Under the pieces are notes generated by a model that saw nothing but the letters and a program-made list of their open reading frames with translations, was not told the origin of the DNA and ran no database searches. Below, piece by piece: positions 1 to 64,000 of a stretch of DNA of 64,000 nt. Location: assembly GCA_963680875.1 (NCBI GenBank), contig OY804590.1, positions 25,110,640-25,174,639 of the forward strand, written 5' to 3'. The stretch is from Bathymodiolus brooksi (lineage: Eukaryota; Mollusca; Bivalvia; Mytilida; Modiolidae). The position numbers were made by a program, and so were the translations under genes. Position 1 is the first letter of the stretch, and each line of letters starts with the position of its first letter.

Positions 1-117
1 TATTGATTTCAAATATATGTTAAATTTGTTCAAATACTGTCAATTCACAAATTAGTGCGATGTTTTTATTGATAGAAAAAATGCAACAGGACCGAGATCG
101 TATTATTCAAACACACA

Positions 118-247
118 TCAGTGACTTGCGGCAGGTTGGTGGTTTTCTCTGGGTACTCAGGTTTCCTCTACCAATAAAACTGACCGCCACTATATAACTG
201 AAATATTGTTGAAAGTGGCATTAAACACCATAAAATCAAACCAAACC
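118..247 (+). mobile_element. SINE family A, 3' half
   Basis: Has the family core GGTGGTTTTCTCTGGGTACT and tail ACTGACCGCCACTATATAAC, ending TTAAACACCATAAA. The tRNA-like head is absent, so this is a 5'-truncated copy. Confidence 0.75.
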
Positions 248-1528
248 TCGCATTTGGAAAAATATTTGTAAATCAAAACAATAAAGAAGAATGAAAGTGT
301 AATAAAATTACTTAGTATCTGCCAACAGTCAGACATCTAGAGTTCATTTTTTTTCAACAAGACAGTGGCCTTAGTTTAATCTAACACAGTCTTCGCGCTA
401 ACCCACTTGCCCGAAGCCCGGTACAAGTAAAACTGGATTCGGACAAGTGAAAATTATGAAAGAATTTGTTTGAATAAATAGAAAATTATTCTAAACTTGG
501 ATTTTGTGCAAGTAGATGAAAAAATATAAGACAAATACTGCTGTCATTTTCACCACAGATCTAGGGTGCAGGTTTCACATTAATAAATGAATGCATTACT
601 TTGTGAATTTAGAGTAGTTAGTTCGAGGTCTTAGAACCCTTGACATTATGGGATTTCTCTTTACACCAAGCTAATGTCAGTTGTTACATAATTGTATAAT
701 ATATATATAGAACTGACATTTCCATTTTCGTTTTGTATATAATTGACCCATGATCCATTCGGTTCTAAAACTAAGAAATTGTTTAACATAGCCTTTTTTT
801 TTAGACTAGACTATTGTTTGATTAGATGCACATTTTGTAATGTCTTTGAATATGTTGATGTTTTGAATGGGGGTCTATTTTACTCCATATATGACTTCTA
901 CTCTTTTTCTGCTTCTGCCAAAATATTACCGTCTTCATGATGTTGAAGATTATGTCAATGGTTGCCCATTGCAACTGAACTCTCATGTGACAAAGCATAC
1001 TATTTAAACTATTTCTTCAGATTGTCACCACCCATGAATGGTGTAAGGAGGGGCGGGGGGGTGCTGTTTTTGTAATGTTAAGTGCCCACAATATATGTGT
1101 TTGGATTCATTATTCTTTAAATACAGAATTCAATAAAAACTAACTAATGATAAAAAATATTGTTGGGAATTCTTGACCTTTGATCTCAGATGTTAATCAG
1201 GTCATGTCATTGTTTTTAAACTGAAATTAAATTTAATAAAAAAATGTATTCTTGAAATGAAAACTTATTGTTAACTTTTGCAAAATTTAAAACACAACAT
1301 TTTTTCTCTTAAAATATACAGGATGTTTTTTTTCAAATTTAAGTCAAGCAAATTGTACATGTATTACATTTATATGGTCAAGAATATTCAATTAAAAATA
1401 CCTTAAACATTACATTGAAAACATAGAGGGAATGACAAGAACTGTGTAACCTGTTTCAGAATGTAGTTATTTCTGAAATATTGGATAAAATTATACATCA
1501 TTTCATCATAAATTTCAGTAGTGGCTGT
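248..1528. other. No gene recognised
   Basis: AT-rich unique-looking sequence. It holds a G-run (GGGGCGGGGGGG near 1050) and a short open frame at 743-940 without domain or codon signal. No repeat family recognised. Confidence 0.5.
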
Positions 1529-1770
1529 TTGTTTCTTTCTCAGTTTATTTTTAAGTGAATGGGTTCTATTTTTGTAGGACCTTGGACATTCCCCATTCTT
1601 ATTGAAAACTTGTTTCTTTCTCAGTTTATTTTTAAGTGAATGGGTTCTATGTTTGTAGGACCTTGGACATTCCCCATTCTTATTGACAACTTGTTTCTTT
1701 CTCAGTTTATTTTTAGTGAATGGGTTCTATTTTTGTAGGACCTTGGAAATTCCCCATTCTTATTGACAAC
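1529..1770. repeat. 81-bp tandem triplication
   Basis: Three head-to-tail units of 80-81 bp starting at 1529, 1610 and 1691, each with TTGTTTCTTTCTCAGTTTAT, GTGAATGGGTTCTAT and ACCTTGGACATTCCCCATTC. Only a handful of substitutions separate them. Confidence 0.93.
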
Positions 1771-1911
1771 ATGTTGCTTGCTTGAGTTATAGTGTTATGT
1801 TAAGTTGATAGAGCAAATGTTTGTTTGATGTATGAGGATTATTTTGAAATAAATTGTCTGTTATGACTGTATTCTAACATTTTGTTTTGTTTAGCCATTT
1901 ACTCCGTCAAC

Positions 1912-2945
1912 CTCATCAGTGGTGTATTGGTTGACGTACTCGCCTCGAGTGAGGTAAATCGTGGGTTCGAGCACCGATGGGGTCAAACTAAAGACTATAA
2001 AATTGGTATTTTTTTTGGCTTCACCCCAAAGCAACCAGCATTAAGGAGAAAGAGCAAAGATTGGTTGGCTCAGAATCAGGATAATGTGTCCGAATGGGGC
2101 GACGTGTCTATCCACGGACTATTGTTTCAGTGAACTATAAACTAGAGGGTGAGCCTGTGTCGCTCACATTTCATTCTGTTTTGAGCAAATTTATACAGAA
2201 CCCTCTATAGGTGCTTCCTACCAAATTTCGGTTCATTTGGCTATTCGGTTTCAGAGGAGAAGATTTTTTTTAGAAATCAACCAATCAGAAACAATAATTG
2301 CCTGTGGTGGCCATGTTTGTTATCGGATCTGGACATAATGAGCAATCTTTACAGATGACCTTCCATGGATGCTTCCTACCAAGTTTCGATTCATTTGGCC
2401 AAGCGGTTTCAGAGGAGAAGATTTTTTTTTCAGAAATCAACCAATCAGAAACAATAATTTCCTGTGGTGGCTATGTTTGTTATCGGATCTGGACAACATG
2501 AGCAATCTTTATAGATGACCTTCCATGGATGCTTCCTACCAAGTTTCGATTCATTTGGCCAAACGGTTTCAGAGAAGAAGATTTAAAAACATCGGCCAAT
2601 CAGAAACAAGAATTGCTTGTGGTAGCCATGTTTGTTAACGGATTGGACGAAATGAGCAATCTTTATAGAGGACCTTCCATAGATGCTTCCTACCAAGTTT
2701 CAGTTCATTTGGCTAAGGTGTTTCAGAGGAGAAGATTTAACATATGAAAAGTTAACGGACGACGGACGCCAAGTGATGGCAAAAGCTAACATTGCCTTTG
2801 GCAAGGTGAACTAAAAATTCAACTCAGTATGTTGGTCTAGTACAAAGCAGACTTCATCATCATCTCATTGAAAATTAGCTTGTTCTTGCCATGCTATAGC
2901 TGAAAAATTGCCGAGTTGGCATTAAACAACAATCACTCACTTACT
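1912..2945 (+). mobile_element. SINE family B split by a nested insertion
   Basis: The head (1912-2140) carries a Pol III B-box-like GTGGGTTCGAGCACCG and the body CAAAGATTGGTTGGCTCAGA. The tail (about 2818-2945) carries GTTGGTCTAGTACAAAGCAG and ends TTAAACAACAATCACTCACT. An intact copy at 11786-12108 has these halves contiguous, so about 675 bp between them is a later insertion. Confidence 0.82.
2145..2817 (+). mobile_element. Non-autonomous element with internal repeats, nested in the SINE
   Basis: Begins near GAGGGTGAGCCTGTGTCGCT and ends near GCCTTTGGCAAGGTGAACTA. Inside are four tandem units of about 154-160 bp, phased at 2213, 2371, 2531 and 2685 (GCTTCCTACCAAGTTTCG). A terminal stretch contains GGACGACGGACGCC. 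Exact ends and target duplication are uncertain; AACTA occurs at both edges. Confidence 0.6.
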
Positions 2946-3304
2946 CACGTTTACTCAATGGAATTACATGGCGATTAGTAGAACCAAAACTTTCCAAGGA
3001 ATAGTTTTAAAATTAGCCTCTACGTTTCATGTTCGTCCTATATTCAATTCAATATGGCCACCACATCACAGTACATAATAATTTCTGATTATTGAAAATT
3101 TGGAGAGAGAGAAAAAAACATACACATGTACTAAAAAATGAAAAAAAAAAATACCACACGGTGTCGGAACAGTTCCAAAATCCAATAGTAAAAATCGTAA
3201 AAGGAAGCAAAATTATTGCGATATTTGGACCAAGACAACAGGATTCATCTATGAGTGGTTCTAATAGAAGATTCACAATTATGTTGCAATCTGATGTGAC
3301 CATC

Positions 3305-3475
3305 AATTATTATTTCTGAAGAAAAGTTTGAAGATACCAAGGAGGAAATCAGAAGCTGTCAAATGAAAGACAATGAATTGGCCAAAAGAAAAAGGACAAA
3401 AGGACAAACAATGATCTACAAAACGGTGTAAACATAAACTAAAAATTGAAAAACATGAAACCAACAAAACCGTAA
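3305..3475 (-). mobile_element. Penelope-like 3' UTR fragment
   Basis: On the plus strand it shows the reverse complement of the family's 3' end: AGTTTGAAGATACCAAGG, GGCCAAAAGAAAAAGGACAA, ATGATCTACAAAAC. Coding sequence is absent. Confidence 0.6.
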
Positions 3476-3829
3476 GGACGTAAACCAACTGCAGACCGAA
3501 AGGCTATATATAGCTAGGTGCCATTTAACACTATTTTAGGGTATGAGTTATGATCATTATTGAAAACCCTACTGTGACTGGAATGCAGAACGGCAATAAA
3601 ATGTTTGTAGCTTTCCTTTAATTTGTTTAAGTATTAAATTTGATGATTTATCATGTTCATTTACATCGATGTCCTTTCTTACTAATTCAACAATAGCACT
3701 GTAGTATTAAACCAAGCTAGATAAATACTGTATAGATACTTTGATTGTTGTTTAATTGCAATGGAGAAAGCAGTATTTGCGCTATTTGTGATGAGAACAA
3801 GTTAACATTGATTGATTATTGCCTTCTTT

Positions 3830-4060
3830 AATATGAAGAAGAGGTTAAATATGCCAAAGGGGTAATCAGAATCCGTAAATCGAGGAAGGACAGAAAACAC
3901 AATGGTTAAAAAAGGACAAACAACTATCTACAAAACATTATGCAGAAAATTAAAGATCGACCAACACGAACCCCACTAAAATTGGGGGTGAACTCATGTG
4001 TTCCGGAATGGTAAGCAGTTCCTACTCCAATGGTGACACCCGTCATTGGCGGTATAAACA
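3830..4060 (-). mobile_element. Penelope-like 3' UTR fragment
   Basis: Same landmarks as at 15735 and 25240: GGGGTAATCAGAATCCGTAA, ACACGAACCCCACTAAAA, then GTAAGCAGTTCCTACTCC and GACACCCGTC. Short open frames here are not genes. Confidence 0.6.
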
Positions 4061-4140
4061 AAGTCGTGATCAATTCCCGATATAATTTACTTCTGACGTG
4101 TGTATTGTCGGACAAATATTGGACATCATTTCGAAGTAAT

Positions 4141-4306
4141 TTCGGGGCCGTCGTGATCGTATGGTAGTTGGATTTACAACTTTCTGTGCAATCAGTGCCT
4201 ATCACCACTAAAGTCGAGAATTCGAACCCTGCTCATAGCGCAGTGTACTAGATACAACATTATGTGATAAAGTTTGTCAGTGACTTGCGACAGATCGTCA
4301 CTTCCG
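4141..4306 (+). mobile_element. SINE family A, 5' half
   Basis: Carries the tRNA-like head (GTGATCGTATGGTAGTTGGA), a B-box-like AGAATTCGAACCCTG, and ATACAACATTATGTGATAAA. It stops at GTGACTTGCGACAG before the core, so it is 3'-truncated. Confidence 0.7.
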
Positions 4307-5851
4307 GTAGCATGGACGTTTAAAATTTCTGAGGAAAAATTTGAATTTGTTATCGTTATAAATCGCCGAAATTTGTGACCATCGAATCTTAGTTCATGGC
4401 AAATGTGAAAAGTGGACTCTGATAATTATCTAGGATTATATTTTATCGCAGGAAAATGCAACTTTTTGTTTAAAATTGTATATTTTGTCTCGGGAAAATT
4501 CATCATTTGTTTAAAATTGTATCCAAACTACATACATTTTTAGTTATCATGGCATGTATTTCTGTTAATATGAGACAGGCAACCTGTTTGAAGGACGAAG
4601 TCCTAAAATTTCAATAATACGATGATCCGTACACGTTAGCCTCACCGCCACCGGACGCAAAATTACGAACAATTTCGATGATATTGACCGTGGCATTTGA
4701 TAATAATTTATAAATTTGACCAAATTGATGAAGCTGATTGCATGTTCATATTTCAGATTAAACACCAATATTCCTTTTGAATCATAGCCCATGTATTATT
4801 CAATGCATTGTTACCGGTTTTAACTTGGAACAGATTTTCATGACCCCGTTCTAGTTACTCTAGTGACCTAGATCCAGACACAATTTCGAACATCATAATA
4901 ACCTTTCTAGTGTAAATTATTCAATGACAACTGTTAAAATTGAAAGAGCATTCATTCATTTACGTTCACATATCTATTTGTATATAATACACATGACATA
5001 AAAACCTTTCCTTTATTCATACCATAAATGTGTGCCAGTTTGCATTCGGAATTCCTTGGACTCTTCAATGAATAAGGTACATCACGGATTTTGACATAGA
5101 TCAAGGTAAGGAAAATGTATTATATTGACTGTTTTTGTTTTAATTTCAATGTGTTCTACATATGCATAGAACCAGGAGATCATATTCTTTCCAATTACAG
5201 GCATAAGATAACAAAATATGCGAACCTCAATGAATTTTAGCGATAGATTCCAAGTGCAATTGTCGATCGTTTTCTGTTTACAAATATGAAAACCCGTCGT
5301 CTGCAACATTCAACAACTGCGCATGAATAATGAATAATTTTCTCCCAAAACACGAGTAATTTAGCGGGGTATCTACATTGTATTTATAAAAGCATTTTTT
5401 TAATTCATGTTTTGAAGGAACAATTAGGGGACATACTTTTTATTTCGATCGTAATTGCGTCCGGTGAGGCTATTATCTTTTATTTTGAATGAATTGTGTA
5501 GCCGATTTGTTATGGCGTTCATTTTACCTACGCCGCTCTTCCATCGGTAAATTGACGAGTTCTGTCCCCTGGCTCGTATCTCGGCTAGATTGAGACAGAT
5601 TGAGTCAGTCTATTCCATCGGGAGTTTCGTAGAAAGAATTTTTTTTATTAGAATTTTAATAAAAGTTTATTTCGATTTTGCATAGAGTAAATAATCAAAG
5701 AATTGGGAATTTTTCATTGAAATAGATTTCTTTTGCGTTTCTAAATTATCAATTGATCTATTTTTTAAACTTCCGGTGAGCAGATTTTCGGCTATCAATA
5801 TAGAAGGAAAAATCGGAGAGCTCACCGTTAGAAGGACTTCGTCCTTTATCA
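4307..5851. other. Leader region with an inverted repeat, no gene recognised
   Basis: A stretch near 4638-4668 (CCTCACCGCCACCGGACGCA...) is matched in inverse near 5448-5475 (TTGCGTCCGGTGAGGC). Short palindromes with AAGGAC arms occur at 4590 and 5833. The part just before 5852 may be the 5' region of the SGNH-encoding element. Confidence 0.4.
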
Positions 5852-6580
5852 ATGTTGTTGAACAAAATCAATAAGGAATTCAAAAAGCTCTATAGACTGT
5901 ATAATAACATAGAACTATTCCGAGAGACTGTAATATTCAGTGACAGTAAGGGTTTCTCCCTGAGAGATGTGCTGAACGATAGACTTAATCAGAAAATTAG
6001 TGTGATTGCTAAAAGTGGAGCCAATAGTTACAATAATTCTCATTATTATAAAGTGAAAAGTGCAGTGAAGAAGGCGAAGAGACCTATCGTCATAGTGTGG
6101 CTTGGAACCTGTGATATTACGGGGGGAAAGGGGAAGTATGTTAGTGTTAAGACCTATCCCTATCAAAAAATTGAATTTGCAATAAGCAAGTATAGAACTT
6201 TAAAGAGTAGACTCTCACAGGCTAACCCAGAGGCAACAGTTGTGTTCCTAGAGTGCCCATATTACTCTATTACTAGGTTCAACAAATTTAAGATAACTAA
6301 TAGTAACAGTAAAACTGCAACAAACAAATACTACCAGAGGAATGCCATAGCTGCATCTAGAGCTGACTACCAAGTTTGTTGTATGGTTGATTATTTTAAT
6401 GACCACCTCAGACTAATTAATAGAAACTGTGGTACACCTTGAATATCACAAGACATTATTGCGTCAAGCAAGGGAGTCAGGGCGGAACGCACAAGCTATA
6501 GAAAGAACTGGAATGTATATTCTGATGGTATGCATCCAGTAAGAGCATTGGCTAGACTGTGGTTGTATAGGGTAATATAA
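5852..6580 (+). pseudogene. SGNH/GDSL-esterase-like ORF, interrupted by one stop
   Basis: The frame opens at ATG 5852, meets an in-frame TGA at 6440-6442, and continues in the same frame to TAA at 6578-6580. Block I is IFSDSKGFSLRD (Ser nucleophile in a GDS-like context). Block III is WLGTCDIT, where the usual Asn is Cys. Block V is YSDGMHP, giving the Asp and His of the triad, and it lies beyond the premature stop. About 242 codons in all. Esterase domains are known in ORF1 of some CR1-like LINEs, and here the frame sits 490 bp upstream of a CR1-type ORF1. It could instead belong to a separate element. Likely a retroelement-associated pseudogene rather than a host esterase. Confidence 0.65.
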
Positions 6581-6619
6581 CTAGCAACAGAAATAGCAGC
6601 AAAGACCGATTCGTGTGTG

Positions 6620-6725
6620 TAGTGGGACAAGGAAGCCTTGACCCCAATTGGTAAGTACAAAAAGCAAGGAAGCCTTGCTCAGTAACTTTATAAATTATAC
6701 TTGTATATTTGGCAAGGAAACCTTC
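6620..6725. repeat. Three short hairpins (AAGG...CCTT)
   Basis: CAAGGAAGCCTTG at about 6629, GCAAGGAAGCCTTGC at about 6664, and GGCAAGGAAACCTTCCC at about 6710 form three evenly spaced stem-loops between the SGNH frame and the tRNA-like segment. Confidence 0.6.
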
Positions 6726-6740
6726 CCCCAGTATATATAT

Positions 6741-6832
6741 ACATGGTCGAGAGGTCTAGGGCGCTGGACGTAAGGCTAAGCGAATGGTGCTGCAGTGTAT
6801 CAATGGTTTGGGTTCAAATCCCGTCGAGGGAA
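6741..6832 (+). mobile_element. tRNA-Leu-like Pol III promoter / SINE head
   Basis: An A-box-like TGGTCGAGAGGTCTAGGGCG and a B-box-like GGGTTCAAATCCCGTCGAGG are spaced as in a class II tRNA (Leu/Ser type with variable arm). The anticodon stem is degraded, so this is not a functional tRNA. It is either a SINE head or a 5' promoter captured by the downstream element. Confidence 0.6.
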
Positions 6833-7067
6833 GAACAAAAATTTGACAGCTCTAAAATCTAATTCTAACACTGTTTGGTTTAATTTTCAGACGTATATAA
6901 TATTTAGTATTAACCTAGTATCCTTAGTAACTTTGAGATCCAGTTGGACAGATATATTGTATGGTTGTCACTTGCTTCTAGACGTTTGTATTATATACTT
7001 TATTTCCTGTGACGTAGAGGAGAGGTGCAACAAATATTTCAGTAAGTACTAAAAACGGCTAGATGAG

Positions 7068-7661
7068 ATGGAGAGTAAACTAGACAAAAAGGTTGACCTA
7101 GATGAAGTTAAAGCCTTGATCGAGGAAAACAAAGAGAGTGCCGCCACAGGTGGAAACGACCAGGACGGGACACTGGCATGCCAGTTGGAAGAATTCAAAA
7201 AAAATATGGCTCGAAAAGGTAATATTATAATATTTAGAACGGAAGAGTCGAAGACAACTGAACCAAAAGAGAGAAAAGTAGAAGATATAGCAATAGTAAA
7301 TGAACTATGTAAAATAACTGGTACAAATAAACAGACGATAAAGAATGTAACCAGACTCGGCAAAAAGGATGTAGATTCCGAAATTCCAAGACCAATGAGG
7401 GTCATTTTTGTGGATGAAAAGGCAAATGGGTCACTAATGACTGATATGAAGAATTTAGCAACCGCAGAAGATAAGTTTAAGCAGCTAAGTATAACTCATG
7501 GCATGACAAAGAAGGAAAGGTTACAAAATAGAGAAAAACTTGCAGAAGCTAAGAATAAAATTGATGTATTGGAGGAAAATAACCAGTCGGTAAAATACAA
7601 ATACCTAGTAAAAGGACCCCCCGGAGACAAGAGGGTGGTAAAGGTCAAGAAGAAGGAGTAA
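7068..7661 (+). pseudogene. CR1-type LINE ORF1 (coiled coil plus RRM-like nucleic-acid-binding protein)
   Basis: The 197-residue frame opens with heptad-like LDKKVDLDEVKALIEENKES. It then has an RRM-type strand KGNIIIFRTEES, a second conserved block PRPMRVIFVDEKANGSLMTD and a basic C terminus (KGPPGDKRVVKVKKKE). This layout matches ORF1 proteins of jockey/CR1-group LINEs in invertebrates, which coat element RNA. The upstream frame closes at a TAA at 7050, so the N terminus may be shortened. It lies 60 bp before ORF2. The frame is intact, but its partner ORF2 is broken, so the copy cannot move on its own. Confidence 0.72.
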
Positions 7662-7720
7662 GACGCTCCAAAAACACTGTAAATAGTCAAGTTTTAACAG
7701 AAACCAATGTAATTAAGGTG

Positions 7721-10670
7721 ATGGATTTTAATGGCATACAGTGATTTTATGCAAATGCAGACAGTTTGCCAAGCAAACTGGGTGAATTGATGACAGGAAT
7801 ACTGGATAGAAAAAATAGTTATGAAGTGATTGGGATAACAGACATTTATCCCAAAAATTGCAGATATTTGCTTGGGAAAACAGAACTACAAATGGAAGGT
7901 TATGAACTATTCCTAAGTGAATCAACAAGCTTTAGCAAACTAGGTGCAGCATTATATATTAATAAGTAGCTGACATCAGAAGAAATAAAATTCAATGTGA
8001 AATTTGAAGAAAGTGTATGGGCACAAATTAGGCTAAACAACAATGATATGTTGTTATTGGATTGCATATATAAAAGTCCAAGTAGTAGTCCAGAGAACCT
8101 AGATGAACTTAGCAAGCTACTAACTACGGTATCAAAGGAAAAGAAGTTCTCACATATCATGGTAATGGGAGATTTTAACTTCCCTAAAATTGATTGGAAA
8201 ATCTGGTCAACCAAGGGTGACAAAAATAGTGAAAACTTCGTAGAAAGTATCAGAGATAGCTATCTGTCCCAACATGTCATGGAACATACCAGAATGAGAG
8301 AAAATTGTGAACCAAGCACACTGGACCTAATACTGACAAATGATGAGAATATGATAGAAGAGTTAAATTACACTAGCCCACTTGGAAACAGTGATCATTG
8401 TAGCCTTGAATTTGTACTCAAATGCTATTGTGAAGAAAAATCATGTAAAACGGAGAGATGGAATTACTTCAAAGGGGATTACACTAATATGAATACCGTT
8501 CTTCAGTGTGACTGGAATGATATATTAAAAGGACCAAGTTCAATGAGGCAAAACAACAAATATATACCACATATGAATACAAAAGCCAGCAACAAAGCTA
8601 AGAAACACAACTATATTCCTCTGGATGCTAAAACCATACAGAAGATCAAAAAGAAACATAGATGTTGAACTAGATACAGAGAAACTGGGGACAAACAAAC
8701 GTATCAGGAATACGCCAAAACAAGAAATCAAGTTAAAAGCGCAATCAGGAAAGCAAAAGCTAATATGGAGAAAGAAATTGCAAAACATGTTAAGAGCAAT
8801 CCCAAGATTTTTTGGAAATATGCTAACTCCAAGAGAAAAACTAACACTGGTATATCAGAGCTAAAATTTAAGTCAGAAGAAGGGGAAGAAAGGAAAACGA
8901 CAACAGATAAGGAAAAAGCGGAAGTCCTGGCTAGCTTCTTCAGTAGCGTATTCACAATTGAACCAGTGGGCGATCTACCTTTGATGCATCCTATAGAGGT
9001 CAAACAGGAATGCATAGAGAAAACTTACAAAGAAAGTGAAATATTAAAATTACTACAAAATCTGGATGTAAACAAATCATGTGGCCCAGATGGTCTTCAC
9101 CCTAAAATGCTCAAGGAGCTTAGTGCAACAATATAACCTATAACAATTATATTTAATTCGTCTATGTGCCAAGGTTTGGTTCCTCAACTGTGGAAAGAAG
9201 GGAACATCACTGCACTATTCAAAAACGGAGACAAGGCAGAACCAGGAAATTATAGACCAGTCAGTCTGACCAGCGTAGTCTGCAAAACCATGGAAAAACT
9301 AGTAAGGGAAATTATAGTAAACCACATGTCAGCTAATAAGCTTTTCAGCAATAAGCAGTTTGGCTTCATCTCTGGGAAATCAACAACCCTACAACTCCTA
9401 AAAGTTATGGATGAGTGGACCAAAATTCTTGACAAGGGTGGGAAAATTGACTCAATATATATGGATTTTATGAAAGCTTTTGACAAAGTACCACATAGAA
9501 GACTTCTGCATAAGATGCATAGCTATAAAATAAGTGAGAAAGTAATTAAGTGGGTCGAAAGTTTTCTTAGCAACAGAATACAAAAATTAATTGTAAATGG
9601 CACTGAGTCCAAATGCCATCATGTCACAAGCGGGATACCACAAGGTAGTGTTCTTGGCCCTATGCTCTTCGTTATCTACATTAACGACATGCTAGAGATG
9701 GTAGAGTCATCTGCCTACCTGTTTCCTGATGATACGACAATTTTCAAAGAAATCCGAGAGGAAAATGATGAGAAAATGCTTCAAGCAGATTTAGATAGTT
9801 TACAAAGTTGGTCAGATACATGGCTATTAAAATTCCATCCTAACAAATGCAAAGTGATGTTAGTTGCCAATAAATGCGCGGACAAAGGAACAAAACACTA
9901 TTATCTATATGACAACGACGGCAACAGAATTGATTTAGAGCAATCTGACGGAGAAAAAGACATAGGAGTACTTGTAGATGAAAATTTGTCCTTTAACAAA
10001 CATATACAAAATCAGGTGAACAAAGCAAACAGCATCATGGGGCTAATCAGAAGAATTTATACACATTTAGATGAACAAAGCTTCACATATTTATTCCAAG
10101 CTTTGGGTAGACCTCATATTGAATACGCGGAAGCAGTCTGGTCTCCATTTAAAGTGGGGTATATTGAAAAAATAGAAAACGTACAAAGAAGAGACACCAA
10201 ACAAGTACCTACTTTAAAAAACATGGAATATAACGAAAGACTGAAGAAACTCAAGATGCCCACTCTGAAGTATAGACGAATGCCAGGAGTCTGATTGAAG
10301 TATTTAAAATAATAAATGGTATGTATGATCCTCTAACAACAGTGGATATGTTTGAGCTAAACACAACTTCAAATACAAGGGGACATAGCAGGAAGATTAA
10401 GATAAAACAAGTAGACTGAATGTGAGAAAATATACCTTCGTCGTTAGAATTGTTGAAATATGGAATAGCCTCCTAGAATCAGTTATCCAGGCAAAAACAG
10501 TTAAACAGTTTGAAATCGGCCTAGATGAGCACTGGAAGCACCAAGAGTGCAAATATGACTGTACGACAAACATAAACATAAGATCTAATTCAGGAAGTGA
10601 CGTAAAGTCGCGCATCAATGATGTGGATTTAGAGTCGGGCATAGTGGCAACAAGCCAGCGTCCACTTTAG
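7721..10670 (+). pseudogene. CR1-type LINE ORF2: AP endonuclease and reverse transcriptase, inactivated
   Basis: One frame runs from ATG 7721 to TGA 10292-10294 but has four premature stops (7742, 7967, 8666, 9134). The endonuclease shows YANADSLPSKLGEL, GITDIYPKN (the catalytic Glu position reads Asp), YKSPSS, GDFNFPKIDW and SDHCSLEF. The reverse transcriptase shows CGPDGLHPKMLKEL, NYRPVSLTS, YMDFMKAFDKVPH (motif A), SGIPQGSVLGPMLF and FPDDTTIF (motif C, usually FADD; Ala is Pro). The C-terminal tail continues in shifted frames after 10290 and 10418 (VEIWNSLLESVIQAKTVKQF). It is an old, near full-length copy. Confidence 0.85.
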
Positions 10671-10841
10671 TTCCTATGGTATCCTATGGTAGATCGGTGG
10701 TTTTTTCCGGGTCCTCCGGTTTCCTCCACCAATACTATCTACGTAACTACTCGGTCATTCTCGCTACCCTACAAATAACCTCGTACTTAGATAGTAGAAA
10801 TTCTTCTTAAATCGTTTGCCGGAAGTTAAGTTAAGTTAAGC
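10671..10841 (+). mobile_element. CR1 3' UTR with (TTAAG)n tail
   Basis: Contains GGTGGTTTTTTCCGGGTCCT, also present in the SINE core, and ends in AAGTTAAGTTAAGTTAAG (10823-10840). That is the short tandem 3' end expected of CR1-group LINEs. Confidence 0.7.
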
Positions 10842-11070
10842 CGCACACAAATATAGTCCATGAAAATCCAATATGGAAGACATACTAAGTACATGCAAAA
10901 CTAATTAAAACTTTAACTTTTATCCATGAAAATAATTGAAATATAGAAAATGGTTTAAAATATAACTTTATCAAACTTTCATGTAACTGACATGTGAAAA
11001 GTAGTGCGATGTATACGTCTATTGCATACAAGGTTATTTGTAGGGTAGCGAGAATGGCCGAGTAGTTACG
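10741..11070. repeat. 39-bp inverted repeat spanning the LINE 3' end
   Basis: Left arm 10741-10779 (ACGTAACTACTCGGTCATTC...) is matched with one mismatch by the reverse complement at 11032-11070 (...GAATGGCCGAGTAGTTACG). The left arm is inside the LINE 3' UTR and the right arm is 190 bp past its TTAAG tail. Confidence 0.85.
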
Positions 11071-11785
11071 ATTGCCAAAACTGGTGTAATATTACCTTAA
11101 ATGTATAAAAATTGTGGAAAAAAACCAACAGCACATAGTCAACATATTTTACATGTGGATGCTTAGTATAACATTAAAAGAAAGAAATACAAAACGGTTT
11201 ATGCAGAATTGGCATTCACCAAAGTCACCTTCGACAGAATGGTCATGATTTGTTTTATAGAACTTGTAATGATTTCTTTATTTGCTATATGCAGTTGGAT
11301 TATTTCAATATTCAAAGAGTGTTTGATCAAAAGTAGGAACTCACTGTTTATATGCTCATAAGTTGTCTTTTAATGCCTGAAAATTTTTCAGAAGTAGAAA
11401 AAGTTGCACAATGTACGCCATATTCGCAATGTTTTTAAGTTCTGAGGTATATTTTCAACATTTTTAAATTAAATAACGCTATATATATGCCGCGAGTACC
11501 TAGTCTATTCCATTAACATCATGTTGTACTATTTATTTTTAAAATTTTGTTATTTAAAACAAAAGATCTGAATTCTATCAAAAATAATGTGGAATCATAC
11601 AAAACCGGAAACTTTCTCTCCCATTATTAGAAGTGTATGATGTCTATGTGAAAACATCATCTTATATAGATATCAAGTAACTCTTGTTGTTTTGGATTAA
11701 TTTTTGTTTTCAAATAATATATTAAAGGACACTAAGAAATTTTGATGAGAAAAAAAAATTAATAAAATAAAAATTGGAAACCGCA
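11071..11785. other. No gene recognised
   Basis: AT-rich; no family recognised, no frame with domain features. Confidence 0.5.
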
Positions 11786-12108
11786 TCGGTAGCGCTATGA
11801 TTAGCGTGCTCGCCTCGAGTGCGATATATTGTGGGTTCGAGCCCCGGTCGGGTAAAACCAAAGAATATACAATTTGAATTTGTTGCTTCTCTGCTAAGAT
11901 CAGAATCGGAATAATGTGTCCGAGTGGAGCGAAATATTTACCCGCGGACTGTAGTTTCAGTGAGCTAGCACTATACAAATCCAACTGAGCGTGTTGGTCT
12001 AGAACAAAGCGGACGTCATCATCATCTCATTGAAAATTAACTTGATCTCACCATGATATTGCTGAAAAATTGCTGAATTGGCGTTAAACAATTATCACTC
12101 ACTCACTT
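11786..12108 (+). mobile_element. SINE family B, near full-length
   Basis: Head GGTAGCGCTATGATTAGCGT with B box GTGGGTTCGAGCCCCGGTCG, middle GGAATAATGTGTCCGAGTGG, and tail TTGGCGTTAAACAATTATCA ending in CACTCACTCACT. This copy is the reference for the split copy at 1912-2945. Confidence 0.85.
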
Positions 12109-14379
12109 AGAGAATTGGCATATCGAGTGTACCCTTTCAGTTTGATTAGCGTTATAATGAACCTTTAGTATGCAACTGTTTGTTTGTTCAGTATATATTA
12201 CAAAAACCGGTCCAATACATGGCAAACGCACGCTGTTTAATATTTTGATTGTACATTTTGCTATGATATTCTAGTTTTGTTTTACTTGCATTTCAGGTAG
12301 AGTTGAATACTGGAAGCATTTCGCCATTTGGTTGTTTCTACTGTCAAACGACATTCTTGAATTTTACAATATAATATAAATGTACCAATCAAATTGTCTG
12401 AAGCTAATATTTACAAATAAAATTAGGGTAATCGCAAGATTGAAACATAAGATGTTTTAATAGAATTTCTTCGTCGTCCCGTTACTGTTTTTTTTTATCC
12501 TGCACCCTTCTATTTGAGCAGTTGCATTGACCGGATATTTTTTGTTAAATTTGGTTACTGACCAAGATACCTGATTCATGTTGAGCGACGATACGAAACA
12601 GTAACAGCATTTATGCTTATAAGATTATAAGCGCGGACTTCACCGAGGACACAATCAAAAACGAAAAGAACGACGCTTGTTTCTGCTCTTTTTAGACAAT
12701 TTGACAGTTGCTTTGGGGCTTTTGACATACCACGATAGATACAATATACGTATATTGACGGAAAATATATAACTCATTTCCACTCGCTGTGAAACAGGTA
12801 CGAAAAATTCGTCAAAACTCGTATATATAAATTTTATATTTTCGACAATGTATGGATATTGTCTATTTATTTTCTCCCTCGTTTCACTCCTCAGAATGTT
12901 TTTTTTTTTTTTTTATTAATTAAAATAATGTAATACAAATAAGACTCGACACAGTGTAGGATTGTGCGTTCATTACAAGATCGCATAGCATTTATTATAA
13001 ACGTATATCAACATAGCAAATTCATTCAGTCTGTTAATTCTACCCCTACAAAATGCAAAATATATACGAGTAGTTAAAATTCTTTTGGCATTAATCTGAG
13101 TGAATGGGCGGGGGACTATGACATCCAAATCACGAACTTTTGTCGTATTGCAACTTGTAACGAACGTCACATTAATCGAGTACACCTTAACATTTTCTTT
13201 ATATACATGTACTAACTGCCAAAATCGTTCGTGCGGAAAGGAATTCAATAATACAGCCTTTATTAATTTGCATATCTATAACGTTTATGTAAACATTATA
13301 CTGTGGAGAAATTTAAATATCAATGAGTATAAAATTCAAATATTGTATTATAAAAAGAATCTCCCACTACTCAATTGATACGCCTGGACAGCGACCGCAA
13401 GTGAATGTAGCGTATTGAGTGCCAGATGTGATGTCAGTTCCACAAAAAACATAAAAAAAATCAAGTGTTCGCGACGGTAGTAATTTAACATAGAAATAAC
13501 GATTTTTTTTTATTGTACAAAGTAGCTGAAATTAGAAGCAATGGCGATTATTCATACTATGGATCAGGATTTATCACTTTTGAGGTATTTCCTAATCATA
13601 ACTATTGTTAAATTGCAATATAATGATAAATAATAATACCATCAGTCGTATTTACATACTGACAAATCCGGTCCTTATAAATGACACAACCGGTTTCACT
13701 ACATGTTTACAATTTGACAAAGCCGGGTTTCAAAAACATCTGTTGACATCAAGTTTTAGGCTATGTCTAGTTACTAATTGACTTTTTCCCAACAAAATAA
13801 TCTCTCTAAGTAAAATAAATCATTCATTAATAATTTTTCTTTTTTGGCAACATTTCATTCATTTGTAAATGCGAGATATAGCGATATTTCAATTGATTAT
13901 AATGATTTTGATGCCGGATTCCTTATAACTTTTAGAAAAAATATAATTTTACACTGCAAAAAGCAATGATATTTGGACAAACAATGACAATAATAATAAT
14001 AACAATCATAAAGCATCATAATTCAAAACATTATATACCAGTATACAGTATATTCATAAAAACTGACGATAATCGTCTGTGTCTTCTTTAAAAATACCGC
14101 TTTATAATATCCCGGATGTTGTCGAAACATTTTCAATCGAAGCTCTTTGACGACAGTGGTCATGCATGCAAACAATTAAATGTTCAGTTTGTTTCTTTAC
14201 AGAAACAGATAAATGAACTTTCCCGATCAAGCACTGAACTCCGAACTTCATTAATGCTATGTCCTGATTTATTATGTTAGACAGTTGTGGTAATCCTTAG
14301 TTTACTTTTAGAGTAGATGCTTTCTTTCCTCTATCACTGCCACGACTTTTACCGGACTTGACTGTACATATGAGTAACA
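12109..14379. other. No gene recognised
   Basis: AT-rich, with an 18-20-base T run near 12900. Overlapping open frames at 12973-13378 lack domains and show no splice context. No repeat family recognised. Confidence 0.5.
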
Positions 14380-14690
14380 CGGCGGATATCTTATAAGAAG
14401 CAGGAACTGCCTACACTTCGCAAGCATCTGAGTTCCTGCCCGGTTTTTTTTGTGGGGTCCGTGTTGCTCATCTTTTTAGTTTTTTGTGTTGTCCTATTAT
14501 GTGTCTTTACGTTCTTTTTTTTAGGAGGGCTCATGTTTTATTTACGTTATTTTTGTTTGTTTGTGCATTGTGGTGTCCAACACATATTGTGCTTTGTTTT
14601 TGTTTTGTTTTTCTTCGTGTTGCCAGTTTCTCTGGATTGTCCATTTTTGATTGCCCCTTCGGTATTCTCTAACGTTTATTTCACATATTG
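14380..14690 (+). mobile_element. Penelope-like 3' fragment joined to dispersed repeat D
   Basis: GAAGCAGGAACTGCCTACAC and TGAGTTCCTGCCCGGTTTTT are 3' UTR landmarks of the Penelope-like family. GGTGTCCAACACATATTGTG, CCAGTTTCTCTGGATTGTCC and TTCGGTATTCTCTAACGTTT mark a second dispersed repeat (D). Open frames here are chance. Confidence 0.55.
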
Positions 14691-15114
14691 CAGTGAGCCA
14701 AATACACCCTTGAATTGATTTCCCAGTAATCATTTGGGGTACTTATTTCTGATTTCACCAAAAACGGACAATATGTTTTGAAAACAGTGAAAGCTTAAAG
14801 ATCATAAAATATTAGACCCTTGCATGTTGTAGACGTATTTAAAATTTCCAACCCTTGAATAATAAGTGCGAAAATACACATTTAACGTTGACGAAAGACA
14901 TATATCTACCTGTGAGATTTGTCTGCCGGGTGATGGCTTTGTCGAACGTTTCCTACATGTAAATCGTTATGAATTCTTTTATGAATACGTCATCTACATA
15001 GTCATTGAATATCATATAAATAATATATGATTTCATTGACGAAAATAAATAAAAAACGAAAAAATATAATGACTTGACTCTTTCGAAACGTGTTTTACGT
15101 CAGTTATCTTTGAC

Positions 15115-15400
15115 AGTAACTCATCTTTTTAAATTTGTTTGTGTTGTTTATGTGTCTTTACGTTCTGAGTTCCGTGTTGTGATGCCCGTTACGATTTCCG
15201 CATAATAACGATGTTCGGTTCGGCTTTACCTCCAGTTGTCTTATTTATGTTATTTGTGCTTGATTGCATATAGTGGTCTCCAACACATGTTGTGTTGTGT
15301 TTTATTTTGTTTTTCTTCGTCTTGTGTACCCTATGTAGCCAGTTTCTCTGGATTTTCCTTTTTTGATTGCCCCTTCGGTGTTCTCTAACGTTTATGTACC
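15115..15400 (+). repeat. Dispersed repeat D
   Basis: About 285 bp with landmarks TTATGTGTCTTTACGTTCTG, TTTACCTCCAGTTGTCTTAT, CCAGTTTCTCTGGATTTTCC and CCCTTCGGTGTTCTCTAACG. The same block occurs inverted at 33480-33770. Confidence 0.65.
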
Positions 15401-15734
15401 ACAGTAAGCAATATTCCCTTTTAATACTACCACGGCAATCATTAGGTCGCTTAATTTGGATTGAATTCACATGTTCAGGGGGGTAAGCAGCATGTAAACA
15501 TAAGTAAGATTGCCAATTCATTCACATTAACTGTCCTATAACACCTTTATTGGTGAGCTTTCACGGGGATTCCGTAGTAACAGATGCTTGTTCATATAAA
15601 TTGAAATCGTCAGTTTATTGAATGACTACTACCGGTTAACAGTATTTTGATGATAACTTAAGTAAGAGTTAAATCCAAGTGGTATGTTATTAATAATTAA
15701 TAGCTGGTCTTTCAATTCATAATTATGTTGCTAA

Positions 15735-16360
15735 GAAGAGTTTGAAGATATCAAAGGGGTAATACAAATCCGTAAATCGAAGGACAGACAACACAATGGC
15801 CAAACGCAAAAGGATAAAAGCGCAAACAACGATCAACAAAAGACTACACAGAAAACTAAAGATTGAGCAAAACGAATCCTACTAAAAGCCAGGGGATAAC
15901 TCATGTGCCTCAGAAGATTAAGCAGTTCCTGATCCACTAATGACACCCATCGTGTTACTCTAGTTACAAAAAAAAGGATTGTAAAGGGATTAAGACAAGT
16001 GGAACATATCCGTTGTCATTTGTGACACAGATATTCCGTAAAGGTTAACCAGCTGAGATGGTGACCGTAAACTTCCGATGTGGTGACTTCAACTTGACCA
16101 ATAGGAACTCTTGGTTCAGTAGCTTCCCCGTAAGCTGCAAGGAAATCCTGATCGGAACCACGAGCTCTGGAATGGAATATCGGATCATCAGAGAGATGTA
16201 TACTCCATATGCAGGTGCTATGCTTCTGGAATCTTGCTACATATAAATGGAAAGTTCACAATGGGAAAATTGAAATCATCTCTTTTGACGTAGTTTTGAT
16301 CTTAACCGGTCATTGCTGTCAATTTCGAGGTGTTTGTCAAGATATGAAGCATGCCTAGCT
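15735..16360 (-). pseudogene. Penelope-like element: C-terminal coding remnant and 3' UTR
   Basis: Reading minus from 16360: DAARHASYLDKHLEIDSNDR, then a frame with FNFPIVNFPFICSKIPEA, the region after the reverse transcriptase of Penelope-like proteins. The 3' UTR ends near 15735 (GTTTGAAGATATCAAAGGGG on plus). Frameshifts and stops abound. It is the same family as the copy at 61583-63872. Confidence 0.65.
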
Positions 16361-17479
16361 GCGTCTGTGGTATCATTTTATTCTTTTATTATTAACTTTT
16401 GATATATATTCCAGAAACGCGTCGTGCGCAGTAAATTTGATATCTACATGTTTGCTATTGAAGTAAGGACAAACTTTCACTGATTTATGAAACTAGATGC
16501 ATAATGTATGCTTTGCACACCACGGAATATAATTGCTATAGAAACGTAGATTTCAAATTTAGTGCGCACGGCGTTAGTGATAAGTTCTGTGAGCGGCGCA
16601 ATGATTTTCCCGGAGGGTATAAATACAGCGTCGATTGAACGCTTTGGAATATTGTATCTGACTGTTGTCCATTATATATCAATCCGAGCTAAATTGACCA
16701 AGTACAAGATACATATAACAATTATCTGAGACAATTATATCAACTTCATTTTTTCAACATCAATTTTGGAATAAGATAATGGAGTCAAAGTCGATATCAG
16801 GGAGCTGGGATTCTTGTAAATACTTGTCGTTCTACTAGCAAGAGGTCGCAATGTGTTATCTAGGCACAGGGACTTGCTCCCGGCCACTAAATTTGCCCCA
16901 CTGACTTGTTTTACTGTCAATGTATTAACCACTTAAAAATCACAAGGGAGGACGCCATTACTAACCCTTCCTCGCTTCAACTCCTTCTAATTTTATTTCT
17001 CTTCAATTTCTCACCCTATCGCTTGTACGGATCTTTTTGTTAATCCATTTTGCATTGATTTGTCACATAATTTATCCTTTGGGCACCTTAATACCCAACT
17101 AAATATCGATCTAAACATCGAAAAGTTCAAATCCTATACATTTCTTGGGATACAAAGCGAGAGTTGAAATCATGCAGTTTTATCAGACGTTCGGAAATTT
17201 TCGGATCCTTTCATACAATGATAAGATAAAGTCAACGTTTTGCATCCCAGGAAATGTAGGATTTGAACATTTCGATGTTTTTTGTTTTTGTTTTTTTGCT
17301 TTTTTTCGCCATTGAGTTGTCTCTCCTTCGTTTTACGAATTCTGATTACCCTTTTGGTATCTTCAAACTCTTCTTCTATTTAGCTATGTGACGAAGGCCT
17401 CTGGTTTTGTATAGAAAGTATTTAACTAAGTGTTTTGTTTTTGTATAAATTGATAGTGTCTATGTTGTCATGACACAGG
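16361..17479. other. Region downstream of the lectin-like gene, no gene recognised
   Basis: A dispersed motif CCAGAAACGCGTCGTGCGCA (16412) recurs at 27903. A Penelope-like 3' end in plus orientation covers about 17280-17375. A minus frame at 16932-16735 has no recognised domain. Confidence 0.45.
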
Positions 17480-17508
17480 GCTGACATGAAATAGTAAATA
17501 CAAGGTGA

Positions 17509-17514
17509 TTTATT
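17509..17514 (-). terminator. Polyadenylation signal of the lectin-like gene
   Basis: AATAAA on the minus strand about 66 bases downstream of the predicted stop. It is followed 30-40 bases on by a TG-rich stretch (TGTCAGCCCTGTGTC), as expected downstream of a cleavage site. Cleavage would fall near 17480-17500. Confidence 0.65.
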
Positions 17515-17579
17515 GAAAAATGAAATCTTTTCCCAGTTATTGTCTGTTTTCTGTTGAAGATATACAACCGCAGTTAACT

Positions 17580-17615
17580 TCAGCCTGTACCTGCTGTACA
17601 AAAGCATTCTCCAGT
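17580..17615 (-). CDS. Lectin-like gene, last coding exon
   Basis: Acceptor ctttccttatag| at 17617-17616. It enters in phase 0, as exon 6 demands, and encodes TGECFCTAGTG followed by TGA (17582-17580). A canonical AATAAA lies about 66 bases after the stop. The exon is short and was found by phase, acceptor and polyadenylation signal together, so it is a little less certain than exons 1-6. Confidence 0.72.
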   Translation of the reverse strand, partial: TGECFCTAGTG

Positions 17616-20600
17616 CTATAAGGAAAGGTATATTCAATATAAAACTGGGTTATTACACTTGTAAAAGAAAAGATGTGATCATTACTTATATTATATGAGC
17701 TTATTGTTGTGGATTTGAAGGTTCTCTGTTACCATGATTTTATCTTAGTATGATTTATATAGCTGTGCAATCAGACCTTATCACCGCTCTAAAGTTATGA
17801 CTCCCAACATCCGCGCATGTCGGTGGTTAACATCGGGTATATCCGGTTTCTTCCACCATTAAATAAAGCTGACCGCCACGATATTACTGAAATATTCGTG
17901 AAAGTTGCGTTTCTCCCATAATATATTATATCGAGCTTGCTGTCGTTTGAACCACCACGATATAACTGAACTATTGTTGAAAGTGTTGTTAAACACCATA
18001 AACCTAGCCTGCTGTTGTATGGTATCTAATTCGTCCTTTTGATTGATACTCTCGTCTGGTTTAGGTACTCTACGTTTATTCCTTATTTTCACTCGGCAAT
18101 CAGAAATGAAGCGGCCATGCAAGTGCTTTCTACGCGTGAAAGTAGAATGCAAATTCTCACTTATATTTGGGTTACCAATTTTGTTGAAAAAATCTTAAAA
18201 ATCATAATCTTGAACTTTATACATAATATATTTAAGAAAAAAAATAAAAAAGGAGATATCAAGTTTAGTGCACACGAAGCGTATCTGGAATAACCTTCAT
18301 CAAGTACGATCAAAGTCGGTTGGAAAACCAAATAACTTAAAAGTTTTGGGAGTAAGTAAACCAAAGGGCCTAAACAGTATCACTAAAATAGACCAAGGTC
18401 ACCTATGTCTGAGTGAGGAGAACCTTGGTTTTAATAATAAAATCAATCAAATATTTTGTGATACTTACAAGACTAAATTCACAAATTATACCCGTCTGTG
18501 TATTTAAACAAGGTGGATTTGCTGGAACAGCCACTCCTGATATTACACCACAGTCAACAATGGTCGGAACGCCTGAAAAAAATAATAAACTTCATGTAAA
18601 TAAATAATTAGGGACTTCGAGTAAGTGATTAACGCGAAGGTAGAAATGTCTTATTATCATACAGTGCATAACATGACAAACAGAGAACAAGTTACTTTAT
18701 GACGATTTGATTTGATTGATTTTTGGTGTTTTAACGCCACTTTCAGCAATATTTCAGCTATATCATGGCGACCAATTTTAGTGGTGGAAGAAGCCAGAGT
18801 ACCAGGAGAGAACCATCGACAATGGGCAAGCAACTGGTAAGCTTTATCACTTACGGCTGCGAGTCGATTGCACCCTTTTTGTAACTGATTTTGTCTGTTT
18901 ATATTATTATGAGTTTTGACTTTCCCTTTGTAAGATTGTTCGGAGTTCGGTAATTTTGTTATTACCCTTATTTACACATCCGGACGCAAACCCACGGCGT
19001 ATTGATGATAGGCTTGTATGAGTTGTTAGGTAATCCAACTACCTGACTCATTGAGCCACCCGGGCCCTACAACTACCTAACACATTGAGCCACCCGGGCC
19101 CTACTTTATGACGAGATGACAAGGACGTCTGCTTAGTAACAGAACAACATGTCGAGCTAGATTTGTCAAGTGCTAACTCATGGAAACGCAAATGCAAAAT
19201 TAACAACTATTGTTTTACCCAAGAGGAGATCGACATAATATTTTCCGAAATCGTGTAGAACAAACCAACCCTTATCTTCGAAGTACACATATGTTTAACC
19301 ATTAGCAGATTGTGAATTGTGATTCTAAACATTGTCAAGATTTAACAAGTTTGAATTTCAACAGATGGCAACATAACATAAGACACAATACATGAAGTAT
19401 TACATCAAGTAACGAGGAAGATAATGACAAGACTTAAAGTAAGTTAAGTAATGACACAGAGTCAAGTAAATTAATACAGAGGCACAGCTTGATTTACAGA
19501 AGTAAGCTAAGTAATGATACAGAGTCACGGTTAGTCTTACAGAAGTAAGTTAAGTAATGACACAGAGTTAAGTAAATTAATACAGAGGCACAGCTTGATT
19601 TACAGAAGTAAGCTAAGTAATGACTTAAAGTATGTTAAGTAATGACACAGAGTCACGGCTTGATATGCCGAAGTAAGTTAAGTAAATTGATACTGAGGCA
19701 CGGCCTGATTTACAGAAGTAAATTAAGTAATGACACAGTCACGGCTTGATATACCGAAGCAAGTTAAGTAATGACACAGAGTCACGGCTTGATATGCCGA
19801 AGCAAGTTAAGTAATGACACAGAGTCACGGCTTGATATGCCGAAGCAAGTTAAGTAAATTGATACAGAGGCACGGCTTGATTTACAAAAGTAAGTTAAGT
19901 AATAATACAGAGTCACGGCTAGGCTTACAGAAGTAGGTTAAGTAATGAAACAGAATCACGGCTTGATTTACAGAAGTAAGATAAGTAATGAAACAGAATC
20001 ACGGCTTGATATGCCAAAGTATATTGTAAGATAAATAATGACACAGAGTCACGGCTTGATTTACCAAAGTAAGCTAAGTAATGACACAGAGTCACGGCTT
20101 GATATACAGAAGTAAGTTAAGTAATGATACAGAGTCACGGCTTGATTTACAGAAGTAAGTTAAGTAAAGATACAGAGTAACGACTTGATTTACCGGAGTA
20201 AGTTAAGTAATGATACAGAGTCACGGCTTGATTTACAGAAGTAAGCTAAGTAAGGATACAGAGTCACGGCTTGATATGCCGAAGCAAGTTAAGTAAATTG
20301 ATACAGAGGCACGGCTTGATTTACCAAAGTAAGCTAAGTAATGATACCGAGTAACGGCTTGATTTACCAAAGTAAGTTAAGTAATGACACAGTCACGGCA
20401 TGCTTTACCAAAATAAGTTAAGTAATGATACAGAATCACGGATAGGTTTACCGAAGTAAGTTAAGTAAAGATACAGTCACGGCTTGATGCATAGAAGTAA
20501 GTTAAGTAATGACATAGAGTCAAGGCTTGATTTACCGAAGTAAGTTAAGTAATGATACAGAGTCACGACTTGATTTACAGAAGTAAGTTAAATGTACGAG

Positions 20601-23600
20601 TATAATGTCATTGATTTTGGTGATGTTTTATGGGTTTTTTCAAGGAGTACATTAAAAACATAAATTAACACTAATTATCGATTTTTAAAGTAAAAAGTCC
20701 ATCCATTTAGTTTTATATTCAAGAAAGCACATCTCGAACACCCTAAGGTGACATTTTACTATGAATGCGCAAAGCCTGTTGTCGCCGTCATACGATAATT
20801 TCAACTGCATGATTCTGCTAGAAAAAGAAACAGGAAAGAAGTTTTTACGAATGATAATAAAACAAGAATTACCATAGGTCACCAACATGGCCATTGGATG
20901 GAATTGAAGGAAGCGTTGAGAGTTTAAACTCATGCTGTAGTGCCATTGCGCATGTAGTTCGGAAATTGGGACATGCATAGTTAAAGATGCTGCTGCACAC
21001 ACAAAAAAACAACGAAACTACACGTTTTCTGGTCGAATCTCACCAGACGACGTTATATACTCATGTTTTGAAAGTATATATTAACGACATTATACCTTTA
21101 AGTAATGATACAGAGTCACGGCATTAGACTTACCAAAGTAATTCAAGTCAAGATACAGTCATTGTAATATTTAGTAAAGAACATCGAGTAATGACAAAGA
21201 CCGTCAAAGAGTCAAAGCTAGAGTCACAGAGTAAATTAAGTAATAACACATTGTCACGACAAGACTTACAAAAAGTAATTTAAATCAAGATACAGTCATT
21301 GCAATATTTATTAAAGAACATCAAGTCATGATAAAGAGTCGCAACAAGGCTTACAAAACATAATAAAGGCCTACGCTATGTGCATCTTGAAACGACCGCA
21401 GCAATTTGACAAACTCTTCCTCCTACACGAGTTTTACTGCAATCAATCAAGTTTTACTTAAAAACCATGTGTAATAGAGGAAACCCTTGTTCCAATCAAT
21501 TCAAAGTAAAGAACTACACATAAAAAACAGATGACAAGTAAAGAGAATGGTATATATCCTCCAGATATGAACATTTCTTTATTTGGGCCTCTTTTAGCCC
21601 CTTTTCCATATTGATTAGCTCATTTTCTGGATAACTTTTTAATAATGAGCCATTTTTTGTTTATTAATACTCAGAGTTCGTATATTGTTATTACCCTTAT
21701 ATATCATATATTAATATACATCTAGAAAACAAATTTTGATTTGAAAACTGGATTTCTAAGAATTTGTTTCTTAAGATTTATAGACAATAGACAATAATTT
21801 ATTAGCACAAACGCAATTACAATAATTGGTAAAGTCCGATTGTAATACAATATCAATAAGGATATGTATATATACAATATATACTAAATTAACAACATAA
21901 ATAACAATTTTATGACATAACTGTATTAAGATATACTATCTTTTCTAATTTTTAACAAATTTGATAATTTGCTAATTCGCACCATAATCATTTTGATTTC
22001 ATTGTATCATTATGGAAGTTTGGAATTTTTTTTTATAATATTAAGATACTTTTTTAAATAATATTTCTCTTTCTTTCCTATATTTTTCGCACAGCCAAAG
22101 AAAATGGTTTTCATCTTCAATTTCTAAATCATTGCATATTTTACAAAATCTTTCAGTTCTATTTATTTGAAAATAGCGGCCTTTTTCAATTTCAAGTTTA
22201 TGGGCACAAATTCTAGAAGTCAAACGGACTATATTATATATTATATTAATTTGATTACTAAAATATGAGTGAGAAACCAATAACGGTTGGGAATAACATT
22301 TCCTGAAAATACATGATATAATAAAATTGTTGTTTCGAGGATTATCAGAGTCGCATAGTTACCTCCGTTAGGAAACATAACACCAACTGCCTGCAATCCA
22401 CTGTTATTGCCTATTACAACATCGACGACATTATTAAATGCATCTGAATGTCCAGTAAAAAATGTTCCTGGATTGCCTGAAAGAATATATATTTATTTTT
22501 GTAAATAAAAATGGGCATTTTCGTTTCTATCGCTCTTCTAGATACATTAGAAAAACAATTCGAATAATAAAATGCAGAGCAAAATCTAAAAGATCGCCAG
22601 GGCGGTTCCAAAATCTAATCCTAACATATGCATGGTCGATCATTCCCCTGGCATAGTACAGCTTCGTCACTAAAAAGTAGCGGTATTAAAGGGCTTATAT
22701 CGGCCCTAACCTTACCTCTTAGTCAAATAGGTGTCTTTTATCGGCCCTAATCTTACCTCTTAGTCAAATAGGTTTCTTTTATCGACCCTAACCATACCTC
22801 TTAGTCTAATAGGTTTCTTGTATCGGCCCTAACCTTACCTCTTAGTCAAATAGGTTTATTTTATCGGCTCTAACCTTACCTCTTAGTAAAATAGGTTTGT
22901 TTTACCGGCCCTAACCTTACCTCTTAGTCAAATATGTGTCTTTTATCGGCCCTAACCTTACCTCTTAGTCGAATAGGTTTCTTTCATCGGCCCTCACCTG
23001 ACCTTTTAGTCAAATAGGTTTGTTTTATCGACCCTAACCTTACCTCTTAGTCAAACAGGTTTCTTTTATCGGCCCTAACCTTACCTATTAGTCAAATAGG
23101 TTTCTTGTATCGGCCCTAACCTTACCTCTTAGTCAAATAGGTTTCTTTTACCGACCCTAACCTTACCTCTTAGTCAAATAGGTTTCTTTTATCGGCCCTA
23201 ACATCACCTCTTAGTCCAATAGGTTTCTTTTATTGGCCCTAACCTTACCTCTTAGTCACATAGGTGTCTTTTATCGACCATAACCTTACCTATTAGTCAA
23301 ATAGGTTTCTTGTATCGGCCCTAACCTTACCTCTTAGTCAAATATGTTTCTTGCATCGGCCCTAAGCTTACCTCTTGGTCAAATAGGTTTCTTTTATCGG
23401 CCCTAACCTTACCTCTAAGTCAAATAGGTTTCTTTTATCGGCTCTAACCTTACCTCTTAGTCAAATAGGTTTCTTTTATCGGCCCTAACCTTACCTCTTA
23501 GTCAAATATGTTTCTTTTATCGGCCTTAACCTTACCTCTTAGTCAAATAGGTTTCTTTTATCGACCCTATCCTTACCTCTTAGTCAAATAGGTTTCTTGT

Positions 23601-26600
23601 ATCGGCCCTAACCTTACCTCTTAGTGAAATATGTTTCTTTTATCGGCCCTAACCTTACCACTTAGTCAAAAATGTTTCTTTTATTGGCCCTAACCTTACC
23701 TCTTAATCAAATAGGTTTCTTTTATCGGCCCCAACCTTACCTCTTAGTCAAATGGGTGTCTTTTATCGACCCTAATCTTACCTCTTAGTCAAATAGGTTT
23801 CTTTTATCGGCCCTAACCTTACCTCTTAGTCAAATATGCTTTTTTTATTGGTCCTAACCTTACCTCTTAGTAAAATATGTTTCTTGTATCGACCCTAACC
23901 TTACCTCTTAGTCAAATGGGTTTCTTTTACCAGGCGTAACCTTTCCTCTTAGTCAAACAGGTTTCTTTTTTCGGCCCTAACCTTACCTCTTAGTCAAATA
24001 TGCTTCTTTTATCGGCCTTAACATTACCTCTTAGTCAAATAGGTTTCTTTTATCGACTCTATCCCTACCTCTTAGTCAAATAGGTTTCTTGTATCGGCCC
24101 TAACCTTACCTCTTAGTCAAATATGTTTTTTTATCGGCCCTAACCTTACCTCTTAGTCAAATAAGTTTCTTTTATTGGCCCTAACCTTACCTCTTAATCA
24201 AATAGGTTTCTTTTATCGGCCCCAACCTTACCTCTTAGTCAGATGGGTTTCTTTTAACGGCCCTAACCTTACCTCTTAATCAAATAGGTTTCTTTTATCG
24301 GCCCAAACCTTACCTCTTAGTCAAATATGCTTTTTTTATTGGTCCTAACCTTACCTCTTAGTAAAATATGTTTCTTGTATCGACCCTAACCTTTCCTCTT
24401 AGTCAAATGGGTTTCTTATACCAGCCGTAACCTTACGTCTTAGTCAAACAGGTTTCTTTATTCGGCCCTAACCTTACCTCTTAGTCAAATAGGTTTCTTT
24501 TATCGGCCCTAACCTTACCTCTTAGTAAAATATGCTTCTTGTATCGGCCCTAACCTTACTTCTTAGTAAAATATGTTTCTTTTATCGGCCCTAACCTTAC
24601 CTCTCAGTAAAATATGTTTCTTTTATCGGCCCTAACCTTACCTCTTAGTAAAATACGTTTCTTTTCTTAATGCTTAGAGAAAAGGTACTTCATACATGAC
24701 ATACACCAGAATAAAGTTGTGTCCAGAAGTTCATTTTCGAGAATACCCGAACATATTATAGACATAAATGACAGGTTTATTTCAGTATTGAACGACAAAG
24801 AAGGAGATATATTTTGTGTATTTACATGTGCCTTACTTCCTAATAGTGCCGAAACAGCGCCAAATTCTCCAGGTGTGTTGAACTCTACAGGTACAGCACC
24901 GTTTGCAGTACAAAATTGCTACAATATAAAACGTTAATATTCAAATACAAATAACATTAAGATGCTTACCAAGTTCGTTTTTTAAACGTGAAACGGTACA
25001 TGTCCTGAGTATATGAGTAAAATTGGTGGGTATCTGATAAGAAGCAGAAACTGCTTACCATTCCGGAAAACCTGAGTTTATCCCTGGTATTTTTTGGGAG
25101 TTTTTTTGGTGGGTTCGTGTTCCTCATTTTTTTCGTTTTCTGTGTTGTATTGTGCTGTTTCGATTGTCTTCAACTTGTATCTGGTGTGCTCAATGTTACC
25201 AGTGTTTCTGGATTGTCCATTCTTGATTACCCTTCTCTTTTCTAAAAGGAGAGTTTGAAGACACCAAAGGGATAATCTGAATCCGTAAATCGAAGGACAG
25301 ACAACATAAAGAAAAGGACAAAAGCAATGATCTACAAAGAACTACACAGAAAACTAAAAATCGAATAACACGAATCCCACTAAAAACCGGGAGTGAACTC
25401 CAGAAAGTAAGCAGTTCCCGGTCCACTATTGGCACCCGTCGTGTTTACTCTAGTAACAAACCCTGTGATAAGTAATGAATAAGGAAAGGACGAGAAAGTG
25501 CTAGCGACAAGTGGAACACATCCGTGGTCATTTGTGACACAGATGTTCCGTAACAGTTATCCAAGTCATGGTGGCCACCGTAAAACTTTCGAAGTGATGA
25601 CTTTAACTTAACCAATAGGAACCCTTGGTTTAGTAGCTTCCTTATTAGTAGCAACCAACCGTCTATCAAGGAAATTATTAATAGCTTTACAGCAAGTACA
25701 TATACTTACTGATGCGTCAACACCGTCTACAACAAGTACATATACTTACTGATGCGTCACCACATCCTCCAACAAGTACATACACTTACTGATGCGTCAA
25801 CAGTCTACAACAAGTACATATACTTACTGAAGCGTCAACACTCTACAACAAGTACATATACTTACTGATGCGTCAGCACAGCCTACAAAAAGTACATATA
25901 CTTACTGATGCGTCAACAGTCTACAACAAGTACATATACTTACTGATGCGTCAACACTCTACAACAAGTACATATACATACTGATGCGTCAGCACAGCCT
26001 ACAAAAAGTACATATACTTACTGATGCGTCAACACAGACTACAAAAAGTACATATACTTACTGATGCATCAGCCGTCTACAACAAGTACATATACTTACT
26101 GATGCTTCAACAGTCTACAACAAGTACATATAATTACTGATGCGTCAACATTCTACAAGTATATATACTTACTGATGCGTCAACAGTCTACAACAAGTAC
26201 ATATACTTACTGATGCGTCAGAGCAGTCTACAACAAGTACATATACTTACTGATGCGTCAAAGGTCTACAACAAGTACACATACTGATGCGTGAGCACAG
26301 TCAACAACAAGTACATATACTTACTGATGCGTCAACACAGTCTACAACAAGTACATAATACTTACTGATGAGTCAACACAGCCAACAACAACTACATAAA
26401 CTTACTGATGCGTGAGCACAGTCTACAGCAAGTACATATACCTACTGATGCGTCAACAGTCTACAACAAGTCCATATCCTTACTGATGCGTCCACAGTCT
26501 ACAACAAGTACATATACTTACTGATGCTTCAACAGTCTGCAACAAGTACATATACTTACTGATGCGTCAACCCAGTCTACAACAAGTACATATACTTACT

Positions 26601-29600
26601 GATGTGTCAACAGTCTACAACAAGTACATATATTTACTGATGAGTCAACACAGCCTAATGTGTGAGCACAGTCTACAGCAATTACATATACCTACTGATG
26701 CGTCAACAGTCTACAACAAGTACATATACTTACTGATGCGTCAACAGTCTTCAACAAGTACATATACTTACTGATGCGTCAACACAGTCTACAAGTACAT
26801 CTACCTACTGATGTGTCAACAGTTTACAACAAGTACATATACATACTGATGCGTCAACACAGTCTACAACAAGTACATATACTTACCAATGTGTGAGGAC
26901 AGTCTACGGCAAGTACAAAAATATACATATACTCACTGATGCGTCAACAGTCTACAAGTACATATACTTACTGATGCGTCAACAGTCTACAACAAGTACA
27001 TATACTTACTGATGCGTCAACATAGTCTACAACAAGTACATATACTTACTGATGCGTCAACACATTCTACAACAAGTACATATACTTACTGATGCGTCAA
27101 CAGTCTACAACAAGTACATATACTTACTGATGCGTCAACACAGTCTACATCAAGTACATATATTTACTGATGCGTCAACACAGTCTACAACAAGTACATA
27201 TACTCACCGATGCGTCAACATAGTGTACAACAAGTACATATACTTACTGATGCGTCAACATAGTCTACATCAAGTACATATATTTACTGATACATCAACA
27301 GTCTACAGCAAGTACATATTCTTACTGATGCGTCAACATAGTCTACAGCAAGTACATATACTTACTGATGCGTCAACATAATTTACAGCAAGTACATATA
27401 CTTACTGATGACATACGAAAATCTAAAGGAGCAGCGGGTGTTATTATTCTGTAACAGCTCTGTAATACAGTACCAGCACCTGCAACATTCGCTGGAATCC
27501 CTATTCTCTGGTAATTCGCTGGACAAGCTGGCATTGGAGTACATGCTACAATAAAGGATAAAAAACATAGCATAGCAACATAAATTCAAAAAATAAATAT
27601 AGCATAACAACATAAATGCAAACAAATAAACATAACATAACAACATAAATGCAAAATAATAAACATAGAATAACAACATAAATGCAAAACATAAACATAG
27701 CATGAGAACATAAATGCAAAAAATAAACATAGCACAACAACATAAATGTTGGTTAAAAGCTCATTATAGCTTATGTTATTGTTTATATATATGCCCGACT
27801 TAAAATACAACTTTTTGTATTTGTATTTGTTGCGTGTGGCAATAACAAAAAATGCAAATCAAAAGTACACATCTAACCACGTGACAACTGGTGAAGGTTA
27901 TTCCAGAAACGCGTCGTACACACTTAATTCGTGATCTACGTTTTTACTGCTACCCTGGGTCGATACCTCTTCTAGTCCCCATGGGCATCATCCGACCAGT
28001 TGTCAATGTTTCGGCTTCGGCCTGGTTTATTATATATATTTATTATTGGAATTTACAATAACTATTTGGATTTAAATCTATAATTAAATGTATTTGCGGG
28101 TATCATTATATTATTGATACATTTTTTTAGTTTATTATTATGTGTGGTATTTAGTGATATCATAAGTAAGGTTAAAATCGAGTTTCGACGTCACTTCCTT
28201 TCTTAACAGAAAATTCCAGATAAGAAAACCGTGAAATTTCTGCCACAAAATAATCGTTCGAGTGTAACTCATCCACGCATTACATACTTTTTTGTTTATT
28301 GTATATTGGTAATGCTTCTTGTTTGTCATATTCTCCGGATCTGAGATAATTTGTGTCTGCCATAACAGTTAGATATGGCTGACGTCGCTTCGCACAAAGA
28401 ACATTAAGGGTTGAACTTGTAAGACAACATTAGCCTATATTTTCCAGGGTTATTAGATCAGCAGTAACTTTCTATCTCATCAATAGGTGTCTATTATGTC
28501 AATCGGTAGATGTACTCAAGTTATCTACAAACATGGAAGACCTCAGTGACACCGGTATATGTACTGAAGTTATACTTATCTACAAACATGAAAGAATTCA
28601 GTGACAGTGGTAAATGTACTTGGGCTATATACTAATCTACAAACATGGAAGACCTCAGTGACACCGGTTAATGTACTGAAGTTATACCTATCTACAATCA
28701 TGGAAGACCTCAGTGACACCGGTTGATGTACTGAAGTTATACCTATCTACAAACATGGAAGACCTCAGTGATACCGGTAGATGTACTGAAGCTATGCTTA
28801 TCTACAAACATGGAAGACCCTAGTGACACCGGTATATGCACTGGAGTTATATACTAATATACAAACATGGAAGACCTCAGTGACACCAGTATATGTACTG
28901 AAGTTATACTTATTTACAAACATGGAAGACCTCAGTGACACCTGTAAATGTACTGATGTTATTCTTATCTACAAACATGGAAGACTTCAGTGACACCGGT
29001 AGATATACTGAAGCTATGCTTATCTACAAACATTGAAGACCTCAATGACACCAGTAGATGTACTGAAGTTATACTTATCTACAAACATGGAAGACCTAAG
29101 TGACACGGTAGATGTACTGAAGATATACTTATCTACAGACATGCAAGACCTCAGTGACACCGGTAGATGTACTGAAGTTATAATTATCTACAAACATGGA
29201 AGACCTCAGTGACACCGGTAGATGTACTGAAGTTATACTTATCTACAAACATGGAAAACCCCAGTGACACCGGTATGTGTACTGGAGTCACATACTAATC
29301 TACAAAAATGGAAGATCTCAGTGACACCAGTAGATGTACTGAAGTTATGCTAATCTACAAACATGGAAGATCTCAGTGAAATCGATAGATGTACTGATGC
29401 TATTCTTATCTACAAACATGGAAGACCTCAGTGACACCGGTAGATGTACTGAAATTATGATTATCTACAAACATGGAAGATCTCCGTGACACCAGTAGAT
29501 GTACTGAAGTTATGCTTATTTACAAACATGGAAGACCTCAGTGACACTGGTAGATGTACTGAAATCATGATTATCTACAAACATGGAAGACCTCAGTGAC

Positions 29601-32600
29601 ACCGGTAGATGTACTGAAGTTATTCTTATCTACAAACATGGAAAATCCCAATGACACCGGTATATGTACTGGAGTTATATACTAATCTACAAACATAGAA
29701 GATCTCAGTGACACCAGTAGATGTACTGAAGTTATACCTATTTATACAGATGGAAGACCTCAGTGATACCGATATATGGACTGACGTTATAGTTATTTAC
29801 AAACAAGGAAGACCTCAGTGACACCAGTATAAGTACTAAAGTTATACTTATTTACAAACATGGAAGACCTCAGTGACACCGGTATATGTATTGAAGTTAT
29901 ACTTATCTACAAACATGGAAGACCTCAGTGACACCGGTATATGTATTGAAGTTATACTTATCTACAAACATGGAAGACCTCAGTGACACCGGTATATGTA
30001 TTGAAGTTATACTTATCTACAAACATGGAAGACCTCAGTGGCACCGGTATATTAATTTGCCAACAGGAATTATTGTAGTAGTAGAGGTTGATTACAAAAA
30101 ATTACTGGACATCATAGAAAAGAACAACTTTGAAAGGAACACAAGAAATGATGCATACGTCAGTTCAATTCACTCTTTAGTTATTGTCTTTGTTTTGAAA
30201 ACGTAAATTTAGGAAAGCCTAGAATAATGCATACGTGTTAGTGTTGGACACACTGGTGCTGTCATCGTCGGACATATTGGACAAACTCTCGGTGTGGGTA
30301 CTTGTCTCAAAATCGTAGTTGATCCAGGTACGACTGTAGCCCCGGTATTAGTACTGCCAGCTATAGCAGCGAGAACTGCCAGTCCAATCAACGGAGCAGC
30401 TGAAAACGATAATCATATATGTATGACAATTATTATCATAACATTTAACAAAAATGTTTGTTTATAATCTATATTATATTTTTCTGAAAATTGCATATTT
30501 GTACAGTTGAATCTCTGTATCTCGAAGTTGATGGGACCGTTGCAAAATTTCGACTTATCCGAAATTCGACTTATCAGATTGTTTAAGTCAAAACAGAAAT
30601 GCTTTGATAAATAAATTTCAAGAAACAAAACGTTTAAACAAAGATACAATATTATAAGACAGATACAGGTGTTCGATGATGTTGTCTTGATACTTTGACT
30701 AAATAGAACATGAAATAAGTAAAACGAATGCAGATTTTTTTTTTAATTGATGGATTTTGATTTCCGATGCATGCTTGTATAGATAATTATACGAAAAATT
30801 GTTTTATTATATTAGATATGGTTTATTTTTGCTTTTGAAAACGAAATTATTGGAAGAAAGCGCACATTGTTCTCATGTAACGCGTTACAAACTATCCGTA
30901 TGGTTTTTTTTACATTTTTTCATTAACGATTTCTGATTAAAGGAATGCTTGAAGGAAAAAATCGGTAAGTTCATGGAACGAAAAGAATGTAACGCTGAAA
31001 GAAAAGGATCTGCATGCCAATAAAAAACAAACTATATTTCAGCTTTTTTATTACTAAATTTTCACAAAAAAAATATACTTATCAAATGTGATTATCTTAA
31101 TAAACGAAAAAATCTTTTCAAAAATGATTTTTTTTTAGAAAGCTAAAAAATATTTTTAAAGGTCAACAAAAATGTCCAGTTGCAACTTGACGTAAAAAAT
31201 CACGAACTATAAAACTTTACACATTTGGAACTATATTTTTCACTCATAATTTTCGTGCTAAATCCAAATAGCAAAAATGTGCGTTTTCCGTGGAAGAGAA
31301 TGAACTTAACAAACTTGATTTTGGATAAAAAATTACGATTTCTACGTAAAATTGTAGAAGTTCAACCAATTTTTCCAGTAAACGTTTCTCCTTATCGACG
31401 ACAAAATAAAGTCGCGCTCCATAAAGTCTTGCTATTTTTTTCAGAGGGAAGTTTTCTATTAAAATGAAAACAAATATATAAAAAAACAACAACAATAAAG
31501 CGAAACCAAAAAACGAGCAAACGATATCAAAACTTGAAAAAAAAGGGGGGGGGGGCAAAGCGAAAAAACAAATAAAAAAATATACCAAACCTGAAAAAAT
31601 AATGTGTTTCCGCTTACCCGAGCGATCCTAATTAAAAATGACTTAATGACCTTAATTTTTTTTGGTGTCATTTTTGAACAAGCACTGCAAAAAAGAATGT
31701 GTGCATTGTAGAAACTATTATTATATAATAGTAAAAACAAATCGAGAAATTTAATTTTCAACCTAAAATGTACCTGCCGATCCAAATTTATTTAAGCATA
31801 TTAGCGGAAGCATAGAAGCTTTTTTGCATATGAAAAGAGTGTAGGTCTAATCTTAAGGGGTGTTGTTTACATATGTCGAGATGCAATTTACATTTATTCA
31901 CTGAACAAAGAATAATAAAATACTCTACTCCCATCCCACCCCAACCAAACCCAAGTTATGCAAAAACAAATAATGAAATAAAAAGATGAAAAAGAAGACG
32001 AGAAACATTCTTATCAACGTTAATTACGTGTAACGTCAAGTGTCGCCAACATCGCGCGTAACGTCAACACCACAACATTGAAAAATAAGAGCAAAACCTC
32101 AGAAAATACCAACTTGAAAAACGATGTTCAATTCGTCTTTACCTCCAGTTGTTTGTAAGAGGGCCCATGTTTTGTTTACGTTATTTGTGTTTGTTTCCGT
32201 AATAAGTGTTGGTAAATTGTTTATGTTTTCTACCTGTTTGTTCTGTTTTCTTCCTTCTATTGACTAGAGTAGATTGTTGTTAGCCACACAAGTAATATTA
32301 GTTTGTGTATAAAAACATCATATTACATTTTATGTTGTAGGAGATAGGGTATAGCTTTCTTTATTACTGTTCTTTTTTTGGGGTCCTATTTAGTCAGTCA
32401 TATGTACTGCTGGTGCCCATTATGGGTGCCTGACAGGATAGAAATGAGGACATTCCATTGATAATTCCGGCTTACATTGTATCAGAATTTCAGGCATTGA
32501 AGTTACAAAATGATATACACAACATCCATAGTTATCCATCGCGTATATGTGTCAATTGGGGGAGGGGGTCCCAAGAATGGAAAATTTCCATAAATTGCAA

Positions 32601-33417
32601 GCTTCAATGGAGTGGTTTGAAGTTAACAATAAGAATATTTCAAAGTTGTATTGATATATGATTTTGGTTTTAAGCAAAATGCAGTACAGTCAAACCTGTC
32701 TATGTGGTCACCTCTATTAAGCAATCACTAAGATAAAGAAGTCAAGGAAAATGTCAAAAATATTTTTTTATCAATGTGTGACGTAAAAGTGTTTTTGACA
32801 TTTACATTCACTGAATATGGTACCGTTTTGACAACTATTTTATCTATTTTTTCCTGTATTTAAATACTGTTATAGTGACAGCCGGAGACTTTGAACCGTA
32901 ATGAGAGCGGGAGGTTTGGAGCTTTAAAATATGATTCAACCCACCATTTCTTTAGAAATGCTTGTACCAAGTCAGGGTCATTACGTTTTCACAGTTTTCC
33001 GGTTGTTGACTGAGTTTGTCTGTTTATATAATTATGAGTTTTGACTTTCCCTTTGTAAGATTGTTCGGAGTTCGGTAATTTTGTTATTTCCCTTATTGTA
33101 TTAAAAGGTCACCTTTTTCTTGTCCTATCATAGAAAATTTCATATGAATTTAACCTCTTTAAAGAGGTCACCTGTCTTATAAGACCACTTAATCTTTGTC
33201 TCAACGGTGATCCCTTTATACAGCTTTGACTGTATTTGAATATATGGCAATAATATGTTGACTCACCTATAAAGCCTAGTCCCAAACCGCCATCACCACC
33301 ACCACCAATTCCGCCAGCGTCAACTAGCCTGGCATTGAAGGCTCCATCTGTGTCCAGTGTTATAGCTGTCGTTAGTGACACGACAACAAGAAGCAGAAAT
33401 ACCACAGGAATGACCAT
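17580..33417 (-). CDS. Secreted C-type-lectin-like domain protein, seven coding exons
   Basis: Coding segments on the minus strand are 33417-33267, 30399-30235, 27545-27406, 24918-24837, 22476-22363, 18572-18469 and 17615-17580, giving 792 coding bases (263 residues plus TGA). Every intron is GT-AG and all junction phases agree (1,1,0,1,1,0). The protein starts with a hydrophobic signal peptide (residues 1-18), then a Gly-rich stretch (about 35-48), a Pro/Thr/Cys-rich linker (about 83-112) and a domain with six cysteines in the long-form C-type lectin order: CPANY, SCYRI, QFC, VDC, PPC, IICE. The WIGL-type motif is represented by FFTGHSD. No EPN, QPD or WND calcium/sugar triplet is seen, so sugar binding is uncertain. 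Such proteins are usually extracellular recognition molecules in molluscs; the function here is inferred. Introns 2-5 each hold a private minisatellite. No close homologue was recognised by name. Confidence 0.85.
17764..18000 (+). mobile_element. SINE family A, degraded copy with repeated tail
   Basis: GTCGGTGGTTAACATCGGGT and CTGACCGCCACGATATTACT are followed by a second tail (CCACGATATAACTGAACTAT to GTTAAACACCATAAAC). It lies in intron 6 of the lectin-like gene. Confidence 0.65.
18469..18572 (-). CDS. Lectin-like gene, coding exon 6 (end of the lectin domain)
   Basis: Acceptor ttttttcag| at 18574-18573. The preferred donor is AGTCTT|gtaagtat (18468-18467), phase 0. It encodes VPTIVDCGVISG, NPPCLNTQTG and IICEFSL; the last three domain cysteines end in the ICE pattern typical of the C-type lectin C terminus. 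An alternative donor (CGG|gtataa, exon end 18492) would cut before the final cysteine and is less likely. Without splicing, the frame would run 22 more residues to a TAG. Confidence 0.8.
18712..19100 (-). mobile_element. tRNA-derived SINE (family C) with an 88-bp insertion, intron 5
   Basis: On the minus strand it runs from a GGGTGGCTCAATGAG-type head, through a B-box-like GGGTTTGCGTCC, a core (GATGGTTCTCTCCTGGTACT) and the shared tail GCTGAAAGTGGCGTTAAAAC. A second copy at 45085-45262 lacks the 88-bp stretch at about 18882-18970, so that stretch is a later insertion. Confidence 0.7.
18882..18970. mobile_element. 88-bp mobile repeat unit
   Basis: The segment from CTGATTTTGTCTG to TTATTACCCTTA interrupts a SINE here. 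The same sequence forms one edge of larger repeats at 33005-33095 and, inverted, at 61226-61312. No clear TIR was identified. Confidence 0.55.
19425..20587 (-). repeat. 43-bp minisatellite in intron 5 (main block)
   Basis: About 26 units, plus-strand core TAAGTTAAGTAATGACACAG then AGTCACGGCTTGATTTACAG and AAG. Some units lack the GAG or carry ATGCCG in place of TTTACA, suggesting higher-order subfamilies. It is interrupted at 20588 by a TTAA-flanked insertion and resumes in degenerate form after 21098. Confidence 0.92.
20592..21097. mobile_element. 506-bp TTAA-targeting non-autonomous DNA transposon
   Basis: The 43-bp array is cut at TTAA (20588-20591) and restarts at TTAA (21098-21101). Joining the two sides restores a perfect repeat unit, so TTAA is a 4-bp target duplication, as in piggyBac and Kolobok families. 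Near the ends sit inverted GTATAATGTC (20600-20609) and GACATTATAC, an imperfect TIR. A 105-residue minus frame inside lacks any recognised domain. Confidence 0.75.
21098..21360 (-). repeat. 43-bp minisatellite, degenerate remainder
   Basis: Resumes in register after the insertion (TTAAGTAATGATACAGAGTCACGG) and then decays. It includes two longer units of roughly 130 bp sharing AAGATACAGTCATTG and AAAGAACATC. Confidence 0.75.
21780..22280 (-). pseudogene. LINE reverse-transcriptase C-terminal fragment with 3' tail
   Basis: The minus frame 22280-22041 encodes KLEIEKGRYFQINRTERFC, KIC, and IEDENHFLWLCEKYRKER. This is the Cys/His knuckle (C..C...H....C) found at the C terminus of many LINE ORF2 proteins. 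Below it is an AT-rich 3' UTR ending in short direct repeats of ATTGTCT near 21785. The 5' part (endonuclease and reverse transcriptase) is missing, the usual 5' truncation of LINEs. It lies in intron 5, in gene orientation. Confidence 0.65.
22363..22476 (-). CDS. Lectin-like gene, coding exon 5
   Basis: Acceptor attctttcag| at 22478-22477 and donor AACGGAG|gtaact. It enters in phase 1 (A plus GC gives Ser) and ends in phase 1. It encodes NPGTFFTGHSDAFNN and GLQAVGVMFPNG, which lie where the WIGL motif and long loop of a C-type lectin domain are expected. The Trp usual in WIGL is missing. Confidence 0.86.
22690..24665 (-). repeat. 41-bp minisatellite in intron 4
   Basis: About 48 units, plus-strand core CCCTAACCTTACCTCTTAGT then CAAATAGGTTTCTTTTATCGG. 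On the transcript strand each unit contains GAG|GTAAGG, a good match to a vertebrate/invertebrate splice donor. The array starts about 170 bp from the exon 4 donor. CCCTAACC resembles a telomere repeat but is embedded in a 41-bp unit and is not telomeric. Confidence 0.93.
24837..24918 (-). CDS. Lectin-like gene, coding exon 4
   Basis: Acceptor tattgtag| at 24920-24919 and donor TTAGGAA|gtaagg. It enters in phase 0 and leaves in phase 1. It encodes QFCTANGAVPVEF and GEFGAVSALLG, matching the helix-2 region of C-type lectin folds (C, a small-residue stretch, then E..F..V..LL). The frame is open only over the predicted exon and its near flanks. Confidence 0.86.
25010..25240 (+). mobile_element. 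Penelope-like 3' UTR fragment, opposite orientation
   Basis: Contains the family's 3' landmarks on the plus strand (GAAGCAGAAACTGCTTACC, the CCTGAGTTTATCCC box, then TTGATTACCC and a terminal TTTGAAG-type end) and faces the fragment at 25240-25685. Confidence 0.55.
25240..25685 (-). pseudogene. Penelope-like element 3' fragment in intron 3
   Basis: The minus frame 25669-25445 encodes RKLLNQGFLLVKLKSSLRKF, YGGHHDL and SVSQMTTDVFHLS, the C terminus of Penelope-like proteins abundant in bivalves. The 3' UTR follows down to about 25240 (plus-strand hallmark GTAAATCGAAGGACAGACAA). Only the last 75 or so residues remain. A second partial 3' UTR lies head to head at 25020-25240, an inverted arrangement common for these elements. 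Confidence 0.7.
25686..27411 (-). repeat. 38-41-bp minisatellite in intron 3, containing the exon 3 splice donor
   Basis: About 44 units, plus-strand core CAGTCTACAACAAGTACATA then TACTTACTGATGCGTCAA. Read on the transcript strand each unit holds GCATCA|GTAAGTATATGTAC, which matches the real exon 3 donor CATCA|gtaagtatatgtac. The array starts at that donor with no gap and fills the first 1.7 kb of the intron. Most units keep the donor intact; a minority have changes such as TCACTG or TACCAATG. The far edge abuts a Penelope-like fragment. Confidence 0.93.
27406..27545 (-). CDS. Lectin-like gene, coding exon 3 (start of the lectin domain)
   Basis: Acceptor ttattgtag| at 27547-27546 and donor ATGTCATCA|gtaagtat. 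It enters in phase 1 (C plus CA gives Pro) and ends in phase 0 after 46 whole codons. It encodes CPANYQRI and SCYRIITPA, the first cysteine pair of a long-form C-type lectin domain. The donor and its neighbouring bases are the start of the intron 3 minisatellite, so the exon's last six bases recur in almost every repeat unit. Confidence 0.87.
27563..27748 (-). repeat. 33-bp tandem repeat next to the exon 3 acceptor
   Basis: Six units, plus-strand core ATAGCATAACAACATAAATG then CAAACAAATAAAC. In the transcript it is T-rich and ends 17 bases before the exon 3 acceptor, so it overlaps the usual branch-point and polypyrimidine zone. Confidence 0.85.
28502..30050 (-). repeat. 55-bp minisatellite in intron 2 of the lectin-like gene
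   Basis: About 27 units of roughly 55 bp. The plus-strand core is CTTATCTACAAACATGGAAG, then ACCTCAGTGACACCGGTAGA and TGTACTGAAG. Units differ by point changes, and a minority carry a longer variant (TATACTAATCTAC). The array lies about 185 bp inside the intron from the exon 2 donor. Open frames across it are artefacts of repetition. Confidence 0.93.
30235..30399 (-). CDS. Lectin-like gene, coding exon 2 (hydrophobic and Pro/Thr/Cys linker)
   Basis: Acceptor cgttttcag| at 30400-30401 and donor AACAC|gtatgc at 30234-30233. The 165-bp exon enters in phase 1 (G from exon 1 plus CT gives Ala) and leaves in phase 1. It encodes APLIGLAVLAAIAG, a short hydrophobic segment, followed by a Pro/Thr-rich stretch with a CPIC pair and a further Cys. 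The donor is the weakest of the gene (gtatgc), but the phase match to exon 3 is exact. Confidence 0.82.
30400..32684. other. Intron 1 of the lectin-like gene, remaining sequence
   Basis: AT-rich with homopolymer runs (G10 near 31545). A dispersed motif at 30509-30575 (TTGAATCTCTGTATCTCGAA, then TTCGACTTATCC repeated) is of the kind scattered through invertebrate genomes. A scrap of dispersed repeat D lies at 32120-32200. Short open frames on both strands at 31225-31785 look like AT-rich chance. Confidence 0.5.
32685..33234. mobile_element. TA-flanked TIR element (MITE) in intron 1
   Basis: The left end TACAGTCAAACCTGTCTATG and right end CTTTGACTGTA are inverted repeats over about 28 bp with a few mismatches. 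Both begin at TA, as for Tc1/mariner-type MITEs. Positions 32735-33095 recur inverted at 61225-61585, including the 88-bp unit at 33005-33095. No coding capacity is visible. Confidence 0.65.
33267..33417 (-). CDS. Lectin-like gene, coding exon 1 (signal peptide)
   Basis: ATG at 33417-33415 opens fifty codons ending in phase 1 at a consensus donor, ATAG|gtgagt. The first 18 residues, MVIPVVFLLLVVVSLTTA, are a textbook signal peptide with a likely cut after TTA. The rest is acidic and then Gly-rich (GGIGGGGDGGLGLGF). Four bases upstream of the ATG lies a pyrimidine-rich tract ending in CAG, so this exon probably begins at 33421 after a 5'-UTR intron. Confidence 0.87.
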
Positions 33418-33420
33418 GTT

Positions 33421-33440
33421 CCTGACATAAAGAGAAGTGA
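33421..33440 (-). promoter_or_regulatory. Probable 3' splice site of a 5'-UTR intron
   Basis: Reading the minus strand, a pyrimidine-rich run ends in tttatgtcag|GAAC, directly followed by the start ATG. The upstream non-coding exon and promoter were not found; dispersed repeats begin within 60 bases upstream. Confidence 0.5.
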
Positions 33441-33479
33441 ATTACTACTATTTGTCAAAGACAAATCATGTGAATAAGC

Positions 33480-33770
33480 GTTAGAGAATACCGAAGGGCC
33501 AAGCAAACTGGACAATCCAGAGAAACTGGCAACATAGGGTACACAAGACGAAGACAAACAAACCAACAGCACAACACAATATGTGTTGGACACCACTATT
33601 CGCAAACAAACACAAATAACGTAAATAAGACATAAGCCATCCTACACACAACTGGAGGTAAACACGAAACGAGCATAGTTTTCATGGCGAAATCGTAACA
33701 GACATCACAGCACGGAACTCAGAACGTAAAGACACATAATATGACAACACAAAAAACTGAAACGATGTTC
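33480..33770 (-). repeat. Dispersed repeat D, upstream of the lectin-like gene
   Basis: Inverted copy of the block at 15115-15400 (GTTAGAGAATACCGAAGGGC, AATCCAGAGAAACTGGCAAC, CAACTGGAGGTAAACACGAA). It begins about 60 bp beyond the exon 1 acceptor, so the promoter or 5' exon lies within or beyond repeats. Confidence 0.6.
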
Positions 33771-33929
33771 AAAGGCTTAGATCGGTTATAATACAATCCA
33801 TCGAAACCATTGGCAAGAACTTGCAGTGTAAAATATATCTTTAAACTGAGATTTGAGAAGAAAAAAACTACAAAAACGTCACAGATTGAGACATAACAGA
33901 ACAATAGACATTTTCTCTCCTCTATTAAA

Positions 33930-34200
33930 AACAAGACATTTACCGGACTTGACTATGAGGAAAGCGGCCGTTGTCTTATAAGAAGAATAAACTATTTACC
34001 CTTCGAGAGCACCGGTTTTTTGGTAGACCTAGTGTTGCTCATTCGTTTTAGTTGTGTTGTGTTATTTTGTTTTATTTGTCTTCGATCTGGGTCCTGTGCC
34101 CAATGTTACCGGTGCCTCTGGATTGTCAATTCTTGGTTGCTCCTTCGGTGTTCTAATTTTTATGGAAATTTTAAATCTCGTAAATCCGGAAAAACTTTCT
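33930..34200 (+). mobile_element. Penelope-like 3' / repeat D fragment
   Basis: Landmarks ATAAGAAGAATAAACTATTT, AGCACCGGTTTTTTGGTAG, TGCCTCTGGATTGTCAATTC and CCTTCGGTGTTCTAATTTTT. No coding sequence. Confidence 0.5.
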
Positions 34201-34979
34201 CATTAATAAGGCTATTGTTTCCATAAACGTTTCTGACGATCGTATTCAAGCGTAATTTTTTAAAGAGACACATTTATGACTGTTGCTTCTACATGTGTGT
34301 TGTTTCAAAAGCGTATACTATAAAAGTAACATTGTTCATTGGTAACAGTTTTCGCGGTTTCTGGCTTACATGCGTATTCGCGGATATTGTTTTTAGCGTT
34401 TTTTATTATGCAATAAAAATCGGTTTTGTACTGACACATATTAACATGTTACATCATATTCCCAAACGATGTCGACATGTAACACATTAAATTCTGACCG
34501 GTACTTAGCTGTGGAAGCATATCTCTCATGCATTTACTTTTAGGTGTTTATGGTCACCAACAAAAAAGAGCAAACGACCTGTGGTTCCGCAGCTAAAATA
34601 TACGTTGCTACAATTAAAGACACTTCGATTGCTGAACTAAAAGTACAAAAAAGTAAAACAGAATTGATTAGAATAACGAAAAATCCAAATATCTTTTAAA
34701 CTATAGATTTTTGAACAGCAAACTAAACGAGAGTTTTATTTAGAATTAGGAGTGCTAACTAAAATGTTACAGTAATGCTTCTTATTGTTTTGGCTGAGGC
34801 TGCACTCAGATGAAATTTTGTATTTTGATCCTATTTTGGAGTAGATGTACTTTATAGAAGAGCCATCCGTACGTCAGGTATCTTACCTGTAAAATCTTTC
34901 TCTCAGCAACGTGTACTTTAGACGAACCTGACAAGCATTTCTCTCATAAATTATTGTTACATTTTGCATTTTATGTAAA
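34201..34979. other. No gene; partial match to the inverted-repeat arms
   Basis: 34660-34765 (ATTAGAATAACGAAAAATCC, TCTTTTAAACTATAGATTTT, AAACGAGAGTTTTATTTAGA) resembles the arm sequence at 52590-52685, so this block is a dispersed repeat used inside the arms. The rest was not recognised. Confidence 0.45.
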
Positions 34980-36187
34980 ATGGGTAAAAAGTCAGACTTA
35001 TCTCCGGAATACCAAAAGTTTGTAAAAAGTTGTTTGCCCTTTTTAGTAAGGAAAAGGCAACGAAGAAGCCAATTGTCTCATTTGATAGGGTATATCAAAT
35101 GATATCTAAAGCTTTGGGTGTGTCTTACACTTCAGTGCACCGTATTATGAATGGTAAGAGGCCTTGCAAGTCAAATAGACCCAAAGAAAGAGCTAATATT
35201 TTGGACGACTTTGATCATTGTGTTATTAAAAGAAGAATCCACGGTTTATATTCACGGAAAATTGCTCCGATCGTCACAACAATGCATAAGGAAATAAAAG
35301 ATTCTATTAAAATATCAAAGTCTAAACTTACTCCAACTCTCATTGATCTTGGATATACTGATAATGGAAGAGTTCTGTACGATCAAGTGTCTATTATCAA
35401 TGATAGGTGTTATTATCTGAGAAAGATCAAATCTTTTAGAGAAGCAGGGTGATATCGTGTACATGGATGACACATTGGTTAAACCAAAAAATACCCTCGG
35501 GTAAAGGCAAACGTTTGATTGTTTTGCATGCAGGTACGCGAAGTGAGGGTTTGATTGACGGCTGCGATTTAGTGTTTCTGACCAAATCAAAGGATGGTGA
35601 CTATCACAAGGAGATGAATAGTGTTTTCTTTCTTGAGTGGTTTGAAAAACAATTGATGCCTGCTCTGAAAAATTCTAGCTTGGTTGTGTTAGATAATGCA
35701 AGTTATCACAATGTCAAAATAAAAGATACGGTATTCTCAAATTTTATTCAGAAAAAAGCTGTTCTCCAAAACTATCTTACATAACATAACATTCCTTTTT
35801 CTGCTACTGATACCAAAAAAGTATTATATGAAAAAATAAAACAAAAAAAGACCCCAGTAGTTTATAAAACAGATAAAATTGCTAATTTACACGGACATGA
35901 AGTATTAAGAATCCCCGTTCGACACTGTGAACTTAACCCGATATAATTAATATTGGCGCAAGTCAAAGGTTTCGTGGCTAAAACAATACCACCTTCCGAT
36001 TAAAAGATGCGAAAGAACTCACGTACGCCGCTTTCGGAACAATTACAAAAGATGTGTGGATAAAAGCAGAAGAACATGTGGTCAAAATTGAAAAAGAATA
36101 ATGCAAAGAAAACTGTATAAATAGAAGTGTCATAGACCCTATTATCATTTATTTGTATGATGATGACTCGGATGACGACACGGGTTG
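34980..36187 (+). pseudogene. Tc1/mariner-superfamily (DDE) transposase, inactivated
   Basis: Starts MGKKSDLSPEYQKFVKS, then after a frameshift near 35030 has a helix-turn-helix region (QMISKALGVSYTSVHRIMNG). The catalytic core follows in shifting frames: YMDDT (first Asp, near 35460), VVLDNASYHN (second Asp, about 35680-35710), and CELNPI followed by TAA at 35944-35946 exactly where the third acidic residue of NPIE is expected. It ends with an acidic tail DDDSDDDTG and stop near 36187. At least three frameshifts plus the stop make it dead. About 390 codons, the usual size. No TIRs were found by eye. Confidence 0.72.
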
Positions 36188-36979
36188 AAGTATAATCATA
36201 TTAAGTATAATAGACAGAGAAAAAATGTAAACATCGAATAAATGTCACGTTAAAGTCAATGCCGAAAATACTTGGAACATGTGTCTGACAATTCATTAAA
36301 GTTTAAGAACACTTGTAACTGTTGAAACTATCTGGGGTCAGATGAATTATTTAACTTATATTGATTATAACACATAAATAATACACAAAACAACTTGACA
36401 CAAAAACAAAAAGAAGATACACAGGGACAGTTTATAATCCAACCGAAAACCAAGCACAAAACGGGCCTCGTATTCATGAAAAGTCAAAACAAACAAACAC
36501 AAAGGTCGAAACTTCGGATTCCTGTTTTGGATAAGCATTTCGAAGTGGAATATGTTAAATATATATTTCCAAACTTTTAGCTCACGTTTGAGTTGAAAGA
36601 TATAACTTGGCTTAGTAGAATAGTTACGTAAAACAATTGCAAGTATCAATGATTCATCAATAATTTTTCCAGTTTTTAGGTATTTCTTACCAATGTTAAG
36701 TTGAAGGTTTGGTAAACAAATAGCTAAAAAATGACAGTGCTCTATGTCATAAATCTACCCCCCCCCCCCCCCCCCCACCCACCAAACAAATCAATTCTCC
36801 AATTGATCTCTGGGGTTCTATAATTTAAAAATGTACTAATTTTACGAGCATTTTTTATTAGGAAGCTGCATAATCTCAAAACTCATTTTTCGTGCCGTTT
36901 CTTACATGTATATAAATAAAAAATGTCATACAGAATCGAACAAAACGACAATGATATATTCTTCATAATATATGATATA
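36188..36979. other. No gene recognised; poly-C tract
   Basis: AT-rich, with an uninterrupted C run of about 20 near 36758. Overlapping short frames at 36365-36649 lack features. Confidence 0.5.
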
Positions 36980-37084
36980 TGAAGACTTCATTTGTTCACT
37001 ATTAAAGACAGAAGTGTTATATATTTAGTGAACAAATATAAATAATGAAAAATATCCGTCCAAGTAATTTTTACAGGTTAAATA

Positions 37085-37330
37085 TTTTACATGTAAAAAC
37101 CGATGAACTCAATAGTGCGTGTAGGAGATGGTGACGGGCTCTACGGAGAACAATGGAATCTTTCGGGTGACCGTCGAGTGTCTATTGTCCTCAGGGATTT
37201 AAACCCACGGCCACAGGCTGTTCTCTTTAATAAACACATTCCCTTCGTATTTCATAAAACTGTCAAAATATACACCCAAAAACTCCTTTAAAATGCGATT
37301 TTTCTATATGAGCAGGGCCAAATACGTTCA
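37085..37330 (+). repeat. Outer segment of the arm element
   Basis: GACGGGCTCTACGGAGAACA, GGTGACCGTCGAGTGTCTAT and AAATGCGATTTTTCTATATG recur inverted at 52725-52950, 56895-57120 and 60980-61205, so four copies exist in the window. Short frames in it are not conserved between copies. Confidence 0.65.
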
Positions 37331-37887
37331 CTTTCTGGTCTGCAAACTTCCAAATTAAATTAGCACCCTTGATTCTCTACACAACTCTCGTTTACACTTC
37401 TACTTTAAAATCTACAGTTTAAAAGATATTTCAAATTGTCGTTATTCTAATAAACAAATTATTACTTTTAGTAATTAAGGGCCGGAATCAATTTGCGCAA
37501 TTAGCATATTCAAAATGATTCAATTGCGCCACGGTCTATATTTTCAATGGTTTTAATTTCGCCAATAAATGAAATTCAACTGCGCCATATTTACCTGTAA
37601 ATTACCTCTAGATAATTTATGTATATACATGTATTACAATTAATCTTTCGCTATAAAATTTAACTTTTCAAACTTACTCACAAGCGAATAAATTGTTCAG
37701 TAATAAGAAAGTTTTCAACAATTAAAATCCACCTGTTATGTAAATCTATTGTCAAAACTCTCCATTATTTTGAAAGATTGGAGAGTTATTGTTCTCTTTG
37801 TACTTTAGATACCATACACAGACTTTTTTTTGTTACAAGATTAATAATTAATGAAATTAATAAAGTACAATGGGTGGAATTCAAGTT

Positions 37888-37994
37888 GGAGAATGTCCTC
37901 GTATCTCTCCATTCCTTAAAAACAATGGGCCTCGGCACCTTCGGGACCCTGCTCCATTATTTTTTAAGGAATGGAGAGTTACTCGGACATTCTC
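37888..37994. repeat. Long hairpin inside the arm
   Basis: GGAGAATGTCCTCGTATCTC... pairs with ...GAGTTACTCGGACATTCTCC over about 42 bp each side, with a GC-rich loop (GGGCCTCGGCACCTTCGGGA). Counterparts at about 52037-52155, 56208-56326 and 60381-60493. Confidence 0.85.
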
Positions 37995-40127
37995 CTATAC
38001 GTAAAGATGTCTGAAATTCCATTCAAGAAAATGAATGCATTGTTTGCGCAAATCGATATCGGCCTAATTAAGTCATTCCTTTTCAATCTTTTACATTTCT
38101 TAGATATACTTTTTATGTTGTTATACGATGAAATTGATAGCTATGGCTACTCAAAATCGGGTGTTATTGTCGACCATTACTGTAGGCCTTAATACAAATC
38201 CACCCTACCTCCACCCTCCACTGAGTTTTTAAGGTTCTCATCGATGCCGTGAAATGCATAAGCTAGTTAAAGTACAGACAAAACAGCGGCCAAAAGACAA
38301 ACAATGATATATACAAAATACTGCACAGAAAACTAAAGATTGAGAAACACTAATTCCACACAAGAGACGGGTGTGAACTCAATTACCCCGGAAGGGTAAT
38401 CAGTTCTTACTTCACTGGTATAAAAGTAAGTTGATACATTTATTCCTTTTATTCTTGCTATTATGCAAAAAATACTCACCTTGCTCATGAATGCACTTGA
38501 AATGCATCCCTATCCACAATTTCCACTGACTTGTGTCGTCCTCGTTAACGTTTGATTGCATCCCCAGTGCAGAAGAGTTCCGAGTGTAAATTTTGTGGCC
38601 ATCATGTCAGAATGGTTTCATGTACTTACTATTGAGGACAGTGATGCATGCAAACATTGAAACGTGTGTTACGTTTCTTTGAACATTTATGTTTTCCACA
38701 CAAAAAAAATACAAACAATAACCATCAATCGACTTTTACCAAATTGTAAATTATCGTCCTCCGGTGACGTTGGTGACGTGGACATATATTAGCATTACTG
38801 TAGTTGAGGAAAAAACAAAATTTACGAAAATAATGTTGCCTATTTTTATATATCCAGCAAACTATGGATTCCGTGAACTATTTCTTAGACACAATGGTGT
38901 AAGTTTTCTTACCATTCTATGAAAGTCCAGAACTTAAAATAAGATCTAAAAGACATGGCTTTATCTGTACTGAAGTTACATATCAAAATTTAATATAAAG
39001 ATAGGGATACAATTCACATAATCATCTACCAATAAAAAGATCTGAATTGAAGGCCATTGTATAACTGGTTGTCACTAGATGTTTTTGTAATTCTTCCTTT
39101 ATGGAGAACAAGAAACTAAAACAGAGTCATGTATAATGTACATGTACATTAATAAGTCTATTAAGAGTTGGAGACATGGAAATAACTTTTGTCGATTTTC
39201 TAAGAAATTATACTTACACCTTCGCGTAGATATCTCAGCTAGATGGACTCATATCAAATGTTTTTTTCTTCGTTTAAATACAGCCCTATAATCTGCGACC
39301 AATCATATTTCAGGTAACAGGACGTTTTTCTGGTTGAATAGTTCCAAGTTGTCATGTCTAGACAAAAAATGATTGATATTAAAAAATGTATTCCTAGTTC
39401 ATCAACACTATCTTGTATAGTAACAAAAAAAACCATGATATTTATATTTTTTTACACGCTTTTTGCTATAAAGCATTACTTTATTACTTGGTTTTTCACA
39501 TTCTGCATTAACCACACCAATATGGTGGATTCAGTGATGATGTTGTTTGTGGGTTGATGTGGAATATGATGTGAAAACGTCACAATTATCACATTAATAT
39601 TTTCTAATGGATTTTATTAAGAAAATGTCGCAATTGTCCAGTATATCTGATATTTATTCCTTTTTGTTTTAGGTACAAACGACTTCGATATCGTTTCGGT
39701 ATTATTTGGGTTTATTGAGATAGATATAACAACGACTATTGTCCCAAGAAATTCTGCCTCATTTTTGTCATCGTTGCCAGTTTCTCTGGATTGTCATTTT
39801 TTTATTGCCCCTTCGGTGTTCTCTAACGTTTATTTGGAAAACATGACTGTTTCTGATTTAGTTTCAGATTATTTTTGTGAAAGCGATGTATTACTTGTAT
39901 AAGTTGGTCATGTGTTTTTGAAAATCTGTGCCAAAGTACAATAACATAATCTACATATGTTAAACATTCTGCCCATGTTAATCATTGTTAGACCAGTCTT
40001 AATATTATGCTGAATACAGCTGTGATATTACACAAGCAAATGGTAAGTTTGAGTCTTCAAGAAGGCCATATTTGGTAATGAACGGTTTTGTATTTAAGCT
40101 TATCGTCTACCCCTACTTGGTAATTTG

Positions 40128-40335
40128 GTAATTTGTTGCCTATCAGCACTAAGGTGGTGAGTTCGAATGCCGCTAATGGCGAGGTGTATTCGATACAACA
40201 TTATGTGATAAAGTTCGTCGATGGTTTGCGACAGGCCGGTGGTTTTCGCCGGGTACTCCAGTTTCCTCCACTAATAAAACTGACCGCCATGATATAACTG
40301 AAATATTTTTGAAATTCGTTAAATGCCATAACCCT
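40128..40335 (+). mobile_element. SINE family A in the left arm
   Basis: Nearly complete: GGTGGTGAGTTCGAATGCCG (B box), ATACAACATTATGTGATAAA, GGCCGGTGGTTTTCGCCGGG and ACTGACCGCCATGATATAAC. Its inverted partner is at 49735-49925. Confidence 0.8.
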
Positions 40336-40351
40336 AACCCCTACTTGGTAA

Positions 40352-40683
40352 AATCCAGATGCCATGTCTAATACACTCATGAAGGTACTTCCTTTTATTA
40401 TAGTGTCTTATACAGGTCTCAATATTAGGCCATGAAATTGCATCTTTCCTAGTTATTTTATTTAAGGCTCTAAAATCAATGCAATAAATGAGACTTTCAT
40501 CTTTTTTCCCCGCAAGGAATGTTGGTGAGGCAAATTCTTATGTTGATTGTTGTATGGACCACCTTTCTTCTTCTTTTTCTACGGCTAATGACATCTTTCG
40601 TATTCGTTGCATTCTTTATCTGATTTGTGCAGCAGTTCCTGTATCAATAGTGTTTGATGCTACCGTTAAACACTTCAATATTC
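40352..40683 (-). pseudogene. Ty3/Gypsy reverse-transcriptase scrap, left arm
   Basis: The reverse complement corresponds to the better preserved right-arm copy (49358-49712). The minus strand encodes a FASPT-like and a KDG-like block in broken frames, ending at the inserted TIR element. Confidence 0.55.
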
Positions 40684-42069
40684 CACTGGTATTAAACTGA
40701 TGTTCGTAACTTTAGTTACCTACATCCCAACATGGCGGACACGGAAAATGGTAAATTAGAATATCTTTTTTTCTCTTTATCAGTAGTGTTTATTAGTAAG
40801 TCCATACGGTATGATTACAGGTGGGAATATTAGATACTCGAATGCATGCATAAAAATGACGAAACTCTTGTGAGAACATTGAAATATTAACTTGAAAAAA
40901 ATTTAAGGATGTGCGTAACTCTTTGAAGTGATGTTCGTAACGTTAGAAAGATATTCAAAGAGATGTCCGTAACTGCAGATTTCCATAACTGTTAAATAAT
41001 AAGAAGGTGTTTAATTGCTCGTTAAGAAACAGTTTGAGCGATTGAATCTAGTTTTTGCATGACTGATCAAATGATGGTCTTTCATAAATTTTATTTTTAG
41101 TACTGGTTTTGGGTAGATTTTATCTTTATTTATCTGTATTTAGTACAATAGTCTAGCAAATTAATAATAAATTAATCTGGTTTCATTTCAGCATTAAAGG
41201 GAAATAATTAGATGTGTCATTCTTAATATACTTGATCTGGTGTGTCTATTTTTATTAAAATAAGCAAAAAACACGAAGGACAATTAATTTGGTAATAATT
41301 CACGGGATATTTACACATAGAACTGTTAATTTACATACAAATATACTTTGTTAGAATTTATATATGAGACCCAGAATGGCCCTCATCGAATTTAATGATG
41401 ATATCGGAGGTCGCCATCCATGGGAGGTCCTAAACACCCAAAGGTCGGAATTCAAAACGCCCTATTGCAAGGTCGTAGTTTAAGAAAGACCCTTCTAGAG
41501 CACACAGTCCAAGACGAAATAGAAATATCAATATAATACTTACAACTACATATGTTGAATCGACTCCCGCTACCCTCATCTTTCGTTCATCTCACTCATT
41601 CATAACCCTCTCATCCTCCACTCTGTATTTTTTTCCCTCGTGCATTATATAATCTCTCTCACTTCTATTACCCTCTCTATCACTTCAGGGATGTTTTTCT
41701 TTGTTTTCAAATTTTATTTATTACAAAAGCGTTGTTCTTTAAATGTTTTAAACATGATTTTAGAAACACCAAACTTTAAAGTTACCAACATCATATTTGA
41801 AAGTTACGAACATCGTTCAAAAATAATTCTACAGTTACTTACATCATTTGTATTTCTTAAAGTAGGTATTGTGCCACATAGGAGAACTTACAGTTGATTA
41901 AGGCATATCACTACAGTTAATTGTTAAAATATCTATACATTTGAAATGACAATATTTGAAAATAAACTAAAAAAAAGAGAAAACAAGGATATTTTAATTT
42001 ACCATTTTCCGTGTCCGCCATGTTGGGATGTAGGTAACTAAAGTTACGAACATCAGTTTAATACCAGTG
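40684..42069. mobile_element. 1386-bp TIR transposon inserted in the left arm only
   Basis: Both ends start CACTGGTATTAAACTGATGT inward, and the TIRs appear identical over about 75 bp. The flanks are ATATTC on the left and ATATCC on the right; the uninterrupted right arm has a single ATATCC (49352-49357), giving a 6-bp target duplication with one mismatch. Subterminal copies of GATGTTCGTAAC-like 12-mers occur at 40908, 40930 and 40962, and inverted at 41781, 41803 and 41833. No transposase frame, so it is non-autonomous. Superfamily not assigned. Confidence 0.88.
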
Positions 42070-42483
42070 ATATCCAGCCCATTCTTGGCTATCCTACATA
42101 AGCCACGGATACCGACCCAACAACGACAGGCTCGTTTCAAGTGAAAAGCCAGAAGAAAACAGACAGACCACTAGTCTCTGTGAGCGTATTCTGTCACCAA
42201 TAGTGAATACCTACAGCAGTTAGCCGGTCGTAAAGACCTCAGTAACTAACATCCTTGGCAAACCCTTCTTGAACATTTTGGAATAACCTGATAATTGATT
42301 CGTCAATGGTCAGGCTTTGATTGTACTCATTAAATGATGCGTTGTTTCATATATGTGTGTCATCAGTAATTGTTTCTGCTTCCACATCTAAACCAAAATG
42401 AAAACTTTTTCGGAGAGAAATAAATTGATCAGTAGTATTCATTAACAAAATTTAACTTTCTCTGTTTCTGTTCTTCAATCAGT

Positions 42484-42794
42484 TTTGTCGAGTGCGGTAT
42501 ATCGTGGGTTCGAGCACCGGTCGGGTCAAACCAAAAACTATAACATTGGTATGTGTTGCTTCTTCGCTACAGCATTCAGCATTAAGGAAAAGAAGTAAAG
42601 ACTGGTTGGCTTAGAATCAGGATAATGTGTCAGAGTGGGCGACATGTTTATCGGTGGACTGTTGTTTCAGAGAGCTAGCACTATAACAATCCAACTAAGC
42701 GTGTTGGTCTAGTACAAAGCGGACCTCATCATTATTTCATTGCAAATTAACTTGTTTTCGCCATGATATAGCTGAAAAAATGCTGAGTTGGCGC
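42484..42794 (+). mobile_element. SINE family B, truncated both ends, left arm
   Basis: Starts at CGAGTGCGGTATATCGTGGG with the B box and ends at GCTGAGTTGGCG, where a Penelope-like 3' fragment takes over. Mirror copy at 48651-48962. Confidence 0.8.
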
Positions 42795-43205
42795 GTTGCT
42801 ATCAAGGAAGCTACTGAACCAAGGGTTCCTAGCGGTTAAGTTGAAGTAATCACCTTTGCGGTCGCCACCATGAATTACTTAGCCGCTACGGAATATTTCA
42901 GTTACAAATGACTACAGATATATTCCGTTTGTAGTATTCACAATCCGGTTCTTTCCTCTCTTTTTAACACCGGCGTTGTAACTAGAGTAACACGACTTGC
43001 CGCATGTGGTGCAGGAATTGTTTACACTTCCGAAGCACCTGAATTAACCCCCAGTTTTTAGTGTGGTTCGTGTTGTTCAGTCTTTAGTTGTCTATGTAGT
43101 GTGTGTAGATCATTGTTTGTCTTTTTGTCCTTTTAATTTTGTTTACTGTATTTGTCTTTCCTTCTACTGTTTACCCATTTTGTGTCTTCAAGCTTTCTTT
43201 CAGTA
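42795..43205 (+). mobile_element. Penelope-like 3' fragment, left arm
   Basis: GCTATCAAGGAAGCTACTGA, GAACCAAGGGTTCCTAGCGG, ACAAATGACTACAGATATAT, CCGAAGCACCTGAATTAACC and CATTTTGTGTCTTCAAGCTT follow the order of the family's 3' UTR. Mirror copy at 48250-48655. Confidence 0.65.
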
Positions 43206-43959
43206 ATCCGAATGCTTTACAATCTGATGGTTCAGTGGTCTAAAGATTTAGTAATCCGAAAGTTCAGTAGTGCGATAGTTCATTTCTCTGATGGTTTATT
43301 GGTTCGAAAATTACACAATTTACAAATTTTTCAACTATTCTTGTTATGGGTTAAGGCATAAATTGGTGATAAAAACAATATTCTAGAAAGAATCAGCAAT
43401 CTGGATGCGAAACAATTATATTATACGTCACAGGTAAAACAAACTCCAAGAACCATGGAATCGAACACCATAGCCATTTAGATTTTTAGGTACGACAAAA
43501 AAAATTCTAGCTTTTTAAATGTTTGTGTGACGATTAATATTAGGTGCATGCATATTTGGCAATCTTTGAGACAGACATTTTGAACAAAATCAACATTGTT
43601 CATTCGATTCAATCATTGTATTAGATAAAAGCACATTTAGTATGATGTGTAATCCATTATATTTGGGGTATAATTCCTAGAATGCATTTTTGTTTTCAAG
43701 GCAGTTAGCTGCCATTTACTTGATAAGTACAAGTTTCAACAAATCTTCAAAACACCATTATATATACAGGTACATGAGCTTCGGATGGATTTTACAACAT
43801 GTTCACTTAATTCTACATCCGTTTTTGCTAATTGCATGGTGGGAGTTTGTCGTTTGTATAGAGTAGAATTCGCAGACTTTTCTCTGTTCTTGATGTATAC
43901 GTTCCGTATTCATACAGTATTGACAGACTTGTTAGTGACAAACTATCTGTATTTTACTG

Positions 43960-44435
43960 GTGCCAATAGTGGAGCAGGAACTGCATACCCTTTCGGAGCA
44001 CCTGAGTCCCTCCCCGGTTTTTAGTGGGGTACGTCTTACTTAATCTTTATTTATATGTGTAATGCTTTGTAGATCGTTGTTTCTCTTTTTGTCCATTTTC
44101 TGTTGGCCATTGTGTTGTCTGTCCTTCCATTTACGGATTCTGATTACCCCTTTTGGTATGTTCAAACTCTTCTTATTCTCATGTGCTTGTAGGAGGGCTC
44201 ATATAATATGCATGTTATTTATATTTGTTTGCGTATTATAAGTGGTATCAACCACGTCTTGACCTTCACATAGGTTCACCACCGTTTTTGGTGGGATCGT
44301 GTTGCACATCCTTTTAACTTTCTGTGTTATGTATTTGAGGTTTGTTTGTCTTCGTCCTGTGTCTTGTGTGTCCAATGTTGCCAGTGGCTGTGGATTGTCC
44401 ATTCTTGATTGCTCCTTCAGTTTTCTCTAACGTTT
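43960..44435 (+). mobile_element. Penelope-like 3' end and dispersed repeat D, left arm
   Basis: GGAGCAGGAACTGCATACCC and GATTACCCCTTTTGGTATGT are followed by the repeat D landmarks (GTAGGAGGGCTCATATAATA, GTGGCTGTGGATTGTCC, TTTTCTCTAACGTTTATTTT). Mirror copy at 47010-47470. Confidence 0.6.
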
Positions 44436-44852
44436 ATTTTATGCATATACCCCTCAGCCTACATCTTAAACTATATATATTATATATTTGGGTATTTTGA
44501 ATTGCTCCGAACAGATAGATACGACACGATAGGACGAAGTGTATGATTTATAACATAAATGCATTCCCCACGAGCAAAAGGAATAACATGTATGTTAACA
44601 TCATCAATCTCTTCACAATTTCAACGTGACATGAGGCCTACCCATTTTTCATCGAACATTTTTTTTAATCATTTTTCTATATACCTTTTGTATGTATATT
44701 TGTAACTGTATTTTAATTCCAAAGCAAGACCATTGAAGCTTAGATACATTAATATGTGTATCTGCCCCCACAAGCTGTATTGGTGTATGATATAGATATT
44801 TCAGTTTTGACAATTGAAGACATGCTCATATTGATGTCGTCATTCACAGACC

Positions 44853-45008
44853 TGCCGCGAGTCACTGACAAACTGCATTACATAATGTTGTATCGATTAC
44901 ACCTCGCCATGAACGGGGTTCGAACTCCAACGTTAGTGGTGATAGGCACTGATTGGACGGGTAGTTGTAAATCCAACTACCATACGATCACGACCACGTC
45001 GGCCCGTA
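44853..45008 (-). mobile_element. SINE family A head, left arm
   Basis: Minus copy with GTATGGTAGTTGGATTTACA, B box TGGAGTTCGAACCCCG and GATACAACATTATGTAATG. Mirror of 45474-45615. Confidence 0.75.
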
Positions 45009-45077
45009 ACAGACAAGGAAATAGCAGATGAAATTGATAAAATAAATACCACCTGTCGGAACAATGAAAAAATCAAA

Positions 45078-45389
45078 TCGAAAAATCATACCCGGAGAGA
45101 ACCATCGACCCTGGGCAAGCAACTTGTAAGCTTTATCACTTGCGGCTGTGAGTCGAGTGCACCCTTTTTGTAATTTACAAAGTTGGGCGCGAACCCACGC
45201 CGTATTGGTGATAGGCTTATATGAGCTGTTAGATCCAACGACCTAACTCATTAAGCCACCCCCACCCCCCCGCTGTAAATCGAAGAAAAAACAATACAAT
45301 GACCAAAATGAAAAGGACAAAATGAAGTGCTTATATCAATTGAGCGGCCATGTATATGTATATTGGAGTGTCGATTTTGCCTCTTTCTA
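45078..45389. other. Spacer at the centre of the inverted repeat
   Basis: About 0.3 kb, holding part of a SINE family C copy on the minus strand (45085-45262: GAGAACCATCGACCCTGGGC, TTGCGGCTGTGAGTCGAGTG) and a short C-rich stretch. It is small enough for the arms to fold into a hairpin. Confidence 0.7.
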
Positions 45390-45473
45390 CAATTTTTCGA
45401 TTAGATTGTTTCATTGTTCCGACAGGTGGTATTTTTTATATCAATTTCATCCGCTATGTCCTTTTCTGTTACG

Positions 45474-45712
45474 GGGCCGACGTGGTCGTGATCGTATGGT
45501 AGTTGGATTTACAACTACCCGTCCAATCAGTAAAGTTGGAGTCCGAACCCCGTTCATGGCGAGGTGTAATCGATACAACATTATGTGATACAGTTTGTAA
45601 GTGACTTGCGGCAGGTCTGTGGATTTCTGTTTGTACTCCATTAATAAAACTGACAGCAACGATATAACTGATATATTGTTGAAAATGGCGTTAAACACCA
45701 TAAACTAAACCA
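45474..45712 (+). mobile_element. SINE family A, near full-length, right arm
   Basis: Head GTGGTCGTGATCGTATGGTA, B box TTGGAGTCCGAACCCCG, tail ACTGACAGCAACGATATAAC to GTTAAACACCATAAAC. Confidence 0.78.
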
Positions 45713-46451
45713 AACAAAACCTTGTCTGTCACAATATCATTGATATAACGAAAATTAGTCAATGGTATTACTATCTAGGGTACACAATCCGATATATAAT
45801 GCTTAAAGTAAGTGTTCATTTTAATACACAACGCTTAACTTGTAATTCCAGGAGATGGTTGGAACATGACAAAAATCAATATGCGCTAAGCCAGTTAATG
45901 GGATTTCAACCCTTCCCTCTTTATTGGATCTCCAACGTTTGTACAGATATAAACAATCAGGACCGGGTTGCACAAACCTCACTTAAATATAAGTATCATT
46001 TAAACAATAAGTTTTAATCCACTCTTAAATTTAATTGAGGTTTCTACAACTTAGTCCAGATTCCCTTCAAATCAAAAAGACACACACCTAGTATAATAAT
46101 GTATGACGGCATGAACATGATCATGTCTTCAAATTGACTAAACTGAAATCGCCAATAAGCTCTATATCTAGATCATACACCAATACAGCTTGTGGGTCAG
46201 ATACACATATTAATGTATCTAAGCTTCAATGGTGTTGCGTTGGAATTAAAATACAGTTACATATATACATATATAGAAAAATGATTAAAAACAATGTTCG
46301 ATGAAAAATGGGTAGGCCTCATATCACGTTGAAATTATGAAGAGATTGATGATCCTAACATACATATGTTATTCCTTTTGTTCGTGGGGAGTGTATTTAT
46401 GTTATAAGACATACATTTGGCCTATCGTGTCGTATCTATCCGTTCGGAACA

Positions 46452-46940
46452 AGAAAAACATGTATATCTACAACCTCGGGATTTACATAACCACATTGAC
46501 CTGGTACCACTACACCAAATACATTTGTGCATACCTGTCGTAAACAACGTTAATTAAGATATTTTGTGCAAAAGGAAACGATATGCACATTAGTCTTCCT
46601 CGTTCTATAAGCTTAAGAAACACCCTGTAAGTCACTGCAATATACCTCTCACTTTCTTTTTTAGGTATATTGAGTTCGTCTATAACAGAAAGGTTGTATA
46701 ATAAAGATCCGCTACCCCCCCCCCCCCCCCTCCCCCCAAAAACAAGAAAAAATCACAAATATTTGTTAGGTTAATTGGCAATTCAAAAATGGGTATTTAA
46801 ACATCAAACTGCTCGGGGTTTTGATTGACAACATATTTGCTTTGTTTGGTGGACGCGTTTTTTAACAGACAGTTGGTATTCCTATGGGTACAAACTGTAC
46901 CTTTTAGTATCTTCAAACTATTCTTAAATATATTGACTGC
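46452..46940 (+). mobile_element. Insertion private to the right arm, with a Penelope-like scrap
   Basis: The left-arm counterpart runs straight through (GAATTGCTCCGAACAG). This block has a poly-C tract near 46713 and, at 46845-46910, the codons QTVGIPMGTNCT, the conserved reverse-transcriptase block before motif C of Penelope-like elements, followed at once by a 3' end (TTTTAGTATCTTCAAAC). Confidence 0.6.
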
Positions 46941-47009
46941 TGTGGCAATTCAAAATACCCAAATCTATAATATATAAAGGTTAAGATGTAGGCTGAGGGG
47001 TATATGTAT

Positions 47010-47470
47010 AAAATAAACGTTAGAGAAAACCGAAGGAGCAATCAAGAATGGACAACCCACAGCCACTGGCAACACTGGACACACAAGACACAGGACGAAG
47101 ACAAAAAAAAACACAAATACATAACACAGAAAGTTAAAAGGATGACCAACACGGACCCCACCACAAACGGTGGTGAACCTATGTGAAGATCAAGACGTGT
47201 TTGATACCACTTATAATACGCAAACGAATACAGATAGCAAACATATCATATGAGCCCTCCTACAATCACATGAGGATAAGAAGAGTTTGAACATACCAAA
47301 AGGGGTAATCAGAATCCGTAAATCGAAGGACAGACAACACAATGGCCAAAAGAAAAAGGACTAAAAGAGAAACAACGATCTACAAAGCATTACAGATAAA
47401 ACTAAAGATTAAGTAAGACGTACCCCACTAAAAACCGGGGAAGGACTCAGGTGCTCCGGAAGGGTATGCA
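47010..47470 (-). mobile_element. Penelope-like 3' end and repeat D, right arm
   Basis: Reverse-complement mirror of 43960-44435, with GTAATCAGAATCCGTAAATC and CCACTAAAAACCGGGGAAGG. Confidence 0.6.
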
Positions 47471-48249
47471 GTTCCTGCTCCACAATTGACACCCGTAAAA
47501 TACAGATAGTGTGTCACTAACAAGTCTGTCAATACTGTATGAATACGGAACATATACATCAAGAACAGAGAAAAGTCTGCGAATTCTACTCTATATAAAC
47601 GACAAACTCCCACCATGCATTTAGCAAAAACAGATGTAGAATTAAGTGAATATGTCATAAAATCCATCCGAAGCTCATTTACCGATATATACAATGGTAT
47701 TTGAAGATTTGTTGAAACTTGTACTTATCAAGTAAATGGCAGCTAACTGTCTTGAAAACAGAAATGCATTTTGGGAATCATAGCACAAATATAATGGATT
47801 ACACATCATACTAAATGTGCTTTTATCTAATACAATGATTGAATCGAATGAACAATGTTGATTTCGTTCAAAATGTCTGTCTCAAATATTGCCAAATATG
47901 CATGCACCTAATATTAATCGTCACACAAACATTTAAAAAGCTAGAATTTTTTCTTGTCGTACCTACAAATCTAAATGACTATGGTGTTCGATTCCATGGT
48001 TCTTGGAGTTTGTTTTACCTGTGACGTATATTACAGTTGTTTCGTATCCAGATTACTGATTCTTTCTAGAATATTGTTTTTATCACCAATGTATGCCTTA
48101 ACCCATAACAAGCATATTTGAAAAAGTTGTAAATCGTGTAATTTTCGCACCAATAAACCATCAGAGAAATGAACTATCGGACTACTGAACTTTCGGATTA
48201 CTAAATCTTTAGACAACTGAACCATCAGATTGTATAGCATTCGGATTAC

Positions 48250-48655
48250 TGAAAGAAAGTTTGAAGACACAAAATGGGTAAACAGAAGAAGGAAAGACAA
48301 ATACAGTAAACAAAATTAAAAGGACAAAAGGACAAACAATGATCTACAAACACTACATAGACAACTAAAGACTGAAAAACACGAACCACACTAAAAACTG
48401 GGGGTTAATTCAGGTGCTTCGGAAGTGTAAGCAATTCCTGCACCACATGTGGCAATTCGTGTTACTCTAGTTACAACTCCGGTGATAGAAAAGAGAGGAA
48501 AGAACCGGATTGTGAATACTACAAACGAATATATCCGTAATCATTTGTGACTGAAATATTCCGTAACGCTGAGTAATTCATGGTGGCGACCGCAAGGTTG
48601 AATTCTTCAACTTAGCCACTAGGAACCCTTGGTTCGGTAGCAACGCGCCAACTCA
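48250..48655 (-). mobile_element. Penelope-like 3' fragment, right arm
   Basis: Mirror of 42795-43205 (AAAAACTGGGGGTTAATTCA, ACCACATGTGGCAATTCGTG). Confidence 0.6.
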
Positions 48656-48962
48656 GCATTTTTTCAGCTATATCATGGCGAAAACAAGTTAATTTTCAAT
48701 GAAATAATGATGAGGTCCGCTTTGTAATGGACCAACGCGCTTAGTCGGATTTTTATAGTGCTACCTGACTGAAACAACAGTCCACCGATAAACACACATT
48801 ATCCTGATTCCAAGCCAACCAGTCTTTACTCCTTTTCCTTAATGCTGAATGCTGTAGCAAAGAAGCAGCAAATACCAATGTTATAGTTTGTGGTTTGACC
48901 GGTGCTCGAACCCACGATCTACCGCACTCGACAAAACTGATTGAAGAACAGAAACAAAGAAA
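48651..48962 (-). mobile_element. SINE family B, right arm
   Basis: Mirror of 42484-42794; the B box reads GGTGCTCGAACCCACGAT on plus. Confidence 0.78.
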
Positions 48963-49357
48963 GATAAATTTTGTTAAAGAATACTACTGATCAATTTATT
49001 TCTCTCCAAAAAAGCTTCCTTTTTGGTTTTTGATGTGGAAGAAGAAACAATTACTGGTGACACACATATATGAGACAACACATCATTTTTATCAGTACAA
49101 TCAAAGCCTGACCATTGACGAATCAATTATCAGGTTATTTCAAAATGTTCAACAAGTGTTTGCCAAGGATGTTTGTTATTGAGGCTTTGACGACCGGTTA
49201 AATGCTGTAGGTATTGTGGACAGATTACGTTCACATAGACTAGTGTTCTGTGTGTTTTCTTCTGTTTTTTCACTTGAAACGAGCCTGTCGTTGTTGGGTC
49301 GGCGTTGGTGGTCGGTGTTCGTGCCTTATGTAGGATAGCCAAGAATGGACTGGATAT

Positions 49358-49712
49358 TGAATTGTTTAACGGTAACATCAAACACTATTGATACAGGAAG
49401 TTCTGCACAAATCAGATAAAGAATGCAACGAATGCGAAAGACTCCCTTAGTCGTAGAAAAGGAAGAGGAAACACACATAAAAGAGATGTTAGAAAGGTGG
49501 TCCATACAACAATCAACATAAGAATTTGCCTCACCAACATTCCTTGTAGGAAAAAAAGATGGAAGTCTCATTTATTGCATTGATTTTAGAGCCTTAAATA
49601 AAGTAACTATGAAAGATGCAATTTCATGACCTAATATTGAGACCTGTATAAGACATTATAATAAAAGGAAGTACCTTCATGATTGTATTAGACATGGCAT
49701 CTGGATTTAACC
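49358..49712 (+). pseudogene. Ty3/Gypsy reverse-transcriptase fragment
   Basis: One frame with scattered stops reads NTIDTGSSAQIR, EETHIKEMLERW, EFASPTFLVGKKDGSLIYCI, DFRALNKVTMKDA, PNIETCI. These are the ordered blocks at the N-terminal part of Gypsy-type reverse transcriptase. Four in-frame stops are present and the catalytic YVDD region is absent. It is a relic inside the right arm, mirrored in the left arm. Confidence 0.72.
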
Positions 49713-49734
49713 AAGTAGGGGTTAGGGTTATAGC

Positions 49735-49925
49735 ATTTAACGAATTTCAACAATATTTCAGCTATATAATGGCGGTCAGTTTTATTATTGGAGGAAACTG
49801 GAGTACACGGCGAAAACCACCGTCCTGTCGCAAACCATCGACAAACTTTATCACATAATGTTGTATCGAGTACACCTCGCCATTAATTTCATTCGAACTC
49901 ACAACCTTAGTGATGATAGGCACCA
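49735..49925 (-). mobile_element. SINE family A, right arm
   Basis: Mirror of 40128-40335; on plus it shows GGAGGAAACTGGAGTACACG and ATCACATAATGTTGTATCGA. Confidence 0.78.
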
Positions 49926-50675
49926 AATTACCAAATTACCAAGTAGGGATAGACGATAAGCTTAAATACAAAACGTTCATTACCAAATATGGCCTTCTTG
50001 AAGACTCAAACTTACCATTTGCTGTTGTAATATCACAGCTGTATTCAGCAGAATACTAAAGCTGGTCTAACAATGATTAACATGGGTAGAATGTTTAACA
50101 TATGTAAATTATGTTATTCTACTTTGGCACAGATTTTCAAAAACACATGACCAACTTATACAAGTAATACATCGTTTTCACAAGTATAATCTGAAACTAA
50201 AACAGAAACAGTCATCTTTTCCAAATAAATGTTAGAGAACACCGAAGGGACAATCAAAAAATGACAAAAATGAGACAGAATTTCTTGGGACAATAGTCGT
50301 TGTTATGTCTATCTCATTAAATCCAGATAATACCGAAACGATATCCAAGTGGTGTGTACCTAAATCAAAAGAGAATAAATATCAGATATACTGGACAATT
50401 TCGACATTTTCTTAATAAAATCCATTAAAAAATATTAATGTCATAATTGTGACGTTTTCACATCATAATCCACATCAACCACAACCAACATCAGCACTGT
50501 TTCCAGCATCTTGGTGTGGTTAATGCAGAATGTGAAAAACCAAGTAATAAAGTTATGTTTTATTACAAAAAGCGTGTAAAAAATACAAATAGCGTGGGCT
50601 TTTTTTGTTACTATACAAGATAGTGTTGATGAACTACGAATACAATTTTTAATATCAATCATTTTTTTTCTAGAT

Positions 50676-53600
50676 ATGACAACTTGGAACTATTCAACCA
50701 GAAAAACGTCCTGTTACCTGAAATATGATTGGATTATTCGCAGTTTATGGGGCTGTATTTAAGCGAAGAAAACAACATTTGATATGATACCATCTAGCTG
50801 AGATATCTAGGCGAAGGTGTAAGTATAATTTCTTAGAAAATCGACAAAAGTTATTTCCATGTCTCCAACTCTTAATAGACTTATTAATGTACATGTACAT
50901 TATACATGACTCTATTTTAGTTTCTTGTTCTCCATAAAGGAAGAATTACAAAAACATCTAGTGACAACCAGTTATACAATGGCCATCAATTCAGGTCTTT
51001 TTATTGGTAGATGATTATGTGAATTTTATCCCTATCTTTATATTAAATTTTTATATGTAACTTCAGTACAGATAAAACCATGTCTTTTAGATCTTATTTT
51101 CAGTTCTCGACTTTCATAGAATGGTAAGAAAACTTACTCCATTGTGTCTAAGAAATAATTCACGGAATCCATTGTTTGCTGGATATTTTAAAATGGGCAA
51201 CATTATTTTCGTAAATTTTGTTTTGTCCTCAACTACAGTAATACTAATATATGTCCACTTTACCAACGTCACCGGAAGACGACAAGTTGCAATTTGGTAA
51301 AAGTCGATTGATGGTTATTTTTAGTATTTTTTTTGTGTAGAAAAAATAAATGTTCAGAGAAACGTAACAAACGTTTCAATGTTTGCATGCATCACTGTCC
51401 TCAATAGTAAATACATGAAACCATTCTGATATGATGGCCACAAAATTTACACTGGGAACTCTTCTACACTGAGGGTGCAATCAAATGTTAACGAGGACGA
51501 CACAAGTCAGTGGAAATTGTGGATAGGGATATATCTCAAGTGTATTCATGAGCAAGGTGAGTACTTTTTGCATAATAGCAAGAATATAAGGAATAGATGT
51601 ATCAACTTACTTTCATACCAGTGGAGTAAGAACTACTTACCCTTCCGGGGCAGTTGAGTTCACACCCATTTCTTGTGTGGAATTAGTGTTTTACAAGTTT
51701 TAGTTTTCTGTACAGTATTTTGTATATATCATTGTGTGTCTTTTGGCTGCTGTTTTTTCTGTACTTTGACTTGCTTATGCATTTCACGGCATCGATGAGA
51801 ACCTTAAAACTCAGTGGAGGGTGGAGGTAGGGTGGAATTTTAATAAGACCTACAGTAATGGTCGACAATAACACCCGATTTTGGGGAGCCATAGCAATCC
51901 ATTTTATCGTATAACAACATAAAAAGTATATCTAAGAAATTTAAAAGATTGAAAAGGAATGACTTAATTAGGCCGATATCGATTTGCGCCAAAAATGCAT
52001 TCATTTTCTTGAATGGAATTTCAGACATCTTTACGTATAGGAGAATGTCCGCGTAACTCTCCATTCCTTAAACATAATGGAGCCGAGGCCCCGAAGGTGC
52101 CGAGGCCCATTGTTTTAAGGAATTGAGAGATATGAGGACATTCTCCAACTTAAAATCCACCCATTGTTTTATTAATTATTAATCTTGTAACAAAAAAAAG
52201 TCTGTGTATAGTATCTAAAGTACAAAGAGAACAATAACTCTCCATTCCTTAAATATAATGGAGAATTTTGACAATAGATTTACATAACAGGTGAATTTTA
52301 ATTGTTGAAAACTTTCCTATTACTGAACAATTTATTCGCTTGTGAGTATGTTTCAAAAGTGTTCACTGGGACAGTTAAATTTTATACCGAAAGGTTAATT
52401 GTAATACATGTATATAGGTAAATTATGTACATGTAATTTACAGGTAAATATGGCGCAGTTGAATTTCATTTATTGGCGAAATTAAAACCATTGAAAATAT
52501 AAACAGTGGCGCAATTGAATCATTTTGAATATGCTAATTGGCGCAAATTGATTCCGGCCCTTAATTACTAAAAATAAAAAAATTTTGATTAGAATAACGA
52601 AAATTTGAAATATCTTTTAAACTGTAGATTTTAAAGTGGAAGTGTAAACGAGAGTTATGTAGAGAATCAAGGGTGCTAATTTAATTTGGAAGTTTGCAGA
52701 CCAGAAAGTGAACGTATTTGGCCCTGCTCATATAGAAAAATCGCATTTTAAAGGAGATTTTGGGTGTATATTTTGAGTTTTATGAAATACGGAGGGAATA
52801 AGTCTATTAAAGAGAACAGCCTGTGGCCGTGTTTTTAAATTCCTGAGGACAATAGACACTCGACGGTCACCCGAAAGATTCCATTGTTCACCGTAGAGCC
52901 CGTCACCATCTCATACACGCACTATTGAGTTCATTCATTTTTACATGTAAAATATTTTACCTGTAAAAATTGCTTGGACAGGGATATTTTTCATTATTTT
53001 TATTTTTTCACTAAATATATTGCACTTCTGTCTTTAATAGTGAACAAATGAAGTCTTCATGGTGTAACGAATAGGGTGTAAGGCATAGGAGATAATATCG
53101 TTTGTATGTATGCATATATGACACTTTTATTTATTCTTGTTATTCTGGCACATTTTCACTTTGTTCTTGTTGTTGATACCGTGCCGTATTCCGGTGCCTT
53201 GAGTAACTGTCGCGACTGTGATGTGATTGAATGAACACTATTCTCGTTTCAGGTATCGTGATCGCGAATATTTATTGTATGTAAATTGTTGTTATTTTAG
53301 ACGGGAAATATATAGTTAGGACAGAGTTCGTTCTCATTGTTTGACCAAAAGGGGGGCCTACGACAACTTCCCAATGTTTTGTTCTCCTTGACCTTATAAA
53401 CCTTGTGTCACATTCTCTTACCTTTTTCATTGATTCATGCTAGGTTTATATATTGTACTTGGGCTTGATTTCTATACGGGTAAGCTTTATTAAGCCCGTT
53501 TTCCCTTTCATCTTGACATGACAAACTATATTTATACTTTCCGCCATGTGTATCCTGTATGTAATTTAGTGAGCATGTGTGTTACCTCACACTTTATGTG

Positions 53601-54846
53601 GCCCGGTTTGCGGCCCCGTTAACGGATATAATCACCGTGGGAACTTCCGTAAGAACGGACCAATCAACGACGACGATTCACGCCACAGCCAAAAGTGTGG
53701 AGTCTGCGTATATGTAAAAGGCCATCGTCTGCACACCACATGAGGGACCCCCGACAATCATAGACGGCAGCGAAAATATCAGACAGCAACTACTATTGAC
53801 ACCATAGTCTAAGAACGACCAGTTTAAACCAAAGAGACGTTAAATCCGTAACCTGGATATCAGTACATTACCAGTTCGTTTTCATTTTATTTACACGTAT
53901 TTCGACTTGACCTAGATGTTTTACTACGATTTTACTACGACTTTATGACGACCGACAATACCATAGGGGGACCTCATATTTATTATTATCGCTCACGGGG
54001 AAGTTATATTATTGTTGTACTTGAATATATTATTACACTTGAACATAAATCATGGCAGTCAGTTTTTTTAGTGGAGGAAACTGGAGTACCCGGCGAAAAC
54101 CACCGTCCTGTCGAAAACCGTTCATTACCAAATATGGCCTTCCTGAAAACTCAAACTTACCATTTGCTGATGTAATATCACAGCTGTATTCAGCAGAATA
54201 TTAAAACTGGTCTAACAATGATTAACATGGGTAGAATGTTTAACATATGTAGATTATGCTACTGTACTTTGGCACAGATTTTCAAAAACACATGACCAAC
54301 TTATACAAGTAATACGTCGTTTTCACAAGTATAATCTGAAACTAAAACAGAAACAGTCATCTTTTCCAAATAAACGTTAGAGAACACCGAAGGGACAATC
54401 AAAAAATGACAATCCAGAGAAACTGGCAACAATGACAAAAATGAGGCAGAATTTCTTGGGACAATAGTCGTTGTTATGTCTATCTCAATAAATCCAGATA
54501 ATACCGAAACGATATCCAAGTGGTTTGTACCTAAAACAAAAAAGAATAAATATCAGATATACTGGACAATTTCGATATTTTCTTAATAAAATCCATTAAA
54601 CAATATTAATGTAATAATTGTGACGTTTTCACATCATAATTCACATCAACCCACAACCAACATCAGCACTGGATCCACCATCTTGGTGTGGTTAATGCAG
54701 AATGTGAAAAACCAAGTAATAAAGTTATGTTTTATAGCAAAAAGCGTGTAAAAAAATACAAATATCAAGGTTTTTTTGTTACTATACAAGATAGTATTGA
54801 TGAACTACGAATACATTTTTTAATATCAATCATTTATTTTCTAGGT
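50676..54846. repeat. 4171-bp tandem duplication, copy 1
   Basis: Every base aligns with 54847-59017 at an offset of 4171. By eye only a few differences exist (for example 51454 G versus C at 55625; one each near 52843, 53538 and 53630). It contains the outer right arm, the LTR-like block and the start of the next arm copy. Confidence 0.92.
53063..54049 (+). mobile_element. LTR-like 987-bp block (solo LTR candidate), copy 1
   Basis: Begins TGTAACGAATAGGGTGTAAG and is bounded by TCATGG on both sides (53057-53062 and 54050-54055). It contains a TATA-like CCTTATAAACC. It has no long frame and separates two arm copies. The expected terminal CA is not exactly at the TCATGG boundary (a CA occurs at 54044-54045), so the LTR call is tentative. 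Confidence 0.45.
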
Positions 54847-57231
54847 ATGACAACTTGGAACTATTCAACCAGAAAAACGTCCTGTTACCTGAAATATGAT
54901 TGGATTATTCGCAGTTTATGGGGCTGTATTTAAGCGAAGAAAACAACATTTGATATGATACCATCTAGCTGAGATATCTAGGCGAAGGTGTAAGTATAAT
55001 TTCTTAGAAAATCGACAAAAGTTATTTCCATGTCTCCAACTCTTAATAGACTTATTAATGTACATGTACATTATACATGACTCTATTTTAGTTTCTTGTT
55101 CTCCATAAAGGAAGAATTACAAAAACATCTAGTGACAACCAGTTATACAATGGCCATCAATTCAGGTCTTTTTATTGGTAGATGATTATGTGAATTTTAT
55201 CCCTATCTTTATATTAAATTTTTATATGTAACTTCAGTACAGATAAAACCATGTCTTTTAGATCTTATTTTCAGTTCTCGACTTTCATAGAATGGTAAGA
55301 AAACTTACTCCATTGTGTCTAAGAAATAATTCACGGAATCCATTGTTTGCTGGATATTTTAAAATGGGCAACATTATTTTCGTAAATTTTGTTTTGTCCT
55401 CAACTACAGTAATACTAATATATGTCCACTTTACCAACGTCACCGGAAGACGACAAGTTGCAATTTGGTAAAAGTCGATTGATGGTTATTTTTAGTATTT
55501 TTTTTGTGTAGAAAAAATAAATGTTCAGAGAAACGTAACAAACGTTTCAATGTTTGCATGCATCACTGTCCTCAATAGTAAATACATGAAACCATTCTGA
55601 TATGATGGCCACAAAATTTACACTCGGAACTCTTCTACACTGAGGGTGCAATCAAATGTTAACGAGGACGACACAAGTCAGTGGAAATTGTGGATAGGGA
55701 TATATCTCAAGTGTATTCATGAGCAAGGTGAGTACTTTTTGCATAATAGCAAGAATATAAGGAATAGATGTATCAACTTACTTTCATACCAGTGGAGTAA
55801 GAACTACTTACCCTTCCGGGGCAGTTGAGTTCACACCCATTTCTTGTGTGGAATTAGTGTTTTACAAGTTTTAGTTTTCTGTACAGTATTTTGTATATAT
55901 CATTGTGTGTCTTTTGGCTGCTGTTTTTTCTGTACTTTGACTTGCTTATGCATTTCACGGCATCGATGAGAACCTTAAAACTCAGTGGAGGGTGGAGGTA
56001 GGGTGGAATTTTAATAAGACCTACAGTAATGGTCGACAATAACACCCGATTTTGGGGAGCCATAGCAATCCATTTTATCGTATAACAACATAAAAAGTAT
56101 ATCTAAGAAATTTAAAAGATTGAAAAGGAATGACTTAATTAGGCCGATATCGATTTGCGCCAAAAATGCATTCATTTTCTTGAATGGAATTTCAGACATC
56201 TTTACGTATAGGAGAATGTCCGCGTAACTCTCCATTCCTTAAACATAATGGAGCCGAGGCCCCGAAGGTGCCGAGGCCCATTGTTTTAAGGAATTGAGAG
56301 ATATGAGGACATTCTCCAACTTAAAATCCACCCATTGTTTTATTAATTATTAATCTTGTAACAAAAAAAAGTCTGTGTATAGTATCTAAAGTACAAAGAG
56401 AACAATAACTCTCCATTCCTTAAATATAATGGAGAATTTTGACAATAGATTTACATAACAGGTGAATTTTAATTGTTGAAAACTTTCCTATTACTGAACA
56501 ATTTATTCGCTTGTGAGTATGTTTCAAAAGTGTTCACTGGGACAGTTAAATTTTATACCGAAAGGTTAATTGTAATACATGTATATAGGTAAATTATGTA
56601 CATGTAATTTACAGGTAAATATGGCGCAGTTGAATTTCATTTATTGGCGAAATTAAAACCATTGAAAATATAAACAGTGGCGCAATTGAATCATTTTGAA
56701 TATGCTAATTGGCGCAAATTGATTCCGGCCCTTAATTACTAAAAATAAAAAAATTTTGATTAGAATAACGAAAATTTGAAATATCTTTTAAACTGTAGAT
56801 TTTAAAGTGGAAGTGTAAACGAGAGTTATGTAGAGAATCAAGGGTGCTAATTTAATTTGGAAGTTTGCAGACCAGAAAGTGAACGTATTTGGCCCTGCTC
56901 ATATAGAAAAATCGCATTTTAAAGGAGATTTTGGGTGTATATTTTGAGTTTTATGAAATACGGAGGGAATAAGTCTATTAAAGAGAACAGCCTGTGGCCG
57001 TGTTTTTAAATCCCTGAGGACAATAGACACTCGACGGTCACCCGAAAGATTCCATTGTTCACCGTAGAGCCCGTCACCATCTCATACACGCACTATTGAG
57101 TTCATTCATTTTTACATGTAAAATATTTTACCTGTAAAAATTGCTTGGACAGGGATATTTTTCATTATTTTTATTTTTTCACTAAATATATTGCACTTCT
57201 GTCTTTAATAGTGAACAAATGAAGTCTTCAT
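54050..57231 (-). repeat. Third copy of the arm's outer segment
   Basis: Same orientation as 49770-53060, starting inside a SINE family A copy (CATGGCAGTCAG...CACCGTCCTGTCG, 54051-54117) that is shortened compared with the right-arm copy. Confidence 0.85.
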
Positions 57232-59017
57232 GGTGTAACGAATAGGGTGTAAGGCATAGGAGATAATATCGTTTGTATGTATGCATATATGACACTTTTA
57301 TTTATTCTTGTTATTCTGGCACATTTTCACTTTGTTCTTGTTGTTGATACCGTGCCGTATTCCGGTGCCTTGAGTAACTGTCGCGACTGTGATGTGATTG
57401 AATGAACACTATTCTCGTTTCAGGTATCGTGATCGCGAATATTTATTGTATGTAAATTGTTGTTATTTTAGACGGGAAATATATAGTTAGGACAGAGTTC
57501 GTTCTCATTGTTTGACCAAAAGGGGGGCCTACGACAACTTCCCAATGTTTTGTTCTCCTTGACCTTATAAACCTTGTGTCACATTCTCTTACCTTTTTCA
57601 TTGATTCATGCTAGGTTTATATATTGTACTTGGGCTTGATTTCTATACGGGTAAGCTTTATTAAGCCCGTTTTCCCTTTCATCTTGACATGACAAACTAT
57701 ATTTATTCTTTCCGCCATGTGTATCCTGTATGTAATTTAGTGAGCATGTGTGTTACCTCACACTTTATGTGGCCCGGTTTGCGGCCCCGTTAACGGATAT
57801 AATTACCGTGGGAACTTCCGTAAGAACGGACCAATCAACGACGACGATTCACGCCACAGCCAAAAGTGTGGAGTCTGCGTATATGTAAAAGGCCATCGTC
57901 TGCACACCACATGAGGGACCCCCGACAATCATAGACGGCAGCGAAAATATCAGACAGCAACTACTATTGACACCATAGTCTAAGAACGACCAGTTTAAAC
58001 CAAAGAGACGTTAAATCCGTAACCTGGATATCAGTACATTACCAGTTCGTTTTCATTTTATTTACACGTATTTCGACTTGACCTAGATGTTTTACTACGA
58101 TTTTACTACGACTTTATGACGACCGACAATACCATAGGGGGACCTCATATTTATTATTATCGCTCACGGGGAAGTTATATTATTGTTGTACTTGAATATA
58201 TTATTACACTTGAACATAAATCATGGCAGTCAGTTTTTTTAGTGGAGGAAACTGGAGTACCCGGCGAAAACCACCGTCCTGTCGAAAACCGTTCATTACC
58301 AAATATGGCCTTCCTGAAAACTCAAACTTACCATTTGCTGATGTAATATCACAGCTGTATTCAGCAGAATATTAAAACTGGTCTAACAATGATTAACATG
58401 GGTAGAATGTTTAACATATGTAGATTATGCTACTGTACTTTGGCACAGATTTTCAAAAACACATGACCAACTTATACAAGTAATACGTCGTTTTCACAAG
58501 TATAATCTGAAACTAAAACAGAAACAGTCATCTTTTCCAAATAAACGTTAGAGAACACCGAAGGGACAATCAAAAAATGACAATCCAGAGAAACTGGCAA
58601 CAATGACAAAAATGAGGCAGAATTTCTTGGGACAATAGTCGTTGTTATGTCTATCTCAATAAATCCAGATAATACCGAAACGATATCCAAGTGGTTTGTA
58701 CCTAAAACAAAAAAGAATAAATATCAGATATACTGGACAATTTCGATATTTTCTTAATAAAATCCATTAAACAATATTAATGTAATAATTGTGACGTTTT
58801 CACATCATAATTCACATCAACCCACAACCAACATCAGCACTGGATCCACCATCTTGGTGTGGTTAATGCAGAATGTGAAAAACCAAGTAATAAAGTTATG
58901 TTTTATAGCAAAAAGCGTGTAAAAAAATACAAATATCAAGGTTTTTTTGTTACTATACAAGATAGTATTGATGAACTACGAATACAATTTTTTAATATCA
59001 ATCATTTATTTTCTAGG
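54847..59017. repeat. 4171-bp tandem duplication, copy 2
   Basis: Head-to-tail copy of 50676-54846. Homology with 50676-50758 continues perfectly to about 59100 and then drops sharply (TATATAAACGAAG versus TATTTAAGCGAAG). This marks the recombination zone. Confidence 0.92.
57234..58220 (+). mobile_element. LTR-like block, copy 2
   Basis: Duplicate of 53063-54049 at an offset of 4171, with at most two differences seen. It arose as part of the tandem duplication, not as the second LTR of one provirus. Confidence 0.45.
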
Positions 59018-61224
59018 TATGACAACTTGGAACTATTCAACCAGAAAAACGTCCTGTTACCTGAAATATGATTGGATTATTCGCAGTTTATGGGGCTGTA
59101 TATAAACGAAGAAAAAAACATTTGATATGATACCATGTAGCTGAGATATCTAGGCGAAGGTGTAAGTATAATTTCTTAGAAAATCGACAAAAGTTATTTC
59201 CATGTCTCCAACTCTTAATAGACTTATTAATGTACATGTACATTATACATGACTCTATTTTAGTTTCTTGTTCTCCATAAAGGAAGAATTACAAAAACAT
59301 CTAGTGACAACCAGTTATACAATGGCCATCAATTCAGGTCTTTTTATTGGTAGATGATTATGTGAATTTTATCCCTATCTTTATATTAAATTTGTATATG
59401 TATCTTCAGTACAGATAAAACCATGTCTTTTAGATCTTATTTTAAATTCTCGACTTTCATAGAATGGTAAGAAAACTTACTCCATTGTGTCTAAGAAATA
59501 ATTCACGAAATCCATTGTTTGCTGGATATTTTAAAATGGGCAACATTATTTTCGTAAATTTTGTTTTGTCCTCAACTACAGTAATGCTAATATTTTTCCA
59601 CGTTACCAACGTCACCGGACGACCACAAGTTACAATTTGGTAAAAGTCGATTGATGGTTATTTTTTGTATTTTATTTTGTGTGGAAAAAATAAATGTTCA
59701 AAGAAACGTAACAAACGTTTGAATGTTTGCATGCATCACTGTCCTCAATAGTAAGTACATGAAACCATTCTGACATGATGGCCACAAAATTTACACTCGG
59801 AACTCCCCTACACTGGGGGTGCAATCAAATGTTAACGAGGACGACACAAGTCAGTGGAAATTGTGGATAGGGATATATCTCAAGTGTATTCATGAGCAAG
59901 GTGAGTATTTTTGGCATAATAGCAAGAATAAAAAGAATAAATGTATCAACTTACTTTTATACCAGTGAAGTAAGAACTGAAAACCCTTCCGGGGTAGTTG
60001 AGTTCACACCCATCTTTTGTGTGGAATTAGTGTTTCTCAATCCTTAGTTTTCTGTGCAGTATTTTGTATATATCATTGTTTGTCTTTTGGCCGCTGTTTT
60101 GTCTGTACTTTGACTTGCTTATGCATTTCACGGCATCGATGAGAACCTTAAAACTCAGTGGAGGGTGGGGGTAGGGTGGATTTGTAATAAGACCTACAGT
60201 AATGGTCGACAATAACACCCGATATTGAGGAGCCATAACTATCAATTTCATCGTATAACAACATAAAAAGTATATAGAAGAAATGTAAAAGATTGAAAAG
60301 GAATGACTTAATTAGGCCGATATCGATTTGCGCCAAAAATGCATTCATTTTCTTGAATGGAATTTCAGACATCTTTACGTATAGGAGAATGTCCGAGTAA
60401 CTCTCCATTCCTTAAAAAATAATGGAGCAGAGGCCCCGAAGGTGCCGAGGCCCATTGTTTTTAAGGAATGGAGAGATAGGAGGACATTCTCCAACTTAAA
60501 ATCCACCCATTGTACTTTATTAATTTTATTAATTATTAATTTTGTAATAAAAAAAAGTCTGTGTATAGTATCTAAAGTAAAAAGAGAACAATAACTCTAC
60601 ATTCTTAGAGAGTTTTGACAATAGAGTAAGTTTGAAAAGTTAAATTTTAATCGAAAGGTTAATTGTAATACATGTATATACGTAAATCATCTAGAGGTAA
60701 TTTACAGGTAAATATGGCGCAGTTGAATTTCATTTATTGGCGAAATTAAAACCATTGAAAATATAGACAGTGGCGCAATTGAATCATTTTGAATATGCTA
60801 ATTGGCGCAAATTGATTCCGGCCCTTAATTACTAAAAGTAATAATTTGCTTATTAGAATAACGACAATTTGAAATATCTTTTAAACTGCAGATTTTAAAG
60901 TAGAAATGTAAACGAGATTTGTGTAGAGAATCAAGGGTGCTAATTTAATTTGGAAGTTTGCAGACCAGATAGTGAACGTATTTGGCCCTGCTCATATAGA
61001 AAAATCGCATTTTAAAGGAGTTTTTGGGTGTATATTTTGACAGTTTTATGAAATACTGAGGGAATAAGTTTATTAAAGAGAACAAACAGCCTGTGGCAGT
61101 GTTTTTAAATCCCTTAGGACAATAGACACTCGACGGTCACCCGAAAGATTTCATTGTTCTTCGTAGAGCCCGTCACCATCTCCTACAAGCACTATTGAGT
61201 TCATTGATTTTTACATGTAAAATA
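58221..61224 (-). repeat. Fourth copy of the arm's outer segment
   Basis: Nearly identical to 54050-54929 up to about 59100, then clearly diverged from it to the end at TTTTTACATGTAAAAT (about 61222). It includes the hairpin and the GGCGCAATTGA cluster. Confidence 0.85.
60714..60818. repeat. GGCGCAATTGA motif cluster
   Basis: GGCGCAGTTGAATTT, GGCGAAATTAAAA, GGCGCAATTGAATC and GGCGCAAATTGATTC occur within about 105 bp. The cluster is repeated in all arm copies (about 37490-37595, 52452-52560, 56623-56730). Confidence 0.75.
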
Positions 61225-61585
61225 AAGGTAATAACAAAATTACCGAACTCCGAACAATCTTACATAGGGAAAGTAGAAACTCATAATTATATAAACAGAC
61301 AAAATCAGTCAACAACCGGAAAACTGTGAAAACGTAATGACCCTGACTTGGTACAGGCATTTCTAAAGAATTGTTGGGTTGAATCAGATTTTAGGGCGCC
61401 AAACCTCCCGCTTTCATTACGGTTCAAAGGTTCCGGCTGTCACTGTAACAGGATTTAAATACAGGAACAAAATAGGTAAAATAGTTGTCAAAGCAGTACC
61501 ATATTCGGTGACGTAAATGTCAAAAATATTTTTACGTCACACATTGACAAAAAAATTCTTGACATTTTTTACTTCTTTATCTTTA
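61225..61585. mobile_element. Inverted copy of the 360-bp unit from intron 1
   Basis: Reverse complement of 32735-33095: ACCGAACTCCGAACAATCTT, GACCCTGACTTGGTACAGGC, CGGTGACGTAAATGTCAAAA. It cuts off the 3' end of the neighbouring Penelope-like element. Confidence 0.8.
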
Positions 61586-63872
61586 TACATTTTCACTATA
61601 TGAAAATGCATCGCTTATAATTTTTTCTGCAGAGACGGAATATATTTCGACAAGATATTGGTATCGGAATATAAACTTTTTAAGAAATCGAATAAGGCGA
61701 ATCTTTTTATAGCCCTGGTCCAGTAGCCTGTTTCTCAGATGAAGATGACGTTTCAGGAAATCAGAATAATTGCTACTGGCCCTTGCATAGCGAATCAATT
61801 GCGAGATGTAAACACCATATGCAGGAGAAGCTGGTATATTGCTGCACATGTTTGGAAAATTTATGATTTTAAAATTGAAGTCGTCCCGCTTATCATAATT
61901 TTAGTACTGAGTTGACCACTGTCGTCAAATTCGAGGTATAAGTCCAAAAATGATGCGGACGAAACTGTATCGGTGGTCTCTTTAACTTCCAGCTCTGGAG
62001 GATATATCAATGGAAGAAATTCTGCAAATCTAGAATTATTGATAGATAAAACGTCATCAATATACCTGTATGTGAAATTAAAGGCTCTAGCCTCATGAAT
62101 CTTCTTATCTTTTACAAGCTTTTGAAGAAACTCCGACTCATATGAGTATAAAAATAAATGGGTTAGAAGAGGGGCACAATTCGTACCCATTCGTATGCCG
62201 ACGACCTGCTGAAACAGTGTCCCTCCAAAGGAGACAAATATGTTATCGATGAGGAACTCCAGCATACTGATCACTTGTTCCTCGGAGTAGCATGTTTTAC
62301 CTTTATGAATTTTGTTTGAAAAATATGTGGAATTGTAGCCTAACACAACAAATTTTGAGCCATAGTTTCTATGACTAAAAGCTTTATGAATTGTTTCTTT
62401 TAAGCGGGTTTTAATTTGTCATGCGGTAGGGTGGTATATAGAGTTGAAAAATCAAACGTTTTGATGGAGGATACCTGAGAGAAAGATCTTGATTTCAGGT
62501 TATCCAAAAGATCTATAGAGTTTTTCAAAATCCACATGTGATTTATGCCACTACGCGAGTAAACAGTTTCACAATATTTCTGTTGTCCCTCTTTTACTGC
62601 AGACAGAATCTTTGTCAGGTGAATAGACAATTCTTTCGTCGAACAAGTTGATGATCCCGCTATGTACCTTTCTTTGTATGGTGTCTTATGGAGTTTAGGT
62701 ATCCAATATAAATAGGGTAAATCCTCAGACTCTTTACCAGAGGGAATGCTTAAAGAGGTCATGAATGATCTGTGGTTAGCTAGGATTTCATCTTTGTCGA
62801 ACGAAGTTGGTTTGTATGTGGTATTACTAGAGGTGTTGCTATTTATGCCTAATTCCTTGATTAGGCATTCGAAGTAATATGATTTACATACAAACACGAT
62901 ATTGTTGGAAGCTTTGCCCGCAGGAACGATAACATATTTGTCATGAAGAGAGGAAAGACACTTAACCGCTTCTTGGTCTTTAAATACAGACTTAGGTCGA
63001 CTATTAACACAATTTTTGAGTTTGTGAATCCGACCTTGTACTAGATACCTAATTGTTCTAACCCAGTCTGACAATGACTCTAACTCAGGATCTTGGTCTA
63101 CTTCTCTCTTTATCCACCTTCTGGCATAATCTTCAACAGCATCCATAATTATCTTGAAATTATGCTTCGAATTGATGTGTTGAGGTTCTCTGAATTTAGG
63201 ACCATGAGAAATCACCTTTCGGAGACTCTCATGTTGAATGATATTCAGATCACCAGTGATTACATGTCCAGATGGGTTGTATTGAAAAGGAGAGTGGGAG
63301 CAGTCACAGGTCAGAGGGTTCTTAAGGTACTCTTCTATGTTAATATCTTGCAATGCTTCTTTGTAGTTGAAAATTTTACGGCCAATGCTGATAGTGTATC
63401 TATAGGAGACAATGGGAACAGATTGATTTTTGAAATATGGTGGAATTTGTTTTACGACCTCTTTTCTATTAAGAATGTTGCTGATGTTAATAGCATCGAT
63501 TCCTTTGTTAGCAAACGGAATATGGAGGAATTTTCTGTTGTTATCATGAAGAGGTTCAGATCGAACTGGTTTAAAAAGACGAAAGGAAGCCACGTCACAT
63601 ATAATACTAGACAATCTGCACTTAGGAGAAAAAGGATCTACGCCTCCTTTGTCAAGTCCAAAATCCCTAAGATCTTTGAGGTAGTTTACAGGTAGTGAAA
63701 ATAAGATTGTACGAATATGATGAATTCCAAGAGGTTTCTGTATATTAGAAAGTAAATCATTAAAAGTATCTTGTAACGTTCTTGGTTTAGAGGACTTTTT
63801 AACATTAGGATGTTGAATTCTTTTATGACCATGGCTACGTTTAGTTCTTGGAATAGTATTAAAAAGGCTCAT
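61583..63872 (-). pseudogene. Penelope-like retroelement reverse transcriptase, two frameshifts
   Basis: Start MSLFNTIPRTKRSHGHKRIQ at 63872. Frame 1 carries LPYLYWIPKLHKTPYKERYI and FDFSTLYTTLPHDKLK (reverse-transcriptase motif A), then stops at 62400 because one A is missing from an A-run. Frame 2 (62346-61861) carries GIRMGTNCAPLLTHLFLYSY (usual GIPMG; Pro is Arg), TYRYIDDVLSIN (catalytic YIDD) and SASFLDLYLEFDDSG, then shifts at 61900 after another 1-base loss. Frame 3 carries MCSNIPASPAYGVYISQLIR and RLLDQGYKKIRLIRFLKKF. No GIY-YIG endonuclease is seen before the truncation at 61580. About 760 codons remain. The 5' end is near the window edge. Confidence 0.85.
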
Positions 63873-64000
63873 CACGTTGATTTCGTTGCATCCAGGACTT
63901 GACAAATTTAACACTCATTTGATGTTATCATTGCAACAGTAAGGCATTGCAGTGCCTAATTCTTTTATCCAGAACAACTCTCTATCGGTGCGGTAAGGTG
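63873..64000. other. Probable 5' leader of the Penelope-like element
   Basis: Open minus-strand sequence continues about 14 codons above the first ATG in frame. No promoter motif recognised; the window ends here. Confidence 0.35.

Follow-up and report, generated by a model that had tools for sequence, protein, structure and literature searches.

The intron of a multicopy gene in the window (the whole 64,000-nt stretch of DNA analysed) begins with a large tandem array whose repeat unit joins the end of an exon to the start of the intron, splice donor included. Our verdict is that this array is a largely neutral minisatellite of the 'mirage' type, extreme in its copy number. Very probably, it lies across the 5′ splice junction, is removed together with the intron and carries decoy donors that are neutral.

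Results

An array that starts at the exon-intron junction

The features discussed below are as follows (a slash marks a splice junction; exon numbers are those of the earlier note).

33267..33417, minus strand: first coding exon, ending G/GTGAGT in phase 1 (sequence and homologous predicted proteins)
27563..27748, minus strand: 32-bp T-rich array directly 5′ of the acceptor (TRF; 12/13 family members, not listed for L020)
27406..27545, minus strand: exon 3, TGTAG/CATGTACTCC...TCATCA/GTAAGT, 140 nt, end phase 0 (13 family members)
27400..27405, minus strand: true donor GTAAGT (intact in 13/13 family members)
27389..27405, minus strand: intron-start part of the first unit, 17 nt, GTAAGTATATGTACTTG (sequence)
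27366..27388, minus strand: exon-derived part of the first unit, 23 nt; the next donor is at 27365
25688..27410, minus strand: junction-spanning ('mirage'-type) minisatellite, 38/40-nt unit, 43.7 copies (TRF and motif counts)
24837..24918, minus strand: next exon (exon 4), TTGTAG/CAATTTTG...TTAGGAA/GTAAGG, start phase 0
22694..24665, minus strand: second minisatellite, in the following intron, 41 bp x 48.1 (TRF; 13/13 family members)
22363..22476, minus strand: probable following exon, TTTCAG/GCAATCC...GGAG/GTAACT (similar frame in four other loci)

TRF returned a single array with a period of ~40 and 82% matches, beginning at the very junction where exon 3 ends CATCA/GTAAGT: on the minus strand the exon closes with ...CGTATGTCATCA at 27406 and the intron sequence runs from 27405 onward. 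Its units are mostly 38 or 40 nt long. The 1718 nt from the true donor onward contain 30 copies of GTAAGT (the true donor counted), 23 of the 17-mer of the intron start, 20 of CATCA followed by that 17-mer (the exon's own copy excluded) and 15 of TTGTTGTAGACTG. Wrap-around alignment divides the array into 45 segments, of which 43 have GT and 31 GTAAGT. The earlier note had described roughly 44 tandem units at this donor, each repeating GCATCA before a donor, and dozens of perfect decoys downstream of the true site. The array and the abundance of decoys are borne out; 'each' is too strong, and GTAAGT is not present in every unit. The donors read TCA/GTAAGT, and the exonic AG of the consensus is absent.

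A gene family shares the array

At least 13 members of this gene family were found in the genome, and all 13 have the array at the same junction; its size varies between family members, from 23 to 194 segments. The recurrence at one junction in 13 members places the position of the array beyond chance, although the members are not independent and 13/13 counts therefore overstate the support. The exon-adjacent GTAAGT is intact in 13/13 members, a count that is partly a selection criterion because our script took the first GTAAGTAT of the search window as the exon end; frame and exon alignment agree with that placement. Among internal units, 63% of 560 have a GTAAGT donor. In the second unit it is present in 5/13 members (one read by eye) and changed in 8/13, a decay that probably represents few events.

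Origin of the unit

The unit is composed of 17 nt of intron start and about 23 nt of exon end in 13/13 members. The exon's last 23 nt are identical to the unit's 23-nt tail at 12-18 of 23 positions (mean 14.5, 13 members), against a background of 5.8 ± 2.1 in 1300 comparisons, whose maximum of 12 was hit 11 times. Placement flush with the donor scores best in 12/13 members and is tied in L021. Within the 23 nt, positions -8, -11, -14 and -16 are weak, matching in 0 or 1 of 13, and positions -34 and -37, beyond the tail, match in 13/13. The comparison replaced an earlier 12-nt tail test (6-10/12; background mean 3.0, maximum 7), whose control, the 12 nt further upstream scored against the best of many units, was also high (7-10) because the exon resembles the unit beyond the tail as well, and picking the best of many units raises the score. 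The proposal that the array grew from the exon-intron junction itself is upheld by the resemblance of tail and exon end in all 13 members, and by the C4 member, whose own exon-end letters recur in its repeats (see below).

Comparison of these sequences shows a tandem duplication across the 5′ splice junction of an ancestral gene, comprising about 23 nt of exon end and 17 nt of intron start. Slippage or unequal exchange would then have amplified the unit, and the array would have spread with the gene as its copies increased. The exon-adjacent, upstream-most donor would be the one spliced, so that the whole array leaves with the intron. Sequence statistics support a regime in which decoys drift neutrally and selection holds the true donor.

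A hypervariable exon end

The exon end taken up in the repeat unit encodes the hypervariable part of the protein: among 10 family members, pN/pS is 3.0 for the last 8 codons and 0.73 for 31 codons of the exon body. This variability among members is not explained by the passenger status of the array. One could imagine the array as a template store, junction-array exchange diversifying the last codons of a secreted protein, and we regard this as very unlikely. It is favoured by the C4 member, whose exon ends GGATCA and whose repeat junctions include 23 GGATCA/GTA (and 45 GCATCA/GTA), whereas GGATCA precedes no donor in the 12 C19 arrays. It is countered by exon-end letters that are rare or absent among the units at several positions. 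Gene conversion from array to exon is disfavoured because the exon-end letters of -3, -8, -11 and -16 are in many cases seldom or never seen at the corresponding places in the units.

Do the decoys have a function?

U1 is established as a suppressor of premature polyadenylation (PMC3826338). The decoys might accordingly bind many U1 snRNPs and shield the intron from premature polyadenylation, or tune splicing via stop-containing isoforms; we consider such a function very unlikely. The 30 GTAAGT from the true donor onward would suit it, as would the presence of the array in 13/13 members found and of the second array in the next intron, whose consensus unit has AG/GTAAGG on the sense strand, again in 13/13 (GAG/GTAAGG in the window). 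The earlier note had raised the binding of many U1 snRNPs; selection for it is unsupported because the decoy hexamers (donor positions +1 to +6) are no more conserved than the other positions of the unit: their divergence is 0.066 against 0.051, rank 32 of 40 windows. Donors of the second unit are, as noted above, changed in most members, and the sense strand of the array-bearing intron in the window has no AATAAA and no ATTAAA. Predicted local pairing does not consistently set the true donor apart in nine arrays: its predicted accessibility is below that of every tested internal donor in 2/9, and at least equal to that of 64-83% of internal donors in 7/9. An RNA hairpin hiding the decoys was also considered and rejected; GUAAGUAUAUGUACUUG can fold on itself, but pairing is predicted for most first donors and most internal ones alike, with no consistent difference in the nine arrays.

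Reality of the exon and of the micro-exons

The first coding exon opens with a signal-peptide-like, Gly-rich sequence (MVIPVVFLLL...GLGLGFI), and predicted proteins from public ENA/JGI contigs (P0002, P0003, P0015 and P0024) are homologous to it. Phase 0 at the end of exon 3 and at the start of exon 4, claimed previously, follows from the open frames. Five further predicted proteins from ENA/JGI contigs (P0001, P0010, P0016, P0017 and P0022) read through exon 3 into the first unit, and two of these extend into the second; they may all be from the same species. A partial, 179-aa model of the product, whose terminal residues are probably past a donor, matched 0 Pfam families at E ≤ 10, the C-type lectin domain family included; in PDB, the product reached a C-type lectin chain only at E 1.6. 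A search for an ERI-type next exon found none. That the exon is unreal or ends elsewhere, with the array merely abutting a chance open frame, is highly improbable: the weak database matches of the product and a frame-breaking deletion in the exon of L009 would fit, but the exons have compatible phases, the exon length leaves the same remainder modulo 3 in 12/13 members, pN/pS of the exon body is mildly below 1, and the signal-peptide exon is present in other public contigs.

It had also been suggested that units are read as 15-17-nt micro-exons, or that small in-frame peptide repeats are added; TVDAS would be one such repeat. The window array contains eight exact 15-nt forms with TAG/ before and /GT after them (and five 17-nt forms), and the exons on either side are in phase 0. 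Against this, the supposed acceptor TTGTAG/ACT corresponds to the codons GTA GAY (Val-Asp) at the exon end, coding sequence also found in true exons; as a copy of two codons it speaks against the micro-exon, which we disfavour. Within a unit, about 23 nt separate the donor from the 'acceptor', to our knowledge fewer than in any intron. Peptide repeats by donor choice are unsupported because stops are met beyond the true donor: read-through hits one in the first unit in 12/13 members and within two units in 13/13. L018 is the exception: its stop comes in the second unit, and splicing at its first decoy would meet no stop but shift the frame by 40 nt; decoy use otherwise leads to stops. We give the use of units as micro-exons or alternative donors scarcely any credence.

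Other arrays in the genome

Of 15 other donor-bearing arrays that were read, seven likewise begin within an apparent exon, which homology confirms for two. These lie in STRIP1 and PUS7, genes unrelated to the family, and show the same anatomy with the junction fixed by protein homology (E 1.2e-19 and 9.1e-23, respectively); an IP3 receptor gene has an array on the acceptor side (protein homology, E 2.5e-26). Exon continuity suggests that splicing may be undisturbed in all three genes. Pfam searches on parts of three other loci gave 0 families. One locus, L038, we took to be HSPA12; this was dropped, with no match in NCBIfam, Pfam or PDB.

Motif-triple counts do not show a genome-wide over-representation of donors in arrays. 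Triples of AGGTAAGT gave 12,965 matches against 4,491 for the reversed motif, and control triples gave 8,167 for GATGAAGT and 8,556 for its reverse. On C1 up to 73.2 Mb, among the matches listed, there were 10 donor arrays, of which two are look-alike copies, versus 4 and 3 for the controls. For two copies of ACAGGTAAGT the reversed control exceeded the donor motif (1,207 versus 925 matches), and the acceptor motif gave 3,312 matches versus 1,896 reversed. A few large arrays dominate the motif counts.

Discussion

Minisatellites at exon-intron boundaries are known as 'mirages' in lancelets (PMC3087553), where splicing is reported to be undisturbed (PMC3087553, PMC3902484). The likeness is close: the unit spans the exon-intron boundary, splice signals recur in many units, arrays can lie at 5′ as well as at 3′ boundaries, and edge units are set apart from inner ones. 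The marks of a mirage are found here in exon and intron sequence within the unit (13/13 members) and in splice signals in many units. The hosts differ, lancelets in all the cases met in the literature searched and probably a mollusc here. On contig C136, cox2-nad1-cox1-nad3 lie on one strand (named from their translations, cox1 also by a family search), an arrangement that does not fit the known lancelet order; an Rfam search of this mitochondrial piece gave 0 matches, and a GFP family search aimed at the taxon gave nothing informative, its controls having no hits either. The scale differs too: the two BflGb6 haplotypes have 3 and 6 units, against 23-194 in our arrays. The array studied here, moreover, is common to a family of at least 13 genes, and STRIP1, PUS7 and the IP3 receptor add further cases. 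The literature searched, which was of partial coverage, held no report of a mirage from a mollusc; should the host prove to be one, mirages would not be peculiar to lancelets.

Two other systems offer partial parallels. Intron gain by duplication of an AG/GT proto-splice site (PMC3087553) likewise yields extra splice signals from a duplicated junction, whereas no new intron is evident here and the family donors are CA/GT. Internal tandem repeats within segmental duplications of human paralogues (PMC2812944) also form minisatellites at exon-intron boundaries; there, exon/intron changes are reported in transcripts, and the present arrays are described from genomic DNA.

The 13 loci are experiments of nature that set the true donor against tens to hundreds of nearly identical rivals, and they make the standing question of 5′ splice-site choice among equal sites testable; the upstream-most donor must win if protein is made. 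The arrays may, in addition, keep fossil copies of older exon ends.

A splice-junction minisatellite in the window

The array is a genuine mirage-type minisatellite, that is, one spanning an exon-intron boundary, and is best read as a tolerated side effect of tandem duplication over a splice junction; regulatory and micro-exon readings of it so far lack support. The window covers C19:25110640-25174639 in an assembly of 2.0 Gb, and the host gene has the following exons:

33417-33267, minus strand: first coding exon, whose start resembles a signal peptide, ending G/GTGAGT (G, donor GTGAGT)
27545-27406, minus strand: array-bearing exon, ending in ...TATGTCATCA and followed by an intron that starts GTAAGTATATGTACTTG
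24918-24837, minus strand: exon after the array-bearing exon
22476-22363, minus strand: further exon, probable

TRF places the array at 25688-27410 (40-nt period, 43.7 copies), with the last five exon bases inside it. The picture given by the earlier note, of donor units repeated from an exon end, holds, but not for each unit as had been stated, the copies being less perfect: the 1718 nt counted from the donor onward contain GTAAGT 30 times, the 17-mer 23 times and CATCA plus the 17-mer 20 times, in units mostly 38 or 40 nt long.

The phase of the array-bearing exon agrees with that of the preceding first coding exon. Public predicted proteins matching the gene numbered 24. Among the nine that we examined, which may come from the same species as the window, P0002, P0003, P0015 and P0024 correspond to the first exon, and P0001, P0010, P0016, P0017 and P0022 cover the second exon and read on past the donor into the array. 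A Pfam search with the gene product matched no family and a PDB search returned C-type lectin at E 1.6 only; a 'lectin-like' label would rest on the cysteine pattern.

A gene family sharing the array

DNA and protein searches found at least 13 family members in the same genome, 12 on contig C19 and one on contig C4. The array starts at the same donor in all 13 (TRF start -11 to -2 relative to the donor). Its length ranges from 898 to 7542 bp among the C19 members, whereas in the C4 member it is split into blocks that extend to 5149 bp; by alignment, there are 23 to 194 segments per array. All 13 members also have a 41-bp array within the following intron, and a 32-bp array preceding the acceptor is listed in 12/13. 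Member L009, whose exon carries a 16-nt deletion, is a possible pseudogene. In the window, the next-intron array (22694-24665) begins about 170 nt beyond the next exon's donor; its consensus unit carries GAG then GTAAGG on the sense strand, and its copy number ranges from 8 to at least 180 across the 13 members.

Origin of the repeat unit

We compared exon end and unit tail in the 13 members by ungapped alignment, run backward from the donor. Between the exon's final 23 bases and the unit tail TTGTAGACTGTGTTGACGCATCA, 12-18 positions are identical (mean 14.5), against a background from other exon positions of 5.8 ± 2.1 (1300 comparisons, the maximum of 12 being reached by 11), and placement flush with the donor scored highest in 12 members and tied in L021. 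The unit thus consists of intron start (17 nt) and exon end (about 23 nt). Within the 23 nt, positions -8, -11, -14 and -16 coincide in no more than one member; further upstream, agreement is 0/13 at -31 to -33, yet 13/13 at -34 and -37. The TTGTAG/ACT 'acceptor' of the earlier note turns out to be a copy of two codons, since the unit tail used in the comparison (TT GTA GAC TGT GTT GAC GCA TCA) resembles the exon end of member L012 (CTT GTA GAT TTT CGT GGC GCA TCA). The exon end of the C4 member is GGATCA, and its repeat junctions include GGATCA/GTA (n = 23) and GCATCA/GTA (n = 45); the former junction occurs 0 times in the 12 C19 arrays, so that the C4 exon end and some of its repeats share a history postdating the C4/C19 split.

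Donor conservation and exon-end variability

Conservation was assessed in 560 internal units from nine arrays, excluding L011, L013 and L015 (near duplicates) and L021 (divergent). Divergence at donor positions +1 to +6 was 0.066 versus 0.051 for the whole unit, which puts this stretch 32nd of 40 in order of decreasing conservation. GTAAGT is found in 63% of internal units, in 5/13 second units (that of L021 scored by eye) and at 13/13 exon-adjacent sites, for which the scripted count was 12 owing to a gap in L021. The latter figure would have a probability of 0.632^13 = 0.003 if sites were independent, but the members are related by descent and GTAAGT itself served to locate the site. When the frame is continued beyond the true donor, a stop codon appears within the first unit for 12 members and within the second for L018. 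Taken together, these observations speak for a single selected donor, with neutral decoys.

The last eight exon codons (27406-27429), which lie inside the unit, have a pN/pS of 3.0 (pN 0.37, pS 0.12), and the 31 exon body codons 0.73 (pN 0.057, pS 0.078), in 10 members with L009, L011 and L015 excluded; pairwise distance is 0.30 versus 0.077 in 11 members. Because synonymous change is just mildly raised, this hypervariability points to protein-level selection rather than exchange with the array, although eight codons and shared ancestry make it a lead only.

Arrays at other genes

A scan for three AGGTAAGT at minisatellite-like spacing gave at least 10 arrays on contig C1, to which a second scan added five; all 15 listed (L022-L031, L035-L039) were read. 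Seven begin within an apparent exon, with a unit of exon end plus intron start.

Donor arrays overlapping an apparent exon
L022: weak resemblance to ERI exonuclease, E 4.8
L025: PUS7 by homology, E 9.1e-23 once joined to the next exon
L029: STRIP1 by homology, E 1.2e-19
L026, L027, L035 (two copies only), L038: exons called by eye from open frame and splice signals alone

No exon was recognised on reading L023, L024, L028, L030, L031, L036 and L037, and the L039 sequence is filled by its array. The scan counts do not show over-representation of donors in minisatellites. Acceptor-motif arrays numbered four among the matches listed, and three were fetched. One of these, L032 (C1:27519400-27522600), has 25 copies of a 51-nt unit that includes an acceptor, and ends in an IP3-receptor exon (E 2.5e-26 across the whole exon), the true exon being the last copy; no exon was recognised on reading L033 and L034. 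Because the conserved STRIP1, PUS7 and IP3-receptor proteins continue across their arrays, we infer from homology that the outermost true site must be used for splicing in these genes.

Comparison with lancelet mirages

Mirages were described as minisatellite-like duplications of intron-exon boundaries, at either boundary, in amphioxus globins and Adh3; many units carry AG/GT signals, and splicing is reported to be regular in Adh3 data and globin RT-PCR (PMC3087553). PGBD5 and troponin C are additional cases, according to a further report (PMC3902484). The present array is of the same kind, but differs from the lancelet examples in copy number, in being shared by 13 or more genes of one family, and in its host, which is probably a bivalve mollusc.

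Other observations

At 19474-20591 lies a 43-bp array whose plus-strand consensus, antisense to the gene, contains AA then GTAAGTTAAG. Elsewhere in the assembly, contig C136 carries cox2-nad1-cox1-nad3 on one strand (gene names assigned by us); this does not match the gene order known for lancelets and points to a bivalve mollusc as the probable host. Contig C78 has a pair of open frames of the COX1 family that lack internal stops, which suggests that it is bacterial, from a symbiont or contaminant. Finally, the plus strand of the window carries identical 107-aa open frames at 53852-54175 and 58023-58346, some 4.2 kb from each other, which are likely to reflect a recent local duplication.
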